Part shown: positions 1 to 64,000 of the stretch, piece by piece
How positions within the stretch are numbered: the stretch's first letter is position 1
How the letters are laid out: each line of letters begins with the position of its first letter
DNA from: an uncultured Acidaminococcus sp.
GTDB lineage: Bacteria > Bacillota > Negativicutes > Acidaminococcales > Acidaminococcaceae
Length of the DNA: 64,000 nt
Assembly: GCA_900315205.1 (NCBI GenBank)
Contig: OMYF01000002.1
Span: 1 to 64,000 of the forward strand
Direction of reading: 5' to 3'
Notes under the pieces: model-generated
Seen by the model: only the letters and a program-made list of their open reading frames with translations
Databases searched by the model: none
Told to the model about the DNA's origin: nothing
Made by a program: the position numbers and the translations under genes

Positions 1-100
1 ACAATTCACTAATGTAATTGTAACATCAGGATATTCTGATTAAAAAAATCTGTTTGAGTAAGGCTAAAATCTTACTCACAAAAATATTATACGAGGAGAT
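1..100 (+). promoter_or_regulatory. upstream region with three inverted repeats
   Basis: Three short inverted repeats lie in line before the DUF438 gene. They are ACAATT-N9-AATTGT (1-21), ATCAG-N6-CTGAT (25-40) and a perfect TGAGTAAG-N8-CTTACTCA (55-78). The last ends about 15 bases before the ribosome site, so it sits where a repressor or activator of this promoter would bind. A TATTAT at 85-90 could be a -10 box, but I see no convincing -35. No known regulator consensus is claimed. Confidence 0.4.
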
Positions 101-106
101 ATGGCT

Positions 107-1663
107 ATGAATAAAAAACTGGATATAACGAAGCCGGTGGATGATCTGGTCCGGGAATATCCTGAACTTGTAAACATATTAAAAGGACTGGGGTTTACGG
201 AGATCGCAAAACCTGCCATGCTGCAGTCCGTCGGCCGCATGATGACCATCCCCAGAGGTGCCGCAATGAAGGGCATTGCCATGGCGGATGTGATCAGGGT
301 CCTCAGAGAAAATGGCTTTGAGCTGGCAGGAAATGCGCCGGAACATCCGGAACAGAAGAAAACAGGCGGAGAGAATATTCCGGCGGCAGAAACTTCGACG
401 GAACAGATCAAGGGATATTTAAAACGGCTGCATGACGGCGAGGACCTTGAGAGCGTCAGAAAGGACTTTGTGGCACAGTTCTCTCAGGTAGATGCATCGG
501 AAATCATGAAAGCAGAGCAGGAACTGATCAGGGAAGGCATGCCGATCTCTGAAGCCCAGAAGCTGTGCGATATTCACAGCGCCTTGTTCCATGGGGCGAC
601 GGCCGCGGAAAAGATCGCCAATGCGGAAAAGGCAGTGGCTGAATCATTGCAGGCTAAACCGCAGCAGATCCGGGCTGCAGAGCAGGCCCAGGCGCCGGAA
701 CGAGCTTTGTCCGACAGGCCGGATGCCTACAGGATGAAGCAGGAAATCACCCGGAAACTCTGTGAAACGAAAGGCCATCCTCTTTCTGTCTGGACCCGGG
801 AAAATGAAAAAATCGGGGCGCTGATCCATGAAATACAAAAAGAAATGGAAGAAGGCAGGGACATCCGTGAAAAACTGGCTGCACTGCGGCCGCTTGCCGT
901 CCACTACGCCAAAAAGGGAGATCTGGTCTATCCGATCCTGAAGGTCCGTTACGGGATTTCAGGCCCCTCGCAGGTGATGTGGTCAGTGGATGACGAAATC
1001 CGGAATGAACTGTCAGCGCTCAGCAAGGAATCGGATCATACTGAAAAATGGGCTGACCGGGTCCGGACAGTCCTGCAGAGAGCGGATGAGATGATTTACA
1101 AAGAAGCCAATATCCTTTTTCCGCTTTGCGCAGCGTATTTCACTGCCGAAGAGTGGTATGATATTTATCAGGATGCCAAAGCCTATGCGCCTGTATTTGG
1201 CGTGGAGGACAGATGGGAAGAGGCAGAACAGTTCCTGGAGGAGAAGAGGACAAAGAAAGGATCCGCCCTGCAGGACGGCGAAATCGTCATGGCCGGCGGG
1301 CATATGACGGTGGCGCAGCTGGAGGCTCTTTTGAACACTCTTCCTCTGGAAATCACTTTTGTGGATGCTGTCGATATCAATCGCTTTTTCAATGAAGGCC
1401 CGAAAGTCTTTAAACGGCCGCTGACGGCTCTCGACAGGGAAGTGTATGCCTGCCATCCGCCGAAGATCGAGCCCATGGTGAGGGCGATCCTGGATGATTT
1501 CAGGAACCGGAGAAGGGACTGTGTCCCGGTCTGGATGGAAAAGAACGGAAAACCATACCTGGTGCAGTACATGGCTGTCCGTGATAAAAATCAGAATTAC
1601 CTCGGGACCGTAGAAGTCGTACAGGATATGCAGTTTGCGAAAGAACATTTTATGAAGGCATGA
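107..1663 (+). CDS. DUF438 / hemerythrin-like / PAS domain protein
   Basis: This cytoplasmic protein of about 518 residues has the DUF1858-DUF438-hemerythrin-like-PAS order. The first 70 or so residues match DUF1858 (a pattern of the type LVREYPELVNILKGLGF). DUF438 follows (LKRLHDGEDLESVRKDF, residues about 105-165). A middle helical section carries hemerythrin-like features such as GHPLSVWTREN and LAVHYAKKGDLVYPIL. A C-terminal PAS domain (about 405-515) contains VDAVDINRFFNEGPKVFKR and ends in LGTVEVVQDM. Proteins of this type are thought to sense oxygen, nitric oxide or redox state; the ligand here is unknown. An ATG also exists at 101, but the GAGGAG at 93-98 is better spaced (8 bases) from the ATG at 107. 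It stands alone, with its own upstream palindromes. Confidence 0.85.
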   Translation: MNKKLDITKPVDDLVREYPELVNILKGLGFTEIAKPAMLQSVGRMMTIPRGAAMKGIAMADVIRVLRENGFELAGNAPEHPEQKKTGGENIPAAETSTEQIKGYLKRLHDGEDLESVRKDFVAQFSQVDASEIMKAEQELIREGMPISEAQKLCDIHSALFHGATAAEKIANAEKAVAESLQAKPQQIRAAEQAQAPERALSDRPDAYRMKQEITRKLCETKGHPLSVWTRENEKIGALIHEIQKEMEEGRDIREKLAALRPLAVHYAKKGDLVYPILKVRYGISGPSQVMWSVDDEIRNELSALSKESDHTEKWADRVRTVLQRADEMIYKEANILFPLCAAYFTAEEWYDIYQDAKAYAPVFGVEDRWEEAEQFLEEKRTKKGSALQDGEIVMAGGHMTVAQLEALLNTLPLEITFVDAVDINRFFNEGPKVFKRPLTALDREVYACHPPKIEPMVRAILDDFRNRRRDCVPVWMEKNGKPYLVQYMAVRDKNQNYLGTVEVVQDMQFAKEHFMKA

Positions 1664-1817
1664 TGATATCCCGCCGGTACCGAAAGCGGCACCGCCATCG
1701 CCAGTGCTCTTCCGGCTGCACAGCAGGTCATGCGTGTCTTTAATTCCTGTCTTCAGGGCTGTTATCCAAAGCTGGATGGCAGACTGAGGGCACAGATGGA
1801 AAGGGGTGCGGCTCATC

Positions 1818-2303
1818 ATGGCAAAAGTGGAAATCGTTCCGGCGGAGCATCGGACAGGAGAATTCCTGTCACTTGTCAGGGAATATACGGATTCCATCCG
1901 CAGCGGGGATGCAGATGTTGCCTCCGTGCTGGCTTCCCAGCATCTGGACGCGGAGCTGCAGGATCTGGGCACAAAATATGGCGGACCGGGCGGACGGATG
2001 TATCTTGCGCTGGTCGATGGAAAGGCCGAAGGCTGCGCAGCTCTGACGGCATTTGAAGGGGATGCCTGCGAAATCAAGCGGCTGTATGTCCGCCCGCATC
2101 ACAGGGGTCTCCATATTGGAGAAAAACTGGCACAAAAAGTCATTGAAGATGCCCGTGCCATCGGCTATCGGCATATGCTGCTGGATACTTTTCCCTTTAT
2201 GGAAACTGCCATCCATCTGTACCGAAAGCTCGAGTTTTATGAAATTCCCCGGTATAATGGAAATCCGGCGGAAGAAGCTGTTTTCTTTAAAAAAGATCTG
2301 TGA
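1818..2303 (+). CDS. GNAT family N-acetyltransferase
   Basis: A 161-residue acyl-CoA acetyltransferase of the GNAT fold. The acetyl-CoA binding segment is clear: IKRLYVRPHHRGLHIGEKL (the R-x-x-G-x-G/A type loop, around residue 90), followed by the helix containing AQKVIEDARAIGYRHMLLDT and a late YRKLEFYEIPRY strand typical of the family. Substrate cannot be told. The ATG at 1818 is preferred because AAGGGG at 1801-1806 lies a normal distance upstream; an in-frame GTG at 1806 overlaps that site. The preceding 150 bases separate it from the DUF438 gene, so co-transcription is possible but not shown. Confidence 0.85.
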   Translation: MAKVEIVPAEHRTGEFLSLVREYTDSIRSGDADVASVLASQHLDAELQDLGTKYGGPGGRMYLALVDGKAEGCAALTAFEGDACEIKRLYVRPHHRGLHIGEKLAQKVIEDARAIGYRHMLLDTFPFMETAIHLYRKLEFYEIPRYNGNPAEEAVFFKKDL

Positions 2304-2446
2304 AGCGCTGCCCCGGGTTCCTGAGTCCCAGCGGTACGGCAAAGGAAAATGGACGTCCTGCAGCGTGACGCGCAGGATCGAGGCTGTAGTGAAAGTATTC
2401 CTCAGGAAATCATACGGCGCCTCCAGGGAGGGTTCTTTGGGTGCAG

Positions 2447-2482
2447 ACCATCTCCTTTTAAAGGGGATGGTTTTTCTTTTTT
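2447..2482 (+). terminator. intrinsic terminator after the acetyltransferase
   Basis: An inverted repeat ACCATCTCC / GGGGATGGT at 2447-2471 closes a short loop and is followed at once by a long T-rich run. It separates the acetyltransferase transcript from the promoter of the next gene. Confidence 0.8.
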
Positions 2483-2488
2483 TTAAAA

Positions 2489-2564
2489 GATGTAATAAGT
2501 ATATTGACATCAAAGATGTAATATGATATAGTACAGCCATGGACGAAATAAACATTATTACATC
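2489..2564 (+). promoter_or_regulatory. promoter with Rrf2-type operators, YwnB-like gene
   Basis: A strong promoter is visible: TTGACA at 2504-2509, 17 bases, TATAGT at 2527-2532. Three copies of a GATGTAAT-type half-site surround it: GATGTAATA at 2489 and at 2515 (26 bases apart) and the inverted TATTACATC at 2556-2564. Each can be read as an imperfect 21-23 bp palindrome. The same word forms the near-perfect palindrome at the Rrf2 regulator gene (9893-9913), so this is probably a target of that regulator. The positions over the -35, spacer/-10 and leader are those expected for repression. Confidence 0.6.
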
Positions 2565-2588
2565 AATACGTCTGAGGAGGAAAATACA

Positions 2589-3224
2589 ATGAAAAAAATC
2601 GCAGTTGTGGCAGCCGGCGGCAGAGCAGCACGGAAAATCATCACGGAGGCCGCTGCAAGAGGCATGGATGTGACGGCCTTCGGCCGCAGCGAAGAGAACC
2701 GCACGGATGCACAGCATTATGTAAGAAAGGACATTTTCGCTCTTACTAAAGCGGATCTGACGGGTTTTGATGCGGTAGTCGACGCTTTTGGCGCATGGAC
2801 GGATGAAACGCTTCCGCAGCATTCCACGACACTGGCGCACCTGTGTGATCTTCTTTCCGGGACGGATACACGCCTTTTGATCGTCGGCGGTGCCGGATCC
2901 CTGTTTGTCGATCCGGAGCATACGCTTGCCCTTTCCGGGACACCGGATTTTCCGGATACATTCAAGCCCCTTGCCGCTGCTATGGCAAATGCCCTGGAGG
3001 CACTTCGCAAACGGCACGATGTCAGGTGGACGTACGTTTCTCCCGCTGCTGATTTCCAGGCTGACGGGAAGCGTTCCGGAAAATACCTGCTGGGTGGGGA
3101 GGAACTGAAACTGAATGAACGTGGTGAATCCATCATTTCCTACGCAGATTATGCGATTGCCATGGTAGATGAAATCGAAAAAGGCAGCCACATCCGGGAA
3201 CGGATTTCTGTCGTGAGGGCCTGA
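2589..3224 (+). CDS. NAD(P)H-binding protein, YwnB/COG2910-like
   Basis: A 211-residue single-domain atypical short-chain dehydrogenase. It opens with a Rossmann strand and a glycine-rich turn (IAVVAAGGRAARKI), continues with DVTAFGRSEEN, FDAVVDAFG, RLLIVGGAGSLFV and a TYVSPAADFQADGKRSGKY segment typical of the NAD(P)-binding COG2910 family (Bacillus YwnB), and ends with ISYADYAIAMVDEIEKG. The family binds NAD(P)H, but the substrate is generally unknown; roles in quinone or electrophile stress are often inferred. GAGGAGG at 2574-2580 sets the ATG. In Bacillus subtilis ywnB lies beside the Rrf2 gene ywnA; here an Rrf2 gene lies 7 kb away but shares operators with this one. Confidence 0.85.
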   Translation: MKKIAVVAAGGRAARKIITEAAARGMDVTAFGRSEENRTDAQHYVRKDIFALTKADLTGFDAVVDAFGAWTDETLPQHSTTLAHLCDLLSGTDTRLLIVGGAGSLFVDPEHTLALSGTPDFPDTFKPLAAAMANALEALRKRHDVRWTYVSPAADFQADGKRSGKYLLGGEELKLNERGESIISYADYAIAMVDEIEKGSHIRERISVVRA

Positions 3225-3295
3225 CTTCTCGGCGGATGAGCTGCCGGACAGGTTTCAATGATGGGACGGACAGCGGCATGTGATCAATAATTAAC

Positions 3296-3342
3296 ATACG
3301 GCAGGGATCCTCGGTTTTATGAGGATTTGCTGCCGTATTTTC
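3296..3342 (+). terminator. intrinsic terminator after YwnB-like gene
   Basis: ATACGGCAG plus GGATCCTC on one arm pairs with GAGGATTT and CTGCCGTAT on the other, with an 8-base loop and a TTTTC tail. The long stem marks the end of the preceding transcript. Confidence 0.85.
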
Positions 3343-3499
3343 AGTTTTGTGATCTGCAGATGTGGAAATAAGCGGATTTTGCAGCTGAATCGGACTGTGT
3401 ATGTTCCCGGACGGAAACGGCCCGGCACCTGCGGCTGCAGCCGGGCTGTTGCGCGGGCAGCAGCGCCTCCTGTATAATATTTCCAGCGAGGAGGGACAT

Positions 3500-4213
3500 A
3501 TGGAAACTTATTCTGTACTGCTGGTGGATGACGATCCTAAACTGCTGGATCTTCTGGCCAATTATTTCAAAAACGAACAGTTTACGGTCTTTACTGCCCG
3601 GGACGGGGAGGAGGCCCTGCGGGTCTTCGCAAAGAAGCAGCCCCAGCTGCTGGTACTCGACCTGATGCTGCCCAAAATCGATGGACGGGACGTATGCCGG
3701 ACCATCCGGAAGGAAAGTACCGTTCCCATCATCATGCTGACCGCCCGTGATGCGGAATTCGACCGGTTGATGGGACTGGAACTGGGAGCTGATGACTACG
3801 TGACCAAACCGTTCAGCATGCGGGAACTGGTGGCACGGGTCCGGGCCCTGCTCCGGCGGACCTATGGAGCCTATTGTCCGCAGAAGGTGGCCGCCGAAAC
3901 GGTGCTCCGGGCCGGGAACCTGGAACTGGATCTGGACCGGCATCTGCTGCGGCGCCGGGAGGAAGGCGGGGAATGGAAATCCATCGAGCTGACTCCTATT
4001 GAATTCAGTCTGCTGGAAGTCCTTATGAAAAGCCCCGGCCACGTATACAACCGGCTGCAATTGATGGAAAACAGCCATGGATTCGCTTTTGACGGCTATG
4101 AAAGGACCATTGATGCCCATATCCGGAACCTGCGGCGCAAAATCGAGCCGGATACGAAAAATCCCCGGTACATCCTGACTGTGTACGGCATCGGCTATAA
4201 ATTCGGAGGATAA
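3500..4213 (+). CDS. OmpR-family response regulator
   Basis: A 237-residue two-domain regulator. The receiver domain has the acidic pair D11-D12, the phospho-acceptor D54 (LLVLDLMLPKIDG), the LTARD threonine switch and the DDYVTKPF lysine. The C-terminal winged helix shows ELTPIEFSLLEVLMKSPGHV, the recognition helix region RTIDAHIRNLRRKIEPD and the final IYTVYGIGYKF-type hairpin (here ILTVYGIGYKFGG). The start is the ATG at 3500 behind GAGGAGGGAC; an extended TGTATAAT box lies at about 3472-3479. Its stop is four bases from the histidine kinase start, so the two form one operon. The MATE exporter 1.3 kb downstream is a plausible target. Confidence 0.95.
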   Translation: METYSVLLVDDDPKLLDLLANYFKNEQFTVFTARDGEEALRVFAKKQPQLLVLDLMLPKIDGRDVCRTIRKESTVPIIMLTARDAEFDRLMGLELGADDYVTKPFSMRELVARVRALLRRTYGAYCPQKVAAETVLRAGNLELDLDRHLLRRREEGGEWKSIELTPIEFSLLEVLMKSPGHVYNRLQLMENSHGFAFDGYERTIDAHIRNLRRKIEPDTKNPRYILTVYGIGYKFGG

Positions 4214-4217
4214 GGGT

Positions 4218-5369
4218 ATGCATTTTCACAGTGTGCGGAGCAAAATCATGGTAAGTACATTCCTGCTGATCCTGGTCTGTGCCCTGATCGTGATCTATAT
4301 CTGCAATCAGCAGATGGAAAACCATTTTCTTCAGTATCTCCAGGACCCGGCGGCTCTGGCCGGTCAGGGAATGCAGGCTTACGGCGGCCGCGGACGGGGC
4401 ATGGGCGGCATGATGGGAGGCATGGGCTACCATCACCGGATGATGCTGGGGGCGGCAGAGCGGACTTTTGTGGAATCCTATCACCAGTCCCTGTGGTGGA
4501 TCGGCTTTCTGTTTGCCGGCGTGGGCCTGGTGGTCAGCTACTTCCTGTCCGGGAACATCACCCGGCCTCTCCGGCAGCTGTCCAGGGCGGCGGAGAAGAT
4601 CCGTCAGGGAGACCTGAAGCAGGAAGTGCCCGTGGAAACCCGGGATGAAGTGGGCCAGCTGGCGGGGGTGTTCAACCAGATGTCCGCGGAACTGGCTGCC
4701 GCTGAAAAGAACCGGCAGGAACTGCTTGCCAATATTGCACATGAGCTGAAGACCCCGCTGGCAGTGCTGCAGGGCCATCTGGAAAGCATGCTGGACGGAG
4801 TGGAGCAGCCGGCACCGGAAAAGTTGTTTTCCATGCAGGAAGAAGTGATGCGGCTGACCCGGCTGGTGGGAGATCTCCGGGATCTGTCCCTCGCCCAGGT
4901 GCACCGGCTGGAACTCCATCTGCAGCCGGTGGATCTGAATGAAAAAATGCGGCGGGCCGCGGACATGCTGGAACCGCTGCTAGAGGAAAAGCAGCTCCGG
5001 TTCGTCAGAGAGCTGGCTCCCGGCCTTCCGGCACGGAGTCTGGACCCGGACCGTCTGAACCAGATCCTCTATAACCTGATTACCAACGCCATCCGGTATA
5101 CCACGCCGGGAACGGCCATCCTGCTGAAGACAGAACGGGCCGGGGAGAAAGTGCGGCTCACCGTGGCCGACGAAGGGCCGGGTATCGCTCCGGAGGACCT
5201 GGAACATGTGTTCGAACAGTTCTACCGGGGAGACAAGTCACGGAACCGGGATTCCGGAGGCAGCGGCATCGGCCTTTCTCTTGCCAGGAGCCTGGCGGAG
5301 GCCCAGGGAGGCCATATCGAAGCCCGCAACCGGGCTCAGGGAGGAGCGGAGTTTGTGATGGAGCTGTAA
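4218..5369 (+). CDS. HAMP sensor histidine kinase with Gly/Met/His-rich sensor loop
   Basis: A 383-residue membrane kinase. TM1 is at about residues 11-30 and TM2 at about 92-113, followed by a HAMP linker (GNITRPLRQLSRAAEKIRQG), the dimerisation helix with the phospho-acceptor H175 (ANIAHELKTPLAVLQGHL) and the ATPase domain with N box NLITNAIRYT, G1 ADEGPGIA, F box FEQFYRGD and G2 GSGIGLSLA. The periplasmic loop is short and carries a run dominated by Gly, Met and His (about residues 56-75, with GMGGMMGGMG and YHHRMM). Such residues commonly bind copper or silver, so metal sensing is an inference. Its ribosome site overlaps the end of the regulator gene. Confidence 0.92.
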   Translation: MHFHSVRSKIMVSTFLLILVCALIVIYICNQQMENHFLQYLQDPAALAGQGMQAYGGRGRGMGGMMGGMGYHHRMMLGAAERTFVESYHQSLWWIGFLFAGVGLVVSYFLSGNITRPLRQLSRAAEKIRQGDLKQEVPVETRDEVGQLAGVFNQMSAELAAAEKNRQELLANIAHELKTPLAVLQGHLESMLDGVEQPAPEKLFSMQEEVMRLTRLVGDLRDLSLAQVHRLELHLQPVDLNEKMRRAADMLEPLLEEKQLRFVRELAPGLPARSLDPDRLNQILYNLITNAIRYTTPGTAILLKTERAGEKVRLTVADEGPGIAPEDLEHVFEQFYRGDKSRNRDSGGSGIGLSLARSLAEAQGGHIEARNRAQGGAEFVMEL

Positions 5370-5504
5370 TATGGAAGAATGTTTCTCACAAGGCAGCAGG
5401 TAGAAGCCTTCCGGAAGGGCCGTTACGGTAGGGAATACTGTTCTTTTTTTCGATACAGTGTATAATAGGACTTGCTAAATCTTTGAAAAGAGGAGGGTCA
5501 GCAA

Positions 5505-6842
5505 TTGGCTGGATCTCAAATCAATATGCTGGAAGGCTCTCTGACGAAGCCTTTGATTCAGTTTGCTGTCCCGGTGGCGCTCATCGGGATCCTGCAGCAG
5601 ATGTTCAATACGGCGGATATCATGGTCCTGGGCCGGTATGTGGGGACGGAAGCCCTGGCGGCAGTGGGAAACAATGCCCCGGTCATCGGAGTCATGGTCA
5701 ATCTGTTCCTGGGGATTTCCCTGGGAGCCAATGTGCTTATTGCCCGCCGTCTGGGCGGCTGGCATCTGAAAGAAGCTTCGGAAGCCATCCATACGACGGT
5801 ACTGATGGCTCTTGTAACGGGGCTTTTCATCCTGGTTGTGGGAGAAATCCTGGCCGGCCCCCTGATGGGCTGGATGGGGGTCCCGGATCAGGTTCGGGCC
5901 GCATCGGAATTTTATCTCCGCGTTTATCTCCTTGGCATGCCGGGCATGACCCTGTATGACTTTTTATCCGCGGTCTACCGGAGCCATGGTAATGTGCGCA
6001 CTCCGCTGCTTTCCCTCATTATGGCCAGTATCGTCAATATCGTGGGAAATCTCCTGGCCGTTTTCCTGGGTTTTGGGCTTGCCGGCGTGGTGGCGGCGAC
6101 GGCGGTGTCCAATTATGTCAGTTCCGGGCTCCTGCTCCGGATGCTGCGGTATGAACACGGCGTGCTCCATTTCTATCCGGGAGCCATCCGGATCCGCCCG
6201 CAGGACATCCGTGAGATCCTCCGGGTCGGGGTGCCCGCAGGGATCCAGGGCATGGTGTTCAACCTGTCGAATATGGTGATCCAGTCCGCCATCAACAGTG
6301 AAGGAGCCCTTGCCATGGCGGCTTCTGCGGCGGGCTATGTGCTGGAAATCAATTCCTATCCCTTCATCATCGCCTTCGGTCAGGCCATCACCACTTTCAC
6401 CAGTCAGAATTTCGGAGCCGGCAACCTGAAGCGCTGCCGGGATGTACTGCGCCGGGGATTGCAGCTGAACTTCCTGTTCACCTGCGTCATCATCTGGCTG
6501 GTATTCCTGCTGGTCCGGCCTTTCCTGTCAATTTTTGGGCTCAATGAGGAAGCCATGGAACTGGGGGTCATGCGGATCCACATCATCATCGGGTTCTATT
6601 TCCTGTCCACCGTTTACGAGAGCCTGTCCGCTTCCATGCGGGGCTTCGGCAATTCCATGGGTCCGGCCCTGGCCATGCTGGTGAGCATCGTGGGTACCCG
6701 GCTCCTTTGGCTGGCCACGGTTTATAAGGCCGTCCCCACGTACCGGAATATCATGTACTGTTATCCCCTGAGCTGGCTGGCGGCGGACATCCTCATTGGC
6801 GCCCTGTTCTGGCGGGAATTGAGGAAAGGGAAAATGTTCTGA
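5505..6842 (+). CDS. MATE family efflux transporter
   Basis: A 445-residue polytopic membrane protein with the two-lobed, 12-helix MATE layout. Family signatures include MLEGSLTKPLIQFAVPVALIG at the start, QMFNTADIMVLGRYVGTEALAAVG in helix 1-2 and SLGANVLIARRLGG; the second half repeats them with GFGQAITTFTSQNFGAGN-like text. MATE proteins export cationic drugs or metabolites against Na+ or H+. The start is a TTG at 5505, supported by AGGAGGG at 5491-5497 seven bases upstream. An extended TGTATAAT at about 5459-5466 gives it its own promoter, 135 bases after the kinase gene. Confidence 0.93.
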   Translation: MAGSQINMLEGSLTKPLIQFAVPVALIGILQQMFNTADIMVLGRYVGTEALAAVGNNAPVIGVMVNLFLGISLGANVLIARRLGGWHLKEASEAIHTTVLMALVTGLFILVVGEILAGPLMGWMGVPDQVRAASEFYLRVYLLGMPGMTLYDFLSAVYRSHGNVRTPLLSLIMASIVNIVGNLLAVFLGFGLAGVVAATAVSNYVSSGLLLRMLRYEHGVLHFYPGAIRIRPQDIREILRVGVPAGIQGMVFNLSNMVIQSAINSEGALAMAASAAGYVLEINSYPFIIAFGQAITTFTSQNFGAGNLKRCRDVLRRGLQLNFLFTCVIIWLVFLLVRPFLSIFGLNEEAMELGVMRIHIIIGFYFLSTVYESLSASMRGFGNSMGPALAMLVSIVGTRLLWLATVYKAVPTYRNIMYCYPLSWLAADILIGALFWRELRKGKMF

Positions 6843-6872
6843 CGGGAAAAGGATCGGATCACGGGAAAAAGC

Positions 6873-6890
6873 GGCTGTGAAGCTGTGATG
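6873..6890 (+). repeat. copy 1 of a 19-bp repeat (GGCTGTGAAGCTGTGATGC)
   Basis: The 19-base word GGCTGTGAAGCTGTGATGC begins at 6873 and recurs exactly at 32552. Both copies lie a short distance downstream of a transporter gene stop codon. The first half resembles one arm of the hairpins at 6964 and 53698. It may be a decayed terminator of that family. Confidence 0.5.
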
Positions 6891-6963
6891 CCCCGGAACT
6901 GTGGAACCGGGAGCCTAAATATACTCTGTTTTTTCTTTTTATCTTATTCAGAGTAAAGCGTGA

Positions 6964-7004
6964 GCTGTGGAAAAATGACTGCACATTTTTTCGCAGCCTT
7001 TTTT
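6964..7004 (+). terminator. intrinsic terminator before the autotransporter
   Basis: GCTGTGGAAAAATG (6964-6977) pairs over 14 positions with CATTTTTTCGCAGC (6984-6997) around a six-base loop and is followed by CTTTTTTCTT. It belongs to the GCTGTGAA hairpin group described in the findings. The remainder of the 6843-7220 gap holds no gene that I can support. Confidence 0.85.
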
Positions 7005-7155
7005 CTTTATGCGGTACCGGCGTCTGGTGTGGTGCAGACACGGACAAAAAGCGGGGACGGCACTTTGCTTTCAGCCGGAAAAGCACTGCTGTACCGGCAA
7101 TCCACTGCACTGAACAAAGCATCGGGAATTATCATATATATTTCAGCCTTACCCA

Positions 7156-7184
7156 TTGACTAATTATATTTGTCAAATTATTAT
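7156..7184 (+). promoter_or_regulatory. autotransporter promoter with TTGAC-N11-GTCAA palindrome
   Basis: TTGACT at 7156-7161 and TATTAT at 7179-7184 are spaced by 17 bases. The -35 is also the left arm of a 21-bp palindrome, TTGAC-N11-GTCAA (7156-7176, eight of ten positions paired), covering the -35 and most of the spacer. A repressor bound here would block polymerase. The regulator is unknown. Confidence 0.6.
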
Positions 7185-7220
7185 GAAAATATGAAGTTTC
7201 AAAGGTTGGGGGGAGAAAAT

Positions 7221-9647
7221 ATGGAGCATAAGGCGGATTATAAACTGATTGCGCTGGGTCTGTGCCTGTCGTCCCTGGCAGCGGGAGGAACGGCAGCGGC
7301 GAGTCCGGAGATTCCCGATTCCGTCAGTTTTGAGCAGCACACGTCGGCCGGCTCGAAGAAAGGCTATGGGGGTACTTCCAATGCTGTGAAAGTCAATGCG
7401 GATGGGACATATACGGTGACCTATGGCACCCAGTTCGATCCCCATCCGCAGAGCAGCCTGCTGAAGCCGGGCGGTGATGTTTCTGTCACGATCACCTCTG
7501 AACTGAATGAGCCCAATGCGGCAGTCAATCCCAAAAATAAGAAACAGAGCGGTTCCATCTGGGCTCTTGGACTCAGCAAAGGTGTGCACCTGAATCATGT
7601 TGACATCCAGTTAAAAGGGGATTCCTATGATTACAGCTATGACTGGGGCGGAAATCAGAAGCTGCGCAGCATCACTGCATACCGTACCGATCAGATCCAG
7701 ATCGATGATTACCGGCAGGAGAACGATCTGACCGTACATGCGGCAACGGAAGTCACGTCTGTCCGTGCCGGTGGTTCCACTATCAATATTGGAAACTGTT
7801 ATATCAGGAGTTACGTCACCAAAGGAGACGATTTTGAAGATGGTGCCTATCTGGCCAATAACGGGCTGTATGCCTTGAATGAAGGCGGTGTGGGCATTAT
7901 CAATGTGACGGGGAAACATGTCTATATCGATACGAACAGCAACAATTTTTCCAAACTGTATGACAGTGATACGTATGAGACCGATGTTTCTAAAAATGAT
8001 GCTGTAAGCGGCAAATATGGCGGGACTGTCAATATCAATGTGGACGGTACTGCAGAAGACGTGGCCATCATTGGCAACCTTGATGCCAAACAGGGCACGA
8101 TCAATATGAAACTTGCCAATGCTCAGTCCTACTGGCACGGATCGCAGGCAAATTATTCCGATACCAAAAAGCTGGGCACGCTGAATCTTTCGATTTCCAA
8201 TGGGGCCCAGTGGGTGCCGGACGGTTATCAGCAGAATCGGGTCAATGGAGAAACGGATCCTGTGGGGACCGAACGGATCACGGCCCTTACCTTACAGGAC
8301 GGCGGCATCGTCAACCTGCATGGCTTCGACAGTTTCACCGGGGAGAAGACGGCTGTCAAAGAACTCCATGTGGATGAATTGAAAGGCAGCGGCGGTATTT
8401 TCCGGATGGATGTGAATATGAAAGCCACACCCGATGGCGGACGCAACGGCAGCGATTTTGTCTATGTGGCAAAAGGCGAAGGCACCCATTATATCCAGCC
8501 CGTCGATCCGCAGAGGCTCACGGGCCTGACGACGCCTGTCTGGGTAGCCGACGCGGATGCCGATGTCTCTTTTGAAGGTTATACAAAACAGGAAACGATC
8601 GATGAAGGCTTTCTCTACGATTATATCCCGACGGTGGAAAAAAATGTGGTAGCTGCAGATACCGCACAGAATCAATATGGCAACAACTGGTACATCACAG
8701 CTGTCAGGGAACAGACGGAGCCCGTCGTCCCGGTCATCGAGGCCAGCATGGTCAATACGTATGCCACGGAGCGGGCCCGGCTGGAAATCGACAGCCTGAA
8801 CAAGCGCATGGGCGAACTCCGTGACTATAAAGATACGGAGACCGGCCTGTGGGTCCGTCATAAGAGCGGCCAAATCGAAGGCAGTGGCTCGAACTGGTTC
8901 AAAAATACATATCATTTCAACCAGATCGGTTTCGACAGACAAATCCACAATGACAGAGATGGGAGAGCATGGTATGGGATCGCCGCCCATTACAGCGATG
9001 ATGATGCTGCTTATCATCAGGGCCATGGCTCGGAAAAAAGTTACGGCGCATCACTCTACGCCAGCTGGGAAGGGAATAAGGGCCATTACAGTGATTATGT
9101 GCTGAAATACAGCCATTTGACCAATAAGTTCACGGCCTGTGATCAAACAGGAAGCGCAGCCGGCGACTATGACAACAATGCGCTGAGCCTCAGTGCGGAG
9201 TATGGCCGTAAAAACCGGTTCGGCCATGGCTGGATGTTCGAACCGCAGGCTGAACTGACTTATACTCATATTTCGGGTGCTGACTATACCATGAGCAACG
9301 GGATCCGGGTAAATCAGGACAATAACAACAGCCTCATCGGGCGTATGGGGTTCCGGTTCGGCCGTGAATATCATCTGGACAATCCGGCAAAACGCGGCCA
9401 GTGGTACGTCAAACTGGATCTGCTCCATGAATTTTCCGGTGATCTGGGCATTGCCATGACGAGTGCCGACGGCAGCCAGTATTATTCGCATTCGACTGAC
9501 GGCTCCGATACCTGGCTGGCCTGGGGCTTTGGCTGCAATCTGTCCCTGTCCGATCATTCCTGGTTCTATGCGGATATCGAGCGCTCTGCCATGGGCGATA
9601 TCAACACAAACTGGCAGATCGACGCCGGGCTGCGGTTCGCCTTTTAA
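7221..9647 (+). CDS. autotransporter outer membrane beta-barrel protein
   Basis: An 808-residue type V secreted protein. A signal peptide occupies about residues 1-30 (LIALGLCLSSLAAGG, with TAAA before the cleavage point). The passenger (about 30-515) is rich in Gly, Asn, Asp, Thr and repeated short strands such as GGTVNINVDGTAEDVAIIGN and GTLNLSISNGA, typical of a beta-helix of the pertactin type. The last 270 residues form the barrel: an ATERARLEIDSLNKRMGELRD linker helix, then GLWVRHKSG, aromatic-rich strands and a terminal phenylalanine (DAGLRFAF), the usual recognition signal of the BAM machine. No protease motif was found in the passenger, so adhesion is likelier than enzymatic activity. 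The ATG at 7221 is chosen over an in-frame upstream ATG because GGGGGGAG precedes it and the signal peptide follows directly. Confidence 0.93.
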   Translation: MEHKADYKLIALGLCLSSLAAGGTAAASPEIPDSVSFEQHTSAGSKKGYGGTSNAVKVNADGTYTVTYGTQFDPHPQSSLLKPGGDVSVTITSELNEPNAAVNPKNKKQSGSIWALGLSKGVHLNHVDIQLKGDSYDYSYDWGGNQKLRSITAYRTDQIQIDDYRQENDLTVHAATEVTSVRAGGSTINIGNCYIRSYVTKGDDFEDGAYLANNGLYALNEGGVGIINVTGKHVYIDTNSNNFSKLYDSDTYETDVSKNDAVSGKYGGTVNINVDGTAEDVAIIGNLDAKQGTINMKLANAQSYWHGSQANYSDTKKLGTLNLSISNGAQWVPDGYQQNRVNGETDPVGTERITALTLQDGGIVNLHGFDSFTGEKTAVKELHVDELKGSGGIFRMDVNMKATPDGGRNGSDFVYVAKGEGTHYIQPVDPQRLTGLTTPVWVADADADVSFEGYTKQETIDEGFLYDYIPTVEKNVVAADTAQNQYGNNWYITAVREQTEPVVPVIEASMVNTYATERARLEIDSLNKRMGELRDYKDTETGLWVRHKSGQIEGSGSNWFKNTYHFNQIGFDRQIHNDRDGRAWYGIAAHYSDDDAAYHQGHGSEKSYGASLYASWEGNKGHYSDYVLKYSHLTNKFTACDQTGSAAGDYDNNALSLSAEYGRKNRFGHGWMFEPQAELTYTHISGADYTMSNGIRVNQDNNNSLIGRMGFRFGREYHLDNPAKRGQWYVKLDLLHEFSGDLGIAMTSADGSQYYSHSTDGSDTWLAWGFGCNLSLSDHSWFYADIERSAMGDINTNWQIDAGLRFAF

Positions 9648-9710
9648 CCGCATGCAGGAAAAAAGGGCACGTCATTTTCACTGGAAAAAAATAAAACCAT
9701 ACAGGGATAC

Positions 9711-9751
9711 AAGCCGGACGGCACGGATGCATGGATCACACCGTCCGGCTT
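9711..9751 (+). terminator. hairpin after the autotransporter
   Basis: AAGCCGGACGG (9711-9721) pairs perfectly with CCGTCCGGCTT (9741-9751) around a 19-base loop. The T-run behind it is weak, so termination may be inefficient or need a factor. Confidence 0.6.
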
Positions 9752-9851
9752 CTGTCATTGTTCCATCCAGCCAGCACGGCCAGCGGCCGGGCAGCCGGAC
9801 TTGCCGCAGCGAAGGGACGGCCCTGCTTATGGTCCAGCTGGAAAATCATGA

Positions 9852-9913
9852 ATGTAAGAGTTGAAATTACAATTGATTTTGTTATAATAAAGATGTAATT
9901 TAATATATTACAT
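9852..9913 (+). promoter_or_regulatory. Rrf2 gene promoter between two palindromic operators
   Basis: A promoter TTGAAA (9861-9866), 16 bases, TATAAT (9883-9888) is bracketed by two 21-bp palindromes. The upstream one, ATGTAA-N8-ATTACAA (9852-9872), overlaps the -35. The downstream one, ATGTAAT-N7-ATTACAT (9893-9913), is near perfect and covers the start point. Their centres are 41 bases apart, about four helical turns. The layout fits autorepression by the Rrf2 protein encoded next. Confidence 0.7.
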
Positions 9914-9945
9914 AAAACCGAAAAGTCCCGGGGAGGGGGGTATCC

Positions 9946-10383
9946 ATGCAGATTTCTACAAAGTTTACCATCGCTGTGCATTTGCTGACGGCGGCCCGCT
10001 ATTTTGAGAATGAGACAAAAATTACGAGTCAGTTCCTGGCTTCCAGTATTGGCTCCAATCCTGTGATCATCCGGAACATCATGCTCCAGCTGCAGGAAGC
10101 GGGCATCATCGATGTAAAGCGCGGGCCCGGAGGCATTACGCTGAGACGGCCTCTCTCAGAAATTACCTATCTCGATGTCTATAAGGCAGTGGAAACAGGC
10201 AGTCGGGAGGATCTGTTCCGGTTCCACGAAAATCCGAACCCGAAGTGTCCTGTCGGCAGACAGATCCATCAGGCGCTCGACAGTTCCCTGGAAACCATCC
10301 AGGCTGATTTTGAAAAAGATCTGGCTTCGCATACTGTCCAGGAAGTTTATGACCGGATCCGGCAAGCAGAGGAGATGGACTGA
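9946..10383 (+). CDS. Rrf2 family transcriptional regulator (YwnA-like)
   Basis: A 145-residue winged-helix regulator. The N-terminus MQISTKFTIAVHLLTAARYF, the helix-turn-helix around residues 26-48 (TSQFLASSIGSNPVIIRNIM) and the wing GGITLRRPLSEITYLDVYKAVE are characteristic of the Rrf2 family. IscR-type members bind an iron-sulphur cluster through three cysteines; this protein has only one (KCPVGRQ, about residue 102), so it is not a cluster sensor of that type, and the lone cysteine could be a redox switch. GGGGAGGGGG before the ATG is a strong ribosome site. Palindromes at its own promoter and at the YwnB-like gene are its likely sites. Closest family name is YwnA of Bacillus. Confidence 0.92.
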   Translation: MQISTKFTIAVHLLTAARYFENETKITSQFLASSIGSNPVIIRNIMLQLQEAGIIDVKRGPGGITLRRPLSEITYLDVYKAVETGSREDLFRFHENPNPKCPVGRQIHQALDSSLETIQADFEKDLASHTVQEVYDRIRQAEEMD

Positions 10384-10702
10384 AAGGATGTCCTGATCCG
10401 GGACGAGGCTGGCAGTTCAGGCAAATTGAAAAAATTTCCACGCTTTTTTCAATCATTTCACGTTTTCCTTGCCGGATTTCTCCTATAATGACAGGAGTAC
10501 AGCCTGCCGGGATAGGGAACGGATTTCCTGTACCGCCGTATTTGCTGTCCTTCCGCTTCCAGCAAAAGTCCGGCCAGCGGAGAAGCAGGACGGAAATTTG
10601 TTTTTTCCGGTCATGGCAGTATGGTTGTGAAAGGGGAAACTGCTTCATTGCTCCATCGGGATTTTCACCATTTTGTGGACATTGACGGAAAGGATGATCG
10701 TT
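10384..10702 (+). other. gene-less stretch before the flavodoxin-type gene
   Basis: No gene is supported in these 319 bases. A TATAAT at 10494-10499 follows a poor -35 candidate and would give the reductase mRNA a leader of about 200 bases. A small CGGAAA/TTTCCG hairpin lies near 10591-10609. None of the ATGTAAT operator words found at the Rrf2 gene occur here. Confidence 0.4.
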
Positions 10703-11371
10703 ATGAAACTGATTGCTCTGAACGGCAGTCCGCGCCGCGCCGGCAACACGGCCGTCCTCTTGAAGGAAGCGCTGGCGGGCGCTGCTTCCGGCGGCGCAGA
10801 AATTTCTTTTGTGGATCTGTATTCTCTGGAGTATAAAGGCTGTATCAGCTGTTTTGCCTGCAAACGGAAAGGCCTGGCAAAGGGGTTCTGTTATGTACAG
10901 GATGCCTTGACGCCCGTGCTGGCGGAGGTCCGTGGGGCGGATGCCGTGATTTTCGGTTCTCCCATCTATCATATGAATCTTACATCGGGGCTGCAGGCGT
11001 TCCTGGAACGGTTTCTTTTTCCGACCAATATCTACAGTACGGAAATTCCGTCCGTACTGGGGAAAAAGATGCCGTCGGCCTTTTTCTATACGATGAACGT
11101 GACCGGAAAGCAGGCGGAGAAAGTCCATCTCCAGGACAGCCTGCAGCCCTATGAGGATTTCACCTCCAAAGCGCTGGGGCTTGTTCCGCACAGGCTCTGT
11201 GCTTATAATACACTGCAGTTTGATGATTACACAAAATATGAATCGGCAAAATTTTCCGAAGCGGACAAGAGAGCCTATCAGGAAAAATACGGGCCCGTTT
11301 GTCTGAAGCAGGCTTTTGACCTGGGAGCCGCCCTCGTAAAAGAAGCAGAGGCGCTTACGCAGACCTGCTGA
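10703..11371 (+). CDS. flavodoxin-fold NAD(P)H-dependent oxidoreductase
   Basis: A 222-residue FMN-binding reductase of the NADPH-dependent FMN reductase/iron-sulphur flavoprotein group. LIALNGSPRRAGNTAVLL is the FMN phosphate loop, and FGSPIYHMNLTSGLQAFLERF is the second flavin-contacting segment. Between them a cysteine cluster GCISCFACKRKG...FCYVQD (about residues 47-64) resembles the compact cysteine motif seen in iron-sulphur flavoproteins, although the spacing differs from the classical one. The ATG at 10703 has GGAAAGGA ahead of it. Substrate is unknown; quinone, azo or disulphide reduction are typical for the fold. Confidence 0.88.
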   Translation: MKLIALNGSPRRAGNTAVLLKEALAGAASGGAEISFVDLYSLEYKGCISCFACKRKGLAKGFCYVQDALTPVLAEVRGADAVIFGSPIYHMNLTSGLQAFLERFLFPTNIYSTEIPSVLGKKMPSAFFYTMNVTGKQAEKVHLQDSLQPYEDFTSKALGLVPHRLCAYNTLQFDDYTKYESAKFSEADKRAYQEKYGPVCLKQAFDLGAALVKEAEALTQTC

Positions 11372-11412
11372 AGAAAGGTTCTGCCCATCTGTATGAAAAA
11401 AGGAGTCCAGTA

Positions 11413-11889
11413 ATGAGATTATTGTTCCGTCAGAGGATTTTTTCCTGGTTCGACAGCTATGATATCTATGATGATGACGGCAATACGGTTTTTGTGGTGA
11501 AAGGACAGCTGGCGTGGGGACACTGCCTTAAGATCTGCGATGCCTCCGGCCGGGAGCTTGGCATGGTGAAGGAAAAAATCATTACCCTGCTGCCTCGGTT
11601 CACGCTGTATGAGAGCGGCAGGCGGATCGGCCAGGTGAAGAAGAATCTGACCCTGTTTTCACCATCCTTTACGATGGATTTCAAAGGCTGGAAAGCAAAA
11701 GGCAATTTCATGGAATGGGATTATACCATCCGGGACAGAAAGGGCAGTCCGGTGGCCATCGTCAGCAAGGAACTGCTCCGTCTGACAGATACGTATGTGC
11801 TGGATATCGTAAATCCTGCAGATGCGCTCTATGTACTGATGTTTGCCCTTGCCATGGATGCAGAAAAATGCAGCCGCAGCAAAGACTGA
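11413..11889 (+). CDS. LURP-one-related (YxjI-like) protein
   Basis: A 158-residue protein of the LURP-one/Tubby-like barrel family. Successive beta-strand pairs are visible: MRLLFRQRIFSWFDSYDIYD, VFVVKGQLAWGHCLKICD, ELGMVKEKIITLLPRFTLYE, RRIGQVKKNLTLFSPSFTM, then WDYTIRDRKGSPVAIVSKE and a final hydrophobic helix (ALYVLMFALAMDAE). The bacterial family (Bacillus YxjI) has no settled function; a membrane-associated lipid- or phosphoinositide-like binding role is only suggested by the fold. It starts 41 bases after the reductase gene and may be co-transcribed with it. Confidence 0.85.
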   Translation: MRLLFRQRIFSWFDSYDIYDDDGNTVFVVKGQLAWGHCLKICDASGRELGMVKEKIITLLPRFTLYESGRRIGQVKKNLTLFSPSFTMDFKGWKAKGNFMEWDYTIRDRKGSPVAIVSKELLRLTDTYVLDIVNPADALYVLMFALAMDAEKCSRSKD

Positions 11890-12097
11890 AAGGGACCGGG
11901 AAGAAAAGCGCAGCGCCCGTACCGGCGGCGTGTGCGCTGCTTGCTTCCGGATATCCTGTTTGCGGACAGGATCCGGTATTCTCCAGGACAGGGAATAAGG
12001 TTTTGACGAAAACAGGTTAGGAGTAGTAAACTATATGGTATGTAAATGAATGCTGTACAAACGGAACGTATCTGACGGAAAGAAAGGGAGAACTGAG

Positions 12098-12178
12098 ATG
12101 AAGATCCATAAAACCTTTGCCTGGCTGACAGTGGTGTGCTTTTGTGTGACCATGATTTCCGGATATAAAAAGAAGTAA
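12098..12178 (+). CDS. small 26-residue membrane peptide
   Basis: A short open frame with a good ribosome site (AAGGGAG, about seven bases before ATG). The peptide begins MKIHKTFAWL, has one hydrophobic segment of about 15 residues containing CFC, and ends in a basic ISGYKKK. This N-basic, hydrophobic, C-basic layout is that of single-pass bacterial micropeptides. A region of dyad symmetry and then a 24-bp terminator follow directly, so it seems to have its own transcription unit. I do not recognise it. Conservation in related genomes would decide whether it is real. Confidence 0.5.
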   Translation: MKIHKTFAWLTVVCFCVTMISGYKKK

Positions 12179-12251
12179 TGATATACCCTGCGGCATGAGG
12201 GATTGCCGGAACCGCGGCGGCTCCGGATCTGCTGCGGAGCAGCAGGATCCG

Positions 12252-12304
12252 GCAAAAAGGAAGATCCGTGACCGGAAAAACCGGTCACGGATCTTCCTTT
12301 TTGC
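12252..12304 (+). terminator. perfect 24-bp bidirectional terminator
   Basis: A perfect inverted repeat with 24-base arms (12252-12275 and 12281-12304) flanks a five-A loop. Core arms read AAGATCCGTGACCGG / CCGGTCACGGATCTT, and A- and T-runs at the two edges allow termination in either direction. A second, weaker hairpin (CCGGATC...GATCCGG) lies immediately upstream at about 12221-12251. The rest of 12179-12517 holds no supported gene. Confidence 0.9.
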
Positions 12305-12517
12305 TGTTTTGCATACCTGTTTCATCGCTGCTTGTGTTTAGCCGGGACAAACCGGAACAGAAGGTTCTGTGCTGCTGCCGTCGCAAATGGCACCGTGCGT
12401 ATCCCGAGCTGTCCGTCCGTTCTCTTTATGCGTCCGTTTTTTGTCCATTTTTCGGAACGGTGCTGCATTCTATGGTACAATGAGGACAGAATCAAATGTA
12501 CAGGAGGAGAATGGATC

Positions 12518-12925
12518 TTGCAAACCATTACGATTGTATCCGCGGCGATTTTGAAAGGGGACCGGGTCCTTGTCAGAGAGCAGTGTGAAAATACGGAGCA
12601 GAGCCACTGGGAATTTCCGGGCGGCCGGGTGGAAGAAGGCGAGCAGCCCGTGTCTGCGCTCTTTCGCATCATCCGGAAAGAACTGGCTGCTGAAGTCCAG
12701 GTGGACAGACCGCTCCTGCAGGTCACGGACAGCGAGCCGGAAGGCCGGGTGATCCGGGAATGTTATCTCTGTACAGCGCCGGCCGATCAGCTGAAACTGC
12801 TCGAACAGGAGAACACCCGCTGGCTGACGTTCCGCGATCTGGATCATATGGAATGGCAGGAAGCTGACCGCCGGATCGCAGAAGCCGTGAAGCAGTTCTT
12901 TAAGCAGGCAGAGAGGATGCTGTGA
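12518..12925 (+). CDS. Nudix hydrolase with atypical Nudix box
   Basis: A 135-residue protein of the MutT/CTP-pyrophosphohydrolase type. ITIVSAAILKGDRVLVREQ begins the fold, SHWEFPGGRVEEGEQP is the start of the Nudix box, and WLTFRDLDHMEWQEADRRIAEAV is the usual C-terminal part. The catalytic helix departs from consensus: after GGRVEEGEQP the family has about six residues and then RELxEE, whereas here ALFRIIRKELAAEV fits only if three or four residues are inserted, leaving KE-L-x-x-E. Activity may therefore be altered or lost. A TTG at 12518 is taken as start because AGGAGGAG at 12502-12509 is correctly spaced and the fold begins directly there. Confidence 0.82.
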   Translation: MQTITIVSAAILKGDRVLVREQCENTEQSHWEFPGGRVEEGEQPVSALFRIIRKELAAEVQVDRPLLQVTDSEPEGRVIRECYLCTAPADQLKLLEQENTRWLTFRDLDHMEWQEADRRIAEAVKQFFKQAERML

Positions 12926-13035
12926 GCTGACCGGTATGGCATGCTGAACGAGTGCTGCAGGAACTGCAATGCCCCGCAGGGTGATATAATGATAGCATCA
13001 TTTACGGAACTTTCTGAATTGCTTGGGAGAATCTT

Positions 13036-16000
13036 ATGAACGCTATGGAACAAAAAATGACTTTGTGGGAGGCCCTGCAGGGATCTTTGGGCGATCCTGC
13101 TTTTTGTAAAGAGCTGGGCCTTACTCCGGAGCAGATGCTGCAGCGGGTCCGTGAGCTCCGCCTGGAGGAAGCCTGTGTGCTGATCGAGAATGCGGCCGAA
13201 CCGGACGGGCGGTTTTCCGCCGGAGCCGTACTGGGCATCCTGAGAGGGTTTCTGCCTTCTCTGGGCGATGAACCGCAGAAAGGATGGCTGCGGGATTGTT
13301 ATGATTTCCTTCTGCGGCAGATCTTCCCGGAAACAACAGAACCGGAGCCTCCGGAAGCCGCTGCCCGGTACGGGACCGGCCGCCGCATCCTGCTCCAGAT
13401 CCTGCGGGGTGTGTATCATTATGAAAAGTTCCACTGTCCTTTCGATCCCAGACGGAATTTTGTCCTCATGAGTGCCAGGGAAGTCCGCCAGGAGCATTAT
13501 ACCCGGGAGTATCTGCGGCTCCGCACTCTGGTGCGGGAGATGTACCTTTATGAGTTCATGCGCCTGGGGACGGAAGTGACACCGTTCAATGCTCTGGGCC
13601 ATATCGGCGGCGTGACGTATGTGGCAACCTTCATGGCGCGGCAGCTGCACCAGCAGGGAGTGCCCGTCGACGTGGCTCTCATCGCGGGAGCGGCAGCAGT
13701 CCATGATATCGGCAAATACGGCTGCAAGAAGGGCGAAGAGAAGCGGGTCCCGTATCTGCATTATTACTATACGGAACTGTTCTGCGAACGGGAAGGGCTG
13801 CCCCAGATGGGACATATCGCAGCCAACCATTCTGTCTGGGATCTCGAACTGGAAAACCTTTCCGTCGAGTCTCTGCTGCTCATCTATGCGGATTTCAGGG
13901 TCAAAAGTTACTGGAACAAACAGCACCAGGAAATCATCCACTTCTATACCCTGAAGGAAGCATTCGACATCATCCTCAGCAAGCTGGATGATGTGGACAG
14001 TGCCAAGCGCCAGCGTTACCAGAAGGTATATGGCAAGCTCGCGGATTTTGAGGCTTACATGCTGGAACTGGGCGTAACGGTGGAACTGCCCGTCTCGTTC
14101 TCCCAGGCCCCAGCCGCCGCAAAGGTCCGGAAGCCCCGCGAAAAGATGCTGATGGAAGGGACGGAAGTGGTGCAGCAGCTGAAATATTCCGCCATTGCCC
14201 ACAATATCCAGCTGATGAGCATTTTCCGCAGTGAAAGCGATTTCGGCAATCTCATCGAATCAGCCCGCAGCGAGCAGAACTGGAAAAGCCTGCGCACCTA
14301 TATCAGCATCTTCGAAGAGTATTCGACGTATATGACAGAGCAGCAGAAGCTGATGACACTGAAGTTCCTCTTTGAACTGCTGAGCCATCACGAGGAAGAT
14401 ATCCGGGTCCAGGCGGCGGCCCTGATGGGCAGGATCATTGCCAATTTCAACGAGCGCTATACGAAGGAACTGCCCAAAGGCGTGCTGCTGCCCCGGAAAA
14501 AAGTCACCAACCTGACGCTGTTCAGACAGTATACGGCTCTCATCATCGATCCGGGGCGGCGTTACACCCAGCAGCACAAGACCTGGATCGGATCCTGCCT
14601 GGGGCCTTTTGTCCGGTCAGTCCTGGCCACGCGGTACGAGCGGCTGGGAACGGCCGTTGCCAATATCGCCGAGGACAAGCATCCTACTGCGCCGTATCTG
14701 GCCGTACTCGAGGAGTATTACAAGACCGCTTCCCCTTTGCCCGAACAGAGGATGATCCTGCTGCAGGCGCTGCTGTCCCTGCGTCCTGAAGATCTTACGG
14801 AGAGTTTCTGCCAGATCGTGAAGACATACCTTGCAACGGCCCTGCGGGACAGCAATACGATTGCCCGGATCGCCGCTCTCTACTGCAATCACCATCTCTT
14901 CAGGAAAGAAGAGGGGGAACAGGTCTTTATCCAGCAGCTGCTCCGGGTCATGCATCTGCCCGAGGGTCCTCAGCAGTTTGCAGAAAAAGAAAGTAGCCTC
15001 TTTCTGGAGGACCTGAAGACCGGTACGCACTGGCTGGTCAAGATCGCCAATATCCATCTCATGTGCCATGCCCTGAAACGGCAGCAGGAACGGGGCAATG
15101 TGATGCATCTCGGCATGCACCTGTGCAACCTGGTGAAGGTCAGCGAATACCTCGCTGTGCGTCAGGCCGCGGGGGAGGCTCTGCTTGACATTGCTGGTTC
15201 CATGACCTATGCCCAGCGCAATGAAATGGCAGTGGAGCTGTTCAACGGCCTGGAGATCGGGGACCTGCAGATTGCCAAATATGTGCCGGAATATCTGGGG
15301 AAGATGATCCTGAAGCTGCTGCCGGGAGAACTGGATGAATTTGTCAGTACGCTCCAGGAGGAAATCGACTCCACCAACTTCCAGCTGGCAACGGCGGCTG
15401 TCAATACGATCGGTGTGGTCCTGGAGAATTTCCGGCAGTTTGACAGCCAGTTCCCCCGGGAAAAAGAGAAAAATGAAAAACGGCAGCTGCGGCTGCTTTA
15501 TGCCATCCTGCGGGCCTATGCCCACTACAATAAGGAACTCAGCAGGGACGCATTCCGGGACCTTGGTACGTATATCTTCCACAGCCCGGTGATGCCGGAA
15601 GCACAGAAAGATTTCCTCTTTATCCACAGCTGCAAGAAAATCTGGGTCCTGCTGAATGAAAATACAGAAAACATGCTGGACTTCTACAGCAATGCGGCTG
15701 TCCTGAACCATCTGTATCGGTACATCGGGCGGGCCGAATCAAGCCACGGCTCCTTTGCCTTTACTCCGGAGAAAAAAGTCTGTTTCTATCCCGGTACATT
15801 CGATCCTTTCAGCAGCGGCCACAAGGCGGTTGCCAAAAGGATCCGGGACATGGGATTCGTGGTGTACCTGGCCCTTGACGAATTTTCCTGGTCCAAACAT
15901 ACACAGCCCCGCCTGATGCGGCGCAAGATCATGAATATGTCCGTGGCGGACACGGAAAATATCTATCCGTTTTCGGAGAATCTGCCCGTGAACATCGCCA

Positions 16001-17973
16001 ATCCGGATGATGTCAGGAAACTGAAGCAGATTTTTGCCGACAAAGATCTGTACATTGCCGTAGGATCCGATGTGGTGGAAAATGCTTCGGCTTACCGTCT
16101 CGATCCGACACCGGATTCCATCCATACGGTGAACCATATCATCTTTGAGCGGGAGACCCGGGAAAGTGCCAACTGGTACACGGATGCGCCCGCCGCCAAA
16201 CTGAAGGAAAAAGAGACGGAAAAGAAGATCCAGGGAGATATCATCCATCTGAGGCTCGATAAATTCTACGAGGATATCAGCTCCACCCGGATCCGTGAAA
16301 ATATCGACCAGAACCGGGATATTTCCGCTCTGATCGATCCGGTAGCCCAGAATTTCATCTATGCCAACAATCTGTATCTGCGCGAGCCGGCCTATAAGCA
16401 TGTGCTGGAAGCCCGGGAAATCGGCATCGGGGAATTCAAGGCCCGGACCTGGGAACATCTGGCCCCGCTGCAGCCGAAGCTCGAGGAGATGGGGGCCAAT
16501 CCGCTGCTGCTGAAGCGCTATCTGGAGTGGCAGGAGAGGGAAGGGATATGCCGGGTCCGTTCCCAGTATGTGGATACGGGGGACAAGGACAAGCGCATCG
16601 TTGCTTTCGGCGCAGTGCACCAGGTCCCCATGCGGGATCTGCTGATGGAATTCCGGGATCCCCGCGTGGCAGAGCATGTCCGCGAGGAAGCTGCCGGGCG
16701 CATTGCTTCGCTGGGGTATTTTTACGTCGACGAGGACAGCCGCATATCCAATCCGGGCGAGATCCTGCTGGCGGAAATGCTGACGGAGCTGATCAACAGG
16801 GACTTTACCTATGTGGTCTACCATCCGGTGGATCCGTCCGGCTACAATGAACGGGCTTTTACGGCACTGACCCGCCAGGGGTTTGTGGATATCGCACCGG
16901 AAGGTTCATCCCATCCGCTCTATGCAGTGCATCTGGAATCGCCGGTAGTGATTTTCCGCGACGTGGAGACCACCATCAAGAATCCCTTCAATAAAAATAT
17001 CCGGGTGCAAAGGGCCCTGGACAAGGCGCACAACAACCTGCTCAGCGTGATGCGGAAAATCTATCCGAGCAAACTGATCCTGTCCTTCAATACCAGTGCC
17101 ATGCACTACCGCATCATCCACAAAGTGGCGCGCATCAACGGCGTGCCGACTCTGGAAGACCCGGAAAAACGCCGCGGCCCGTATATGACCGTGCCCTTCG
17201 GCAAGGCCCTGAGCAGCGTGCTCGTGCCCAATACGGTAACGAAGGCACTGCATATCGAAAAATATTTTAACCGGGCCGTAAAGGGCTTCAGCCTGGCCGA
17301 AGCGCACCATTATGCAAAAGTGGACAACCAGGTGAAGACCATCAAATCTTTCCACCGTCCTGTCATCCTGATCGATGATCTGCTGGAAAAGGGACACCGG
17401 ATGCGGATGCTGACACCGTACCTCAAAAAGAACGATGTGGAAGTCAAGGAAGTGCTTGTCGGCGTCATGACCGGATCGGCCATGGATCTGATGGCCCAGC
17501 AGGGCATGCGGTGCGAGTGTGCCTATTTCCTGCCTTCTCTGGAGATGTGGCTGAACGAGCGGGACTGTTATCCTTTCATCGGCGGGGACAGTATCGACAA
17601 TGCCAACAACTACAGCGGGTACGACCGGAATCCGTCGGTCAACCTGATCCTGCCCTATGTAAAACCCCAGTTCATCCACCACGGCGACACGGACGCAGCA
17701 TACAGCTATTCCCTGACCTGTCTGCAGAATGCCCGGCTGATCATGGAAACACTGCAGGATGAATACCAGGCTCTCTACGAAAAGCGCCTGACCCTGAAGC
17801 GGCTTGGTGAAGTCATCACGGTGCCCCGGATCCCGGACATCGATATCGGTGTACTCTTCGATGCCAATATGGATCCCACAAGATTCATTGAAAATGATAT
17901 CGAACGGCTTGTGCGTCTGCGCTGGGGCGATACGGGCTGGAAGAATTATCTTAAAAACCGGGGCGGCGAATGA
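13036..17973 (+). CDS. giant HD / adenylyltransferase / phosphoribosyltransferase-like fusion
   Basis: A 1645-residue soluble protein with at least three recognisable enzyme units. Residues about 180-300 form an HD hydrolase: H189, the H223-D224 pair (AAVHDIGKYG), H260, H265 and D286 (YADFR). Residues 350-900 look all-helical and HEAT-like. At 916-1090 is a nucleotidyltransferase of the NadD/CoaD superfamily, with FYPGTFDPFSSGH (918-930) and ISSTRIR (1081-1087). A mixed region with GNAT-like character follows, then at about 1340-1600 a phosphoribosyltransferase-like domain with the PRPP loop VILIDDLLEKGHR. NadD is often paired or fused with the HD protein YqeK, so a role in NAD or dinucleotide metabolism is an inference. 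The ATG at 13036 follows a modest GGGAGA. It heads a three-gene unit. Confidence 0.82.
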   Translation: MNAMEQKMTLWEALQGSLGDPAFCKELGLTPEQMLQRVRELRLEEACVLIENAAEPDGRFSAGAVLGILRGFLPSLGDEPQKGWLRDCYDFLLRQIFPETTEPEPPEAAARYGTGRRILLQILRGVYHYEKFHCPFDPRRNFVLMSAREVRQEHYTREYLRLRTLVREMYLYEFMRLGTEVTPFNALGHIGGVTYVATFMARQLHQQGVPVDVALIAGAAAVHDIGKYGCKKGEEKRVPYLHYYYTELFCEREGLPQMGHIAANHSVWDLELENLSVESLLLIYADFRVKSYWNKQHQEIIHFYTLKEAFDIILSKLDDVDSAKRQRYQKVYGKLADFEAYMLELGVTVELPVSFSQAPAAAKVRKPREKMLMEGTEVVQQLKYSAIAHNIQLMSIFRSESDFGNLIESARSEQNWKSLRTYISIFEEYSTYMTEQQKLMTLKFLFELLSHHEEDIRVQAAALMGRIIANFNERYTKELPKGVLLPRKKVTNLTLFRQYTALIIDPGRRYTQQHKTWIGSCLGPFVRSVLATRYERLGTAVANIAEDKHPTAPYLAVLEEYYKTASPLPEQRMILLQALLSLRPEDLTESFCQIVKTYLATALRDSNTIARIAALYCNHHLFRKEEGEQVFIQQLLRVMHLPEGPQQFAEKESSLFLEDLKTGTHWLVKIANIHLMCHALKRQQERGNVMHLGMHLCNLVKVSEYLAVRQAAGEALLDIAGSMTYAQRNEMAVELFNGLEIGDLQIAKYVPEYLGKMILKLLPGELDEFVSTLQEEIDSTNFQLATAAVNTIGVVLENFRQFDSQFPREKEKNEKRQLRLLYAILRAYAHYNKELSRDAFRDLGTYIFHSPVMPEAQKDFLFIHSCKKIWVLLNENTENMLDFYSNAAVLNHLYRYIGRAESSHGSFAFTPEKKVCFYPGTFDPFSSGHKAVAKRIRDMGFVVYLALDEFSWSKHTQPRLMRRKIMNMSVADTENIYPFSENLPVNIANPDDVRKLKQIFADKDLYIAVGSDVVENASAYRLDPTPDSIHTVNHIIFERETRESANWYTDAPAAKLKEKETEKKIQGDIIHLRLDKFYEDISSTRIRENIDQNRDISALIDPVAQNFIYANNLYLREPAYKHVLEAREIGIGEFKARTWEHLAPLQPKLEEMGANPLLLKRYLEWQEREGICRVRSQYVDTGDKDKRIVAFGAVHQVPMRDLLMEFRDPRVAEHVREEAAGRIASLGYFYVDEDSRISNPGEILLAEMLTELINRDFTYVVYHPVDPSGYNERAFTALTRQGFVDIAPEGSSHPLYAVHLESPVVIFRDVETTIKNPFNKNIRVQRALDKAHNNLLSVMRKIYPSKLILSFNTSAMHYRIIHKVARINGVPTLEDPEKRRGPYMTVPFGKALSSVLVPNTVTKALHIEKYFNRAVKGFSLAEAHHYAKVDNQVKTIKSFHRPVILIDDLLEKGHRMRMLTPYLKKNDVEVKEVLVGVMTGSAMDLMAQQGMRCECAYFLPSLEMWLNERDCYPFIGGDSIDNANNYSGYDRNPSVNLILPYVKPQFIHHGDTDAAYSYSLTCLQNARLIMETLQDEYQALYEKRLTLKRLGEVITVPRIPDIDIGVLFDANMDPTRFIENDIERLVRLRWGDTGWKNYLKNRGGE

Positions 17974-18006
17974 CCCGCTCCGGCTTGCGGAAGGAGAGCG
18001 ATTGTT

Positions 18007-18990
18007 TTGACTGACCATTGCTGCCATATCAGTGATCTGCCCGCCGAGGCGGGGGTGCAGCAGCCCCTTTCCCTGAAGGGACGGCCGGCACTGCGGGAAA
18101 AGAACCGTGTCCATATCCTTGCCCTGGGCGATGTGGGCAGGACGATGCTTGTCGGGCTCAGGCTGCTGGGTGCTGACAGGATCGCTTCAATCGGAATCTG
18201 CGATCTGAATGCAAAGAACCTGCAGCGGCTGGAGATTGAAATCAATCAGATCCGTTATCCCTTTGCCTCGGGAGAACGGATACTGCCGCCGGTGGATATC
18301 ATCACGGGAAAAGATTTGTTTACGTGTGATGTATTCATCTTCTGTGCAACCAAAGGCACGCCGCCCATCGGAGCCACAGGCGATATGCGCATGGCCCAGC
18401 TGGCGGCCAACAGCGGGCTGGTGCGGCATTTCGGAGAGCTTGCCAAAGCGGCGGGATTCAAAGGACTGGCCTGCATCGTGTCCGATCCGGTGGATAACCT
18501 GTGCCGCGCCTTCCTGGAAAGCTCGGATCTGAAGCCCTTCCAGGTGCAGGGATACGGTCTTGGCGTGATGAATGCCCGAGCCTGCTACTATGCGGAAAAA
18601 GATCCCCGTCTGACTCATTATCTGACGGAAGGACGGGCCTTCGGGCCTCACGGGCAGGATCTCGTCATTGCGGACAGCCTGATCCATTATAATGATGCCC
18701 TGTCCCGGGAACTGACGCAGAAAGTCGTGAACTGCAACCTGGCTGTGCGTGATCTCGGCTACAAACCGTATATCGCGCCGGCCCTTTCCAGTGCGGCCAT
18801 CTCCATTTTGCTGACCCTGCGGGGCGAATGGCATTACGGTTCCCTGTACCTGGGAGACGGGACCCGCGGTGCCTTTCTGGGCATCAAAAACCGTCTGACC
18901 GCAGGCGGCTTTGAATATGAAGACGCGGCGCTGTGTCCGCAGCTGTATGACCGGATCCGGAATGCCTACATTAATTTGTGCAATGCGTGA
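18007..18990 (+). CDS. lactate/malate dehydrogenase-like protein
   Basis: A 327-residue Rossmann dehydrogenase related to the LDH/MDH family. It has VHILALGDVGRTMLVGLRLLG (NAD loop, with GDVG where GxGxxG is usual), an acidic strand end at ICDLNAKN that would select NAD over NADP, a loop with TGDMRMAQLAANSG corresponding to the substrate arginine loop, SDPVDNLCRAF for the family's N-P-V-D segment, and H215 in FGPHGQDL for the catalytic histidine. The changes from consensus suggest a different hydroxyacid substrate or loss of classical activity. The TTG at 18007 is chosen from GGAAGGAGAG upstream; it begins 33 bases after the giant gene and is surely in the same operon. Confidence 0.8.
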   Translation: MTDHCCHISDLPAEAGVQQPLSLKGRPALREKNRVHILALGDVGRTMLVGLRLLGADRIASIGICDLNAKNLQRLEIEINQIRYPFASGERILPPVDIITGKDLFTCDVFIFCATKGTPPIGATGDMRMAQLAANSGLVRHFGELAKAAGFKGLACIVSDPVDNLCRAFLESSDLKPFQVQGYGLGVMNARACYYAEKDPRLTHYLTEGRAFGPHGQDLVIADSLIHYNDALSRELTQKVVNCNLAVRDLGYKPYIAPALSSAAISILLTLRGEWHYGSLYLGDGTRGAFLGIKNRLTAGGFEYEDAALCPQLYDRIRNAYINLCNA

Positions 18991-19004
18991 AAGAAGGCTT
19001 TACG

Positions 19005-20102
19005 ATGCTCTATGTCATTCAGATGGGCTGGGATGAAGGCGGAAATACCCGGCGCCTGGACGGTGTCCTTATGAAAGCGCTTCGGGACGTGGACCATCTG
19101 GCAGTGCGGAGTGCAGAAGCTTTTGCCGGGCTTTTCCCGGATGTGCTGCCGGGGAAAGAGACACCGCGCCGACAGGTCCTGTTCGCCGTGAACCTGGCGC
19201 GCGGCGGGATCAGTGTGGGGTTTGCCCACATCATCGCTTACATTTCCCAGCATCACCACTGTCTGGAAAACTGTGTAGGAAGCGTGATCGTGGATGGAGC
19301 GGAGGAACTCTTTACCAAAAAAGCCGGCCGGGAGATGATCTTCATCGCCAACCGGTCCGGCTGCGGTTTTCCCGGCGCCCCTCTGGTGGAGGCGACGGGT
19401 TCCCTGTACAATTTCAACATCCGGGCCAAAGTGCAGGGAATTGCCAATCAGGAAGCCTATGAAAATGCCGTGAAAAAGCTGATCGGCAATTTGCTGGCTT
19501 TTCAGGGTGCACCGGAACCGGCAGGCGGGCGGCACCGGATTGCCCTGTTCCACGCCAGCAGCCGCAGGACTTCCAATACACTCCTTCTGTGGAGCATGAT
19601 CCGCCAGTCCATCGGTGATGCAGCGTCCATCCGCGAAGTGAGCCTGCGCAACGGCACTGTCGTGGACTGCCGGGGCTGCAGCTATGAAGCCTGTCTGCAC
19701 TTTGGAGAAAAAGGCGACTGCTTTTACGGCGGCATCATGGTGGAAGAAGGGTATCCGGCCATCACCGAAAGCGATACCCTGGTTTTTGCCTGTCCCAACT
19801 ACAATGATGCCGTGAGTGCAAACATCATGGCTTTCTTTAACCGCATGACCGCTCTCTTTCGTTCGGACTTCAAGGAATTTGCCAAAAAACGCGTCTTTGC
19901 TCTCGTCGTGTCCGGCTACAGCGGCGGCGATATCGTGGCTGAACAGATCATCGATGCCCTGAACTGCAACAAGCATTTTATCCTGCCGCCCCATTTTGCT
20001 CTGATGGAAACGGCCAATGCCCCCGGCAGCATCCTTGCCTGTAAAGGCATCGCACAGCGGGCTGCGGAGATGGCGGAAAGGATCGTGGGAAAAATCAGGT
20101 AA
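19005..20102 (+). CDS. two-part flavodoxin-family protein
   Basis: A 365-residue protein. The second half (about 175-365) is a flavodoxin-like FMN reductase: IALFHASSRRTSNTLLLW as phosphate loop, then CRGCSYEACLHFGEKGDC with four cysteines, and FACPNYNDAVSANIMAFFNR as flavin-binding segment. The first 170 residues (starting LYVIQMGWDEGGNTRRLDG and containing FAVNLARGGISVGF and VGSVIVDGAEELFTKKAG) do not match a domain I know, though spacing suggests a second alpha/beta unit. AAGAAGG precedes the ATG at 19005, which lies 14 bases after the dehydrogenase stop. With its neighbours it forms a nucleotide-plus-redox operon of unknown purpose. Confidence 0.8.
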   Translation: MLYVIQMGWDEGGNTRRLDGVLMKALRDVDHLAVRSAEAFAGLFPDVLPGKETPRRQVLFAVNLARGGISVGFAHIIAYISQHHHCLENCVGSVIVDGAEELFTKKAGREMIFIANRSGCGFPGAPLVEATGSLYNFNIRAKVQGIANQEAYENAVKKLIGNLLAFQGAPEPAGGRHRIALFHASSRRTSNTLLLWSMIRQSIGDAASIREVSLRNGTVVDCRGCSYEACLHFGEKGDCFYGGIMVEEGYPAITESDTLVFACPNYNDAVSANIMAFFNRMTALFRSDFKEFAKKRVFALVVSGYSGGDIVAEQIIDALNCNKHFILPPHFALMETANAPGSILACKGIAQRAAEMAERIVGKIR

Positions 20103-20366
20103 AGCGAAGAACCGGAAAGCGTCCTGCCGTTTTATGAGGCCCTGCAGACAATCTGTCCGCGGGACCTTTTCTGTAAAGGATGAGCAGGAGGAAGCCCCTG
20201 ATGCGGCATCCCGTCCGGACTCCGTAATTTTGAAGATTTCGGGAACTGTAACCGTTTCATAAGGAAAAATGCCGGTTTTCTGATAGAATAAAGAAATATA
20301 CTCTTGCGCTCTTTCGCAGGCGCATGCAGAGATTCTCTGTAATAACCAGAAATCGAGGAACCAGAT

Positions 20367-21980
20367 ATGGAACATTTTATCATGCTCATCGGAATCGTGC
20401 TGATTTCCTGCGCTTTGTTTGACAAGGTCTTTGGAAGGACCGGTGTGCCGGGACTGTTTATGTTCATCCTCCTGGGCATGCTGTTCGGATCCGACGGAAT
20501 CTTCAAGATTCCTTTTGACAATTATGCATATGCCGGCAGGGTCTGCAGTGCGGCCCTTGTGCTCATCATGTACTATGGCGGCGTGGGGACGAATTTCAGG
20601 GCAGCCAGGCCGGTGCTGAAGGAGTCGGTCCTCCTGTCCTGTGCAGGAACGCTGATAACGGCCGCACTGGTCGGACTGTTTGCCGTGTATGTCCTGAAGC
20701 TTCCCGTGCTGGAAGGCATGCTGCTGGGCAGCGTCATCTGCTCGACGGATGCGGCTTCCGTTTTCTCCATCCTCCGCTCACGCAAAATGAACCTCCGGTA
20801 CGGCACTGCATCGATCCTGGAACTGGAGAGCGGATCCAACGATCCTTTTTCCTACATGGCCACGGCCGTGGTGCTTGCGTTGATGAACGGAGCGGACATG
20901 GGGCCCGCCGCCATTTTACGGATGATCCTGCTGCAGGTGGCGGTGGGCCTTGGCATGGGCTTTTTCTCTGCTTTTCTGATCAAAAAACTTCTGAGCATAC
21001 TGCATATTGAAGAAGAGACGCTGCTGAATGCGCTCCTTCTCGGCGGCGGGCTCCTGACGTACGCTGTTACAGCGGCTCTTGCCGGAAACGGCTATCTGTC
21101 CGTCTACATCTCCGGGATCCTGATCGGCAACAGCCATTTCCCCGGGAAATGGGCGAGCATCCGTTTCTTCGACAGCCTGACGGGACTCATGCAGATGCTC
21201 CTGTTCTTCATGCTGGGGCTTTTGTCCTATCCTTCCCGTATTCCCCATGTTGCCCTGCCATCCCTGCTGGCGGCGCTCTTCCTGACTTTTGCAGCAAGAC
21301 CTGCCGCGACAGCACTGGTGCTGGCACCGCTCCGCCGTCCTCTGAACCAGATCGCTTTCATTTCTTTTGCCGGCATGCGCGGAGCCGCATCCATTGCGTT
21401 TGCCATCCTTGCCATCAGCGGAGGTGCTCAGCTGTCTTATGATTTGTATCATATGGTCTTCTGCATCGTCCTCTTTTCGATCCTTGTGCAGGGAACGCTG
21501 ATTCCCTCTGCCGCCAGGCGTCTGGATATGATCGATGATACGGAAGATGTCATGGCCACATTCAACGATTACACCCGGGAAATGCCCGTGCAGTTTGTGC
21601 GGTGCATCCTCGGGAAAGGCCATCCCTGGGAAGGACGGACTCTTTCGGAAATCACCATGCCGCCCGGCTCCCTTGCCGCAGCTGTCATCCGCCGCGGCCG
21701 CGAGATCATCCCCAAGGGCGATACGGTGCTGGAGCGGGGGGATGAAATCATCCTGTGCGGCCCTGAAGGCGGCAGCACGGACAGCGGCGGCCTCCATAAA
21801 GTGCGGCTGTCCCACAGCGATGAGTGGACGGATAGAAAGCTGTCGGAACTCTCTCTTCATCATGAGCTCATCGTCCTCATCCAGCGCGGCGGGAAAACTC
21901 TCATCCCGTCCGGTGATACGCTGCTGCAGGCCGGCGATGAACTCTATGTGACCAGCCGGAAGGACACCCGGGAAGCATGA
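20367..21980 (+). CDS. potassium/proton antiporter, CPA1 family
   Basis: A 537-residue membrane exchanger with about twelve helices followed by cytoplasmic regulatory domain(s). Helix text includes GVPGLFMFILLGMLFGSDG, the STDAASVFSILRSR segment and LELESGSNDPFSYMATAVVL with the ion-binding N-D pair, all typical of the NhaP2/CvrA-type K+/H+ antiporters. After about residue 395 comes a soluble part with two TrkA-C-like stretches (LSEITMPPGSLAAAVIRRGREIIPKGDTVLERGDEIILCG and the similar LSELSLHHELIVLIQRGGKTLIPSGDTLLQAGDELYV). The role is cation and pH balance at the inner membrane. A TAGAAT at about 20284 may be its -10 box. Confidence 0.92.
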   Translation: MEHFIMLIGIVLISCALFDKVFGRTGVPGLFMFILLGMLFGSDGIFKIPFDNYAYAGRVCSAALVLIMYYGGVGTNFRAARPVLKESVLLSCAGTLITAALVGLFAVYVLKLPVLEGMLLGSVICSTDAASVFSILRSRKMNLRYGTASILELESGSNDPFSYMATAVVLALMNGADMGPAAILRMILLQVAVGLGMGFFSAFLIKKLLSILHIEEETLLNALLLGGGLLTYAVTAALAGNGYLSVYISGILIGNSHFPGKWASIRFFDSLTGLMQMLLFFMLGLLSYPSRIPHVALPSLLAALFLTFAARPAATALVLAPLRRPLNQIAFISFAGMRGAASIAFAILAISGGAQLSYDLYHMVFCIVLFSILVQGTLIPSAARRLDMIDDTEDVMATFNDYTREMPVQFVRCILGKGHPWEGRTLSEITMPPGSLAAAVIRRGREIIPKGDTVLERGDEIILCGPEGGSTDSGGLHKVRLSHSDEWTDRKLSELSLHHELIVLIQRGGKTLIPSGDTLLQAGDELYVTSRKDTREA

Positions 21981-22206
21981 ATCTGACGATCCGTCCCTGA
22001 GCGGGCAGCGGCGGGGCCGCACATGCTGTTAGCGTACGGCTGTGCCGGGAAATCATGTTTTGACATCAAATTTTTACAATGGTGTCCTATTATGGAAAAT
22101 AGCGAATCGAGGCGGAGTTTTTTAACGAAATCTGCAGCCCTGTCTGGAAACAGACTGTGCTGATGCAGGCAGGGAAATATGGGTCAGAAATGACTGAGGA
22201 GATACT

Positions 22207-23478
22207 ATGACAACAATCCAGGCTTTGGGCGGCAGCGGAGAAAACGGGCGGAACTGTTATGCCGTGAGCGATGATACGGGATGTTTCCTCTTTGACTGCG
22301 GCGTAAAACGGGAAGTGTACGGAGACCGCGTTGGAGACTATCCGCTTTTGACAAGAGAGCTGGTGCAGTCCCTTGAGGCCGTGTTCCTGTCCCATGTGCA
22401 TGAAGACCACTGTGCCGCGCTGCCGCTGCTTGCCCGTTACGGCTACAGGGGACCGGTCTGTGCTTCGGAAGAATCCATCGAGTCCGTATACAGTTATATC
22501 CATAAATGGATGCGCTTTGTCCGGAACAGGGGAGGCCGGTTGCCTTATGACGAGGCGGATGTGCGTGCCCTTTCCTTTGTGCCGCTGTGGCCGGGGTGGA
22601 ACACACTGCCTGCAGGGAAGGGAAAAACCGCCAGGACTGTCTGCTGCGGACGCACCGGACACATGCTGGGAAGTCTGTGGTTTGCTCTTACTCTGGACGG
22701 GCACCGCTTCTTTTACAGCGGTGATATTGTAAGCCACCCGCTCCTGCTGAAACAAGACAGGCCGGAACCGGCCGATACGGTCATCCTGGACTGCGGTTAC
22801 GCCGGCAGCACCATGCGCCAGGAAGAACAGACGGGACGGCTGCTGGAAGAAATCCGCAGCACTCTCAGCGCTGGCGGCAAAGTGCTCCTGCCGCTGCCTC
22901 CCAAAGGGCGCGGTGCCGATTTACTGGTGCTTGTGGCACGCACTTTTCCACAGGTCCCCATTTATGCCGATACGGAATTCCGGGAGTACGTCAGCTTTTT
23001 GCTGGAACGGAAGGACTGGCTGCAGGACGGGGTCTCCCTGCCCGCAGCGGAGAATGTGCACTATGTCCAAAACGATGGGGAGCGCCATGCCGTCTGCGGA
23101 CAAAAGGGTCCGGCTCTCATCCTTTCGCAGGACGGCATGCTGGCAGCGCCGCAGGGGCTTGTCTATTACAATGCTCTGAAAGGGGATGCCCGCAGCAAGG
23201 TCATTGTGACCGGCCATACCGGAAAGGGCACGGAAGGCAGTCTGCTGTGGGATGATGCATACTGCCGTGAGAATGGCATCCGGATCCGGCGCTGCCGCAT
23301 CATCTATAAGGTGCATTTCGATGCCGGCGACCTGCTGGACGGCATCCGGATCCTCCGGCCTCGCCGGGTTGTGCTCTTCCACGCACCCCGTGCCGACTGC
23401 ACTGCTGTCCTGGAGCGGCTTTCAGGTCTTGGCATCGATGCCCGCTGCCTTTCACCCGGAGAAATATGGAATTTTTGA
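22207..23478 (+). CDS. MBL-fold / beta-CASP nuclease-like protein
   Basis: A 423-residue metallo-beta-lactamase-fold protein of the RNase J/YSH1 (COG1236) type. The metal motif HVHEDH spans residues 63-68; further metal ligands are expected at GRTGHMLGS and at FYSGDI. A beta-CASP-type insert follows (GKVLLPLPPKGRGADLLVLV), and a late VTGHTGKGTEGSLL plus RIIYKVHFDAGDLL supply the histidine of the CASP C motif. Members are RNA or DNA nucleases or RNA-processing exonucleases. It is shorter than RNase J (about 550) and lacks its C-terminal domain. CTGAGGAGATACT precedes the ATG. It stands alone. Confidence 0.85.
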   Translation: MTTIQALGGSGENGRNCYAVSDDTGCFLFDCGVKREVYGDRVGDYPLLTRELVQSLEAVFLSHVHEDHCAALPLLARYGYRGPVCASEESIESVYSYIHKWMRFVRNRGGRLPYDEADVRALSFVPLWPGWNTLPAGKGKTARTVCCGRTGHMLGSLWFALTLDGHRFFYSGDIVSHPLLLKQDRPEPADTVILDCGYAGSTMRQEEQTGRLLEEIRSTLSAGGKVLLPLPPKGRGADLLVLVARTFPQVPIYADTEFREYVSFLLERKDWLQDGVSLPAAENVHYVQNDGERHAVCGQKGPALILSQDGMLAAPQGLVYYNALKGDARSKVIVTGHTGKGTEGSLLWDDAYCRENGIRIRRCRIIYKVHFDAGDLLDGIRILRPRRVVLFHAPRADCTAVLERLSGLGIDARCLSPGEIWNF

Positions 23479-23501
23479 TACGGATACTCTTCAGCGTTTG
23501 G

Positions 23502-23549
23502 TCCGCTGCTGGCAAACGGCATTGCCGTTTTGCCTGCAGCGGATTTTTA
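23502..23549 (+). terminator. terminator after the beta-CASP gene
   Basis: TCCGCTGC followed by GGCAAACGGC pairs with GCCGTTTTGCC followed by GCAGCGGA, then ATTTTTAT. The two-part stem spans 23502-23543. The rest of 23479-23781 holds only leader sequence of the ABC operon. Confidence 0.8.
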
Positions 23550-23781
23550 TATTTCGAAGGGAAGACCGATTCTCCCGGAGCGAGTGCAGACGGGCTGAGC
23601 TGTCAGAGCTGTTAGGTACGGTTTTTTGTGCCTCCGCTGCCGAATGAAGTGTTCGGATCCAGGAAGATCCGGCAGGAAGCCGGTACCGGGCCGGTTCTTC
23701 CTGACATAAATTTTACATGGCTTTACCTGGAATTTACAGGCATCGGATATACTGGAAAACAGCTGTGGAAAGGAGTTATTT

Positions 23782-24762
23782 ATGGATATCCATATGCAGC
23801 ATGTCTGCAAAACTTATTCCGATGCGTTCCAGATCAGAGATCTGGATCTTCACGTCGGCGACGGGCAGTTCACGACGCTCCTCGGCCCTTCCGGATGCGG
23901 CAAGACGACGATTTTACGGATGATCGCCGGATTGGAAACACCCGATTCCGGAGAAATCTATTTTGCTGACCGGTGCGTATTTTCTAGCCTGAAGCACATC
24001 AATGTCCCGCCGGAAAAGCGGAACCTGGGATTCGTTTTCCAGGATTTTGCGCTGTGGCCCCATCTGACGGTATACGAAAATGTGGCTTTCCCGTTGCGGG
24101 CCAGGAACGATTCGGAAAATCTGGATGCCCGGGTGCGGGATGCCCTGGAAACGGTCCATCTGACGGGGTATGAGGACCGTTATCCCGGTGAACTATCCGG
24201 CGGCCAGCAGCAGCGCGTGGCACTGGCCCGGGCCATTGTCGGCAGACCGGACTGCATTTTGTTCGATGAACCTCTTTCTGCACTCGATGCAATCCTGCGC
24301 GAAAGCATGCGTCATGAGATGAAACGGATCACGAAGGCCCTGGAGATTTCCGCTGTCTTTGTCACGCATGACCAGCTGGAAGCGATGAGCATGAGCGATA
24401 TGATCGTCCTCCTCCAGAAAGGAAAGGTGGAACAGCAGGCGGCGCCTGAAGAAATTTACCAGCATCCCCGGACAAGGTTTGCTGCCCGCTTCATAGGGAA
24501 ATCAAACTGGATCGATGACGATTCCATGATACGGCCGGAAAAACTGTCTCTGGATCCTTTTCCGGGTTCCCGGAAATTTTCCGTGACCGTGGTCTCCGTG
24601 CAGTATCTTGGCAGTGCGTACGAAATGGTGCTCGACTATGAAGGCCGGCAGTGGGAAATGACGAGCCCCGTCAGGCACGGACCGGATGAAATCTTCCCCG
24701 TGTATGCGGATCCTGATGCTATTTTGCATTTCGACCAGGTAAAAAGGAGTGGAAAACTGTGA
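23782..24762 (+). CDS. ABC importer ATP-binding protein, ferric/phosphonate type
   Basis: A 326-residue ATPase of the FbpC/PotA class. Walker A is LGPSGCGKTTILRM (about residues 34-47), the Q-loop lies in FVFQDFALWPHL, the signature is LSGGQQQRVALARA, Walker B CILFDEPLSALD and the switch histidine is in VFVTHDQLEAM. A TOBE-type domain of about 80 residues forms the C-terminus (FSVTVVSVQYLGSAYEM). It energises import at the inner membrane together with the next two genes. The stop overlaps the GTG start of the binding protein by four bases (GTGA), showing translational coupling. Confidence 0.93.
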   Translation: MDIHMQHVCKTYSDAFQIRDLDLHVGDGQFTTLLGPSGCGKTTILRMIAGLETPDSGEIYFADRCVFSSLKHINVPPEKRNLGFVFQDFALWPHLTVYENVAFPLRARNDSENLDARVRDALETVHLTGYEDRYPGELSGGQQQRVALARAIVGRPDCILFDEPLSALDAILRESMRHEMKRITKALEISAVFVTHDQLEAMSMSDMIVLLQKGKVEQQAAPEEIYQHPRTRFAARFIGKSNWIDDDSMIRPEKLSLDPFPGSRKFSVTVVSVQYLGSAYEMVLDYEGRQWEMTSPVRHGPDEIFPVYADPDAILHFDQVKRSGKL

Positions 24763-25772
24763 AAAAACTGACTGTATTGCTGCTGGGTGCTGTGCTGTGC
24801 CTGGCTCTGACCGGTTGCGGCGGAAAGACTGACAAGGCGGAGAAAGCTCCGGAAGCCAAAAAACTTTCCGGCAGTGTGACCGTCTATATGCCGAGTCCTT
24901 CAGGACTGAACAAGAAATACGTGGCTGCTTTTGAAAAAAAGACCGGTGTAAAAGTCCAGCTCTTTGAAGGCACGACGGGAAAGATCCTGGCCCGGCTGGA
25001 GGCCGAAAAGAGCAATCCTGTGGCTGATGTTGTCGTTCTGGCATCCTGGTCGGACGGCCTGGCCCTGAAAGGCAAGGGAAACCTTGCGTCATACAAACCG
25101 GCCAATGCGGACAAACTGTATGATGGCTGGGTCGACAAGGACAGTACTTTGTTCGGCACCAGTGCCTCCGCTGTGGGAGTCATCTATAATACGAAACTGA
25201 TTCCCAAACTGGACGCGGACTGGGACGGGCTGGCTGACCCGAAATACAAGGATCAGATCGCCATCCCGGATCCGCAGAAGTCCGGTGCCTGCAAGGATTT
25301 CCTGGCAGGCTACATGGATGCCAAAGGGGAGAAAGGCTGGACGACCTTTGAAAACCTGCAGAAGAACGGCCTGACCATCCCCGGTGCCAACAAAGCCGCC
25401 CTCGAAGCCGTCACCACCGGCGAAAAGGCCATCCTGATCGCCGGCGTGGACTACAACGCCTACAGCAGCATCAAGAAGGGAGAGCCGCTGGCCATGTACT
25501 ACCCCAAATCCGGTACCATCATCAATCCGCGGCCTGCCATGATCCTGAAAACCAGTAAGAACATGGACAATGCCAAAGCGTTCGTTGACTTCCTGCTGAG
25601 CGACGAGGGACAGAAACTGGTCTGCGATGCGTACCTGCTGCCGGGCCGCAGGGATATCACGACGGATAAACGGCCGAATGTAAAAGAGATCCCCCAGCTG
25701 AAGCACGACTGGGATGAGATGATGAAGATCGCCGGCGACTATGCTGCCAGACTCGTGGCACTGTGCAAATAA
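24759..25772 (+). CDS. ABC importer substrate-binding lipoprotein
   Basis: A 337-residue extracytoplasmic binding protein of the Fe(III)/2-aminoethylphosphonate/spermidine cluster. The signal LLLGAVLCLALTGCGG contains a lipobox (LTGC), so the mature protein is lipid-anchored at Cys21. The fold signatures GSVTVYMPSPSGLNKKYVAAFEKKTGV, VADVVVLASWSD, FGTSASAVGVIYNTK and NPRPAMILKTSKNMDNAKAFVDFLLSDEGQ are typical. The adjacent tyrosine pair used by many ferric-binding proteins is absent near the C-terminus, which makes iron less certain than the annotation class suggests; phosphonate or another anion is possible. Start is GTG at 24759. Confidence 0.9.
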   Translation: MKKLTVLLLGAVLCLALTGCGGKTDKAEKAPEAKKLSGSVTVYMPSPSGLNKKYVAAFEKKTGVKVQLFEGTTGKILARLEAEKSNPVADVVVLASWSDGLALKGKGNLASYKPANADKLYDGWVDKDSTLFGTSASAVGVIYNTKLIPKLDADWDGLADPKYKDQIAIPDPQKSGACKDFLAGYMDAKGEKGWTTFENLQKNGLTIPGANKAALEAVTTGEKAILIAGVDYNAYSSIKKGEPLAMYYPKSGTIINPRPAMILKTSKNMDNAKAFVDFLLSDEGQKLVCDAYLLPGRRDITTDKRPNVKEIPQLKHDWDEMMKIAGDYAARLVALCK

Positions 25773-25800
25773 GTCCGGACTAAAGACTGCAGATAAGAGC

Positions 25801-25837
25801 AGAAGCTGTGGAATCCGGTTTTCACAGCTTCTTTTAA
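25801..25837 (+). terminator. terminator-like hairpin inside the ABC operon
   Basis: AGAAGCTGTG (25801-25810) pairs perfectly with CACAGCTTCT (25823-25832) around a 12-base loop and runs into TTTTAAA, only eight bases before the permease ATG. It would allow more binding protein than permease to be made, by partial termination or by protecting the upstream mRNA. The arm belongs to the GCTGTG hairpin group. Confidence 0.7.
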
Positions 25838-25844
25838 AATCATT

Positions 25845-27485
25845 ATGGACAAAAAGATCAAAGCGAAATATTTTTTCATAGCAGCATTATTGTTTTTCTT
25901 CATCCTGGTTCCCGTACTGACCGTATTTTCAGAGGCCCTGATGCCGGAAGGCCGCTTTGCACCGGCCCATGCCATCCATGTCGTGCTGCAGGCGGAGAAC
26001 CTGAAAACAGTGTTCAATTCGCTGCTTCTGGGTTTCCTGGTCGTCGTGACGAGCTCCCTTCTTGCGGTGCCTCTGGCCTTTCTGCTGGCGAAAAGCCGGT
26101 TTGCCAGATACCGCTGGCTCGATATCCTCTTCCTGGTCCCGTTCATGACGCCGCCGTATATTGCGTCCATGGGATGGATCCTCTTTGTACAGCGCCGGGG
26201 CCTGTTCCAGCAGCTTTTTCCTTTCACGGGACATCTCTCGGAAGTTTTTTTGTCCCTTGCCGGACTGACTCTCGTCATGAGTTTCCATTCCTTTCCTTTT
26301 ATGACGACCATCCTGAAAAACGCGATCCTGAATCTGGGGGATAATCTGGATGAAAGCGCCCGTATCTGCGGTGCCGGGTTCCGATACCGGCTTCGGAAGA
26401 TCACGCTGCCGCTCCTCAAGGGAAATTTTGCCATTGCCATGCTGCTGGTCTTTGTGAAGACCCTGTCCGAATATGGCACGCCGGCCACATTGGGCCGCCG
26501 GATTGGATTTGCTGTGTTCACGACGGATATCCACCGTTTTGCCTCGACGGCGCCCATTGATTTTGGAACGGCGGCGAGCCTTTCGTCCGTCCTCGTGGTG
26601 ATCTGCATGGTCATGTGGCTGCTGCAGACGTATGTGACGGATAAAAATACCTATGCCGTGGTCGGAGGCAAGGGGAACCGCTCCGGCAGCACTTCCTCCC
26701 GTTTCGTGACACTGGCCGGCGGAGCTTACATCGCCCTCTTGATGCTCGTTACCATCGGCATCCCGTATTTTTCCGTCCTCTCCACTTCACTCATCAAACT
26801 GCGGGGATTCGGTTTGGCACCGGGAAATTTCACCCTGGAACACTATGCGACGCTGCTTACGGAAAGTGACGGCGGACTCGATGCCCTGCTGACCAGTACG
26901 GCGCTGGCCGTGGCTTCTGCGATCCTCGTGAGTATTGCGGGCACGCTCATTGTCGTTGCTATCCGGAAAGCCGGCCGCTGGAAAAAGGTGATTTCAGGGT
27001 TCGCTCTGTTTCCTCAGATGATCCCGAATATCGTACTCGTCATCGGCCTGATGCTCTTCTGGAACAAGATCTATGCCTTCGTACCGCTCTACAACACACT
27101 TGGTTTTATGGTCCTTGTCTATTCCGTCATGTTCCTGCCTTATTCCATCCAGTATGTTTCGTCTTCTCTCATGCAGATCAGCGGCAGCCTCCTGATGGCA
27201 GGCCGGGTCTGCGGCGGGAGCAGGGGCTATGTGTTCCGCCGGATCACCCTTCCCCTGGTGATGAAGGGCATCCTGGCAGGCTGGATGATGACCTTCATCA
27301 TCGTGTTCCGCGAACTGGTTGCTTCCAGTCTGATCGCTCCTCCGAATACTCTTACCGTCTCCACTTTCATCCTGAGTGAATTCGAACAGGGAAGTGTGTC
27401 CGTGGGCATGGCGATGGCAGTGCTCTGCGTATTGTTTACTACCGCTGTGCTGATCGGCATGAACCATCTTACGGGGAAGCGCTGA
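25845..27485 (+). CDS. ABC importer permease, fused two-lobe type
   Basis: A 546-residue inner-membrane permease with two homologous halves of about six helices each, as in FbpB-type iron permeases. Both halves keep the EAA loop: DNLDESARICGAGFRYRLRKITLPLLKG in the first (about residues 165-190) and LMAGRVCGGSRGYVFRRITLPLVMKG in the second (about 450-475), which contact the ATPase. No clear Shine-Dalgarno sequence precedes the ATG at 25845; the region is occupied by the hairpin at 25801, which may affect both transcription and translation. It completes an ATPase-binding protein-permease operon. Confidence 0.92.
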   Translation: MDKKIKAKYFFIAALLFFFILVPVLTVFSEALMPEGRFAPAHAIHVVLQAENLKTVFNSLLLGFLVVVTSSLLAVPLAFLLAKSRFARYRWLDILFLVPFMTPPYIASMGWILFVQRRGLFQQLFPFTGHLSEVFLSLAGLTLVMSFHSFPFMTTILKNAILNLGDNLDESARICGAGFRYRLRKITLPLLKGNFAIAMLLVFVKTLSEYGTPATLGRRIGFAVFTTDIHRFASTAPIDFGTAASLSSVLVVICMVMWLLQTYVTDKNTYAVVGGKGNRSGSTSSRFVTLAGGAYIALLMLVTIGIPYFSVLSTSLIKLRGFGLAPGNFTLEHYATLLTESDGGLDALLTSTALAVASAILVSIAGTLIVVAIRKAGRWKKVISGFALFPQMIPNIVLVIGLMLFWNKIYAFVPLYNTLGFMVLVYSVMFLPYSIQYVSSSLMQISGSLLMAGRVCGGSRGYVFRRITLPLVMKGILAGWMMTFIIVFRELVASSLIAPPNTLTVSTFILSEFEQGSVSVGMAMAVLCVLFTTAVLIGMNHLTGKR

Positions 27486-27694
27486 AGCTTCCAGATGCCT
27501 CACGGCTCAGGCGGGGGCTGCTTTGCTTTCCGGAATGACAGGCAGGAAAAGGACGCCGGGAAGGAGGTCACCGCAGCTGCCCGGACAGTTTTCACTGCCC
27601 TCCGGATCCAACCGGCAGGCAGGCCCTGCGCATTTTCTTGCGTGCTGCGGCCTTGTGCCCTATAATGGAACCTGTCAGAAAGGGCGTGATTTTT

Positions 27695-28210
27695 ATGGGA
27701 CAGCTGGAAACAATCTGCAGGGCAGTTCTTTCTTATGATCAGGGGGATCCGAAACGGATCCATCATTTGCTGAAGGTCCATGCGTTTGCCCGGATCATCG
27801 GACTGGGGGAAGGACTGGATCCCCAAACACTTTTCCGTCTGGAAGCAGCAGCCTATCTCCATGATATCGGCATCCATCAGGGAGAGATCCGTTTTGGCCG
27901 CAATGACGGGAAAATCCAGGAAGAACTGGGTCCGGAAGCGGCACGGCCCATTCTGGAAGCAGCCGGTGTCGAAGGACAGGATCGGGAACGCATCCTGTGG
28001 CTCATCGGGCATCACCATTCCTACGCCTCCATCGACGGTCCGGATGCCCAGATCCTGGCAGAAGCGGATATGCTGGTGAATCCTTACGAAGACGGTATGG
28101 ACCGGAAACAGGATGAAGCACTGTTTAACCGGCTGTTCAGGACAAAGACCGGCCGGGAACTGTTCACCTGTCTGTATTTGAAGGAATACGATCCTTCCGC
28201 GAAAAAATAA
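27695..28210 (+). CDS. HD domain phosphohydrolase
   Basis: A 171-residue metal-dependent phosphohydrolase. Histidines of the HD fold are seen in RIHHLLKVHAFARIIG, the metal pair in AAAYLHDIGIH (about residues 54-64), then IGHHHSYASIDGPDAQILAEADMLVN with the last aspartate. Similar small HD proteins hydrolyse nucleotides or nucleoside monophosphates; the substrate is unknown. The ATG at 27695 has AGAAAGGG ahead of it, and a TATAAT at 27661-27666 gives a short leader. It is monocistronic, ending before a terminator. Confidence 0.85.
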   Translation: MGQLETICRAVLSYDQGDPKRIHHLLKVHAFARIIGLGEGLDPQTLFRLEAAAYLHDIGIHQGEIRFGRNDGKIQEELGPEAARPILEAAGVEGQDRERILWLIGHHHSYASIDGPDAQILAEADMLVNPYEDGMDRKQDEALFNRLFRTKTGRELFTCLYLKEYDPSAKK

Positions 28211-28261
28211 AGGAGCCCGGACTGGAGGCAGTCTTCCTCCAGGCTTCGGCACGGAAACGGG

Positions 28262-28308
28262 GACTGTGGAAAGTACTGGATATTTCAGCACTTTCCATGG
28301 TCTTTTTC
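28262..28308 (+). terminator. terminator after the HD protein gene
   Basis: GACTGTGGAAAGTACTG and CAGCACTTTCCATGGTC form a long stem with wobbles at two positions and one mismatch, with a seven-base loop and a TTTTTCTTT tail. Confidence 0.8.
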
Positions 28309-28493
28309 TTTATGTCCCATTCCGTGAAATCAGATATTATGATGGAATATGGCGCTCAGACATATAAAATTCTTATCTCGGAAATCATCTGACAGGGCAT
28401 ATAATAAAAAGGACAGATCGATACAGGGTGGATCTGCCTGGAAACTGGCATCGTACCAGCATGGAAAGGATCCGGGGAAGGAGTTTTCTAAAG

Positions 28494-29618
28494 ATGAGCA
28501 CAAAGCAGGCAGCAAAGGCGGTTATCCTGGGAATGATCTTTTCTCTGGGAATTTATGCGGCAGCACCGAGTGAAGCCGCTGCGAAAAAGCCGTTGGTCAT
28601 TGCGGAACAGGGTTCATTTACAGTCGGCGGGACGTATAAACAGCATCCCGGCACATTTGCCCAGGAAAATTTCACATCACCGGAAGGCCAGCGTGCCTAC
28701 GGCGATTTTGCTTATGTGGAATATCAGAAACCTGTGAAGGCGAAAAGACTGCCGCTGATTTTCCAGCATGGCGGCGCCCAGTCCAAACGGACCTGGGAAT
28801 CCACGCCCGATGGACGGGAAGGGTTCGGAACCCTGTTTGTCCGCTCAGGCTACAGTGTGTATCTGGTGGATCAGCCCCGGAGCGGAGAAGCGAACCTGTC
28901 CACGGAAGCCGTCACTCCGGATACGCCATGGGCGGGAAACCCGATGTATGGAGATAAGACGCTGTACCTCCTTTCCCGCGTAGGCCACTATGATGCAGAG
29001 GGCAATCCCGTTCCCAATGAGCAGTTCCCGGCAGGGGACAAGTATTATCAGGCCTTCCAGCAGTGCTGGACGATCGGCTCGGGGCCCCTGGACAATGACC
29101 TCAATGCTGACGTGCTGGCGCAGCTCGTCAACCGGCAGAAAGACGGTGCCGTGCTCGTCACACATTCCATGGGCGGTACCATCGGCTGGCGCACGGCCAT
29201 CCGTACGGACAAAGTAAGGGGCATCATTGCCTATGAACCGGGAGGAACACCGTTCGTATTTCCGGAAACAGAAATGCCGAAAGTGACGGAAGCACGTTTC
29301 AAAGCTCTGTCCGCATCGGCTGTCGGCGTACCGATGGAAGATTTCCTGAAGCTCACGAAAATACCGGTCGTCCTCTATTACGGCGACCATATCAAACTTG
29401 GCTCCGACAATGTCGGCGAGGACAAGTGGGGTACGGAATTTGCCATGGCTCAGCAGTTCGTGGCTGCCATCAACCGTCATGGCGGCGATGCCACGCTGGT
29501 CCATCTTCCGGATATCGGCATCCGGGGCAATTCCCACTTCCTCATGCAGGAAAAGAACAATCAGCAGATCCAGCAGCTGGCCCTCTCCTGGCTCCATGAA
29601 AAAGGGCTGGATAAATAA
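28494..29618 (+). CDS. secreted alpha/beta hydrolase (esterase-like)
   Basis: A 374-residue exported hydrolase. A signal peptide covers about residues 1-27 (ILGMIFSLGIYAAAPSEAAA). The fold starts at PVKAKRLPLIFQHGGAQSKRTWES, where HGG is the oxyanion region, and the nucleophile elbow is THSMGG with S225. Later acidic and histidine candidates lie in YYGDHIKLGSDN and RGNSHFLMQEKNN. The same pattern occurs in periplasmic esterases of Gram-negative bacteria annotated as alpha/beta fold hydrolases; the natural ester is unknown. GGGGAAGGAG sets the ATG at 28494. It lies between unrelated genes and appears monocistronic. Confidence 0.88.
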   Translation: MSTKQAAKAVILGMIFSLGIYAAAPSEAAAKKPLVIAEQGSFTVGGTYKQHPGTFAQENFTSPEGQRAYGDFAYVEYQKPVKAKRLPLIFQHGGAQSKRTWESTPDGREGFGTLFVRSGYSVYLVDQPRSGEANLSTEAVTPDTPWAGNPMYGDKTLYLLSRVGHYDAEGNPVPNEQFPAGDKYYQAFQQCWTIGSGPLDNDLNADVLAQLVNRQKDGAVLVTHSMGGTIGWRTAIRTDKVRGIIAYEPGGTPFVFPETEMPKVTEARFKALSASAVGVPMEDFLKLTKIPVVLYYGDHIKLGSDNVGEDKWGTEFAMAQQFVAAINRHGGDATLVHLPDIGIRGNSHFLMQEKNNQQIQQLALSWLHEKGLDK

Positions 29619-29863
29619 AAGATCATTTCGAGACTGGTGGGCATAACAGAATCCGAGGCTGTCACTTCAGGGTGGCGGCCACGATTTTTTACTGTCTGCC
29701 GGGAATTTCCCTAAAATATGGAAAAAGGACGGGGACACTCCTGACGGCGCCTGCAGGGTCCGGAACTGTTTTTGGAATGGACACAAAGGGGATCCATGGC
29801 GTATCATAGTAAAAAGACAGGCTGTGCCAGGGCGCAGCAAAATAAAAGGCAGGTATCATTTTT

Positions 29864-31207
29864 ATGGTCCATACGACGACGAAAGATATGACAAGCGGCA
29901 GCATCCCCAGACTTCTCCTGGAGTTTGCTCTGCCCCTGATGATCGGCAACATCTTTCAGATGCTTTATAATACAGTCGATTCCATAGTAGTGGGAAATTT
30001 TGTCGGGACCGAGGCACTGGCAGCGGTCAGCGCCACGACGATGGTCACCAATATGTCAGTTTTCTTCTTTAACGGTTTTTCAATCGGGGCCACGGTCATC
30101 ATCGGCAAATATTTTGGCGCTAGGGATCACCGCACGCTCCATCGGGCCGTGGAAACCACGATGGCAGCGACTTTTATCCTGTGCCTGTTCTTTACGGTCT
30201 TTTTCCTGAGTGCCAATCACTTCATGCTCCGTTTCATGAAAACGCCTGCGGATGTATTCGATCAGGCTTCGCTTTATCTCCAGATCTATTTTGCCGGTGT
30301 ATCGGGTCTCCTGCTCTACAATATGGGCAGCGGCATCCTCCGGGCCGTGGGCGATACGAAACGGCCGCTGTATTTCCTGGCCCTTACGAGCATCCTCAAT
30401 ATCATCCTGGATCTGCTCTTTGTCCTTGTGTTCCATATGGGCATTGCCGGAGTCGCCTATGCCACGGTCTTTGCCCAGTTCATCTCCGCCTTTGCCACTA
30501 TGGCTGTCCTGATGAGGACCCGGGACATATACCATTTCTCCTTCAGGGATCTGTGCCTTGACCATGCTCTGATGAAGGAGATCTTCCGTGTGGGGTTTCC
30601 GGCTGCTGTCCAGAGCGTGATCACCGCTTTTTCCAATATCTTTGTCCAGTCCTACATTAATTTTTTTGGTGCCACGGTCATGGCAGGGTGGGGCTGTTAC
30701 AATAAGATCGATCAGTTCGTCATGCTGCCGGTGCAGTCCATGGCGATGGCTTCGACGACCTTTGTAGCCCAGAACGTGGGCGCGAGGCAAAACAAACGGG
30801 CTGATGACGGCACCGTTTCCTCCATTGTCCTGAGCCTCATGATTACCGGGGCCATTACCGTATTCCTTGTGATATTTGCGGACGCGGCCCTGCGCCTCTT
30901 CACATCGGATGACGGCGTCATTGTATCCGGTGTCAGTTTTATCCGGGTCAACCTGTTCTTCATGCTGTTTAACTGTGTCAATCAGGTCCTCGCCGGAGCC
31001 CTTCGGGGCCGGGGCGATTCGGTGGGTCCCATGGCCATCATGCTGTTTTCATTCGTCTTCCTGCGTCAGGTCTATCTGTTCATCATGACCCGCTTCATCA
31101 GCAATACCCCGCTGACCGTGGGATTTGGCTATCCCGTCGGGTGGATGATCTGCTGTGTGCTGGAAGTTTCCTACTTTTATCTGTTCTGGAAGCACAGATC
31201 CAGATGA
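29864..31207 (+). CDS. MATE family efflux transporter (second copy)
   Basis: A 447-residue twelve-helix exporter. It begins TTKDMTSGSIPRLLLEFALPLMIGN and continues with QMLYNTVDSIVVGNFVGTEALAAVS and FSIGATVIIGKYFGARD, the same landmarks as the MATE protein at 5.5 kb but with clear sequence divergence, so these are not recent duplicates. It probably expels organic cations, peptides or drugs by Na+ or H+ antiport. Only a weak AGGT-type ribosome site lies before the ATG. Seventy bases separate it from the next transporter, so both may share a transcript. Confidence 0.92.
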   Translation: MVHTTTKDMTSGSIPRLLLEFALPLMIGNIFQMLYNTVDSIVVGNFVGTEALAAVSATTMVTNMSVFFFNGFSIGATVIIGKYFGARDHRTLHRAVETTMAATFILCLFFTVFFLSANHFMLRFMKTPADVFDQASLYLQIYFAGVSGLLLYNMGSGILRAVGDTKRPLYFLALTSILNIILDLLFVLVFHMGIAGVAYATVFAQFISAFATMAVLMRTRDIYHFSFRDLCLDHALMKEIFRVGFPAAVQSVITAFSNIFVQSYINFFGATVMAGWGCYNKIDQFVMLPVQSMAMASTTFVAQNVGARQNKRADDGTVSSIVLSLMITGAITVFLVIFADAALRLFTSDDGVIVSGVSFIRVNLFFMLFNCVNQVLAGALRGRGDSVGPMAIMLFSFVFLRQVYLFIMTRFISNTPLTVGFGYPVGWMICCVLEVSYFYLFWKHRSR

Positions 31208-31290
31208 GGGATGCAAGGAAACCGGGAAAAACGCGGCAGTTTAGCAGCAGAACAATATAAAAGGATATTTAAAAGAAAGTGGGAATGGAT

Positions 31291-32481
31291 ATGGAAAATG
31301 CAAAAACATCACTTCTCGATAATGGAACGCTGTGGTTTGGCGCCGGTGTCTCGATTGCAGAAATACTGGCCGGCACCCTGCTGGCCCCGCTGGGAATGAC
31401 CAGAGCCATCGAAGCGATCCTGCTGGGACATCTGCTGGGCGGCATTTTGTTCTATCTGGTCGGGCTGATCAGTGCCCGAACGGGCCGCACCGCCATGGAA
31501 GCAGTAAAAATGGCATTCGGACATAAAGGCGGACTGTTCTTTGCCGCGCTGAATGTCATCCAGCTGATCGGGTGGACGGCCATCATGATTTATGATGGAG
31601 CTCTTTCATCGGAGGCGCTGCTGGGCGGGTCCCACACCCTTGCCTGCTTTCTGATCGGCGGCCTGATTGTGCTGTGGATCGCACTGGGCGCGGGCGGTCT
31701 TTCCAAAGTCAACCGGATCGCCGTGACAGCTCTGTTTGTCCTGACGCTGGTGCTTTCGGCAATCGTCTTCCGGGGAGGTGCGCATCCGCAGGCAGCTGCA
31801 GAGACCCTTTCTTTTGGAGCGGCTCTGGAAATCGCCATCTCCATGCCCCTTTCCTGGCTTCCTGTGGTGGGGGATTATACCTGCCACGCTGCGGATGGCA
31901 AAAAGGCTACTCTGGTTTCCACGATTTCCTATAACCTCGTGAGCTGCTGGATGTTCGTGATTGGAATGGGTGCTGCCCTGTTTGCAGGCAGTTCCGAAGT
32001 GGGAACCATTATGCTGAAAGCCGGGCTGGGGGCTGCAGGTCTTTTCATCATCGTCTTCTCCACTGTTACGACGACATTTCTGGATGCACTCTCCGCCGGG
32101 ATTTCCCTGACTGCCATCAAGGGCGTCGGGAAGGAAAAACAGTTTGCCATCCTCACTGCAGTAATCGGGACAGCTGCAGCAGTCTGTTATCCCATGGACA
32201 ATATCACGGAATTCCTGTACTTTATCGGCTCCGTATTCGCTCCCATGGCCGGTGTCCTGATCGGCTGTGTGCTGATCGGGAAGCGGGATTTCTATCAGGA
32301 AGCCTGCTCCTGGCGGAATATCCTTGTCTGGACCGCCGGTTTCATAGGCTATCGTTACCTGATGACGCTCGATATCCCGGTGGGATGCACACTTCCTGAC
32401 GTGGTACTGGTCATGCTCGCTGCCGCTCTGGTGCAGAAAAGAAATGGCCGCGGGCAGCAGCTGGAAAAAATAAATGGCTGA
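31291..32481 (+). CDS. cytX: CytX-type hydroxymethylpyrimidine permease
   Basis: A 396-residue nucleobase:cation symporter-1 member with about ten to twelve helices. The N-terminus NAKTSLLDNGTLWFGAGVSIAEILAG and the segment GRTAMEAVKMAFGHKGG followed by NVIQLIGWTAIMIYDGA match the CytX branch, which imports the thiamine precursor hydroxymethylpyrimidine. Start choice among GTG 31279, ATG 31285 and ATG 31291 is uncertain; the last is spaced best from GGGA. In many bacteria cytX sits behind a TPP riboswitch; the 80 bases upstream are too short for one and no thiamine genes adjoin, so control and substrate remain inferences. Confidence 0.85.
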   Translation: MENAKTSLLDNGTLWFGAGVSIAEILAGTLLAPLGMTRAIEAILLGHLLGGILFYLVGLISARTGRTAMEAVKMAFGHKGGLFFAALNVIQLIGWTAIMIYDGALSSEALLGGSHTLACFLIGGLIVLWIALGAGGLSKVNRIAVTALFVLTLVLSAIVFRGGAHPQAAAETLSFGAALEIAISMPLSWLPVVGDYTCHAADGKKATLVSTISYNLVSCWMFVIGMGAALFAGSSEVGTIMLKAGLGAAGLFIIVFSTVTTTFLDALSAGISLTAIKGVGKEKQFAILTAVIGTAAAVCYPMDNITEFLYFIGSVFAPMAGVLIGCVLIGKRDFYQEACSWRNILVWTAGFIGYRYLMTLDIPVGCTLPDVVLVMLAAALVQKRNGRGQQLEKING

Positions 32482-32924
32482 CCGAGCTGAAACAGCGGAG
32501 GACCGGCGGGCAGGGAGAGGAAGCGGCTGGATATCTGTCAGAAAAGACAGGGGCTGTGAAGCTGTGATGCATTGCTGCGATGCTGCTGTATGGCTGGCAG
32601 CGATGCGGATTTCCTTTCGCTGCCGTGGAATCCGTCCTTTCAGCCGGGCTGCCACAGAGGCCATGGCCTGCAGGCGTCAGAGAAGGATCTTCTTATTGGT
32701 TTTTGGGGGTTGGAAAATGGCAGACTGTGCTCTTTTAAAGCAGCTTGCGGCAAGGAGTAGTTCCCGTGTAGGGGGAAAAGATAACAAAACACTTTCTCTT
32801 CGGGTACCATCAGGGCCCCGGAAAGAAAGTGTTTTGTTTTTAGCCTATATCAGTTGCTGCATTCTGTGCCGTTACCCGTTTCGTACCGGGACGGCATGAA
32901 AGGAGAGGAGAAGGAAGAGACTCG
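32482..32924 (+). other. convergent gene-less stretch
   Basis: These 443 bases lie between the convergent cytX-type gene and the minus-strand symporter. They hold copy 2 of the GGCTGTGAAGCTGTGATGC repeat (32552-32570), a small CTGTC/GACAG hairpin just before it, and the terminator at 32784. Several short open frames occur, but none has a good ribosome site or recognisable protein, so no gene is called. Confidence 0.5.
32784..32842. terminator. bidirectional terminator between convergent genes
   Basis: ACAAAACACTTTCT (32784-32797) pairs perfectly with AGAAAGTGTTTTGT (32824-32837). Inside, CCCGAAGAG-like and GGGCCCCGG text can extend the pairing. A T-run follows on each strand's exit, so it can serve both flanking genes. 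Confidence 0.85.
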
Positions 32925-34343
32925 TTACTGATTGACTCCCACCGCTGTTTCCTTGGCAATCGCTTTATTCGAAACCAGGCTGATGCCGCAGAAGGTAAGG
33001 CTGCATACGATCCATTCCGCGTAGATCACGTGGGGCAGGATACGCACGGCGGGCACGAACATCCAGGCCACCAGGACGATGATCGAGGCCATGATGGTAT
33101 AGAAGGCAGCCTGACGGGCGCAGTATTTCGGAGCATACATGGTCATCAGGACGATCACTGCGAAGGCGGTCATCAGGGAAAGACCGGCCATCAGCGTGGA
33201 GATGATGCCGCTGATCGTCAGAGCGAAGCCCAGTGTGAGCAGCCCCAGCAGAAGGACGGCTGTACGGGTCACTTTCATATATTTTTTATCGGATATTTCC
33301 GGTTCGATGAACCGTTTATGGATATCGTGGGAGTACAGCGTCGCGGCCGAAAGGAGCAGGTTGCAGGCCGTGCTGACGTCAGCTGCCCACAGGGAAGCAA
33401 GGGTAATGCCGGCAATCCATGGATTGAGGGACATGATCAGCTGCGGCAGTGCCTGGGTCGGGGCGATGGACGGATACAATTCCGCCGCGATCACGCCGAG
33501 CAGTGCGGAAATGAAGCCGACGGGAAGCATGACGAAACCGCCGATGATGAAGCCTTTGCGGGCGGTTTTCACATCTTTGGCGCCCAGGGTGATCTGGATG
33601 ATCGCCTGCAGGGACAGGTTCACCGTAACGAGGACGGCAATCCAGGTGATGATGGTCATGGGACCCACGCCGCTGATGAAATCAAGCGAAGTAAGGGAAG
33701 GTGCCTTGATGGCGACAACGTCGATGCCGCCGACCATCGCAAGGATCAGGAACGCTGCCACGGTGATCCCGATGTACTGCAGCGTCACGTTCAGGATGTT
33801 AGACTGGCTGGCCGACCACATTCCGCCGATCAGAGTGATGCCGATGAATACGACCGCACTGGTCAGCATCCCCGTGAAGGGTGTGAAGATCTGCGGCAGC
33901 AGGGACGCCAGGATTGCACCGCCGGCTACATACTGCATGCTCATGATGACGAGCTGCACGAGGACCTGGCAGGCAATGCCGGCCACCATGCTGCGGCGGT
34001 CATAATAGCGCTCCAGCAGTTCCGGGACTGTCGTGATGTTCAGACGGCGGTATTTTTTGGCAACCGTCAGTCCCATGACGATGGCGCCGATACCCCAGGC
34101 TGCTGTATACCAGCCAGCGGAGAGACCGACCTTATAAGCCTGTTCTGCCACGCCGATTGTGGACGCGCCGCCGACGGCGAGGCCGACGATGGATACCATG
34201 ATGAGCGGGGTCGTCAGTTTACGCCCTGCCAGTACGTATTCCTCGGCTGATGCAGCGGCCCGTCGTTTGACATACCAGCTGATGCCGAAGAGCACCCCGA
34301 TATACGCCACAATGATGATGATCTGGATTGATGCTGTTCCCAT
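32925..34343 (-). CDS. sodium:solute symporter (SSF) under T-box control
   Basis: A 472-residue Na+-coupled transporter with about 13 helices. Family features include the opening helix IIIIVAYIGVLFGISWYVKRR, SAEEYVLAGRKLTTPLIMVSIVG with the characteristic GR-x-L segment, GGASTIGVAEQAYKVGLSAGWYTAAWGIG and the sodium-site helix region LWAADVSTACNLLLSAATLYSHDI. The substrate cannot be read from the protein. The leader, however, is a T-box whose specifier codon is UUC, so expression should rise when tRNA-Phe is uncharged, which makes phenylalanine or a precursor the best guess. GAGAGGAGA supports the ATG at 34343. Confidence 0.93.
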   Translation of the reverse strand: MGTASIQIIIIVAYIGVLFGISWYVKRRAAASAEEYVLAGRKLTTPLIMVSIVGLAVGGASTIGVAEQAYKVGLSAGWYTAAWGIGAIVMGLTVAKKYRRLNITTVPELLERYYDRRSMVAGIACQVLVQLVIMSMQYVAGGAILASLLPQIFTPFTGMLTSAVVFIGITLIGGMWSASQSNILNVTLQYIGITVAAFLILAMVGGIDVVAIKAPSLTSLDFISGVGPMTIITWIAVLVTVNLSLQAIIQITLGAKDVKTARKGFIIGGFVMLPVGFISALLGVIAAELYPSIAPTQALPQLIMSLNPWIAGITLASLWAADVSTACNLLLSAATLYSHDIHKRFIEPEISDKKYMKVTRTAVLLLGLLTLGFALTISGIISTLMAGLSLMTAFAVIVLMTMYAPKYCARQAAFYTIMASIIVLVAWMFVPAVRILPHVIYAEWIVCSLTFCGISLVSNKAIAKETAVGVNQ

Positions 34344-34383
34344 GATTGAAATCTCCTCTCTGAATGCAGATATTTCCCGAAAT

Positions 34384-34700
34384 AAAAAAAGCCGCCCCTC
34401 AAAGGGACGGCTTTGGCCGCGGTACCACCCAATTTATCGAAATAAGAATAAAAAAAGGGCGGTACACAAGGGACGGATCATTCCGCGGTACCACCCTACT
34501 TATCTTGAATCGATCAACTCATGGCCGGATAACGGCAGCCAGTCCGGTACAGCCTACTCTTCGTTCAGCCATACAGTTCGGGAATGAACTTCGTGCCATC
34601 CTGCCTGTCTCCTCACACCGCCCGGGGACTCTCTGAAAGGCTCGACCGCATTACTTTATTCCGTCATTACTGTTTTCGGGAAATTCTGTTGTTACTCCAC
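34384..34700 (-). promoter_or_regulatory. T-box leader, UUC (Phe) specifier, tandem antiterminators
   Basis: Read on the minus strand this leader has all T-box parts. Stem I carries AGAGAG and a specifier loop CGAA-G-TTC-A, with TTC at 34588-34586, aligned the same way as CGAA-A-GGC-A of the Bacillus glyQS T-box. AGTAGG and CCGTTA follow. The T-box word AGGGTGGTACCGCGG appears at 34497-34483 and again (GGGTGGTACCGCGG) at 34430-34417. Terminator 1 pairs GGGTGGTAC with GTACCGCCC before seven Ts; terminator 2 is GCCGTCCC/GGGGCGGC before seven Ts (34413-34384). Both TGGT words match the A73 discriminator of tRNA-Phe. There is only one Stem I. Confidence 0.9.
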
Positions 34701-34728
34701 ATTCTACAGGAAAATACGGTAAAGTCAA
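34701..34728 (-). promoter_or_regulatory. promoter of the T-box transcript
   Basis: On the minus strand TTGACT (34728-34723), 16 bases, then TAGAAT (34706-34701). Transcription would begin near 34694, at the 5' edge of T-box Stem I. Confidence 0.75.
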
Positions 34729-34772
34729 GAGAATTTTTAGAATTTTGTCAATCCATTGTAAGGGGGAAAGAC

Positions 34773-34820
34773 ATGGATTACGGAGACACGGACAGAAAGC
34801 GGCGTAAGCGGAGGCCCTGA
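34773..34820 (+). CDS. possible 15-residue basic peptide
   Basis: ATG at 34773 follows a good AAGGGGG. The frame encodes MDYGDTDRKRRKRRP and then stops. It points away from the T-box promoter. There is no promoter evidence on this strand and the peptide is unlike any I know, so this may be chance. Confidence 0.15.
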   Translation: MDYGDTDRKRRKRRP

Positions 34821-34884
34821 TGCCGAAGTGATGGTACTGCAGGCGGCCGGAATCTCTGGCGGAAAGAACCTGTTTCCTTTCGCA

Positions 34885-35715
34885 TCACCATTCCATGCGG
34901 CAGATCCTCATCCGGAACAGCCAGTCGGACAGGGCAGCTGCCTTGCGCAGAAGAAACGGGATGCTTTCCTCTTCCAGATTTACGTACCCGGTCAGGAAGT
35001 TCCGTACGGACAGGCTGCCATTTTTTCCTTTCCCAAAGTCCCGGAGAGGGCAGTCGCTGTAAAAGACTCCATCCACACCGGGGATCCCCATATTTTTCAA
35101 TGTGTGCTTCATTAACACCCGGATGCCCAGTTTGCCAACTGTATCGAAGACAAGGCAGCCGTGGGGAAAGGAATCCTTCAGCTTTTGGATCAGCTGCCTG
35201 ACTTCTTCTTCTCTGAAATACATGAAAACCCCGGAAGCAAAGAGAAAAATGCCGCCGGATGCATCGATGCGTTCCATCCAGGCATCCTTCGTCAAATCGG
35301 AAGCGATATTGATTTCGTTCCTGCGGGGCGGGAGCAGCTCATTCCGTATGGCTATGACGCTGTCCAGATCAATATTGTACAGTTTCAGGACAACCTGTTT
35401 GCTCAAAAGCGGTGTCCGGTCCAGTCCGCATCCCATATTCACGATCACGGCATCGGGGTGCCCAGAAAGATACTGCTCCATCTCGCAGAGGATATCGCGG
35501 CTGCGCAGGATGCCTTCCAGGGCACCGAATTTCCAGAGGAAGGAGTCCCTGTGCTGCTCCAGCCTGGAAAAATCGCAATCCAGACGGCTGATGAGCCCGG
35601 CAGCGCAGGGATCCCGGAGGACATGCGGAAACAGTTCGCAGCCCCGCTTCCTGGCATAAAGAGGGACGATCAGTGTTTCCTGTACGGTATTGTTCTCAAT
35701 GGATATTTTCCGCAT
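34885..35715 (-). CDS. class I SAM-dependent methyltransferase (LCMT/TcmP-like)
   Basis: A 276-residue methyltransferase of the leucine carboxyl methyltransferase-like family. The early SFLWKFGALEGILRSRDIL resembles the family's hallmark arginine-rich segment before the SAM site; PDAVIVNMGCGLDRTPLL is motif I, LKLYNIDLDSVIAIRNELLP is the acidic ribose loop and GGIFLFASGVFMYFREEEV is the post-motif strand. Small-molecule O-methylation is the usual activity; the acceptor is unknown. The ATG at 35715 is chosen from GGAGGCGCAAAGCAA; a longer reading to 35802 lacks such a site. It is transcribed divergently from the flavin-oxidase-like gene with shared operator words. Confidence 0.88.
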   Translation of the reverse strand: MRKISIENNTVQETLIVPLYARKRGCELFPHVLRDPCAAGLISRLDCDFSRLEQHRDSFLWKFGALEGILRSRDILCEMEQYLSGHPDAVIVNMGCGLDRTPLLSKQVVLKLYNIDLDSVIAIRNELLPPRRNEINIASDLTKDAWMERIDASGGIFLFASGVFMYFREEEVRQLIQKLKDSFPHGCLVFDTVGKLGIRVLMKHTLKNMGIPGVDGVFYSDCPLRDFGKGKNGSLSVRNFLTGYVNLEEESIPFLLRKAAALSDWLFRMRICRMEW

Positions 35716-35761
35716 TTGCTTTGCGCCTCCTTGCCGGCAGCCGGGAATCCATGGGACCGGA

Positions 35762-35808
35762 TATCTTATCCTTATTGTACTGGAAAGAATTAGTTTAAGC
35801 AAACTATA
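35762..35808 (-). promoter_or_regulatory. methyltransferase promoter with TAGTTT operator
   Basis: On the minus strand TTGCTT, 17 bases, TACAAT form a promoter ending near 35774. The -35 lies within the perfect palindrome TAGTTT-N4-AAACTA at 35791-35806. A protein bound there would block this promoter. Confidence 0.65.
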
Positions 35809-35848
35809 TGCGGTAATGCTTTTGATTTTGACGCAATAAAAAGGAATC

Positions 35849-35900
35849 TTGCAGAAATCGGGTACTTTTGATACTATGATAGTTAGTTAAAACTAATTAT
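35849..35900 (+). promoter_or_regulatory. divergent promoter with TTAGTT operator
   Basis: TTGCAG, 17 bases, TACTAT is a plausible promoter for the flavin-oxidase-like gene. Immediately after the -10 lies TTAGTT-AA-AACTAA, perfect at 35883-35896, sharing its half-site with the palindrome at 35791. The same regulator (MarR, TetR or similar) may control both directions; no such gene adjoins. Confidence 0.6.
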
Positions 35901-35915
35901 AAGGAGGTATTTCCT

Positions 35916-36476
35916 ATGAATCTGCAGCAGGAATATGAAGAGGCAGCCGTATTTTGGGAGAAGGTGGACACCGATGCAAAGAAGATGCCCGGGGAAGCTG
36001 TGCAAAAAGCACTGGATCAGTTCCTCGGGACTCACCGCCTCTGTGTGCTGGCTACGGCCTGCAGGACATTTACGCGGGCGACGGCGCTCGAATATACCTG
36101 GCATGACGGGTGTTTTTGGATTTTTTCGGAAGGCGGTCAGAAGTTCCGGGCCCTGGCTGAAAACGCTAACGTCGGTCTTACCGTATTCGATCCGGATTTC
36201 CGACTCGGCAAAGTCAGGGCCGTACAGTGTGAAGGAACGGGTGGACTTGTTCCTTATCTGTCAGAGACATATCTGAAGGCTGCGGAAAAAATCGGCCTGA
36301 CTCTGGAAAAACTGGATAAGCTGCCTGCACCGCTGCATCTGATCCGGGTCCGTCCCTCTTCGTTCCTGGTTTTGGACAGCCGATTCAGGGAAAACGGGTA
36401 TGGCGTCCGGCAGCACCTTGCAGGGCAGCAGTCTTCGGAAACAACTGACTCCAGCAGGGCAGGACTGCAGGGGTAG
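35916..36476 (+). CDS. pyridoxamine 5'-phosphate oxidase-like FMN protein
   Basis: A 186-residue protein of the split-barrel flavin-binding fold. GTHRLCVLATACRTFTRATALEYTWHDGCFWIFSEGGQKFRALAENANVGLTVFD shows the alternating strands of the PNPOx-like family, and VRAVQCEGTGGLV continues the barrel; LHLIRVRPSSFLVLDSRFRENGYGVRQ closes it. Such proteins bind FMN, F420 or haem and often have no relation to vitamin B6. AAGGAGGT precedes the ATG. It is divergent from the methyltransferase and probably co-regulated through the paired palindromes. Confidence 0.85.
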   Translation: MNLQQEYEEAAVFWEKVDTDAKKMPGEAVQKALDQFLGTHRLCVLATACRTFTRATALEYTWHDGCFWIFSEGGQKFRALAENANVGLTVFDPDFRLGKVRAVQCEGTGGLVPYLSETYLKAAEKIGLTLEKLDKLPAPLHLIRVRPSSFLVLDSRFRENGYGVRQHLAGQQSSETTDSSRAGLQG

Positions 36477-36565
36477 ACCGCAATGGAAAATGTTTCTCCG
36501 CTCCCTTTCGCAGCACTGGACGGACGGCATCCGTGTTGCCGGAGCCGGGAATCACCCTGCTGCCG

Positions 36566-37414
36566 TCAGTCGAACGGTACCAGGCTGCGCTGCCGTTTTG
36601 AGAAACGGATGCTTCCGGTATAGCCAAAGCTCTTTGCATACTCCACCGCCAGCTGGTTGTACCGGCCGCAGTCTTCGGGCTGGTGGGCATCGGACGTCGT
36701 GATGACGGGCAGGCCGTACTGCGCTGCCAGTTTCATGAATTCCGGATACGGGGAGATCTCATGGATCGGATACCGGTAGTACGTCCCCGTGTTGACATCG
36801 ATGACCATATGGGCCTCCTGCAGCGCTTTGACCGCCCGGAGAAGATACGGCGTCACATCAAAATCGGGCAGATACCGGAACAGCCGGATATTGAAGGGAT
36901 GGCCGAGCACGTCGTACAGGCCGGAAGCCGCCAGCTTTTCGACTTCTTCCGTGTACCATTCGTAGATATCCCGCAGCGGGATCCTGTCCCACTCTGCCTT
37001 GATTTCGGAGGAGTCGTAGGCCCAGCCATGAAGGAAATGGACGGAACCGATGATGTAATCGAAGTCATATCGCTTCAGGATATCCCGGACCTTGTCCTGG
37101 TCCTGAAAATTGCATACCTCGATGCCGATCTTTACGGCGTGGCGTTCCTGCAGCTTGTGCATAAAAGCAAAATACTGGTCAAGCGTATACTTGAATTTAT
37201 TCGTCCTGAGCCATTTTTGCTGGAATGTGCCGATAAAAGAATCATCAAGGATCAGATCCTGGTAATAAAGTTCCCTGAATTCCGGAAACGTGTGGGAATG
37301 CTCGGAGATGCCGATTTCCGACAGGCCCCGTTTGCGGGCCGCTTCAAAAAAGCCCTCTGCCCAGTCCGCATCATATGATCCTTTTTCAAAATGCATGTGA
37401 TAATCGATTCGCAT
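36566..37414 (-). CDS. PHP-domain histidinol-phosphatase-like protein
   Basis: A 282-residue PHP phosphoesterase. Metal-binding residues are visible in order: RIDYHMHFEKG (H-x-H near the start), EIGISEHSHTFPEF, KIGIEVCNF, GSVHFLHGWAYD, YDVLGHPFNIRLF, and TTSDAHQPEDCGRY with the D-x-H pair near the end. This is the HisK type that removes phosphate from histidinol phosphate in Firmicutes, but no other histidine genes are near, so another phosphoester is possible. The start at 37414 has a GGATGGAGAGC leader. Length fits the family (about 270). Confidence 0.88.
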   Translation of the reverse strand: MRIDYHMHFEKGSYDADWAEGFFEAARKRGLSEIGISEHSHTFPEFRELYYQDLILDDSFIGTFQQKWLRTNKFKYTLDQYFAFMHKLQERHAVKIGIEVCNFQDQDKVRDILKRYDFDYIIGSVHFLHGWAYDSSEIKAEWDRIPLRDIYEWYTEEVEKLAASGLYDVLGHPFNIRLFRYLPDFDVTPYLLRAVKALQEAHMVIDVNTGTYYRYPIHEISPYPEFMKLAAQYGLPVITTSDAHQPEDCGRYNQLAVEYAKSFGYTGSIRFSKRQRSLVPFD

Positions 37415-37610
37415 TGCTCTCCATCCTTTCAGCCCGGCTTCGGTCCAAACCGATGATTTTTACTGTCTATTTTAGCATATCGAAAGCGTCAGCAAAAAGG
37501 GAAGGCAGCAGAAAAATGTGTCCGGAATCCGCAGCGGTTCTCTTGCGGGATGCTCTGCGCCGCAGCCCGGAAGCCGAAATGCGGAAACGGCGGATCCTTT
37601 TCCGGCATGC

Positions 37611-40600
37611 TTACAGCACTCCACTGCTGTCGGTCATGCGGATGTACTGCGCCGGGATTGGTTCCTCCAGCCGGTAGATGATGGTCATGGGGCGGGAGCC
37701 GGAACAGGTCTCGATGTGTGCGGGTCCCAGAAAAGCAAAAGTCATGGCGTTTCCATGGGCATCTTTTTTGCATTCCCGCACGAAAAGGAGCACGATGTTT
37801 CCGTTTTCCCGCTGGTGGATATAACGCTGCCCCGTAGGGGAATCCGGCGCGGTCGTACTCTGGGACTGCCAGTGGAAATGCCTGCTGTCGATGGAATAGT
37901 CATCGTAAAGGGTCGTGTCCGAGAATTCCTTTTCTGATTTATTCAGTGTCACCAGGAAGACGTCCGTCGGCGTTGTGACAACGTGACTGTTTCCCCGATG
38001 GAGATACTTGACGCCTTCCCGGACGCTGGCCGGATTCTTGAGCCCCAGGGCGGCAAAGATCTGGTCCCGGGAATAATGGCAGTGGATTTCCAGGGCGCAG
38101 GGATAGGGGAGCCGTGCTTTACCGGGAAGCACCGTGAAACTGTCATACTGGTGCTGCAGCAGTGCTTTCAGCTCTTCTGTCAACGGGCCAAGGTTCCGGA
38201 GGCGGGCAAAGAACTGTCCGGCGTCTTCCTCATCGCTGGCTTTGATCGTGAACTGCCACATGCGGGCATATTGGGACTCGAGGGGCGACAGACTGGCCGG
38301 CCACTTCTGCAGAGCCTGCTGCACAAAGCTGAGCCACTGCGGGGAATCGATGGAAAGCAGGCGGGGAAAGGCCCGCGTAAGGGCTGTCTCTTCCGGAACG
38401 GGAGCAAAGTACGGGATCACCCGGGCTTCCGCACAGAGCCGGGAATAGGAACGGCTGCCATCGTAAAATGTCCCAGGGTCCAGAGCGGCAGCCCGGAAAA
38501 ATTCTTCCAGTGTGGGTACGCGGCCCGACACTTCGTGCAGTTCAAGGATCAGTTCCTTGTAATATTCATTGCGCCGCAGCCTGGATTTGATATTGTCCAG
38601 GACTCTTTTCTGGGCAATCTCTTCCATCTGGATGGAGCAGCCTTTGGGAACATGGGGAAATCCGTCTTTGATTTCTTTTTTGATGGAAGCGGGGCGTCTG
38701 CCGAGCAGCGCCTGGAACCGGGCTGCAAAATTATACTTTTTATTGGCCTGGGCCACAAAGTCCAGGACGGTCAGGCAGTCCTTCCCTTCGCAAAGGCGCA
38801 GCCCGCGGCCGAGCTGCTGCAGGAAAATGGTCAGGCTGTTCGTGGGCCGCAGGAAAAGGACGGTATCGATGGACGGGATATCGACACCCTCATTGAAAAG
38901 ATCCACTGCGAAAAGAAGATTGATCTTTCCTGTTTCCAGGGCTGTCCGGGCGGAAGTTCGTTCCTCTTCCGAAGCTTCGCTCGTCAGCGCAAGGGCCGGG
39001 ATGCCATGTGTGTTGGCATAATCTGCCATGAAGCGCGCATGGGCTTTGGAAACACAGAAACCGAGCCCCCTGATTGCGTGGATATCCGCCGTGTAGCGGT
39101 CCAGGGCATCCAGGATGGAATGGGCCCGTTTCAGGGCCGAACTGCTTTCCAGTGCAAAAAGCCTGTTCAGTTCACCCGTATCATACTGGCCGTTCGTCCA
39201 TTTGATATGGGAGAGGTCGAGCGGGTCTTCCACGCCGAAATAATGGAACGGGCAGAGCAGACGGCGCTCGATGGCATCGGACAGACGGATCTCGGCGGCA
39301 ATGTGCCCGTCAAAATAAGACAGGATATCCTTTCCATCCATCCGCTCAGGCGTCGCCGTGAGGCCCAGCAGGATCCGGGGCTTGAACCAGGTGAGCAGGT
39401 GCTGGTATGATTTTGCGGCAGCATGGTGGAATTCATCGACGATGATTATGTCATAATAGGCGGGATCCATCCGTTTCCAAAATCCGGAGCTTTCAAAGGA
39501 CTGGATGGACATGAATACATGGGATGGGTCCTCTGTGCGGTCTTTTCCGACATAAAGTCCGCCAAAACCGGGATCCCGCATGACCTGGCGGAAACAGGAC
39601 TGTGCCTGTTTCAGGATCTCTTCCCGATGGGCGACAAACAAAAGCGTGGCGCCTTCCTGCCGCGACCGGGCAAAACGCCTGTAATCAAAAGCGGCGATCG
39701 CTGTCTTGCCCGTTCCAGTTGCCGCGACGATGAGATTATGGTAATGGTGCCGGCTTTCCCGTTCCACCTGCAGGGCATCGAGGATGATCTGCTGGTATGG
39801 ATAGGGCCTGATCTCAAAAGAATACCTGTATCCGTCGGACTTCTCTCCATGATGGCGCTGCGCATCGACGGCACGCTGCAGTTCCTGATAATCTTCCCCG
39901 TTTTCCGGATGATAAAGTCTGAATTCGTCGGAGTGCCAGTACGTCTCAAAGGTGGCTTCCATCTTTCTCATGATATCCGGCATGTCCTGCCGTGTGATCT
40001 TCATGTTCCATTCCATCCCGTCCGCAATGGCCGCATGGGACAGATTGGATGAGCCGATATAAGCTGTGGAAAAGCCGGAATCCCTGTAAAACAGGTATGA
40101 CTTGGCATGGAGCCTGGTTTCTTTTACATTATAGGAAACGCGGACTTCCGTATTGGGAAGCTGTGCCAGTTCCTGGATGGCCTTGGGATCCGTGGCGCCC
40201 ATGTACGTTGTCGTGAGGATCCGCAGTCTGCCGCCTCTTTGGGTGAAACGCTGCAGCTCCGGCCGGATCATGGAATAGCCCGAGAACTTGATGAAGGATA
40301 CCAGAAAGTCGATCCGGTCCGATGATGCGATTTCTCTTCGCAGCTCTGATACGAGAGAGATATCCTTCTGGCTGTTTGTAAACAGGAAAGACCGGGAGAG
40401 AGATGTTTCGGGTCTCTGTCTGTGAGGTGCTCCGGTCTGGTTGAGCTTGTGCATCAGCTCCGTGAGGAGAAATTCCTGCCGGGGGATTTCAAGGTCCTTT
40501 CCCAGACCGCTGGTGCAGTCAGCCAGCAGGCGGATCACGGCATTCGTCAGGGTAAGCTCATCCGTCAGCAGTTGCTGGTCCTCGCCTGCAGCATCGGGAT

Positions 40601-40832
40601 CTTCCGAAAAGGCTGCAGCGGCCCGCTGCAGGATCCGGGTATCCCCGTCAGCAATGCTCTTCAGGCAGATCTGGACGACGCGTTTGATATAGGATGCCAG
40701 ATAGCCGGCTGCATCCTGCGGGTCGGGCGTTTCAATGCGGGCCCAGATTTCGCCGCGGTCCAGGGCCTGCGTCAGCACTCGCTCCACTTCTCTGGATATG
40801 ATTTTTTCGTAGATGCCATTAGGCAGCTTCAT
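37611..40832 (-). CDS. PLD-like nuclease / superfamily 2 helicase / DUF3427 protein
   Basis: A 1073-residue multidomain protein. After about 150 helical residues comes a phospholipase-D-like nuclease with one HKD site, H242-x-K244 (RLHAKSYLF), and GSSNLS behind it. The helicase begins with YQQIILDALQ and has Walker A VAATGTGKTA (K376), the DEFHH box (466-470), GLTATPERMDG and, in the second lobe, VDLFNEGVDIPSIDTVLFLRPT and LQQLGRGLRLCEGK. The last 400 residues match DUF3427. Such proteins occur singly or in anti-phage islands and are thought to cut invading DNA. GGAAAGGAGATTACC sets the ATG at 40832. No modification methylase adjoins. Confidence 0.9.
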   Translation of the reverse strand: MKLPNGIYEKIISREVERVLTQALDRGEIWARIETPDPQDAAGYLASYIKRVVQICLKSIADGDTRILQRAAAAFSEDPDAAGEDQQLLTDELTLTNAVIRLLADCTSGLGKDLEIPRQEFLLTELMHKLNQTGAPHRQRPETSLSRSFLFTNSQKDISLVSELRREIASSDRIDFLVSFIKFSGYSMIRPELQRFTQRGGRLRILTTTYMGATDPKAIQELAQLPNTEVRVSYNVKETRLHAKSYLFYRDSGFSTAYIGSSNLSHAAIADGMEWNMKITRQDMPDIMRKMEATFETYWHSDEFRLYHPENGEDYQELQRAVDAQRHHGEKSDGYRYSFEIRPYPYQQIILDALQVERESRHHYHNLIVAATGTGKTAIAAFDYRRFARSRQEGATLLFVAHREEILKQAQSCFRQVMRDPGFGGLYVGKDRTEDPSHVFMSIQSFESSGFWKRMDPAYYDIIIVDEFHHAAAKSYQHLLTWFKPRILLGLTATPERMDGKDILSYFDGHIAAEIRLSDAIERRLLCPFHYFGVEDPLDLSHIKWTNGQYDTGELNRLFALESSSALKRAHSILDALDRYTADIHAIRGLGFCVSKAHARFMADYANTHGIPALALTSEASEEERTSARTALETGKINLLFAVDLFNEGVDIPSIDTVLFLRPTNSLTIFLQQLGRGLRLCEGKDCLTVLDFVAQANKKYNFAARFQALLGRRPASIKKEIKDGFPHVPKGCSIQMEEIAQKRVLDNIKSRLRRNEYYKELILELHEVSGRVPTLEEFFRAAALDPGTFYDGSRSYSRLCAEARVIPYFAPVPEETALTRAFPRLLSIDSPQWLSFVQQALQKWPASLSPLESQYARMWQFTIKASDEEDAGQFFARLRNLGPLTEELKALLQHQYDSFTVLPGKARLPYPCALEIHCHYSRDQIFAALGLKNPASVREGVKYLHRGNSHVVTTPTDVFLVTLNKSEKEFSDTTLYDDYSIDSRHFHWQSQSTTAPDSPTGQRYIHQRENGNIVLLFVRECKKDAHGNAMTFAFLGPAHIETCSGSRPMTIIYRLEEPIPAQYIRMTDSSGVL

Positions 40833-40984
40833 GGTAATCTCCTTTCCCGAACCAGCGGTCGCGTATACTGTTTCCAGTATAGCAGCTTCCCGGGCCCGGA
40901 TCAAAGAAGCCCTGACGCTAAAATCTTGCGGCCTCAGTTGTTTCCTGATACAATGGGTCCATACTGCAAAGGAGGTACAACGAA

Positions 40985-41215
40985 ATGTCCGTTGTCATCG
41001 CAGAAGAACTCAAGGCCGGGATCATCCTGGGCGATCCGGATAATGAACAGTACATCTATATGCCGGGCAGTGAAATCGGCGTCGATGATCCGATGTGCAT
41101 CTATGAGGAAAAAGGCAGCAAAACCGATCTTCATATCAAAGAGGCCGTGGAACTTGCCAAACGTCTCACGCTGAAACCAGCCAGCCATCCTGTGTATGGA
41201 AAACGGGCCTATTGA
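40985..41215 (+). CDS. small acidic protein of unknown function
   Basis: A 76-residue open frame with a consensus ribosome site (AAAGGAGGT, nine bases before ATG). The product starts MSVVIAEELKAGIILGDPDN and contains DDPMCIYEEKGSKTDLHIKEAVELAKRL. It is soluble, with two or three strands and a helix predicted by eye. I do not recognise a family. It is divergent from the helicase gene and precedes the structured-RNA region. Confidence 0.6.
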   Translation: MSVVIAEELKAGIILGDPDNEQYIYMPGSEIGVDDPMCIYEEKGSKTDLHIKEAVELAKRLTLKPASHPVYGKRAY

Positions 41216-41257
41216 TTTGATGCCGGGATCATTTTTCCAAAAAATGCCGTACCACTG

Positions 41258-41286
41258 TTGACTATTTATGCATAATAAAGTATAAT
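41258..41286 (+). promoter_or_regulatory. near-consensus promoter of a candidate RNA
   Basis: TTGACT (41258-41263), exactly 17 bases, TATAAT (41281-41286). This is among the best promoters in the window, yet no gene begins within 340 bases of it. The start point would be about 41293. Confidence 0.75.
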
Positions 41287-41292
41287 AATCCA

Positions 41293-41541
41293 TGTCCAGA
41301 GGATACGGGCAAAACATCTGAAAGCGCTGCAATCGGAATTTGCCGAATGTATCTGTTCTGGTCCGGAATCGTGTTTTCCATGACACTTCGTTCCGGCAGG
41401 CCTGAGGCCGTAACATGTTTGCCGGCACCTGGCTCCTGCCCCCGGCCCTGTGAGGTTGGGAAGGGCTTTCGCGGTGGACCTGTTGGATGGGCCCCCGTTC
41501 TGTTTTCCTGTGAGAAGGCAGAAGCGGGGGCTCATTTTTTC
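41293..41541 (+). ncRNA. candidate structured RNA or attenuated leader
   Basis: From a strong promoter to an intrinsic terminator there are about 250 bases without a supported gene but with several stems: CCAGA-x-GATAC pairs with GTATC-x-TCTGG (about 41295-41360), CCGGAA pairs with TTCCGG, and CCGGCA with TGCCGG. The terminator is GCCCCCGTTCTG (41491-41502) with CAGAA-G-CGGGGGC (41519-41531) and TTTTTT. Motifs of SRP, tmRNA, RNase P and common riboswitches were looked for and not found. It may be an independent sRNA, or a leader controlling the HutP-family gene that follows 90 bases later. Confidence 0.5.
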
Positions 41542-41629
41542 AATCCATTTTCTCTATGGCTGGGCTCTTTGCGCCGGGAAGGAAAACTGCTATAATACGT
41601 TACATATGACAGGAATGGAGCATGGGAGC

Positions 41630-42058
41630 ATGAGCAGAGAATATGACAGTGTGGATGTGGGCCGCGTGGCCCTGAACATGGCTCTATCGGCAACGCGGGA
41701 GGAAGAGGACCAGCTGAAGGAAGGATATGCGCGGAAGGGATTCCGCACGGCGGCCGTGAATTTTGGCGGGGAGTTCCTCTCGTCACTGACGAAGATCATA
41801 GAACGCGCCATGGTGGCTGCCGAGCGGCAGCATATCGTGACCGATTCCCATGTGGGTGCCGGTACGGTCGCCGGTGCGGCCCATGAAGCCCTGACCCAGG
41901 TCATGACCAAGGCAGCCGGCTTCAACGTGGGCGGAAAGATCGGTATCGCGCGCTATGGGGAACATATATGCGTGGCCGTGTTCATGAGCGTCGGCGTGCT
42001 GAACCTGAATGAAATGGCTGTAGGGATGGGGCACAGGACACTGGGCCTCGAGGACTGA
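41630..42058 (+). CDS. HutP family protein
   Basis: A 142-residue protein resembling the RNA-binding antiterminator HutP of Bacillus. The conserved C-terminal part is visible: THSHVGAGTVAGA-like text (TDSHVGAGTVAGAAHEALTQ), GGKIGIARYGEHICVAVF and NEMAVGMGHRTLG, where the histidines of HutP bind Mg2+ and L-histidine. Negativicutes often carry HutP relatives apart from hut genes, and none are near here, so histidine use is not implied. ATGs also occur at 41606 and 41615. A TATAAT at 41591-41596 provides a local -10 box, and the terminator at 41491-41541 lies just before it, an arrangement open to attenuation. Confidence 0.8.
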   Translation: MSREYDSVDVGRVALNMALSATREEEDQLKEGYARKGFRTAAVNFGGEFLSSLTKIIERAMVAAERQHIVTDSHVGAGTVAGAAHEALTQVMTKAAGFNVGGKIGIARYGEHICVAVFMSVGVLNLNEMAVGMGHRTLGLED

Positions 42059-42160
42059 GGTTCCTGCGGGACGGGGACGCGTTGCGTCCGTTTACTGACA
42101 GGCTGTGCCGGCCCGGACCGGATTTATTAAAAATATATCGGCTGAATTTCCAAATCGTTG

Positions 42161-42189
42161 TTGACAGCTTTCTGCATGTATGCTAGAAT
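42161..42189 (+). promoter_or_regulatory. tRNA cluster promoter
   Basis: TTGACA, 17 bases, TAGAAT, starting about 35 bases before tRNA-His. It should drive the His-Gln-Lys genes as one transcript. Confidence 0.85.
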
Positions 42190-42230
42190 AACATAGTCGT
42201 TGGGAAGTCCAAAGCGACATGGTGGCTGTG

Positions 42231-42297
42231 GTGAAGCGGTTAACACACCGGATTGTGGCTCCGGCACGCGTGAGTTCGATCCTCACCAGCCACCCCA
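42231..42297 (+). tRNA. tRNA-His (GTG)
   Basis: The acceptor arm GTGGCTG (42232-42238) pairs with CAGCCAC (42287-42293). The anticodon stem CCGGA/TCCGG encloses TTGTGGC with anticodon GTG at 42255-42257. As expected for tRNA-His there is an extra G at -1 (42231) opposite C73 (42294). CCA is encoded. TPsiC arm: GTTCGATCC. Confidence 0.95.
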
Positions 42298-42302
42298 TTT
42301 TT

Positions 42303-42378
42303 TGGGGCATAGCCAAGTCGGTAAGGCACGGGACTTTGACTCCCGCATGCGTTGGTTCGAGTCCAGCTGCCCCAGCCA
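42303..42378 (+). tRNA. tRNA-Gln (TTG)
   Basis: Acceptor TGGGGCA pairs with TGCCCCA; discriminator G and encoded CCA follow. The anticodon loop CTTTGAC gives anticodon TTG at 42336-42338. It begins five bases after the tRNA-His CCA. Confidence 0.95.
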
Positions 42379-42384
42379 AATAAT

Positions 42385-42460
42385 GATTCACTAGCTCAGT
42401 TGGTAGAGCACCTGACTTTTAATCAGGGTGTCCCGGGTTCAAATCCCGGGTGGATCACCA
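42385..42460 (+). tRNA. tRNA-Lys (TTT)
   Basis: Acceptor GATTCAC pairs with GTGGATC (one G-T pair); discriminator A and encoded CCA. The loop CTTTTAA gives anticodon TTT at 42418-42420. TPsiC arm GGGTTCAAATCCC. Confidence 0.95.
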
Positions 42461-42469
42461 TTTTAAAAC

Positions 42470-42512
42470 ACAGACAGGAAATCGATCATTCGGTTTGCCT
42501 GTCTTTTTATTG
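42470..42512 (+). terminator. terminator of the His-Gln-Lys tRNA operon
   Basis: AGACAGG with AAA pairs with TTTGCCTGTCT around a loop of about 14 bases, followed by TTTTTA. Confidence 0.8.
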
Positions 42513-42633
42513 TCCGTGCGCTGTGCTGGAAAAGGGCGGAAGCGCGCTGCCGGCACAGCCAAAAGGCGGATGCTGATTTGCCGGAAGGGTCCTGAACGGG
42601 AAAGGGCGGACACACGGACGGCATGGCGCAGAT

Positions 42634-42662
42634 TTGCATTTTCAGATTTTCTATATTATAAT
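42634..42662 (+). promoter_or_regulatory. tRNA-Leu promoter
   Basis: TTGCAT, 17 bases, TATAAT, ending 20 bases before tRNA-Leu. It gives this tRNA a transcript separate from the first three. Confidence 0.8.
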
Positions 42663-42682
42663 TCGCTTTGTCATACCCATAT

Positions 42683-42766
42683 GCGGATGTGGCGGAATTG
42701 GCAGACGCGCCAGACTTAGGATCTGGTGTCTTCGACGTGCAGGTTCAAGTCCTGTCATCCGCACCA
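42683..42766 (+). tRNA. tRNA-Leu (TAG)
   Basis: An 84-base class II tRNA. Acceptor GCGGATG pairs with CATCCGC; discriminator A and encoded CCA. The anticodon stem CCAGA/TCTGG encloses CTTAGGA with anticodon TAG at 42717-42719. A variable arm (TGTCTTCGACG) follows. Confidence 0.95.
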
Positions 42767-42952
42767 ATCTGAATAAGTTCTGTTTTATTTGAAAGGGCAG
42801 GCCGTATCATGGAAAAAGCAGCCATGATGCGGTTTTCGTGTATATTGTGTCGGAACAGAGAAGTTGTACCGACCGAAAATGTGCAGCAGGGAAAGGAGGA
42901 CGGGGACACGGACGGCAGGGAACTGGCTGCCGGCAGCGTGCTTCTGGAAAAT

Positions 42953-43441
42953 ATGGAAATTCGCTGTGCCGAACCTCAGGATGTGGACGCCATTGCCAGT
43001 CTGGAAGCTGCCTGCTTTCCCAGGGCGGAAGCGGCCACGAGGGAAGCAATCGCCCAAAGAGTCAGGACCTATCCCAATCACTTTTTTCTGCTCTGGGACG
43101 GAAACCGGCTGGTTTCTTTTGTAAACGGCCTGGTGACGGATCAGCCGGACCTGACGGATGAAATGTATGAAAATGCGGCCATGCACTGTGAGGATGGAGC
43201 CTGGCAAATGATCTTCGGGGTGGATACGGATCCCGCAAGACGCAGGCAGGGCCTTGCAGGCAGGGTGCTGGAACGCTTCATCGACGCGGCTCGGGCTGAG
43301 GGACGCCAAGGTGTGGTCCTGACATGCAAGGAGCGTCTGATCCATTATTATGCAGCATTTGGCTTTGTGGACGAAGGTGTCTCCGGCTCCACCCATGGGA
43401 ATGTGGTGTGGCATCAGATGAGGCTGACTTTCGGGTGCTGA
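42953..43441 (+). CDS. GNAT family N-acetyltransferase
   Basis: A 162-residue acetyltransferase. It begins MEIRCAEPQDVDAIASLEAACFP, typical of the first strand and helix of GNAT proteins, and carries the acetyl-CoA loop DPARRRQGLAGRVLERFIDAARAEGRQGVVLTCKER with a late YYAAFGFVDEGVS strand. An in-frame ATG at 42809 with a GAAAGGG site would add 48 residues including a C-x-x-C pair (SCILCRN); that extension is not part of the fold, so I favour 42953 although its own ribosome site is weak. Acceptor unknown. It resembles the family of small polyamine or antibiotic acetylases only generally. Confidence 0.82.
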   Translation: MEIRCAEPQDVDAIASLEAACFPRAEAATREAIAQRVRTYPNHFFLLWDGNRLVSFVNGLVTDQPDLTDEMYENAAMHCEDGAWQMIFGVDTDPARRRQGLAGRVLERFIDAARAEGRQGVVLTCKERLIHYYAAFGFVDEGVSGSTHGNVVWHQMRLTFGC

Positions 43442-43483
43442 TGCAAAGGAAACAAAGGGCTGTCACGGTCCATAATAAATAAA

Positions 43484-43513
43484 GGCGGATGGAAAGGCCA
43501 TCCGTCTTTTTTA
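43484..43513 (+). terminator. terminator after the acetyltransferase
   Basis: CGGATGG (43486-43492) pairs with CCATCCG (43498-43504) around AAAGG and is followed by TCTTTTTT. Confidence 0.85.
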
Positions 43514-43653
43514 CTGGAGTAAGAAGATAAAATTGAAATAAGTGTTACAGTTTTGAGAGGGAGCCATAAGTAAAAAGAATGGCTTACCCGGTTCCGCAAG
43601 AAGTGTTGTATCCTGTATATAGCTGGTATTATAGGAGAAAGGCGGGATTTTTT

Positions 43654-44979
43654 ATGGAAACCAATGCAGCAGACAGTCATGCACTACCCAAATTCCTGAT
43701 CTTCAGTTTGTTCGGCATCTTCATGTTTTTCTTTGATCTGGAATGGATCAGCCCAACCCTCAAAAGTGTTCCTGTGGACTTCATCGTGACTTCCCTCCAG
43801 AAATACTGCATGCCCCTGGTCCGGACTTTCATCCTCGCGGTCATGTATATCGGTGCGGTCCGTCCGTTCCATACGGGAACCTGGAAAAAGAGTCCTATCG
43901 ACATATTCATGTCCTTTGCCAAGATTGGCGGAGCCGTCATTGGGACGATCATGTATTTCGGCCTCTGGAAGAGCAATACCTGGCTGTGGCGGGGCGATAT
44001 CGGCCCATTCCTTTTCAATAAGCTGGCCATTCCCGTGGGTCTTGTGATCCCGATCGGTTCTGCTTTCCTGGCGTTTCTGGCCAGCTACGGACTGATGGAA
44101 TTCATCGGCGTGCTGGTGGACTGCTTTATGCGCCCTGTTTTCAGGACACCGGGCCGTTCTGCCGTTGATGCCGTGGCTTCCTTTGTCGGGAGCTATTCCA
44201 TTGCCCTCATCATCACGAATGGAGTCTACCGGGAAAATCGCTATACGGCCAGGGAAGCAGCCATCATCGCCACGGGCTTCTCGACGGTCTCTGTGACTTT
44301 CCTGCTGGTAGTGGCCCGGACCCTGGGCCTCATGGGGATCTGGTCCACGTATTTCTTCGTATCCATGCTGGTTACGTTCATTGTAACAGCAATTACAGCC
44401 CGTCTCTGGCCTTTGACGAGTATTCCCAACACCTATTACAGCGGAAAAGCTGCCGCTCAGACGGAAGAAACGGGCAACCGTCTGCAGAGGGCCTGGAAGA
44501 TGGGCCTGAATACTGCCGGGGCTCAGCCTCCCGTACTCAAGCTCTGCGGCGAGAATCTCTGGGCCGGGCTGAAAATGGCTTTTGGAGTCATTCCGGCAAT
44601 CACGTCCGTCGGTCTTCTTGGTCTCTGGCTGGCCGAATTTACGCCGCTCTTTGACTGGTTCGGCTATCTGTTCTATCCTTTCTTCAAGCTTTTTGGCGTT
44701 TCTCAGGCGGCTCTGGGCGGGAAAGCGGCTGCTCTGTGTCTGCCGGAAATGTTCCTGCCGTCGATCCTCATCAAGAGCAGCGGGACCATGCTGCTGAAAT
44801 TCGTCATTGCCGTCGTCAGCATTTCTGAGATTTTGTTTTTCTCTGCCAGCATCCCCTGCATCATGGGTACGGACATTCCATTGAAGATGAGGGATATCCT
44901 TGTCATCTGGTTTGAAAGAGTGGTGCTGTCCATCATCATCACGATTCCCATTGCCTGGCTGCTGGGTCTGCCGGACTAA
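43654..44979 (+). CDS. YjiH family membrane protein (Gate domain)
   Basis: A 441-residue inner-membrane protein with about ten to twelve helices. ALPKFLIFSLFGIFMFFFDL and a conserved LVDCFMRPVFRTPGRSAVDAVASFVGSYS, containing the nucleoside-recognition/Gate-like GRSAVDAVASFVGSYS motif, mark the YjiH family; a second gate-type stretch CLPEMFLPSILIKSSGTMLLKF lies near the end. Gate proteins include nucleoside transporters, but YjiH itself has no proven substrate. GGAGAAAGG lies a little far (about 12 bases) from the ATG at 43654. The following M20 amidohydrolase gene, beyond a terminator, could supply or use the same compound. Confidence 0.85.
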   Translation: METNAADSHALPKFLIFSLFGIFMFFFDLEWISPTLKSVPVDFIVTSLQKYCMPLVRTFILAVMYIGAVRPFHTGTWKKSPIDIFMSFAKIGGAVIGTIMYFGLWKSNTWLWRGDIGPFLFNKLAIPVGLVIPIGSAFLAFLASYGLMEFIGVLVDCFMRPVFRTPGRSAVDAVASFVGSYSIALIITNGVYRENRYTAREAAIIATGFSTVSVTFLLVVARTLGLMGIWSTYFFVSMLVTFIVTAITARLWPLTSIPNTYYSGKAAAQTEETGNRLQRAWKMGLNTAGAQPPVLKLCGENLWAGLKMAFGVIPAITSVGLLGLWLAEFTPLFDWFGYLFYPFFKLFGVSQAALGGKAAALCLPEMFLPSILIKSSGTMLLKFVIAVVSISEILFFSASIPCIMGTDIPLKMRDILVIWFERVVLSIIITIPIAWLLGLPD

Positions 44980-45293
44980 GTCCCGGCGGAGCGGACTTCT
45001 GCTGTTTCAGCAGGACGGGCCGGATGCTGTCGAAATCGGATCATTATGTTACAGGCATCGGAAACTTCCAAAATGGAGGTTTCCGGTGCATTTTTTTTGA
45101 TTTTCAGATTTTTGCGGCCCTTTCCCTGCTATGGCTTGCATATGCCCGTGAATTTGAGTATGCTATGAGTAATTCACCTGAAAAAATGAGAGGACGGGAA
45201 CGGCTCCCACTGACGGATTGTAGGGGAACTGGCCGGATACAAGTCCTTCCATCTGTGCAGCAATGGAGATGGGAGGCAGGAGGACCGAAAGAT
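44980..45293 (+). other. intergenic region with terminator, before the M20 gene
   Basis: No gene is supported, although the M20 frame stays open upstream to 45024; that extension has no domain text. The terminator is at 45052-45101. An AGTATGCTATGAG at about 45157 could hold a -10 box for the amidohydrolase. Confidence 0.4.
45052..45101 (+). terminator. terminator after the YjiH gene
   Basis: GCATCGGAAACTTCC pairs with GGAGGTTTCCGGTGC around AAAAT and runs into eight Ts. Confidence 0.9.
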
Positions 45294-46490
45294 ATGGCAG
45301 ATTGTTACGAAGCTTTGCTTGAGGCATTGAAAGAAGCTGTGGAGAAACGGCTGCCGGAGATACAGCAGAATGGGGAATGGCTGCTCCGGCATCCGGAAAC
45401 GGGATTTAAGGAATATGAAACGCAGGCGCACTGCGTGGCGATTTTGGAAGCACATGGATTCAAGGTCCGGACATTCCCGGACGTAACCGGGTTTACTGCT
45501 GAATACGAGACGGGACGGCCCGGTCCCAGCGTCATGCTGATGGGGGAGATGGATGCTCTCATCAATCGGGAGCATCCTTTCTGCAGTCCCGTGACCGGAG
45601 CAGCCCATGCCTGCGGCCATTTCCTGCAGGTGGCGACAACGATGGGCGCATTCCTGACACTTGCAGAAAGCGGACTGCTGAAGGATTTCTGCGGCAGACT
45701 GATGCTCATGGGAGTACCGGCAGAAGAATGTATCGAACAGGACTGGCGTTTGGAGGAAATCAGGAAGGGACGTCTTCATTTCCTTGGCGGCAAGCCTGAG
45801 CTGATGTACCGGGGAGCTTTTGACGAGGCGGATCTGATCATCGGGATGCATGCCGGTTTTGGCAGCGATGGAAGGATCCTTCCTTTTGGGATGCATAATG
45901 GCTTTATGGTGGAATCCGTCCTTTTTAAGGGAAAGGCTGCCCATGCGGCGGGGAATCCGGAAAAAGGCATCAATGCTCTTTATATGGTCAATACGGCTCT
46001 CACCGCCCTCAATGGCCTGCGCGAAACCTTCCGGGATGAGGATCGGGTCCGTGTCCATCCCATTGTCACCTGCGGCGGCAGTGTTCCCAATGTGATCCCG
46101 GACGAAGCACGTGTGGAATGCCAGTGCCGGGCCAACAATATGGAGACTGTCCGTGATGCTGATGCCAAATTCGAACGGGCCATGGGAGCCGGTGCCTACG
46201 CTTTTGGCGGAAAGGCCGTGATTACCCGGCAGCCCGGTTATCTTCCCTACCGGCCGACACCGGAATTCGATGCCCTGGCCCTGGATGTCATATCGGATGT
46301 GCTCGGCCCAGACCGCGGTGCTCTGGGGCAGCCTGTGGCAGGATCTGAAGACCTGGGCGATTTGAACAGCGTGAAACCGGCCATGATGGTCTTTGCCAAT
46401 TTCATGAAAGGCTATCCTCACGGAGCGGATTATCTTGTGGCGGATCCCCGCATTTACAGGGATACGAGGGCGCCACTGCTGAACAGCTGA
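45294..46490 (+). CDS. M20 family amidohydrolase, C-terminus apparently altered
   Basis: A 398-residue zinc peptidase/amidohydrolase of the AbgB/aminoacylase type. Metal residues are in LMGEMDAL, AHACGH and GVPAEECIEQ; the dimerisation insert is FKGKAAHAAGNPEKGINAL, and SVPNVIPDEARVECQCRANN follows. CAGGAGG sets the ATG at 45294. The C-terminus ends abruptly with RDTRAPLLNS. A second copy of the 28-bp stretch encoding ADPRIYRDT lies at 46500-46527 in another frame, and from there an open frame continues for about 50 residues (VLFLAAFVLKLLADGG...) with the look of a normal M20 ending. The present gene is thus probably frameshifted near its end; the catalytic core is intact. Confidence 0.85.
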   Translation: MADCYEALLEALKEAVEKRLPEIQQNGEWLLRHPETGFKEYETQAHCVAILEAHGFKVRTFPDVTGFTAEYETGRPGPSVMLMGEMDALINREHPFCSPVTGAAHACGHFLQVATTMGAFLTLAESGLLKDFCGRLMLMGVPAEECIEQDWRLEEIRKGRLHFLGGKPELMYRGAFDEADLIIGMHAGFGSDGRILPFGMHNGFMVESVLFKGKAAHAAGNPEKGINALYMVNTALTALNGLRETFRDEDRVRVHPIVTCGGSVPNVIPDEARVECQCRANNMETVRDADAKFERAMGAGAYAFGGKAVITRQPGYLPYRPTPEFDALALDVISDVLGPDRGALGQPVAGSEDLGDLNSVKPAMMVFANFMKGYPHGADYLVADPRIYRDTRAPLLNS

Positions 46491-46527
46491 AGCCCTATGG
46501 GCGGATCCCCGCATTTACAGGGATACG
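46439..46527 (+). repeat. 28-bp direct repeat, 61 bases apart, at the M20 gene end
   Basis: The word starting GGCGGATCCCCGCATTTACA occurs at 46439-46466 and again exactly at 46500-46527. The 33 bases between (46467-46499) begin AGGGC and contain GCCCT near the end. Removing one repeat and the spacer (61 bases) would join the M20 gene to the downstream frame. Confidence 0.9.
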
Positions 46528-46680
46528 GTCCTCTTTCTTGCCGCGTTCGTCCTCAAACTCCTGGCTGACGGCGGAAAGCAGGCAAGGGCTGTCATGACTG
46601 CACATAAGCCGCTTTTTGGCAGCATGCAGGAATACTGTGAAACAGTAAGCAGGATCTTTTCAAAAAAAGAACTGCCCTGA
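46500..46680 (+). pseudogene. displaced ancestral C-terminus of the M20 amidohydrolase
   Basis: In the frame entered at the second repeat the DNA reads ADPRIYRDT, then VLFLAAFVLKLLADGGKQ, RAVMTAHKPLFGSMQEY and CETVSRIFSKKELP before TGA at about 46678-46680. This fits the terminal helices of M20 amidohydrolases and adds about 50 residues. It has no start codon of its own and is most simply the original end of the upstream gene, displaced by a 61-base insertion. Confidence 0.65.
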
Positions 46681-46698
46681 CCGTACGGGAGGAATGTA

Positions 46699-47634
46699 AT
46701 GGAAATAGCATTTACGCTTCTGCAGGAACTGCTCGTCATGATGCTGATCATGGGAATCGGATTTGCGCTCGTGCGGCTGGGCATCCTTGCAGAAGAAGAC
46801 TGCAAGCCGATTTCGACCGTCGTCCTCTATGTGTGCATTCCCAGTGCCATCATCAATTCGTTCCTGCTGCCCATGGACAGCCAGCGGATGCACGGACTGC
46901 TGCTTGCCACCGGATTCGCAGTCATCGTCCATATCGTCTGGATTACGGGCACGACTCTGCTCCACCGCAGACTGCCGCTTACGGGTGTCGATATGGCAAC
47001 AATGATTTACAGCAATTCCGGGAACCTGGTCTATCCGCTGGTGGCACTGATCTTTGGAAGTGAATATGTGTTTTACGCGGCTCCTTTCAATGCGGTGATG
47101 ACCGTGTTTATCTGGACTCACGCACGGTCCATCATCAAAGAGGAACCGGTCAGGGGAATTTCCTCTGTATTCAAGAACTTCAATATCCTTGCCACATTTG
47201 TCGGCCTGATCCTCTTTCTGCTGCAGCTCAGTCTGCCGCCGATCCTGAAGGTAACGCTCGATTTGCTGAGCGGCATGCTGGGACCGGCCAGCATGATCGT
47301 CATCGGCATGATCCTTGCGGGAGCCAATCTGAAGCGTGTCTTTACGACGGCACGTCTCTATGCCATCTGTCTGTGCCGCCTGATCCTGTATCCTCTCGTG
47401 GTCATCGTGATGGTGGCGCTGTCAGGCTATCTGAAAGTCCATCCGGAAGATCTTTTCATTTTCCAGATTGCCATGATCGCAGTTGCGGCGCCGCCGGCCA
47501 ATATCATCGCCCAGTTCGCTGTCATGTATGACAAGGATGCTCTCATGGCAGGAAGTTACAATGCTCTCGGGATGCTGCTGTGCATCGTGACGATGCCGCT
47601 GATGATGCTGATTTTCGATCTGCTCGTCAAATAA
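46699..47634 (+). CDS. AEC family (auxin efflux carrier-like) transporter
   Basis: A 311-residue membrane carrier with about ten helices in two inverted five-helix halves. LLVMMLIMGIGFALVRLGIL and the YSNSGNLVYPLVALIFG crossover region, mirrored by AVAAPPANIIAQFAVMYDKD, are typical of AEC proteins, which export or exchange organic acids such as malate or malonate in bacteria. GGGAGGAATGTA precedes the ATG. It follows the M20 remnant by 20 bases and may have been translationally linked to the original amidohydrolase, suggesting exchange of an amidohydrolase substrate or product. Confidence 0.9.
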   Translation: MEIAFTLLQELLVMMLIMGIGFALVRLGILAEEDCKPISTVVLYVCIPSAIINSFLLPMDSQRMHGLLLATGFAVIVHIVWITGTTLLHRRLPLTGVDMATMIYSNSGNLVYPLVALIFGSEYVFYAAPFNAVMTVFIWTHARSIIKEEPVRGISSVFKNFNILATFVGLILFLLQLSLPPILKVTLDLLSGMLGPASMIVIGMILAGANLKRVFTTARLYAICLCRLILYPLVVIVMVALSGYLKVHPEDLFIFQIAMIAVAAPPANIIAQFAVMYDKDALMAGSYNALGMLLCIVTMPLMMLIFDLLVK

Positions 47635-47686
47635 AGGTTTGACACCAGCGAAAGCTGACGAAAATAGTTACTGCAGGAGGGATATG

Positions 47687-48346
47687 ATGAAAGTTTTATT
47701 GCTCAACGGAAGCTCCCATGAAAAAGGGACGACGATGCGCGCCCTGGAAGAAATGATCACGGTGTTCCACAGCCTTGGTGTGGAGACGGAAGTGTTCCAG
47801 CTGGGCAGCCGGCCGTATGCCGATTGTCTCCAGTGCGGGTACTGCAGCAGGGCGGGTCATTGCGTCATCAAGGATGACGGCGTGAATGAATTTGTGGAAA
47901 AAGCAGCCGGTGCGGACGGCTTCATTTTTGCCACACCGACGTACTATGCTCATCCCAGCGGGCGGATCCTCACGTTCCTCGACCGGGTTTTTTACAGCAA
48001 CCGGCCGGACGGAAACAGGTATCAAGCCTTTAAATTCAAACCCGGAGCCGCGGTGGCTGTGGCACGCAGAGCCGGTACGTCAGCGACACTGGATGCGCTG
48101 AACAAGTATTTTGGGATTTCCGGTATGCCCGTCGCGGGCTCTACTTACTGGAACGACGCCTTCGGCCTCGAAGCAGGGGAAGTGCCGCAGGATGAGGAAG
48201 GAATGCAGACACTGCGGAACCTGGCCCGCAATCTGGTCTGGCTCATGAAATGCATCGAGAAGGGAAAGGACGGCGGAGTCCCGTATCCGGAAATGGAGAC
48301 GGCCAGTGTGACGAATTTCATCAAACGGACGGATGCCAGGCGGTAA
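47687..48346 (+). CDS. NADPH-dependent FMN reductase family protein
   Basis: A 219-residue flavodoxin-fold oxidoreductase. MKVLLLNGSSHEKGTTMRALEEM binds the FMN phosphate, ADCLQCGYCSRAGHCVIKDDGVNEF is a cysteine cluster (C-x-x-C-x-x-C plus one), and FATPTYYAHPSGRILTFLDRVFYS contacts the flavin ring. Family members reduce quinones, metals or nitro compounds, and some with this cysteine set hold a 4Fe-4S cluster. AGGAGGG at 47675-47681 suits the ATG at 47687 better than that at 47684. It follows the AEC gene by about 50 bases and probably shares its transcript. Confidence 0.88.
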   Translation: MKVLLLNGSSHEKGTTMRALEEMITVFHSLGVETEVFQLGSRPYADCLQCGYCSRAGHCVIKDDGVNEFVEKAAGADGFIFATPTYYAHPSGRILTFLDRVFYSNRPDGNRYQAFKFKPGAAVAVARRAGTSATLDALNKYFGISGMPVAGSTYWNDAFGLEAGEVPQDEEGMQTLRNLARNLVWLMKCIEKGKDGGVPYPEMETASVTNFIKRTDARR

Positions 48347-48457
48347 GCCCCGGAAATGACAAAGAAACAGAACGGCAGGCAGCGGAGGACGGCAAACCTG
48401 GATCCGGCTGCCTGCTGTTGCTGCTGGAGAGGCATCCGGCGGCAGGGAGGGTAAGGA

Positions 48458-50935
48458 TTGATTACGCATATTGAAGTGCGTGGCGCCAGTGTCCACAATT
48501 TGAAATATATCGATGTCGATATTCCGCTGCAGAAGATCACTGCGATCGCTGGTGTGTCCGGATCGGGAAAATCTTCCCTTGCTCTGGGTGTGCTCTATGC
48601 AGAGGGATCGCGGCGCTACCTGGAAGCACTCTCAACATATACGCGCCGCCGGATGACCCAGGCTGAGAAAGCCCGGGTGGACGAAGTGCGCTATGTGCCG
48701 GCCGCGCTGGCACTGCATCAGCGTCCCGGTGTTCCCGGCGTGCGGAGCACCTTCGGCACTTCCACGGAGCTGCTGAATAGCCTTCGCCTGATGTTTTCAC
48801 GGCTCGGGAGCCATCGCTGCCCGAATGGCCATTATCTGGAACCCTCGCTGTCCGTGGCGGCTATGAAGGAGCTCGTCTGTCCGGTCTGCGGCGCCCGTTT
48901 CTACGGGCCCGGCGCGGAAGACCTGGCCTTCAACAGTGCAGGAGCCTGCAAGACATGCGGCGGGACAGGGGTGGTGCGGACCGTCGACGAGTCCACCCTT
49001 GTCCCCGATGAGACGCTGAGCATCGATGAGGGAGCCGTCCTGCCCTGGCAGACTCTTATGTGGTCCCTTATGAAGGATATTGCCCGCAGCCTGGGTGTAC
49101 GGACCGATGTGCCGTTCAAAGATCTGACGCCCAAAGAACGGGATATCGTGTTCCACGGACCGGCAGTCAAAAAACATATGGTCTATCAGAATCATACGAC
49201 GGGTGCGGCCGGGGAGATGGATTTTACTTATTTCAACGCCATCTACACCGTGGAAAATGCCCTTTCCCATGTAAAGGATGAAAAAGGACTGAAACGGGTA
49301 GAGAAATTCCTGAAGACCGAAAGCTGTCCCGACTGTCACGGGACCCGTCTGTCAGACGCGGCGAGGGCACCGCGGCTTCGTGGCATTTCCCTGGCTGAAG
49401 CCTGTACGATGACTCTTACTGAACTGGACGGCTGGGTGCGGGGCGTTCCGGATACGCTGCCGGAAGCACTGCGGCCCATGGCCCGCAGCATCTGTGATTC
49501 CTTCCTTGAAACAGCCCGGCGCCTCCTGGAGCTCGGACTGGGGTATCTGACACTGGACCGGGCAGCGGCGACTTTATCGACGGGAGAACGGCAGCGCATG
49601 CAGCTGGCCCGGGCCGTCCGCAACCGGACGACGGGTGTCCTTTATGTCCTGGATGAACCTTCCATCGGACTGCATCCGGCGAATATCGAAGGGCTGGCCG
49701 GTGTCATGGATGCTCTTAAGGCAGACGGCAATACGGTCATCCTGGTCGATCATGATACGCGTGTTCTGTCCAGAGCGGACTGGCTCATCGAGCTGGGACC
49801 CGGAGCCGGCGCAAATGGCGGACGGGTCATCGCTCAGGGATCCATCCCGGCTGTGGAGGAAAATCCCGCCTCCGTCATCGGTCCCTATCTTTCGGGCAGG
49901 GCGGGGGTCCTGGTCAGGCAGCCCGCAGCGGCAAAGGATCTCTTTGCAAAGGGACGGATCCATCTGACAACGGGGCAGATCCATACAGTGAAACCGCTCG
50001 ACGTGTCGTTTCCCAGAGGGGGACTTTCCGTTGTGACCGGCGTGTCCGGATCCGGGAAGACGACACTGATCCTGGAAAGCCTGATCCCCGCTCTGGAAGC
50101 GCAGCTGGCAGGCCGGGAGCTGCCGGCACATGTAAAGAGCGTCGATCCCGGCGGCATCCATCAGGTCAAGCTGATCGACGCCACACCGATTGGCATCAAT
50201 GTGCGGTCCACTGTGGCCACCTATGCCAATGTCCACGACCGTCTGCGCAGCGTGTTTGCAAAGACGCCGGAAGCCCGGGCCGCGGGATATAAGGCCGGTG
50301 CTTTTTCCTACAATACGGGGAGCCTGCGCTGCCCGACCTGCGATGGTACGGGGACGATCAGTCTGGATGTACAGTTTTTGCCTGATGTGGAAATCCCCTG
50401 TCCGGACTGCCGGGGAACGAGGTATGGCCGTGCAGCGGGCAGCATCCACTGGCAGAACAAAGCGGGCGGGACCTACAGCCTGCCCCAGCTCATGGCGCTC
50501 AGTGTCGATGAGGCCCTGGCGGCCTGTCAGGGACTGCCTCTTGTGGAGTCGCGCCTCAAGGTCCTCCATGACCTGGGGCTTGGCTACCTGACCCTGGGCG
50601 AGGAAACGCCGGGGCTTTCCGGCGGGGAAGCGCAGCGGCTGAAGCTGGCCAGCGAAATCGGACGGCCGCAGGAAGATACGCTGTTTGTCTTTGACGAACC
50701 GACTATAGGGCTCCATCCGCTCGATGTACGGACACTGCTCCAGGTGTTCCAGACCCTGATCGGCCAGGGTGCCACCGTTATCGTCATCGAGCATGACCTG
50801 GATGTCATCCATAACGCGGATTATCTGGTGGATCTGGGGCCTGGAGGCGGCATGGAAGGAGGCACTCTTGTGGCCTGCGGCACCGTGGAAGAGGTACGGA
50901 AGTGCCCGCAGAGTGTCACCGGGCGTTATCTTTGA
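48458..50935 (+). CDS. UvrA2-like ABC ATPase
   Basis: An 825-residue UvrA relative, shorter than true UvrA (about 940). It has two ATP units: GVSGSGKSSLALG near residue 33 with LSTGERQRMQLARAV and LDEPSIGLHP, and GVSGSGKTTLILES near 528 with LSGGEAQRLKLASEI and FDEPTIGLHP. Zinc sites are CPVCG/CKTCGG and CPTCDGTG/CPDCRG. The missing length is in the UvrB-binding part, typical of class II UvrA (UvrA2), linked to drug resistance or poorly understood repair. The TTG at 48458 is supported by GGGAGGG. It is likely an accessory copy, not the excision-repair protein. Confidence 0.9.
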   Translation: MITHIEVRGASVHNLKYIDVDIPLQKITAIAGVSGSGKSSLALGVLYAEGSRRYLEALSTYTRRRMTQAEKARVDEVRYVPAALALHQRPGVPGVRSTFGTSTELLNSLRLMFSRLGSHRCPNGHYLEPSLSVAAMKELVCPVCGARFYGPGAEDLAFNSAGACKTCGGTGVVRTVDESTLVPDETLSIDEGAVLPWQTLMWSLMKDIARSLGVRTDVPFKDLTPKERDIVFHGPAVKKHMVYQNHTTGAAGEMDFTYFNAIYTVENALSHVKDEKGLKRVEKFLKTESCPDCHGTRLSDAARAPRLRGISLAEACTMTLTELDGWVRGVPDTLPEALRPMARSICDSFLETARRLLELGLGYLTLDRAAATLSTGERQRMQLARAVRNRTTGVLYVLDEPSIGLHPANIEGLAGVMDALKADGNTVILVDHDTRVLSRADWLIELGPGAGANGGRVIAQGSIPAVEENPASVIGPYLSGRAGVLVRQPAAAKDLFAKGRIHLTTGQIHTVKPLDVSFPRGGLSVVTGVSGSGKTTLILESLIPALEAQLAGRELPAHVKSVDPGGIHQVKLIDATPIGINVRSTVATYANVHDRLRSVFAKTPEARAAGYKAGAFSYNTGSLRCPTCDGTGTISLDVQFLPDVEIPCPDCRGTRYGRAAGSIHWQNKAGGTYSLPQLMALSVDEALAACQGLPLVESRLKVLHDLGLGYLTLGEETPGLSGGEAQRLKLASEIGRPQEDTLFVFDEPTIGLHPLDVRTLLQVFQTLIGQGATVIVIEHDLDVIHNADYLVDLGPGGGMEGGTLVACGTVEEVRKCPQSVTGRYL

Positions 50936-51055
50936 TGCTTTCAATTGCAGCAAAGGCTTATCGTGGAATACGGAAACACTCCGGTTTGTCCAGTCTGCGT
51001 ACGGATTCCACTGCCAGGCATCGATATCAGTCTATTTCAAGAGAGGAAGTTTGAG

Positions 51056-52423
51056 ATGAAGCAAAGAGAAACACTGGGATCCCGTCTGGGGTTTATCCTG
51101 CTGTCCGCAGGCTGTGCCATCGGCGTCGGAAACGTCTGGCGCTTCCCGTATATCACGGGCCAGTATGGCGGCGGGATTTTCGTCCTGATTTACGTAATCT
51201 TTCTTTTGCTCCTGGGCGTGCCGGTCCTGACCATGGAGTATGCCATGGGACGGGCGTCGCACAGGAGCATCCTTCCGGCGTACCGGATGCTGGAACCGAA
51301 GGAAACCAGGTGGCATGTGATGGGATACCTTGCCATGGCGGGCAATTATGTGCTGCTGATGTATTATTCCGTCATTTCCGGCTGGATCCTGTACTATACA
51401 GTCCTCATGGCCAGGGGCGTATTTGCCGGCCTTGATACGGAAGCCATAGCAGCGATCTTTGACGGGATGATGGCTTCACCCGGCATCATGACGGTTTCGC
51501 TGCTGATCATCGTCCTCGGGACAGCCGTGGTCTGCGGCATGGGGCTCCAAAAAGGGGTGGAGAAGGTTACGAAAGTCATGATGATCGCGCTGCTCGTCCT
51601 CATGGTCCTTTTAGGCATCCGGAGCTGTCTGCTCGACGGCGCTTCCGAGGGGATCGCTTTTTACCTGATGCCAAGTACGGAGCATATGCAGAAGGCCGGT
51701 CTGTGGAACTGCATGTATGCAGCTTTGAATCAGAGTTTCTTTACCCTGAGCATCGGGATGGGCGGCATGGAAATTTTCGGCAGTTACATTGACAGGCGGA
51801 AACGGCTCCTGGGAGAAGCCCTGACCGTGACATTTCTCGATACTTTCGTTGCCATCACTGCGGGCTTCATCATTTTTCCGGCCTGCTTTGCCTATGGCAT
51901 TGCACCTGATGCGGGACCCAAACTGATTTTCCTGACCCTGCCGCGGGTCTTCAGCTCTCTGGCCGGCGGCCGGTTCTGGGGCACTTTGTTTTTCCTTTTC
52001 CTGTCTTTTGCAGCTTTCTCGACCATGATCGGTGTCTTTGAGAATCTTCAGGCCTTTGCCATCGATTTGCGGGGAACTGCACGCAAAAAAGCAGCAGCTG
52101 TCAATGGTGTCATCATTGCTGCCTGCTCTCTGCCCTGTGCCCTGGGATTCAATCTGTGGTCATCTTTTCAGCCTCTCCGCCCGGGCAATACAGTCATGGA
52201 CCTGGAAGACTTTTTCGTCAGCAACATCTGCCTGCCCGTCGGGTCCTTTGTCATCACACTGTTCTGCTCCTGGAAATACGGCTGGGGTTTTGAGCACTTC
52301 CTGGCGGAGGCGAACGAAGGGAAGGGAATCCGGGTGGCAAGGATCCTGCGCCCGTATTTTCAGTATATCCTGCCCTGTATCGTTGGCTTTTTGGTCGTTT
52401 ACGGGATTGTGACCTACTTCTGA
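51056..52423 (+). CDS. NSS family sodium-dependent transporter
   Basis: A 455-residue Na+-coupled amino-acid or amine transporter with 11-12 helices and the LeuT fold. LGSRLGFILLSAGCAIGVGNVWRFPYITGQYGGGIFVLIY holds the unwound helix 1 with the sodium and substrate site, and EYAMGRASHRS is the signature loop. Helix 6 is seen in NQSFFTLSIGMGGMEIFGSY. Bacterial members often take up tryptophan, tyrosine or alanine. GAGAGGAAG precedes the ATG. About 120 bases follow the UvrA2 gene, with no clear terminator. Confidence 0.92.
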   Translation: MKQRETLGSRLGFILLSAGCAIGVGNVWRFPYITGQYGGGIFVLIYVIFLLLLGVPVLTMEYAMGRASHRSILPAYRMLEPKETRWHVMGYLAMAGNYVLLMYYSVISGWILYYTVLMARGVFAGLDTEAIAAIFDGMMASPGIMTVSLLIIVLGTAVVCGMGLQKGVEKVTKVMMIALLVLMVLLGIRSCLLDGASEGIAFYLMPSTEHMQKAGLWNCMYAALNQSFFTLSIGMGGMEIFGSYIDRRKRLLGEALTVTFLDTFVAITAGFIIFPACFAYGIAPDAGPKLIFLTLPRVFSSLAGGRFWGTLFFLFLSFAAFSTMIGVFENLQAFAIDLRGTARKKAAAVNGVIIAACSLPCALGFNLWSSFQPLRPGNTVMDLEDFFVSNICLPVGSFVITLFCSWKYGWGFEHFLAEANEGKGIRVARILRPYFQYILPCIVGFLVVYGIVTYF

Positions 52424-52495
52424 AAAGTAGTACAATAAAGAAAAACGGCGCCGCGGGGAGGAATGCTCCGGCTGCGTCCGAAGGAGGAGAAAATG

Positions 52496-53671
52496 ATGAT
52501 TGCCGAAAAGACAAGGAGAAAAGTGCTTTCAGCAGCCCTTGCCGGACTCCTGGGACTGGGGATTTCTTTTACGGCGATGCCAGTGCCGCAGGCTCATGCC
52601 GATATCATGGGAGCCATTCTCGCCGGGGTCCAGGGTGCTGCCGCATATGCACAGGTCGATAAAGCCCTGAACTATTACAATAATTCCGAAGAAGGCCGCC
52701 AGGCTCTGATGGCCAGTTATCAGAAAAAGCTCGGCGTCAATTACGATGAAGACCTGAATGAACAGCTTTCTTCCATGATGTCCAATCTGACCCATGCCAT
52801 TGGAGCTGTGGACCCGACCATTTATAACAAACCGTATATCTATTTCATCAATAATGATGAAAGCTTCAATGCCTTCTGCAGTCTGGGCCATGTCATGAGC
52901 GTCAATACGGGGATGTATTCGATGACGTCCAACCCGGATGAGATCGCAGTCGTCCTGCTCCACGAAATGGGCCACGGGCAGAAGGACCATGTTGCCGCGG
53001 GTACGCGCAAGAAAATGCGTGTCGCCGTGGCCGCAGGTGTGGTCAGCGGCGCGGCAGGCGGCGGCATGACGGACCTGGCTCTGGATATCCTGGTCAACCA
53101 GATCGATAACGTGAGCATCACCAAGACGGATGAATGGCAGGCGGACAACCTGGCCCTTACGTACCTGCTGCACAGCAATTACAATCCCGGCGCCACGGCT
53201 GCGATGTGGCAGCGTGTCATGGATAAATCCAAGAGCGAAGCGTCAAGCTTTGTCGGTGAAATCTTCTCCCCGTCGGACCATCCGACGAACCAGCAGCGCC
53301 GTGACAACTACGCAAGCCGCCTGAGCGACCTGAGCGGTGGCAATGTTTCGTGCGAGGACGGCGTCGTCAAGGTGAGCGGCAAGGAATTCGTCAGACCGGC
53401 CGCGTACGGTGATATGTCAGCTAAGGAACGTTCCTACTTTGTGCTGGGGAATCTTGCAGCGGCATATCTGCATCAGCAGAACCTGCAGCCGGCAACCGCC
53501 GACGGCAATGTGGTCTACTTGGGCAATCAGCCCGTCATGAGCTGTACGGCAAACGATCCCGGTGCAGCAGAACTGGCGGAAAAGCTCAACACTTTAAAGA
53601 GCAGCAAACCTGCCACTGTTCCCAGCCGGGAACTGAAAAAGCAGGCAGAAGCAGCACCGAAGAAAAAATAA
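52496..53671 (+). CDS. secreted M48-family metalloprotease
   Basis: A 391-residue exported zinc peptidase. A signal peptide runs to about residue 33 (LSAALAGLLGLGISFTAMPVPQAHA, broken at AHA). The active site is LLHEMGHGQKDH, with H156-E157-x-x-H160, and the third ligand is the Glu in TDEWQADNLALTYL. Downstream the protein contains a segment SSFVGEIFSPSDHPTNQQRR found in BepA/LoiP-like periplasmic M48 proteases, which act on outer-membrane assembly. AAGGAGGAG fits the ATG at 52496 better than 52493. In a diderm Firmicute this could serve the outer membrane, such as the autotransporter at 7.2 kb. Confidence 0.9.
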   Translation: MIAEKTRRKVLSAALAGLLGLGISFTAMPVPQAHADIMGAILAGVQGAAAYAQVDKALNYYNNSEEGRQALMASYQKKLGVNYDEDLNEQLSSMMSNLTHAIGAVDPTIYNKPYIYFINNDESFNAFCSLGHVMSVNTGMYSMTSNPDEIAVVLLHEMGHGQKDHVAAGTRKKMRVAVAAGVVSGAAGGGMTDLALDILVNQIDNVSITKTDEWQADNLALTYLLHSNYNPGATAAMWQRVMDKSKSEASSFVGEIFSPSDHPTNQQRRDNYASRLSDLSGGNVSCEDGVVKVSGKEFVRPAAYGDMSAKERSYFVLGNLAAAYLHQQNLQPATADGNVVYLGNQPVMSCTANDPGAAELAEKLNTLKSSKPATVPSRELKKQAEAAPKKK

Positions 53672-53697
53672 GGGGCACTGAGCGGTCATAGAGAAAC

Positions 53698-53761
53698 AAA
53701 CAAAACAGAGAGGCTGTGAAATAATGAGCGATCATTTTTTCACAGCCTCTCTGTTTTGTTT
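53698..53761. terminator. very long bidirectional terminator
   Basis: A stem of 30 positions (53698-53727 with 53732-53761) has a single internal mismatch and a four-base loop. The core is AGAGAGGCTGTGAAA / TTTCACAGCCTCTCT, with A- and T-rich ends for both directions. It separates the convergent protease and AbrB genes. Confidence 0.9.
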
Positions 53762-53832
53762 CTCAAAGGCCAGGGCCTCCGTGGCAGCCCGGCCGCAAGG
53801 ATGAGTTCCACGGAAGTGGAAGGAGATCCGCA

Positions 53833-53886
53833 AACCGCGATCTGCGAACCGCGATCCGCAGCACCACAGTATCAACGCACCACAGT
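53833..53886 (+). repeat. two small tandem repeats
   Basis: AACCGCGATC occurs at 53833-53842 and 53847-53856 (period 14), and GCACCACAGT at 53861-53870 and 53877-53886 (period 16). They lie in the 3' region of the minus-strand AbrB gene, outside any frame. Confidence 0.6.
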
Positions 53887-53933
53887 TTCAGAGTCCCCCT
53901 TTATCTGCAGGATTAAAGGGGGAACGGTATTTG

Positions 53934-55004
53934 TCAGGCTTTTGCACCCGTTGTACCGTCCCCGAAATATTTTCTGATCCCCAGCGGAACGACTACATTC
54001 AGCATGATTACCCGGATCAGCTGATATGTCAGGATGACAGCTACATTCTCGTTCATTTCGAGCCCGGCCAGGCACATTTCCGCGATGCCGCCCGGAGCGA
54101 CGGCAAGGAATGCCGTGATGGAGGAAAAACCGTAGAGTCGGGAGACGATGACCGCAACGACGGCACTTGTTGCCACCATGAGGAGGGAACCGATGAGGAC
54201 GTTCGGGATGAGTGCCCGTGTCTTGAGGAGTTTATCCCGGTCCAGCATTGTCCCGATGTAAAGGCCGATGTTCAGCTGGGCAAAAGCCATGACCGGTGCG
54301 GGGACCCGCGGCGTCCGGCCGAGGAAACAGGCATAGACTGCTGTCAGCAGGATGGGCCCGAGGAGCTGCCATGTCGGCATATGGATCCTTTTGGCCAGCG
54401 CCTGACCGATGAGTGCGAGCGGGATCATGACGAGCCAGCCCGTCTGGAAGACACTGAGGATATCGTTCACCGTTGTGGCGGCAAGCCCCAGGGAAGCCGA
54501 TTTGGTCAGGGTCCCGCCAAAGAGGTTTATGGCGAGGAAGGGGACACTGACTTCGACGACGAAGAGCCTGAGGCACTGTGAGACGACAACGACATTTTCG
54601 TCGGCCTCTTTGTAATCCTCCATCATCAGGGTCATCTGCGTCAGACCGCCGGGCATGCAGCCCATGAGTGAGCTCAACAGATTTGCAAAGGTATGGCGAG
54701 CCATATAGACGGAGACACAGACCGAAACAAAGAGGGTGCTCAGGCAGGCTCCGAATATACCGATGGTCTCCTGGCTTAGTTTGAGGAAAGTCTCGGCTGT
54801 GCAGTTGCTGCCGATCCCGTAGCCTGCCACGCCCAGCATGAGACCGCGCAGCTGAGGAGACCATTTCAGTGAATTGTCCCTAAAGGTCTTGATGAAGAAG
54901 GCGGATACGATTCCGCCCAGCATATAGGGGATGGGGATGCCGAGCTGACGGAGTATGAATCCGATCAGGGCGGCAATGCAGAAGACGAAAACTTTGGAAT
55001 GCAC
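53934..55004 (-). CDS. AbrB family membrane protein (PF05145)
   Basis: A 356-residue inner-membrane protein with ten or so helices in two similar halves. GFILRQLGIPIPYMLGGIVSAFF and the later NIGLYIGTMLDRDKL plus FLAVAPGGIAEMCLAGLEMNENVAVIL, mirrored by LMGCMPGGLTQMTLMMEDYKEADENVVVVS, match the AbrB/putative ammonia monooxygenase family, which despite its name is an uncharacterised transporter group. A GTG at 55004 with AAAGGAAG eight bases away is favoured; an ATG at 55031 is also usable. Its promoter is TTTACA, 18 bases, TATAAT at about 55045-55074 on the minus strand. Confidence 0.87.
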   Translation of the reverse strand: MHSKVFVFCIAALIGFILRQLGIPIPYMLGGIVSAFFIKTFRDNSLKWSPQLRGLMLGVAGYGIGSNCTAETFLKLSQETIGIFGACLSTLFVSVCVSVYMARHTFANLLSSLMGCMPGGLTQMTLMMEDYKEADENVVVVSQCLRLFVVEVSVPFLAINLFGGTLTKSASLGLAATTVNDILSVFQTGWLVMIPLALIGQALAKRIHMPTWQLLGPILLTAVYACFLGRTPRVPAPVMAFAQLNIGLYIGTMLDRDKLLKTRALIPNVLIGSLLMVATSAVVAVIVSRLYGFSSITAFLAVAPGGIAEMCLAGLEMNENVAVILTYQLIRVIMLNVVVPLGIRKYFGDGTTGAKA

Positions 55005-55283
55005 GGGCAGTTCTTCCTTTCGAATTGGCATTTTTGGGTGATTTCCTTATTATATACCGGCTTTGTCCGCTGTGTAAATCAGCCTGGCCTGTCTGGATCA
55101 TCTTTTATCATGACAGCCATGCGGCGGAAGAACGGAGCAGTTTGCCGGGAAAGTGCTTCAGTTCCGGAAAGAATGGAACCGGAAGTTTTTATAATAAAAC
55201 TATATCACATTTGAATTAGTTATGGATTTACGGAAAAATTCAATAAAGAAGTAAAATAGTGCTACAATTTAGCAAAATATTTC

Positions 55284-55312
55284 TTGAGAATCATATAAAA
55301 TTGGTATATACT
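55284..55312 (+). promoter_or_regulatory. promoter of the small protein / P-type ATPase unit
   Basis: TTGAGA (55284-55289), 17 bases, TATACT (55307-55312). The leader of about 85 bases can fold ACGCT with AGCGT, extended by AGA/TCT and GG/CC, just before the ribosome site. Upstream sequence from 55190 is unusually AT-rich for the window; no gene is seen there. Confidence 0.65.
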
Positions 55313-55402
55313 GTCATGGTAAACGGATAAAAGGCAGATTTACGCTTTAAAATAAGTTAGCGTTGTCTACCGAATCAAGTATAACGAAAGGTGGAACGAA
55401 TT

Positions 55403-55696
55403 ATGGAAAGAGAAGACTGGATTCATGTAGGTATGGTTGCCGGCGGTGCCGTATTGGGTCTTGCCGCACGGGTATTCCTGAAATCCAATGTCATGAAGAA
55501 AGCGATGGTTTCCACGACGGCTGCTGCTCTGCGCGTGCAGAAATGCGCTGAGGAAGGCTCCGCCTGCCTGCAGGCACAGGCGGATGATATCGTGGCTGCT
55601 GCCAAAGAAGAAAACCGCAAGCGCGATGAAGCAGATGCCGCTGCAAAGGCAGCTGCCGAAGCAGCTCAGGCTCCTGTGGAAGATCAGGCTAAATAA
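55403..55696 (+). CDS. small Ala-rich protein preceding a P-type ATPase
   Basis: A 97-residue protein. Residues 8-25 form one hydrophobic segment (VGMVAGGAVLGLAARVF); the rest is a charged, alanine-rich helix or coiled coil (CAEEGSACLQAQADDIVAAAKEENRKRDEADAAAKAAAEAAQAP). It resembles the DUF6110-type proteins that adjoin metal P-type ATPases in other Firmicutes. It lies 30 bases before the ATPase gene and was probably made with it, perhaps as a membrane partner or metal chaperone. AAAGGTGG supports the ATG. Only two cysteines (about 41 and 48) are available for metal. Confidence 0.8.
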   Translation: MEREDWIHVGMVAGGAVLGLAARVFLKSNVMKKAMVSTTAAALRVQKCAEEGSACLQAQADDIVAAAKEENRKRDEADAAAKAAAEAAQAPVEDQAK

Positions 55697-55726
55697 GCTT
55701 CCTGATCAGAAAGGAAGCGAACCGCT

Positions 55727-57844
55727 TTGAAATTCCAGATTTTACATGAAGTGCGGGACCGCATCCATGTGCGTTGTCTCGCATCGGCCGGTGTCCCCGT
55801 ATCCAGGTTTGACCTGGCCCAGGGCGCCGTCGTCGAGACAGGACTGGAACGGCTCCCCGGTGTGCGCAGAGTAAAGCTGTATTCCGCTGTGGGAGAAGTC
55901 GCGGTGACGTTCGTCCCCGATGCCGGGGGGACGCGGCGTGACGGTATCATCACGGCGCTTGCCAGGCTGGATGTGAATAATGCGGAGCTCAGGAAACAGG
56001 CCCGTCTCAAGACGGAATCCCTGCAGCTGAACCGGATGTACCGCAACCGCCTGATCGGGCTGGTGGTACGGCATTTCCTGTTCAAATGGTTCATGCCCAT
56101 GCCGGTCCGGCTTGTGCGCAACTGGTACAATACGCTTGGCTTCATCCGCAAGGGCGTTTCCAGCCTGCTGCAGAAACGTCTCGACGTACCCGTCCTTGAC
56201 GCGACGGCCATTACGGCAGCCATGCTGCAGAATGATCTCAGCACGGCCGGGTCCGTCATGCTGCTCCTGCGCATCGGTGACGTCCTGGAAGAATGGACTC
56301 TCAAGAAGTCCGTCCACGACCTGGCTGCCAATATGTCCCTCCACGTGGATACGACGTGGAAAGTCATGGATGGCACGGAAGTCGAAGTACCGCTGAACGA
56401 AGTACGCAAGGGAGATATCATCAGTGTCCGCATGGGCACGGTCATTCCTCTTGACGGCATCGTTGCCGGCGGGGAAGCGATGGTCAACCAGGCTTCCATG
56501 ACCGGTGAATCTGTTCCTGTCCATAAAACTGTGGACGGTGCTGTTTTTGCCGGCACTGTCGTCGAAGACGGCGAAATCCAGATCAGAGTGACCGGTGAAG
56601 CCGGCGGCACCCGGTATGACCGGATCGTCAGGATGATCGAGGCATCGGAGACCTTTAAGTCCAATCTCGAGAGCCGGGCCAATCACCTGGCTGATTCCCT
56701 CGTTCCCTGGTGCCTGGGCGGAACCGTGCTGGCTTATTTGCTGACACGCAGTGTGACGCGCGCCATGGCTGTGCTCATGGTGGACTTCTCCTGCGCCCTG
56801 AAACTTTCCATGCCGCTTGCGGTGCTGTCGGCCATGCGCGAATGCAGTACCTACAAGATCACCGTCAAAGGCGGCAAATTCCTGGAAGCCGTGGCCGCTG
56901 CGGATACCATTGTCTTTGACAAGACGGGTACCCTGACACTGGCCAAGCCGAAGGTCGCGGATGTGATCTGCTTTGGCGGATACAGCCGTTCTGAAATCCT
57001 TCGGTATGCGGCCTGCCTGGAAGAGCACTTCCCGCATTCCGTAGCCAATGCCATCGTGAGACAGGCGGCGGAAGAAGGACTGACCCATGACGAACTCCAC
57101 AGCAAAGTGGAGTACATTGTCGCTCATGGGATTGCTTCCAAGGTAGGGGAAAAACGGATCGTCATCGGCTCCGGCCACTTCATCTTTGAAGATGAGAAAT
57201 GTGTGATCCCGCCCGGTGAAGAGGCGCGCTATGAGAACCGGCCCCGCGAATATTCCCATATTTTCATGGCTCTGAATGGTGTCCTTGTGGCCATCATCTG
57301 CATCAAGGATCCGCTTCGTCCGGAAGCTGCTGAAGTCATGAAGGGTCTGCGCAAAGCCGGATTCAGGCACCTTGTCATGATGACGGGGGACAGCGAACGC
57401 ACGGCTCACGCTGTAGCGGAAAAACTGGGACTCGATAAGTATTATGCCGAGGTCCTGCCGGAGCAGAAGGCTCAATTCGTGAAAGATGCCAAAGCAGCGG
57501 GTCACCGTGTCGTGATGGTCGGTGACGGGATCAATGATTCCCCGGCTCTGTCCGAGGCTGATGCCGGCATTGCCATTGCGGAAGGAGCCGATATTGCCCG
57601 TGAGATTGCGGATATCACCATTTCCGCACGGGATCTGCATCAGCTGATCGTACTGAAGGAACTGAGCAACCTGCTGATGGACCGCGTCAACTTCAATTAC
57701 GATTTTGTCGTGGGCTTCAACGCACTGCTCATCGGCCTGGGCGTGATGGGAATCCTGCCCCCGGCGACGACGGCACTGCTGCATAATGGTTCGACCATTG
57801 CCATCAGTCTGCACAGCATGACCAACCTGAAACTGGAGGCATGA
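55727..57844 (+). CDS. P1B-like metal-transporting P-type ATPase without CPC motif
   Basis: A 705-residue ATPase. The N-terminus (FQILHEVRDRIHVRCLASAG, about 1-75) folds like a metal-binding HMA domain but lacks its C-x-x-C. It has the actuator TGES (MTGESVPVHK), phosphorylation site D398 (FDKTGTLTLAKP), and hinge VGDGINDSPALSEADAGIA. The membrane helix that carries CPC or similar in copper and zinc pumps reads DFSCALKLSMPLA, with a single C356. This type is close to the CtpC/CtpD-like group, for which manganese, cobalt or iron export has been proposed, so the metal is uncertain. TTG at 55727 with AAAGGAAG nine bases upstream is the start. Confidence 0.9.
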   Translation: MKFQILHEVRDRIHVRCLASAGVPVSRFDLAQGAVVETGLERLPGVRRVKLYSAVGEVAVTFVPDAGGTRRDGIITALARLDVNNAELRKQARLKTESLQLNRMYRNRLIGLVVRHFLFKWFMPMPVRLVRNWYNTLGFIRKGVSSLLQKRLDVPVLDATAITAAMLQNDLSTAGSVMLLLRIGDVLEEWTLKKSVHDLAANMSLHVDTTWKVMDGTEVEVPLNEVRKGDIISVRMGTVIPLDGIVAGGEAMVNQASMTGESVPVHKTVDGAVFAGTVVEDGEIQIRVTGEAGGTRYDRIVRMIEASETFKSNLESRANHLADSLVPWCLGGTVLAYLLTRSVTRAMAVLMVDFSCALKLSMPLAVLSAMRECSTYKITVKGGKFLEAVAAADTIVFDKTGTLTLAKPKVADVICFGGYSRSEILRYAACLEEHFPHSVANAIVRQAAEEGLTHDELHSKVEYIVAHGIASKVGEKRIVIGSGHFIFEDEKCVIPPGEEARYENRPREYSHIFMALNGVLVAIICIKDPLRPEAAEVMKGLRKAGFRHLVMMTGDSERTAHAVAEKLGLDKYYAEVLPEQKAQFVKDAKAAGHRVVMVGDGINDSPALSEADAGIAIAEGADIAREIADITISARDLHQLIVLKELSNLLMDRVNFNYDFVVGFNALLIGLGVMGILPPATTALLHNGSTIAISLHSMTNLKLEA

Positions 57845-57913
57845 CGGACCTGTCCGGGAGAAGCTGGCTTCAGCCGAGACATGGCACTGTGGATCTGATA
57901 TGAGAAGAAAGAC

Positions 57914-57945
57914 GGGGCTGCCGTGGATCCGGCAGCCCCGTTCTC
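57914..57945 (+). terminator. terminator after the P-type ATPase gene
   Basis: GGGGCTGCCG (57914-57923) pairs perfectly with CGGCAGCCCC (57930-57939) around TGGATC, followed by GTTCTCT, a short T-rich tail. Confidence 0.8.
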
Positions 57946-58221
57946 TGTCGAAATAAGGAATTCTGTCCCGTCATTTCCATTCACTCCCCAAAAAAGGCCG
58001 TTCACTTCATTTTCTCTGGAAATTTTCCTTTTCTGCTGTATGCTGTATCTAGCCGGTCAGCCGGGCACAGGAATGGTGACGAAAAAAGTTCTGATATAGT
58101 ATAGCATTGTTGATGTAATCGGAGATCATACGGTAGTGAAAGTGGGAATGAAAATCTGTGCTGCAGAGAGAAACCTGTAATATACTCTCCTTTGATGCCT
58201 GTGGCCCTGGCAGTCCGGACA

Positions 58222-58279
58222 GCGGGCTTTCTTTCTTCCGACATGTGGGGTGACCGGGAGAGAGAAAGCCTGCGTTTTT
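58222..58279 (+). terminator. hairpin with T-run, possible sRNA terminator
   Basis: GCGGGCTTTCTTTCTTCC (58222-58239) pairs with GGGAGAGAGAAAGCCTGC (58254-58271 region) with a few G-T pairs and is followed by six Ts. There is no gene ending within 370 bases upstream, so it probably ends a non-coding transcript. Confidence 0.65.
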
Positions 58280-58326
58280 TATTGTTCCTGTTTTTATGCG
58301 CATCGCCGGAAACCGGCCGCTGTCTG

Positions 58327-58385
58327 AAAAAGTCCGTGCTTTAGCTGCACACCCGCCAGGGTACGCAGAAAGGCACGGACTTTTT
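58327..58385. terminator. perfect 13-bp stem with inner stems
   Basis: AAAAAGTCCGTGC (58327-58339) pairs with GCACGGACTTTTT (58373-58385). The 33-base loop itself holds CTGC/GCAG and CCC/GGG, so a compact nested structure is possible. A- and T-runs would let it stop transcription from either side. Confidence 0.7.
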
Positions 58386-58582
58386 GAATCGTTTTGTGGA
58401 TACTCCGATGCCGGCGGCGAAAAAAATATGCAGGAAATCAGAAAAGTGTATCTTTTAACACAGTTTTTCATATGCAATGTTCCTTTCTCCTGTCCTTTTA
58501 TTTCTCCCATTGTGAAGAAAAAGAAAATCTTATAAAATTAAATTTCAGACAAGAACTAATGATATATTGAGGAGGCTCCATC

Positions 58583-59524
58583 ATGAAAATCGCTGTCGTC
58601 ATGGCTGTAAACGATGTACATAAAGAAAAGCTGCAGGCCGCACTGCCGGAAGCCGAATTTTATTTTGGCAAGGATAAAAAAGAGCTTGCCGATGCAGAAG
58701 TGATCATCGGCAATATTCCGCCGAAAGATGTTGCAGGGCTGCCGAAATTAAAATGGCTCCAGCTTGAAACGGCGGGCGCCAACACGTACTGCTCCGAACC
58801 CACTGTGCCGCAGTCCCTGCTGCTGACGAATGCCACCGGCGGCTATGGCATCAACATCGCGGAACATATCCTGGGCCTGCTTCTTCCCATGATGAAGAAC
58901 TTCTACCAGTATGATGCCAACCAGAAACAGGGACTCTGGAAGGATGCGGGCAAGGTCCGTACGGTGTACGGCTCCACGGCGGTCGTCGTCGGTTTCGGGA
59001 ATATCGGGCGCCGTGTCGGTCTGCTCCTCAAGACAATGGGAGCCCATGTCATCGGGATCCGCCGCCGCAATACGGCGCTTGTGCCGGAAGCCGACGAAAT
59101 GGGGACGCTGGAGGATCTGGACCGGTATCTTGCGCAGGCCGACATCGTCATCTCGGCTCTGCCCGATACGCCTGCGACGGAACGGATCTACAACAAAGCC
59201 CGTTTTGACGCCATGAAGCCGCAGGCTTATTTTATCAATGTGGGACGGGGCATCGCTGTCGTCCAGGAAGACCTGATGGACGCACTGGCTTCGGGCCATC
59301 TGGCCGGGGCTGCCATCGACGTGGCAGTGCCGGAACCGCTGCCGCAGGACAGCCCGCTCTGGAAGACCCCAAATCTCCATATCACACCGCATGTCAGCGG
59401 CGGTTTCCATGCCCAGATCACCTGGGACAGGATCGTTGACATTGCCTGCCGCAACCTCAAACATTATGCCAAAGGAGAACCGCTGGAGAATATTGTGGAC
59501 CGGGCGACGGGTTACAAAAAATAA
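58583..59524 (+). CDS. D-2-hydroxyacid dehydrogenase
   Basis: A 313-residue NAD-dependent dehydrogenase. The Rossmann motif is VVVGFGNIGRRVGLLLKTMG (about residues 135-155). Catalytic residues appear in order: Arg in FINVGRGIAV, Glu in VAVPEPLPQD and His in HITPHVSGGF. Family members interconvert 2-ketoacids and D-2-hydroxyacids such as glycerate, lactate or phosphoglycerate; the exact substrate is open. GAGGAGG precedes the ATG. It is separated from LapA by about 70 bases and may be first in a transcript running to RelA. Confidence 0.92.
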   Translation: MKIAVVMAVNDVHKEKLQAALPEAEFYFGKDKKELADAEVIIGNIPPKDVAGLPKLKWLQLETAGANTYCSEPTVPQSLLLTNATGGYGINIAEHILGLLLPMMKNFYQYDANQKQGLWKDAGKVRTVYGSTAVVVGFGNIGRRVGLLLKTMGAHVIGIRRRNTALVPEADEMGTLEDLDRYLAQADIVISALPDTPATERIYNKARFDAMKPQAYFINVGRGIAVVQEDLMDALASGHLAGAAIDVAVPEPLPQDSPLWKTPNLHITPHVSGGFHAQITWDRIVDIACRNLKHYAKGEPLENIVDRATGYKK

Positions 59525-59597
59525 GGAGCGCCTTCAGCCGGAAGGGCGTGGAGATGCCGGCACCGGCCAGATGTAACAGGGAAAGGAAGGAAACAGC

Positions 59598-59969
59598 ATG
59601 CTCTATCTGATCATTATGGGAATCATGGCCCTCTGTGTGGCTGTCTTTGCCGTCCAGAACGCGGTCACAGTGGAAGTCTCCTTCCTGATGTGGCATTTTT
59701 CCATGAGCCTGGTACTCATCATCCTGGGTTCCCTCGTCATGGGTTTCATGATTTCAGGACTTTTTGCGCTGAAGGTCAAGACGACTCATTTCATGAAAGA
59801 ACGGAAGCTGAAGAGCGAAATCAAAGAGCTGAAACAGAAGGCTTCCGGCAAGGAGCGCCGGGAGAGTACGGGTGTGCCCCGTTTTCCCATCCAGCGTTCC
59901 CGAGGTTCCTACCGTCCGGAAATGGACGACAAGGATCCGATCATCAAACCATTTAAACCGGAGAAGTAA
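59598..59969 (+). CDS. LapA family membrane protein
   Basis: A 123-residue protein with two N-terminal helices (LIIMGIMALCVAVFAVQNA and MSLVLIILGSLVMGFMISGLFAL) and a charged cytoplasmic tail with a short coiled coil (KERKLKSEIKELKQKASG). QNAVTVEVSFLMWHFSMSL is the hallmark of the LapA/YciS (DUF1049) family, linked in Gram-negative bacteria with lipopolysaccharide assembly. That fits an outer-membrane-bearing Firmicute. AAAGGAAGGAAAC sets the ATG. It is followed nine bases later by recJ, a common neighbourhood for this gene. Confidence 0.88.
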   Translation: MLYLIIMGIMALCVAVFAVQNAVTVEVSFLMWHFSMSLVLIILGSLVMGFMISGLFALKVKTTHFMKERKLKSEIKELKQKASGKERRESTGVPRFPIQRSRGSYRPEMDDKDPIIKPFKPEK

Positions 59970-59978
59970 GATTGCTTT

Positions 59979-62321
59979 ATGATATGTACGAAAATTCTAT
60001 CCCATCCTGTTGAACTGACGGATGCCCAGAAAGAACTGGCGGCGGCCCTTGGAGTGCCGCCGCTGGTCATGGCTGTCCTTGCCGGCAGGAAGCTGACCAA
60101 TCCCGGGGCCATCAGGACTTTCCTGGAAGGGAAACCGGATCCTTTTTCCGATCCGTTCCTCCTGACTGATATGGACAAGGCCGTGGAGAGGATCCTCAAA
60201 GCTGTGCGCAGTGGAGAAAAGATCACGATTTACGGCGATTATGATGTCGATGGAACCACGGGGAGTTCGCTGCTCTATCTTTTCCTGTCCGGCCTCGGGG
60301 CGCAGGTATCGATTTATATTCCCCGCAGGGACAGCGAAGGATATGGCCTGAACCTTCCGGCCGTCAGGAAGATCGCTGCGGACGGGACGGCCCTGCTCGT
60401 GACTGTCGATACGGGCATCACCGCGGCGGATATTGCTGCAGAGGCCCCAAAGGATCTTGACATCGTCATTACGGACCATCATCTGGCGCCGGCTGAACTG
60501 CCCCGCGTCTGTGCTGTCGTAAATCCAAACAGGGAGGGCGATGCCTATCCCTGCAAGGCGATTTGCGGCGCCGGTGTGGCCCTTAAGCTGTGTCAGGCCA
60601 TTTATAAGGTGCTCCATCCGGATGCTCCGTACTGGCATGAATATATCGAGCTGGCTGCTGTTGCGACCGTCGCCGATGTGGTCCCCCTTGTCGGGGAGAA
60701 CCGCGAAATTGTCCGTATCGGCCTTGCCAGACTGCCTCACACGAATCTTCCGGGACTGCGGGCCCTGCTGCAGTCGTGTCTTGCGAAGAATGCCCGTGTG
60801 ACGAGCGAAACCATCGGTTTCGGCATCGGGCCCCGGATCAACGCGGCGGGAAGGCTTGGCGACGCTATGGACGCGGTCAGGCTGATCCTGGCCCGGGATC
60901 CTGATCAGGCAGCTGATATGGCCCGTTTCCTCAATGAAGAAAACGCCAGACGGCAGGATCTCAGCCAGCAGATCTTTGAGGAAGCTGAAGATATGCTGGC
61001 CCGGGATGGACAGCCGGAATGGGGCATCGTGCTTGCCAAAGAGAACTGGCACCCCGGTGTCATCGGAATCGTGGCCTCGCGGCTTACGGAAAAATACCAT
61101 GTGCCGTCCATCCTGCTCAGCCTGAAGGACGGAGAGGCCCATGGCTCGTGCCGCAGCATTCCGCCGGTCCATCTGTACCATGCACTGGAAACCTGCCGGA
61201 GCTGCCTCGTCCAGTTCGGCGGTCATGCCCAGGCCGCGGGACTTACCATAAAGGAAGCAGAGATCCCGGCTTTCCGGAAGGCTTTTGCAGAGACTGTGGC
61301 GGAGATGCTGGGCCATGTGCCCTACGAACCAGTCGTGGTTCCCGATTATGTCCTGGGCAGCGGCGAACAGCTCACCGTAAAGGATGTGGAAGCCCTGGAC
61401 CGCCTAGCTCCCTTTGGCTGCGGCAATGAGGCACCTGTCCTGGGGTTCCGGGACAGCATCATCGGACGGGTCAGTACGATGGGCAAGGAAAAGAACCATC
61501 TGCGCCTCGATCTGGCCCATGCCGGACAGGAGTTCAAGGGCATCGTCTGGAAGGAAGGAGCCTCGAGTCCTTATTTTTACAGCGGTGAGAAGGCGGACAT
61601 CGCTTTTGCTCCGCGCCTCAATACCTTCCGTGGATTGACAAGTGTCGATCTGGAACTGAAAGCGGTCGAAACGCAGCATACCATCGTGGACTGGCGGTAC
61701 TCTTCCAAAAACAGAGAGACACTTTTAAAAAACATTTTACAAAAAGACAAAAAAACTGTAACATATATAAGTGGCGAAGAGAATGGAATGGCGGGGAAAA
61801 TCCCCGGCATCGTACGGAAATACGGTGACCCCCTTCCCGAAGGTACCCGGACTGTGGTATTCTATGATGCCGGGGCCGCGGAAGTCCTCGATCCGGAAAC
61901 TTTTCCGCTGACCAGTTCTCAGCGCGCGGTCCTCTATCTGGTGTTCAACCGGGATGAAATGGTGATGCGCCAGGAAGAGCTCCGGAGACGGTTCCCGGAC
62001 CTTGCCGGTATGCGCAGCTGCTACATCCATATCAGGAAGCTGCTGGCGCAGGGAGCGGCAGAAGAGGACGCGGTACTGGGACAGTGTTCCCGTGAAGGCT
62101 ATCTGATTTCACGGGATGTGCTTGACATCTTTGAAAGACTGGGACTTTTTATCCGTAAAGGAAAGGATATTTATTTGGGTTCGCAGGAAAAAATCGACAT
62201 GCAGCATGATGCCGGCTTTGCCGCGCTGCAGGAAAAACGCAGCCGTGCCATGCAGGGACTGAACCGTCTGTGGCATATTTCGGCCGGAGAGATTGCGGAC
62301 ATCTGGGGCCAGAGGAGGTGA
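59979..62321 (+). CDS. recJ: single-stranded-DNA-specific exonuclease RecJ
   Basis: A 780-residue DHH-family 5'-3' exonuclease for DNA repair and recombination. Metal motifs are visible: ITIYGDYDVDGTTGSSLL (motif I, about residues 82-99), VTVDTGIT and IVITDHHLAP (motif III). The DHHA1 domain with GGHAQAAGLTIKEAEI follows at about 415-430, and an OB-fold region carries GRVSTMGKEKNHLRLDL. The last 200 residues are a low-similarity extension that is usual in Firmicutes. GGAGAAG is rather far (12 bases) from the ATG at 59979. It stops five bases before relA, forming an operon. Confidence 0.95.
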   Translation: MICTKILSHPVELTDAQKELAAALGVPPLVMAVLAGRKLTNPGAIRTFLEGKPDPFSDPFLLTDMDKAVERILKAVRSGEKITIYGDYDVDGTTGSSLLYLFLSGLGAQVSIYIPRRDSEGYGLNLPAVRKIAADGTALLVTVDTGITAADIAAEAPKDLDIVITDHHLAPAELPRVCAVVNPNREGDAYPCKAICGAGVALKLCQAIYKVLHPDAPYWHEYIELAAVATVADVVPLVGENREIVRIGLARLPHTNLPGLRALLQSCLAKNARVTSETIGFGIGPRINAAGRLGDAMDAVRLILARDPDQAADMARFLNEENARRQDLSQQIFEEAEDMLARDGQPEWGIVLAKENWHPGVIGIVASRLTEKYHVPSILLSLKDGEAHGSCRSIPPVHLYHALETCRSCLVQFGGHAQAAGLTIKEAEIPAFRKAFAETVAEMLGHVPYEPVVVPDYVLGSGEQLTVKDVEALDRLAPFGCGNEAPVLGFRDSIIGRVSTMGKEKNHLRLDLAHAGQEFKGIVWKEGASSPYFYSGEKADIAFAPRLNTFRGLTSVDLELKAVETQHTIVDWRYSSKNRETLLKNILQKDKKTVTYISGEENGMAGKIPGIVRKYGDPLPEGTRTVVFYDAGAAEVLDPETFPLTSSQRAVLYLVFNRDEMVMRQEELRRRFPDLAGMRSCYIHIRKLLAQGAAEEDAVLGQCSREGYLISRDVLDIFERLGLFIRKGKDIYLGSQEKIDMQHDAGFAALQEKRSRAMQGLNRLWHISAGEIADIWGQRR

Positions 62322-62325
62322 GACG

Positions 62326-64000
62326 ATGGAACAACTGGATCCTACTCCCATCAGTGCAGAGGAGTTTTATGAAAAAATCAGCAATTATCTGACACCGCGT
62401 CAGGTCGAATTCGTCCGGGAAGCATACAATTTTGCCGCAGAAAAACATGCGGCCCAGAAGCGTGCGTCCGGGGAACCGTATATCATCCATCCTCTCGGCG
62501 TGGCGACCATCCTGGCCCAGCTGCAGATGGACGACGTGACACTGGCAGCAGCCTTCCTCCACGACGTCGTGGAGGATACGGATGTGACACTCGACCAGCT
62601 GTCCGATATCTTCGGACTGGAGGTCGCCGGACTCGTCGACGGCGTGACGAAACTCGGCAAAATCGAATATATCTCCCGGGAGGAACAGCAGATCGAGAAT
62701 TACCGGAAGATGTTCCTGGCCATGGCCAAGGATATCCGTGTCGTCCTGATCAAACTGGCGGACCGGCTGCACAACATGCGCACCATGAAGTATATGCCGG
62801 TCCACAAGCAGAAACGGATTTCCAGTGAAACGCTGGAGATCTATGCCCCGCTGGCCCATCGTCTCGGGATCTATGCCATTAAATGGGAACTGGAAGATCT
62901 CTCTTTCCGGTACCTTGAACCGCAGCATTATTATGAACTCGTGGAAGAAGTCAAGATCAAGCGGCATGAGCGGGAAGCCATGGTGCAGGAAGCCATGGAT
63001 GAACTCCGCCATCTGTGCAGTGATGCAGGGATCCGCTGTGAGATCCAGGGCCGTCCCAAGAGTTTCTACAGCATCTACAAGAAGATGCAGCGGGACAACA
63101 AGACCATTAACGAAATCTATGACCTGCTGGCAGTCCGTGTCCTTGTGGACAGCGTGAAGGACTGTTACGGCGTCCTGGGCATCGTCCACGGCAAGTGGAA
63201 ACCCATTCCGGGCCGCTTCAAGGATTATATTGCCGTACCCAAGTCGAACGGGTATCAGTCCCTCCACACGACAGTCGTTTCTTCGAGCGGGTCCCCTCTG
63301 GAAATCCAGATCCGCACCTTCGAGATGCACAAGGTTTCTGAATACGGTGTGGCGGCTCACTGGCGTTATAAGGAATCGGGCGGTTCCAAGATGCCGTCAT
63401 CGGCGGATAAGAATGTCGATGCCAAGATGGCCTGGCTGCGTCAGCTGCTGGAATGGCACCGCGACATGCGGGATCCCCAGGAATTCGTCAATACCGTCAA
63501 GATGGATGTCTTTTCGGACGAAGTCTTTGTCTTTACGCCGCAGGGGGATGTGGTGGACCTGCCTTTCGGGTCCGTCCCCATCGACTTTGCCTACCGCATC
63601 CATACGGGCGTGGGCAACAGCTGTGTCGGCGCCAAGGTCAATGGCAAGATCGTACCGCTCGATTACAAATTGAAAAACGGCGATATCGTGGAGATCATTA
63701 CGTCCAAGAGCTCGCCCGGACCTTCCCGGGACTGGATCAATATCGTCGGCTCGAGCCAGACCAAGAACAAGATCAAACAGTTCTTCAAGAAGGAAAGACG
63801 GGAAGAAAATATTGTCAACGGCCGGGATATGCTGGAACGTGAATGCCGCCGCCTGGGCTACGATCCGGATGCGATGATGACTCCGGACACTCTTAAGGAA
63901 GTGGCATCCCGCTGCCATCTCGACGGCAGTGAGGAGAACCTCCTGGCGGCTCTTGGCTACGGCGGGATCATGCTGAACACCGTCATGGTCAAGCTTGTCG
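62326..64000 (+). CDS. relA: RelA/SpoT (p)ppGpp synthetase, 3' end beyond the window
   Basis: At least 558 residues are present; the frame is still open at the window edge. The N-terminal HD hydrolase has RASGEPYIIHPLGVATIL, AAAFLHDVVEDTD and LIKLADRLHNMRTM. The synthetase follows with RPKSFYSIYKKMQRD, IYDLLAVRVLVDSVKDCYGVLG and DYIAVPKSNGYQSLHTTV, and a TGS domain with VFTPQGDVVDLPFGSVPIDFAYRIHTGVG. This is the bifunctional Rel of Firmicutes that makes and degrades the stringent-response alarmone. AGGAGG lies inside the end of recJ. The ATG at 62326 gives the normal N-terminus. Confidence 0.95.
   Translation, partial: MEQLDPTPISAEEFYEKISNYLTPRQVEFVREAYNFAAEKHAAQKRASGEPYIIHPLGVATILAQLQMDDVTLAAAFLHDVVEDTDVTLDQLSDIFGLEVAGLVDGVTKLGKIEYISREEQQIENYRKMFLAMAKDIRVVLIKLADRLHNMRTMKYMPVHKQKRISSETLEIYAPLAHRLGIYAIKWELEDLSFRYLEPQHYYELVEEVKIKRHEREAMVQEAMDELRHLCSDAGIRCEIQGRPKSFYSIYKKMQRDNKTINEIYDLLAVRVLVDSVKDCYGVLGIVHGKWKPIPGRFKDYIAVPKSNGYQSLHTTVVSSSGSPLEIQIRTFEMHKVSEYGVAAHWRYKESGGSKMPSSADKNVDAKMAWLRQLLEWHRDMRDPQEFVNTVKMDVFSDEVFVFTPQGDVVDLPFGSVPIDFAYRIHTGVGNSCVGAKVNGKIVPLDYKLKNGDIVEIITSKSSPGPSRDWINIVGSSQTKNKIKQFFKKERREENIVNGRDMLERECRRLGYDPDAMMTPDTLKEVASRCHLDGSEENLLAALGYGGIMLNTVMVKLV

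Follow-up and report, generated by a model that had tools for sequence, protein, structure and literature searches.

Fusions of a NadD-type adenylyltransferase to an HD hydrolase have a described precedent in mycoplasma. There, the NadD-YqeK protein JCVISYN3A_0380 is made up wholly of these two domains; NAD synthesis cannot do without its NadD domain, and YqeK, the HD domain, cleaves wrong analogues of NaAD by hydrolysis (PMC9426524). The large protein described here also carries a NadD-type adenylyltransferase and an HD hydrolase in one chain, but the HD domain comes first, ~550 mostly helical residues lie between the two, GNAT and phosphoribosyltransferase (PRTase) folds are added, and the carrier genomes tested have a separate NadD. 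A second described family bears on one of its operon partners: iron-sulfur flavoproteins (Isf) combine an FMN_red-type flavodoxin domain with four conserved cysteines, as the operon flavoprotein does, and hold them in the compact motif CX2CX2CX5-7C (PMC3164229).

The window (the whole 64,000-nucleotide stretch analysed) encodes a polypeptide in which our computations place HD, helical, NadD-type, GNAT-fold and type I PRTase-fold domains, followed on the same strand by two genes for redox-type proteins:

13036..17973, + strand: five-domain large protein, 1645 aa (ORF)
13582..14055, + strand: HD hydrolase domain, residues ~183-340 (invariant residues, AlphaFold model)
14086..15750, + strand: long middle region, residues ~351-905 (HEAT/IFRD/GCN1 matches, all under cut-off)
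15772..16380, + strand: NadD/CoaD-type nucleotidyltransferase domain, residues 913-1115 (Pfam, TIGR00482, VIA)
16405..16944, + strand: GNAT-fold domain lacking the Q/RxxGxG/A acyl-CoA loop, residues ~1124-1303 (VIA, alignment)
17038..17595, + strand: type I PRTase-fold domain, residues ~1335-1520 (Foldseek, Pfam)
17362..17400, + strand: PRPP-loop-like motif VILIDDLLEKGHR, residues 1443-1455 (alignment of 27 sequences)
18007..18990, + strand: gene for an LDH/MDH-like Rossmann protein (ORF, TTG start at 18007)
18978..20102, + strand: gene for a two-part flavoprotein (ORF, likely start ATG 19005)

The genes are closely packed. A gap of 33 bases separates the end of the large gene from the TTG start of the LDH-like gene, and 14 bases separate the stop of the latter (18990) from the flavoprotein ATG, a longer GTG-start ORF running from 18978. 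These ORF coordinates, lengths and spacings agree with a sequence-only reading of the same DNA, which had also named an HD hydrolase (H189, H223-D224, D286), a NadD/CoaD-type nucleotidyltransferase, a PRTase-like domain with a PRPP loop, an LDH/MDH-like Rossmann protein with a conserved histidine and a two-part flavoprotein with four cysteines. Each assignment held, on the evidence given below, and the motifs that it named in the large protein are present and conserved across the aligned relatives. Neither of the two outcomes that it had named as refuting came about: gene neighbourhood showed the three-gene order to be conserved in related genomes (~22 loci), and structure prediction placed the nucleotidyltransferase and PRPP-like motifs in their proper folds. 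The part of the large protein that it had missed is the GNAT-fold domain. Promoter and terminator scans of the operon gave a yield about equal to that of shuffled sequence. A NUDIX hydrolase gene (12332-12925, + strand; E 5.7e-10) lies upstream of the large gene in the same orientation, its end 110 bases away; the relatives tested gave no such gene close to their operons.

The window genome is of the Acidaminococcus type: among named relatives the closest are Acidaminococcus sequences, with 78-83% identity over the large protein. Orthologues of 1568-1677 aa were found at about 25 loci. Comparison of the large gene with its nearest relatives gave dN ~0.11-0.14 and dS ~1, the latter being close to saturation. 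Since dN lies far below dS and the order large gene, LDH-like gene, flavoprotein gene is kept in ~22 loci, down to ~31-37% identity, the three-gene unit is not a chance arrangement. All 11 near relatives from the first scan (L002-L012) have this order, as do the distant loci L041-L045, L062, L064, L066 and L067. By domain, dN is lowest in the PRTase domain (0.054-0.077), followed by the NadD-like domain (0.085-0.086), and highest in the GNAT domain (0.13-0.23). These rates indicate strong purifying selection on the large gene, above all on its PRTase and NadD-like domains.

The large protein is co-inherited with the LDH-like protein and the flavoprotein. Indeed, the large gene occurs in 8/398 genomes of the phylum sample and the LDH-like gene in exactly those eight (P ~7e-17 under independence, ignoring phylogeny), and across 22 loci the pairwise distances for each of the three proteins track those for the others (r 0.87-0.91), a correlation much of which reflects shared ancestry. 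The large gene can nevertheless stand apart from its partners in one genus: G465 has the LDH-flavoprotein pair and the large gene on different contigs, and some relatives in that genus have no partner gene beside the large gene. Carriers include Acidaminococcus, Megasphaera, Eubacterium pyruvativorans and Acetoanaerobium. Flanks vary by lineage, with no further pathway gene recurring beyond the three. In Megasphaera-type loci, genes named by eye as PEP-synthase-like, CcpN-like and YqfL-type PPDK regulator lie upstream (L002/L047, L003, L009, L012, L046), or a phosphotransacetylase, also named by eye from sequence, lies in the flanks (L004, L007, L008, L011, L048); Acidaminococcus loci have neither set. 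Carriage as phage or plasmid cargo was rejected: there was no phage record, the matches in viral contigs were all short and confined to the NadD motif, and the sole match to the operon in the plasmid collection is a 2.6-Mb Acetoanaerobium record of chromosome-like size.

The HD domain appears catalytically equipped in its residues. H189, H223, D224, H242, H260, H265 and D286 are invariant in 27 sequences, and the H-HD-H-H-D metal ligand set, with ligands assigned by motif, is present. Pfam gave a weak HD match (residues 188-286), and an AlphaFold model of residues 105-350 (pLDDT 88.7) confirms, at the level of a predicted structure, an HD hydrolase fold for residues ~183-340. Most top structural matches of this model are to YhaM, YqeK, HD-GYP, PgpH and PDE (VIA Z 8.6-10.6); YqeK structures, at VIA Z ~9-10.3, are tied with YhaM, HD-GYP and PgpH, values too near to one another to pick a family. 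Foldseek returned no match to the model at E < 0.001, and a simple HD-domain sequence alignment to YqeK was misaligned in its second half, with the YqeK His out of register. Between the HD and NadD-like domains, residues ~351-905 probably consist of HEAT-type helical repeats, as the weak HEAT-type profile matches suggest.

The NadD-like domain takes the NadD fold in a predicted structure. When residues 900-1645 were modelled with AlphaFold (25-row alignment, pLDDT 78.9, pTM 0.78), residues 913-1115 proved to match Bacillus anthracis NadD (3e27_D) at VIA Z 17.6, with an rmsd of 2.5 over 175 residues and 18% identity, and Pfam CTP_transf_like (cytidylyltransferase-like) matches residues 917-1089 (E 2.7e-10). 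PGTFDPF..xH, DEFSWSK and ISSTxIR vary little or not at all in the aligned relatives. The domain thus shares with NadD (TIGR00482) its fold, the ATP-site Lys (of DEFSWSK) and ISSTxIR, but NadD has HxGH where the large proteins have SxGH or TxGH, a Ser/Thr at the first His that is also found in CoaD, and the conserved Trp of NadD is Tyr in the large proteins compared. TIGR00482 scored the large protein of the window genome at 41.6 bits, below the equivalog cut-off of 112.45, versus 167.5 bits for a canonical NadD encoded by a separate gene in the same genome, which also has a NadD-YqeK gene pair of the usual kind elsewhere. A canonical NadD above cut-off was present in 14/14 genomes tested, which led us to reject the idea that the large protein replaces the cell's own NadD. 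Since every genome tested also has an ordinary NadD, we regard the NadD-like domain as an extra, divergent copy beside it.

The two C-terminal folds are recognizable but altered in their signature loops. The GNAT region (model residues 225-402) matches NAA60 (5icw_C) at VIA Z 13.4 with an rmsd of 3.3 over 153 aligned residues; the alignment has no Q/RxxGxG/A acyl-CoA loop between strand and helix, and the domain probably serves in binding or has a structural role. For a type I PRTase fold the support comes from a single Foldseek comparison, in which the 900-1645 model matches B. subtilis xanthine PRTase (XPRT; E 3.6e-5, ~170 columns). Its predicted placement at ~1335-1520 rests on the motif and on Pfam Pribosyltran, which matches 12/25 members of the large-protein family (best E 5e-4). 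Like type I PRTases such as xanthine PRTase, the large protein has an acidic pair in its PRPP loop (D1447 and D1448, each 26/27), but the full loop DDxxxTGxT is not conserved: the Asp pair is retained and the TGxT phosphate loop has become KGxR (K1452 22/27, G1453 26/27, R1455 26/27). PRTase catalysis may therefore be lost or altered. Nicotinate and nicotinamide are substrates of a class of PRTase other than type I, so the base, if any, is probably not nicotinate.

The two partner proteins show a comparable mixture of conservation and departure. Profile comparison with solved structures links the LDH-like protein to LDH/MDH-family enzymes (E down to 3.1e-12). Pfam Ldh_1_N gives 22.1 bits for the window protein, under the cut-off of 27, and matches 23/23 family members at E up to 0.5. 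The Rossmann domain, the catalytic His and the substrate-binding Arg of the L-lactate/malate dehydrogenase superfamily are all represented, H215 and R191 being invariant, but the Asp-His catalytic pair is incomplete, the alignments placing an invariant Met (M188) at the position of the catalytic Asp. The flavoprotein contains in its second half an FMN_red domain (E 3.4e-16) with four invariant cysteines (C231, C234, C239, C248). Their spacing, CX2CX4CX8C, differs from that of Isf, as does the presence of an extra N-terminal half; an iron-sulfur cluster is plausible.

From folds, co-occurrence and gene order, all of them computed, we infer reactions, a substrate and a product. The reading that we favour, tentatively and with less than even confidence, is a multienzyme making an NAD-like or other ribotide-derived dinucleotide, with the HD domain for quality control and a pair of redox proteins dedicated to the pathway. 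The PRTase domain would make or bind a 5'-phosphoribosyl compound, which the NadD-like domain would join to AMP from ATP to yield a dinucleotide; the HD domain would hydrolyse wrong or surplus product, as YqeK does in the mycoplasma fusion; the helical region would keep the domains together; and the LDH-like protein and flavoprotein could make, use or reduce the dinucleotide. Chemistry on a dinucleotide is argued for by the intact HD and NadD-like sites. The sequence-only reading had guessed at the making, salvage or degradation of an NAD- or flavin-like dinucleotide, a guess that fits the parts and is weakened by the KGxR loop, the loss of the LDH-like catalytic Asp and the type I class of the PRTase fold. 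That loop and the Met at the LDH Asp also count against a dinucleotide pathway in general, as do the lack of a fourth recurring gene and the split contigs in one genome. A more specific version, which we consider unlikely, is an undescribed dinucleotide cofactor or signal, in which a non-nicotinamide base would be ribosylated from PRPP, adenylylated by the NadD-like domain to an NAD analogue and cleaned by the HD domain, to serve as the LDH-like protein and flavoprotein's own redox carrier.

The same domains could instead serve metabolite damage control alone, the large protein recognizing abnormal NAD-type or dinucleoside compounds (wrong base or nucleotide) and destroying or remaking them. 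The HD domain would cleave, the NadD-like and PRTase-like domains would sort or recycle the pieces, and the redox pair would handle damaged reduced forms. NadD-YqeK fusions act in this manner in minimal mycoplasma (PMC9426524), the normal NadD in all genomes tested and the NadD-YqeK gene pair of the window genome agree with such a role, and sporadic distribution (8/398) is expected of an accessory function. However, housekeeping repair systems are usually more widespread, and the need for a strongly conserved PRTase domain is left unexplained; we find this reading doubtful. Binding roles are what the GNAT domain without its CoA loop and the altered PRPP loop suggest, and together with the long helical scaffold, which suits signalling, they bring to mind a sensor or regulator. 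In such a protein the NadD-like, GNAT and PRTase folds would bind nucleotides and PRPP, and the scaffold would relay this to the HD domain or the two redox partners, so adjusting central carbon or redox metabolism. The Megasphaera-type neighbours named by eye (PEP-synthase-like, CcpN-like and YqfL-type, or phosphotransacetylase) point the same way, but they are lineage-specific and absent in Acidaminococcus, and the invariant HD and NadD-like active-site residues argue for catalysis; we find a sensor as doubtful as damage control alone.

Far less probable still is a Ter-type stress or conflict system making a nucleoside-like signal. In one relative (L040:1382-7801 and 8004-12872), a 39%-identical large protein adjoins three TerD genes and TelA, YceG-domain and C-C bond lyase genes, and PRTases are described as components of Ter systems, which are said to produce a nucleoside-type metabolite (PMC7824862). 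However, the same-genus relatives of L040 have no ter neighbours, and in the ter-bearing L040 genome itself the LDH-like and flavoprotein pair is on another contig. We rejected the Ter-system membership prompted by this locus, TerD being absent from 8/9 operon-bearing genomes tested, including that of the window. PADLOC defence models gave no match to the operon at E up to 0.01, which also speaks against a Ter system and led us to reject an anti-phage defence system. With intact HD and NadD-like sites, a PRTase domain that is strongly conserved but altered, and the mycoplasma NadD-YqeK fusion as the nearest experimental precedent, we favour dinucleotide synthesis with quality control over damage control alone, a sensor and a Ter-type system.

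Dinucleotide synthesis with quality control is, in these terms, an elaboration of a known NadD-HD fusion. Each part belongs to a known superfamily, and none reached the named-family equivalog level in the scans made. The combination of domains and genes appears undescribed: among 5.39 million open-access papers, the scope of the search, with subscription papers outside it, no description of the large protein or operon was found. Five nucleotide/acyl-transfer enzyme folds and two redox partners, in cells that also keep a normal NAD pathway, suggest a role in nucleotide or cofactor metabolism that we could not match to the known biochemistry of Acidaminococcus, Megasphaera, Eubacterium pyruvativorans and Acetoanaerobium. 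Synthesis or policing of an NAD-like compound is the probable task, and for some anaerobic gut and fermenter bacteria this could mean a novel cofactor, a novel sensor or a novel route of NAD quality control.

Two minor features of individual loci complete the survey. In Anaeroglobus geminatus (L008:8977-13834), a frame break or sequencing error divides the large gene into ORFs of 1498 and 103 aa. In two genomes of one lineage, a dihydrofolate-reductase-like gene lies directly 3' of the flavoprotein gene (L064:16270-16749 and L077:2761-3237).

Follow-up and report, generated by a model that had tools for sequence, protein, structure and literature searches.

The SSF gene and its T-box leader

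The window, by which we mean the whole 64,000-nucleotide stretch of DNA analysed here, encodes on its minus strand (32925-34343) a sodium:solute symporter (SSF) of 472 amino acids, a predicted phenylalanine carrier. The initial annotation of this locus had named an SSF symporter as the gene controlled by the leader, and the PF00474 match bears this out (E 3e-28; 99.1 bits, gathering threshold 22.8; profile positions 1-404 of 406). The Ser/Thr pair of the Na2 site is present, with V-S-T in the query aligned with V-S-S in vSGLT (S364/S365). The protein scored far below the cut-off of every NCBIfam equivalog model and is therefore not PutP, PanF or MctP. A gene for a CytX-type hydroxymethylpyrimidine transporter (31279-32481, plus strand) is convergent with the SSF gene.

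In a tree of 77 SSF proteins, only two changes are needed to explain which genes carry a T-box: the first lies on the deep branch leading to a paralog group that lacks it, the second is a loss within the window's family. The window protein sits inside the Megasphaera branch (support 97/90) although its genome belongs to another family, and this ortholog was not found in the sequenced genus-mates of the genome. The gene and its leader were therefore probably transferred horizontally together, gene and riboswitch as one module (32925-34735 in the window; L023-L035). The genome has kept pheA, so that phenylalanine uptake would complement synthesis.

A sigma-70-type promoter, TTGACT-16-TAGAAT, can be read upstream on the same strand (34701-34728; -35 box at 34728-34723, -10 box at 34706-34701). 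The Rfam T-box covariance model RF00230 matches at 34676-34466 of the minus strand with 119.3 bits (gathering threshold 93; E 8e-26), and the alignment spans the full length of the model (positions 1-219 of 219); the match covers unit 1 only and ends with antiterminator 1 (34466-34676). Judged from its sequence, the leader is thus a member of the T-box class, and a response to uncharged tRNA is predicted. The distal part of Stem I (34613-34634) carries the T-loop motifs AGAGA (34634-34630) and UGUGA (34617-34613), which in known T-boxes bind the tRNA elbow (PMC7583486). The covariance alignment gives the specifier loop as GAA-G-UUC-A, with the phenylalanine triplet UUC at 34588-34586, and register and triplet are identical across all SSF leaders. 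The alternative registers GUU and UCA were rejected on the covariance alignment and the conserved spacing; moreover, the base after the triplet varies (A, C or U) whereas UUC is constant, which fixes the register. The phenylalanine specificity proposed by the initial annotation therefore stands, as the alignment did not move the specifier off UUC and the tRNA-Phe of this genome has the anticodon GAA. The same tRNA ends in ...GGC-ACCA and hence has A73, to which both UGGU words are suited, again as had been proposed.

Downstream of Stem I, stem IIIa (34505-34519, minus strand, as are all features of the leader) consists of the stem III 5' strand, a loop and a first 3' strand, with 5' strand and loop common to both units. 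It is followed by T-box word 1, AGGGUGGUACCGCGG (34483-34497, UGGU at 34493-34490), which provides the 5' strand of antiterminator 1 and also that of terminator 1. Terminator 1 (T1; 34450-34496) pairs GGGUGGUAC (34496-34488), a part of the T-box word itself, with GUACCGCCC (34465-34457) and runs into U7. A second 3' strand for stem III, UCGAU-A-AAUU (34431-34440), recognised from covariation across the class, has as its partners AUCGA (34514-34510) and AGUU (34519-34516), and together these would form stem IIIb. Antiterminator 2 (34402-34430, UGGU at 34427-34424) lies next, and terminator 2 (T2; 34384-34414), of canonical build, pairs AAAGCCGUCCCU (34414-34403) with AGGGGCGGCUUU (34399-34388) ahead of a U run. 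On folding, antiterminators 1 and 2 reach -8.4 and -9.7 kcal/mol, both with the exact 7-nt bulge UGGUACC, and the terminators, each preceding a U run, reach -21.5 (T1, z -4.8) and -25.1 kcal/mol (T2, z -3.2). Within each unit terminator and antiterminator are mutually exclusive: T1 takes the 5' strand of the antiterminator, T2 the 3' strand.

The leader thus has, as initially annotated, a duplicated antiterminator/terminator behind one Stem I, both units folding with a strong terminator each and word 2 being able to form its antiterminator bulge. The two UGGU words are 66 nt apart. Unit 2 has neither Stem I nor specifier, so that the leader is not a full tandem, with a Stem I and specifier to each unit, and instead falls into the class named 'partially tandem' (PMC7583486). 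The remaining 16 T-boxes of this genome have one antiterminator each and terminators that read as canonical, which makes the SSF leader an exception within its own genome. The genome also has two complete T-boxes in tandem ahead of a methionine-type ABC transporter operon (L009/L013; G000 C83:11003-11570).

Distribution of such leaders and the genes behind them

A whole-genome search for two T-box words 36-66 nt apart found such pairs in 77 of 380 genomes of the class, taken to be the Negativicutes from its named relatives (Megasphaera species), against 3 of 384 sampled genomes from elsewhere in the phylum (Fisher p 9e-22); a control pattern read backward gave no match in the class search. Within the class the pairs are unevenly spread, with 1 of 189 genomes in one family (f20) against 76 of 191 elsewhere, and in one f20 genus (22 genomes) the SSF gene was likewise not found.

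The comparison set comprised 91 distinct leaders. An SSF ortholog, 55.6-100% identical to the window protein, lies directly downstream in 61 of them, and the specifier loop GAA-G-UUC occurs in all 61 (by an automatic pattern, with a few read by eye). The remaining leaders precede genes for TrpX-type substrate-binding proteins (UUC or UAC), a family-3 solute-binding protein, DAHP synthase (UUC) or serC; outside the class the downstream genes encode a family-5 binding protein, trpE and a class-V aminotransferase. Two leaders upstream of aroF (L067 and L068, in genomes G065 and G066; also G064 C132) have three units behind one Stem I with UUC, and their linkers before words 2 and 3 are complementary to the same stem III 5' strand, over about 6 bp and about 8 bp, respectively.

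At three places (L104/L105, L106/L107 and L114/L115) adjoining genes for TrpX-type binding proteins have partially tandem T-boxes. In each of the twin loci L104/L105 and L114/L115 one leader reads UAC (Tyr) and the other UUC (Phe), suggesting that specificity changed recently, after duplication. One leader (L121; G319 C36, near locus position 439) precedes only the C-terminal part of an SSF gene, and the transporter there looks deleted or decayed.

Terminator asymmetry and the second stem III 3' strand

The canonical T-box terminator uses the 3' strand of the antiterminator (PMC7583486). We determined the type of each terminator by direct strand comparison, word and 3' strand each being paired with the downstream segment, since the class obtained from folds varied with the choice of U run. 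In the window, the word of unit 1 pairs with GUACCGCCC at -18.3 kcal/mol and the 3' strand with the downstream segment at 0.0, whereas in unit 2 the word reaches -8.4 and the 3' strand -22.3. T1 is therefore not a copy of T2 but sequesters its own T-box word, a point missed in the initial annotation. This is the rule over all leaders: of 93 non-final units, 83 have a terminator built on the T-box word. The ten exceptions are four serC leaders, four leaders from outside the class, and two near-ties whose folds are of the word-pairing type. Final units are canonical in all 89 determinable cases. The triple aroF leaders obey the same rule, with units 1 and 2 terminating against the T-box word and unit 3 canonically.

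The initial annotation also overlooked that unit 2 brings its own 3' strand for stem III and draws on unit 1 for the 5' strand. Immediately 5' of word 2 lies a segment whose sequence complements the only stem III of the leader, in both 5' strand and loop. Matched partners in this linker/stem III duplex pair at -12.3 kcal/mol on average, against -8.3 +/- 0.28 (sd of the mean) when partners are swapped between leaders (0 of 20000 permutations); because related leaders are not independent, the test was also made with one representative for each of 12 divergent clusters (z -5.9). A position scan confined the complementarity to the stem III region (-11.2, against about -5 to -7 elsewhere in the leader), and pairing of the linker with Stem I or stem II was rejected on this ground. 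In an alignment of 28 leaders, seven of eight helix pairs change on both sides (covariation score 0.404 against 0.245 when shuffled, 0 of 500), and sliding the partner by one column lowers pairing from 86% to 54% and 47%.

The window's own subgroup was read by hand, as MAFFT cannot align the matched insertion that it contains. Here the stem III loop carries no insertion, a U or a C, and the linker correspondingly none, an A or a G, giving AUC-GAU/AUC-GAU, AUC-U-GAU/AUC-A-GAU and AUC-C-GA/UC-G-GAU. The matched bases are complementary, not identical, and the notion of the linker as a plain copy of stem III was rejected. Stem IIIb helices of 8-14 bp occur and end mostly four bases ahead of the GGG of word 2; the helix is 12 bp in L119, and the four leaders from outside the class (L085-L088) show stem IIIb too, with 14 bp in L087 and 10 bp in L086. 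In the window it is short (5 bp, a G/A mismatch, 4 bp) and by energy alone ranks 51 of 80, no better than swapped partners; at this locus it is the relatives in the class that carry the case for stem IIIb.

Known T-boxes have a purine-string motif, RRRxG-stem III-AA (PMC7583486), and in the leaders studied here AA stands at the same distance 5' of word 1 (54 of 77) and of word 2 (62 of 77). Stem IIIb pairing and AA spacing together argue that the duplicated part is the sensor of the tRNA end, made up of a stem III 3' strand, AA, antiterminator and terminator. Stem I, stem II and the stem III 5' strand appear to be common to all units, and it is the second stem III 3' strand that would connect unit 2 with the tRNA on the one Stem I. 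With only one 5' strand available to the two 3' strands, the sensors of units 1 and 2 could not coexist. A strength ratchet, in which stem IIIb would be stronger than stem IIIa, was unsupported strand for strand (Wilcoxon p 0.05); with IIIb not clearly stronger, the direction of the switch would have to be set by the order of transcription and by binding of the tRNA, stability alone being insufficient.

A model of serial tRNA sensing and its alternatives

We think it rather probable that this T-box probes one and the same tRNA-Phe for charging at two successive steps and so controls an SSF symporter for phenylalanine uptake. The specifier, both units, the T1/T2 asymmetry and the stem IIIb pairing are shown by the comparison of leaders; from these we infer a hand-over of the tRNA, a role of T1 as a trap, and AND behaviour. 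Stem I, with its specifier UUC, would capture tRNA-Phe. If the tRNA is uncharged, stem IIIa and antiterminator 1 would form, since ACCA pairs with the UGGU of word 1; otherwise terminator 1, which needs word 1 too, would form and transcription would end. Once the polymerase is past T1, the duplicated stem III 3' strand would oust that of stem IIIa and pair with the same 5' strand and loop, and this formation of stem IIIb would loop out unit 1 and give unit 2 a rebuilt sensor of the tRNA end, consisting of stem III, AA and antiterminator. The hairpin of terminator 1 would meanwhile trap the used word 1, leaving the tRNA end free for word 2; a canonical terminator would not hide its own UGGU. 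Only a tRNA that is still uncharged would then stabilise antiterminator 2 against the canonical terminator 2. The outcome would be AND logic on one tRNA, with low leak and a steeper dose response. The initial annotation had seen in the double unit a two-step terminator with a tighter off state, which is plausible as far as it goes and incomplete, as it leaves out both the terminator asymmetry and the second stem III 3' strand.

It is tempting to extend this to partially tandem T-boxes at large, as single-tRNA proofreading switches in which strand exchange passes the tRNA 3' end from sensor to sensor as the polymerase advances, up to three times in aroF, with used words trapped in their own terminators; for this wider proposal we see the chances as evenly balanced.

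Several other explanations have to be weighed against the hand-over of a single tRNA. Two tRNAs might act in series: the one on Stem I would stay with unit 1, another uncharged one would bind to unit 2 in trans, and stem IIIb would be merely the local stem of the second sensor. In known T-boxes an isolated discriminator (stem III and antiterminator) does bind strongly to the 3' end of the tRNA (PMC7583486, PMC7430163), and two words with identical UGGU have been kept; but stems IIIa and IIIb share a 5' strand, so that both sensors cannot coexist, and with no specifier of its own in unit 2 codon specificity would be lost, which makes this unlikely in our view. We give similarly little credence to unit 2 as a back-up terminator that lowers leak, with the tRNA acting mainly at unit 1 and stem IIIb having no part in a hand-over. 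Low leak is indeed the gain to be expected, and in the window T2 is stronger than T1. Such a terminator, however, would need no T-box word, 7-nt bulge, AA or covarying stem IIIb, all of which are kept class-wide. That the linker resembles the stem III 3' strand by descent only, through copying and with pairing of no present function, we hold to be very improbable: the 3' strands of stems IIIa and IIIb are related in some leaders (L071, L073), yet copies would match and not covary, and here insertions in the loop are met by complementary insertions in the linker and seven of eight pairs change on both sides.

As to the substrate, we infer phenylalanine. The initial annotation had predicted a carrier for phenylalanine or an aromatic precursor, and the first of these is favoured by the 61 SSF orthologs that all lie behind UUC leaders; a precursor is less likely, given pheA in the genome and the sister leaders that serve TrpX-type binding proteins (UUC/UAC). 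SSF members carry many solutes and the window protein reaches no NCBIfam equivalog cut-off, and the symporter might thus bring in something else, such as a keto acid or pantothenate, merely needed in phenylalanine starvation. Against this, UUC is found in 61 of 61 cases and the same leader architecture serves TrpX-type amino acid binding proteins, and we regard another solute as improbable.

With the canonical T-box (RF00230; B. subtilis tyrS and glyQS type) the leader shares a Stem I with specifier and distal T-loops, a stem II region, stem III, the 7-nt antiterminator bulge with UGGU and a final terminator that uses the antiterminator 3' strand. It differs in having an additional antiterminator/terminator that lacks a Stem I and a stem III 5' strand of its own, in a first terminator that uses the 5' strand (the T-box word), and in two alternative 3' strands for stem III. 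Full tandem T-boxes such as the thrZ and trpE leaders (PMC2494555, PMC12452182) likewise have two or three serial terminators for the same amino acid, from which a sharper response is expected, but there each unit has its own Stem I and tRNA, whereas in the present leaders all units make use of one Stem I and a single stem III 5' strand. The arrangement is of the same kind as in the 'partially tandem' T-boxes of a 2020 review (PMC7583486), which gives no mechanism and lists among the unknowns how tandem and partially tandem T-boxes act. Phenylalanine-specific T-box control of a sodium-coupled transporter has a parallel in the B. cereus group (PMC2494555), where the transporters are of the NSS family, not SSF, and no shared-stem double unit is described. 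No description of a shared stem III or of the T1/T2 asymmetry was found in the T-box papers searched, which deal with full tandems; the two main comparative surveys, by Vitreschak (2008) and Gutierrez-Preciado (2009), lie outside that scope.

Stem IIIb and the T1/T2 asymmetry offer a concrete, mutable model for partially tandem T-boxes. If true, it would describe a kind of kinetic proofreading, in which a riboswitch moves one ligand molecule along a series of identical sensors and so checks it several times. The leader further gives a specific substrate prediction, phenylalanine, for a widespread Negativicutes branch of SSF that curated equivalog models leave unnamed, and T-box annotation that stops at unit 1, like the Rfam match here, misses the second decision point.

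The canonical T1 of the serC leaders and of partially tandem leaders from outside the class implies that the role of T1 as a trap would not be general. Two of the latter (L085 and L088, G403) have a CCACC element 3' of the canonical first terminator, and this could pair with word 1, another route to hiding a used word. In three serC leaders (L057, L058 and L059) and in L087, all with canonical first terminators, word 1 has UGGC and word 2 UGGU, so that the base facing the tRNA discriminator differs between the units of one leader.
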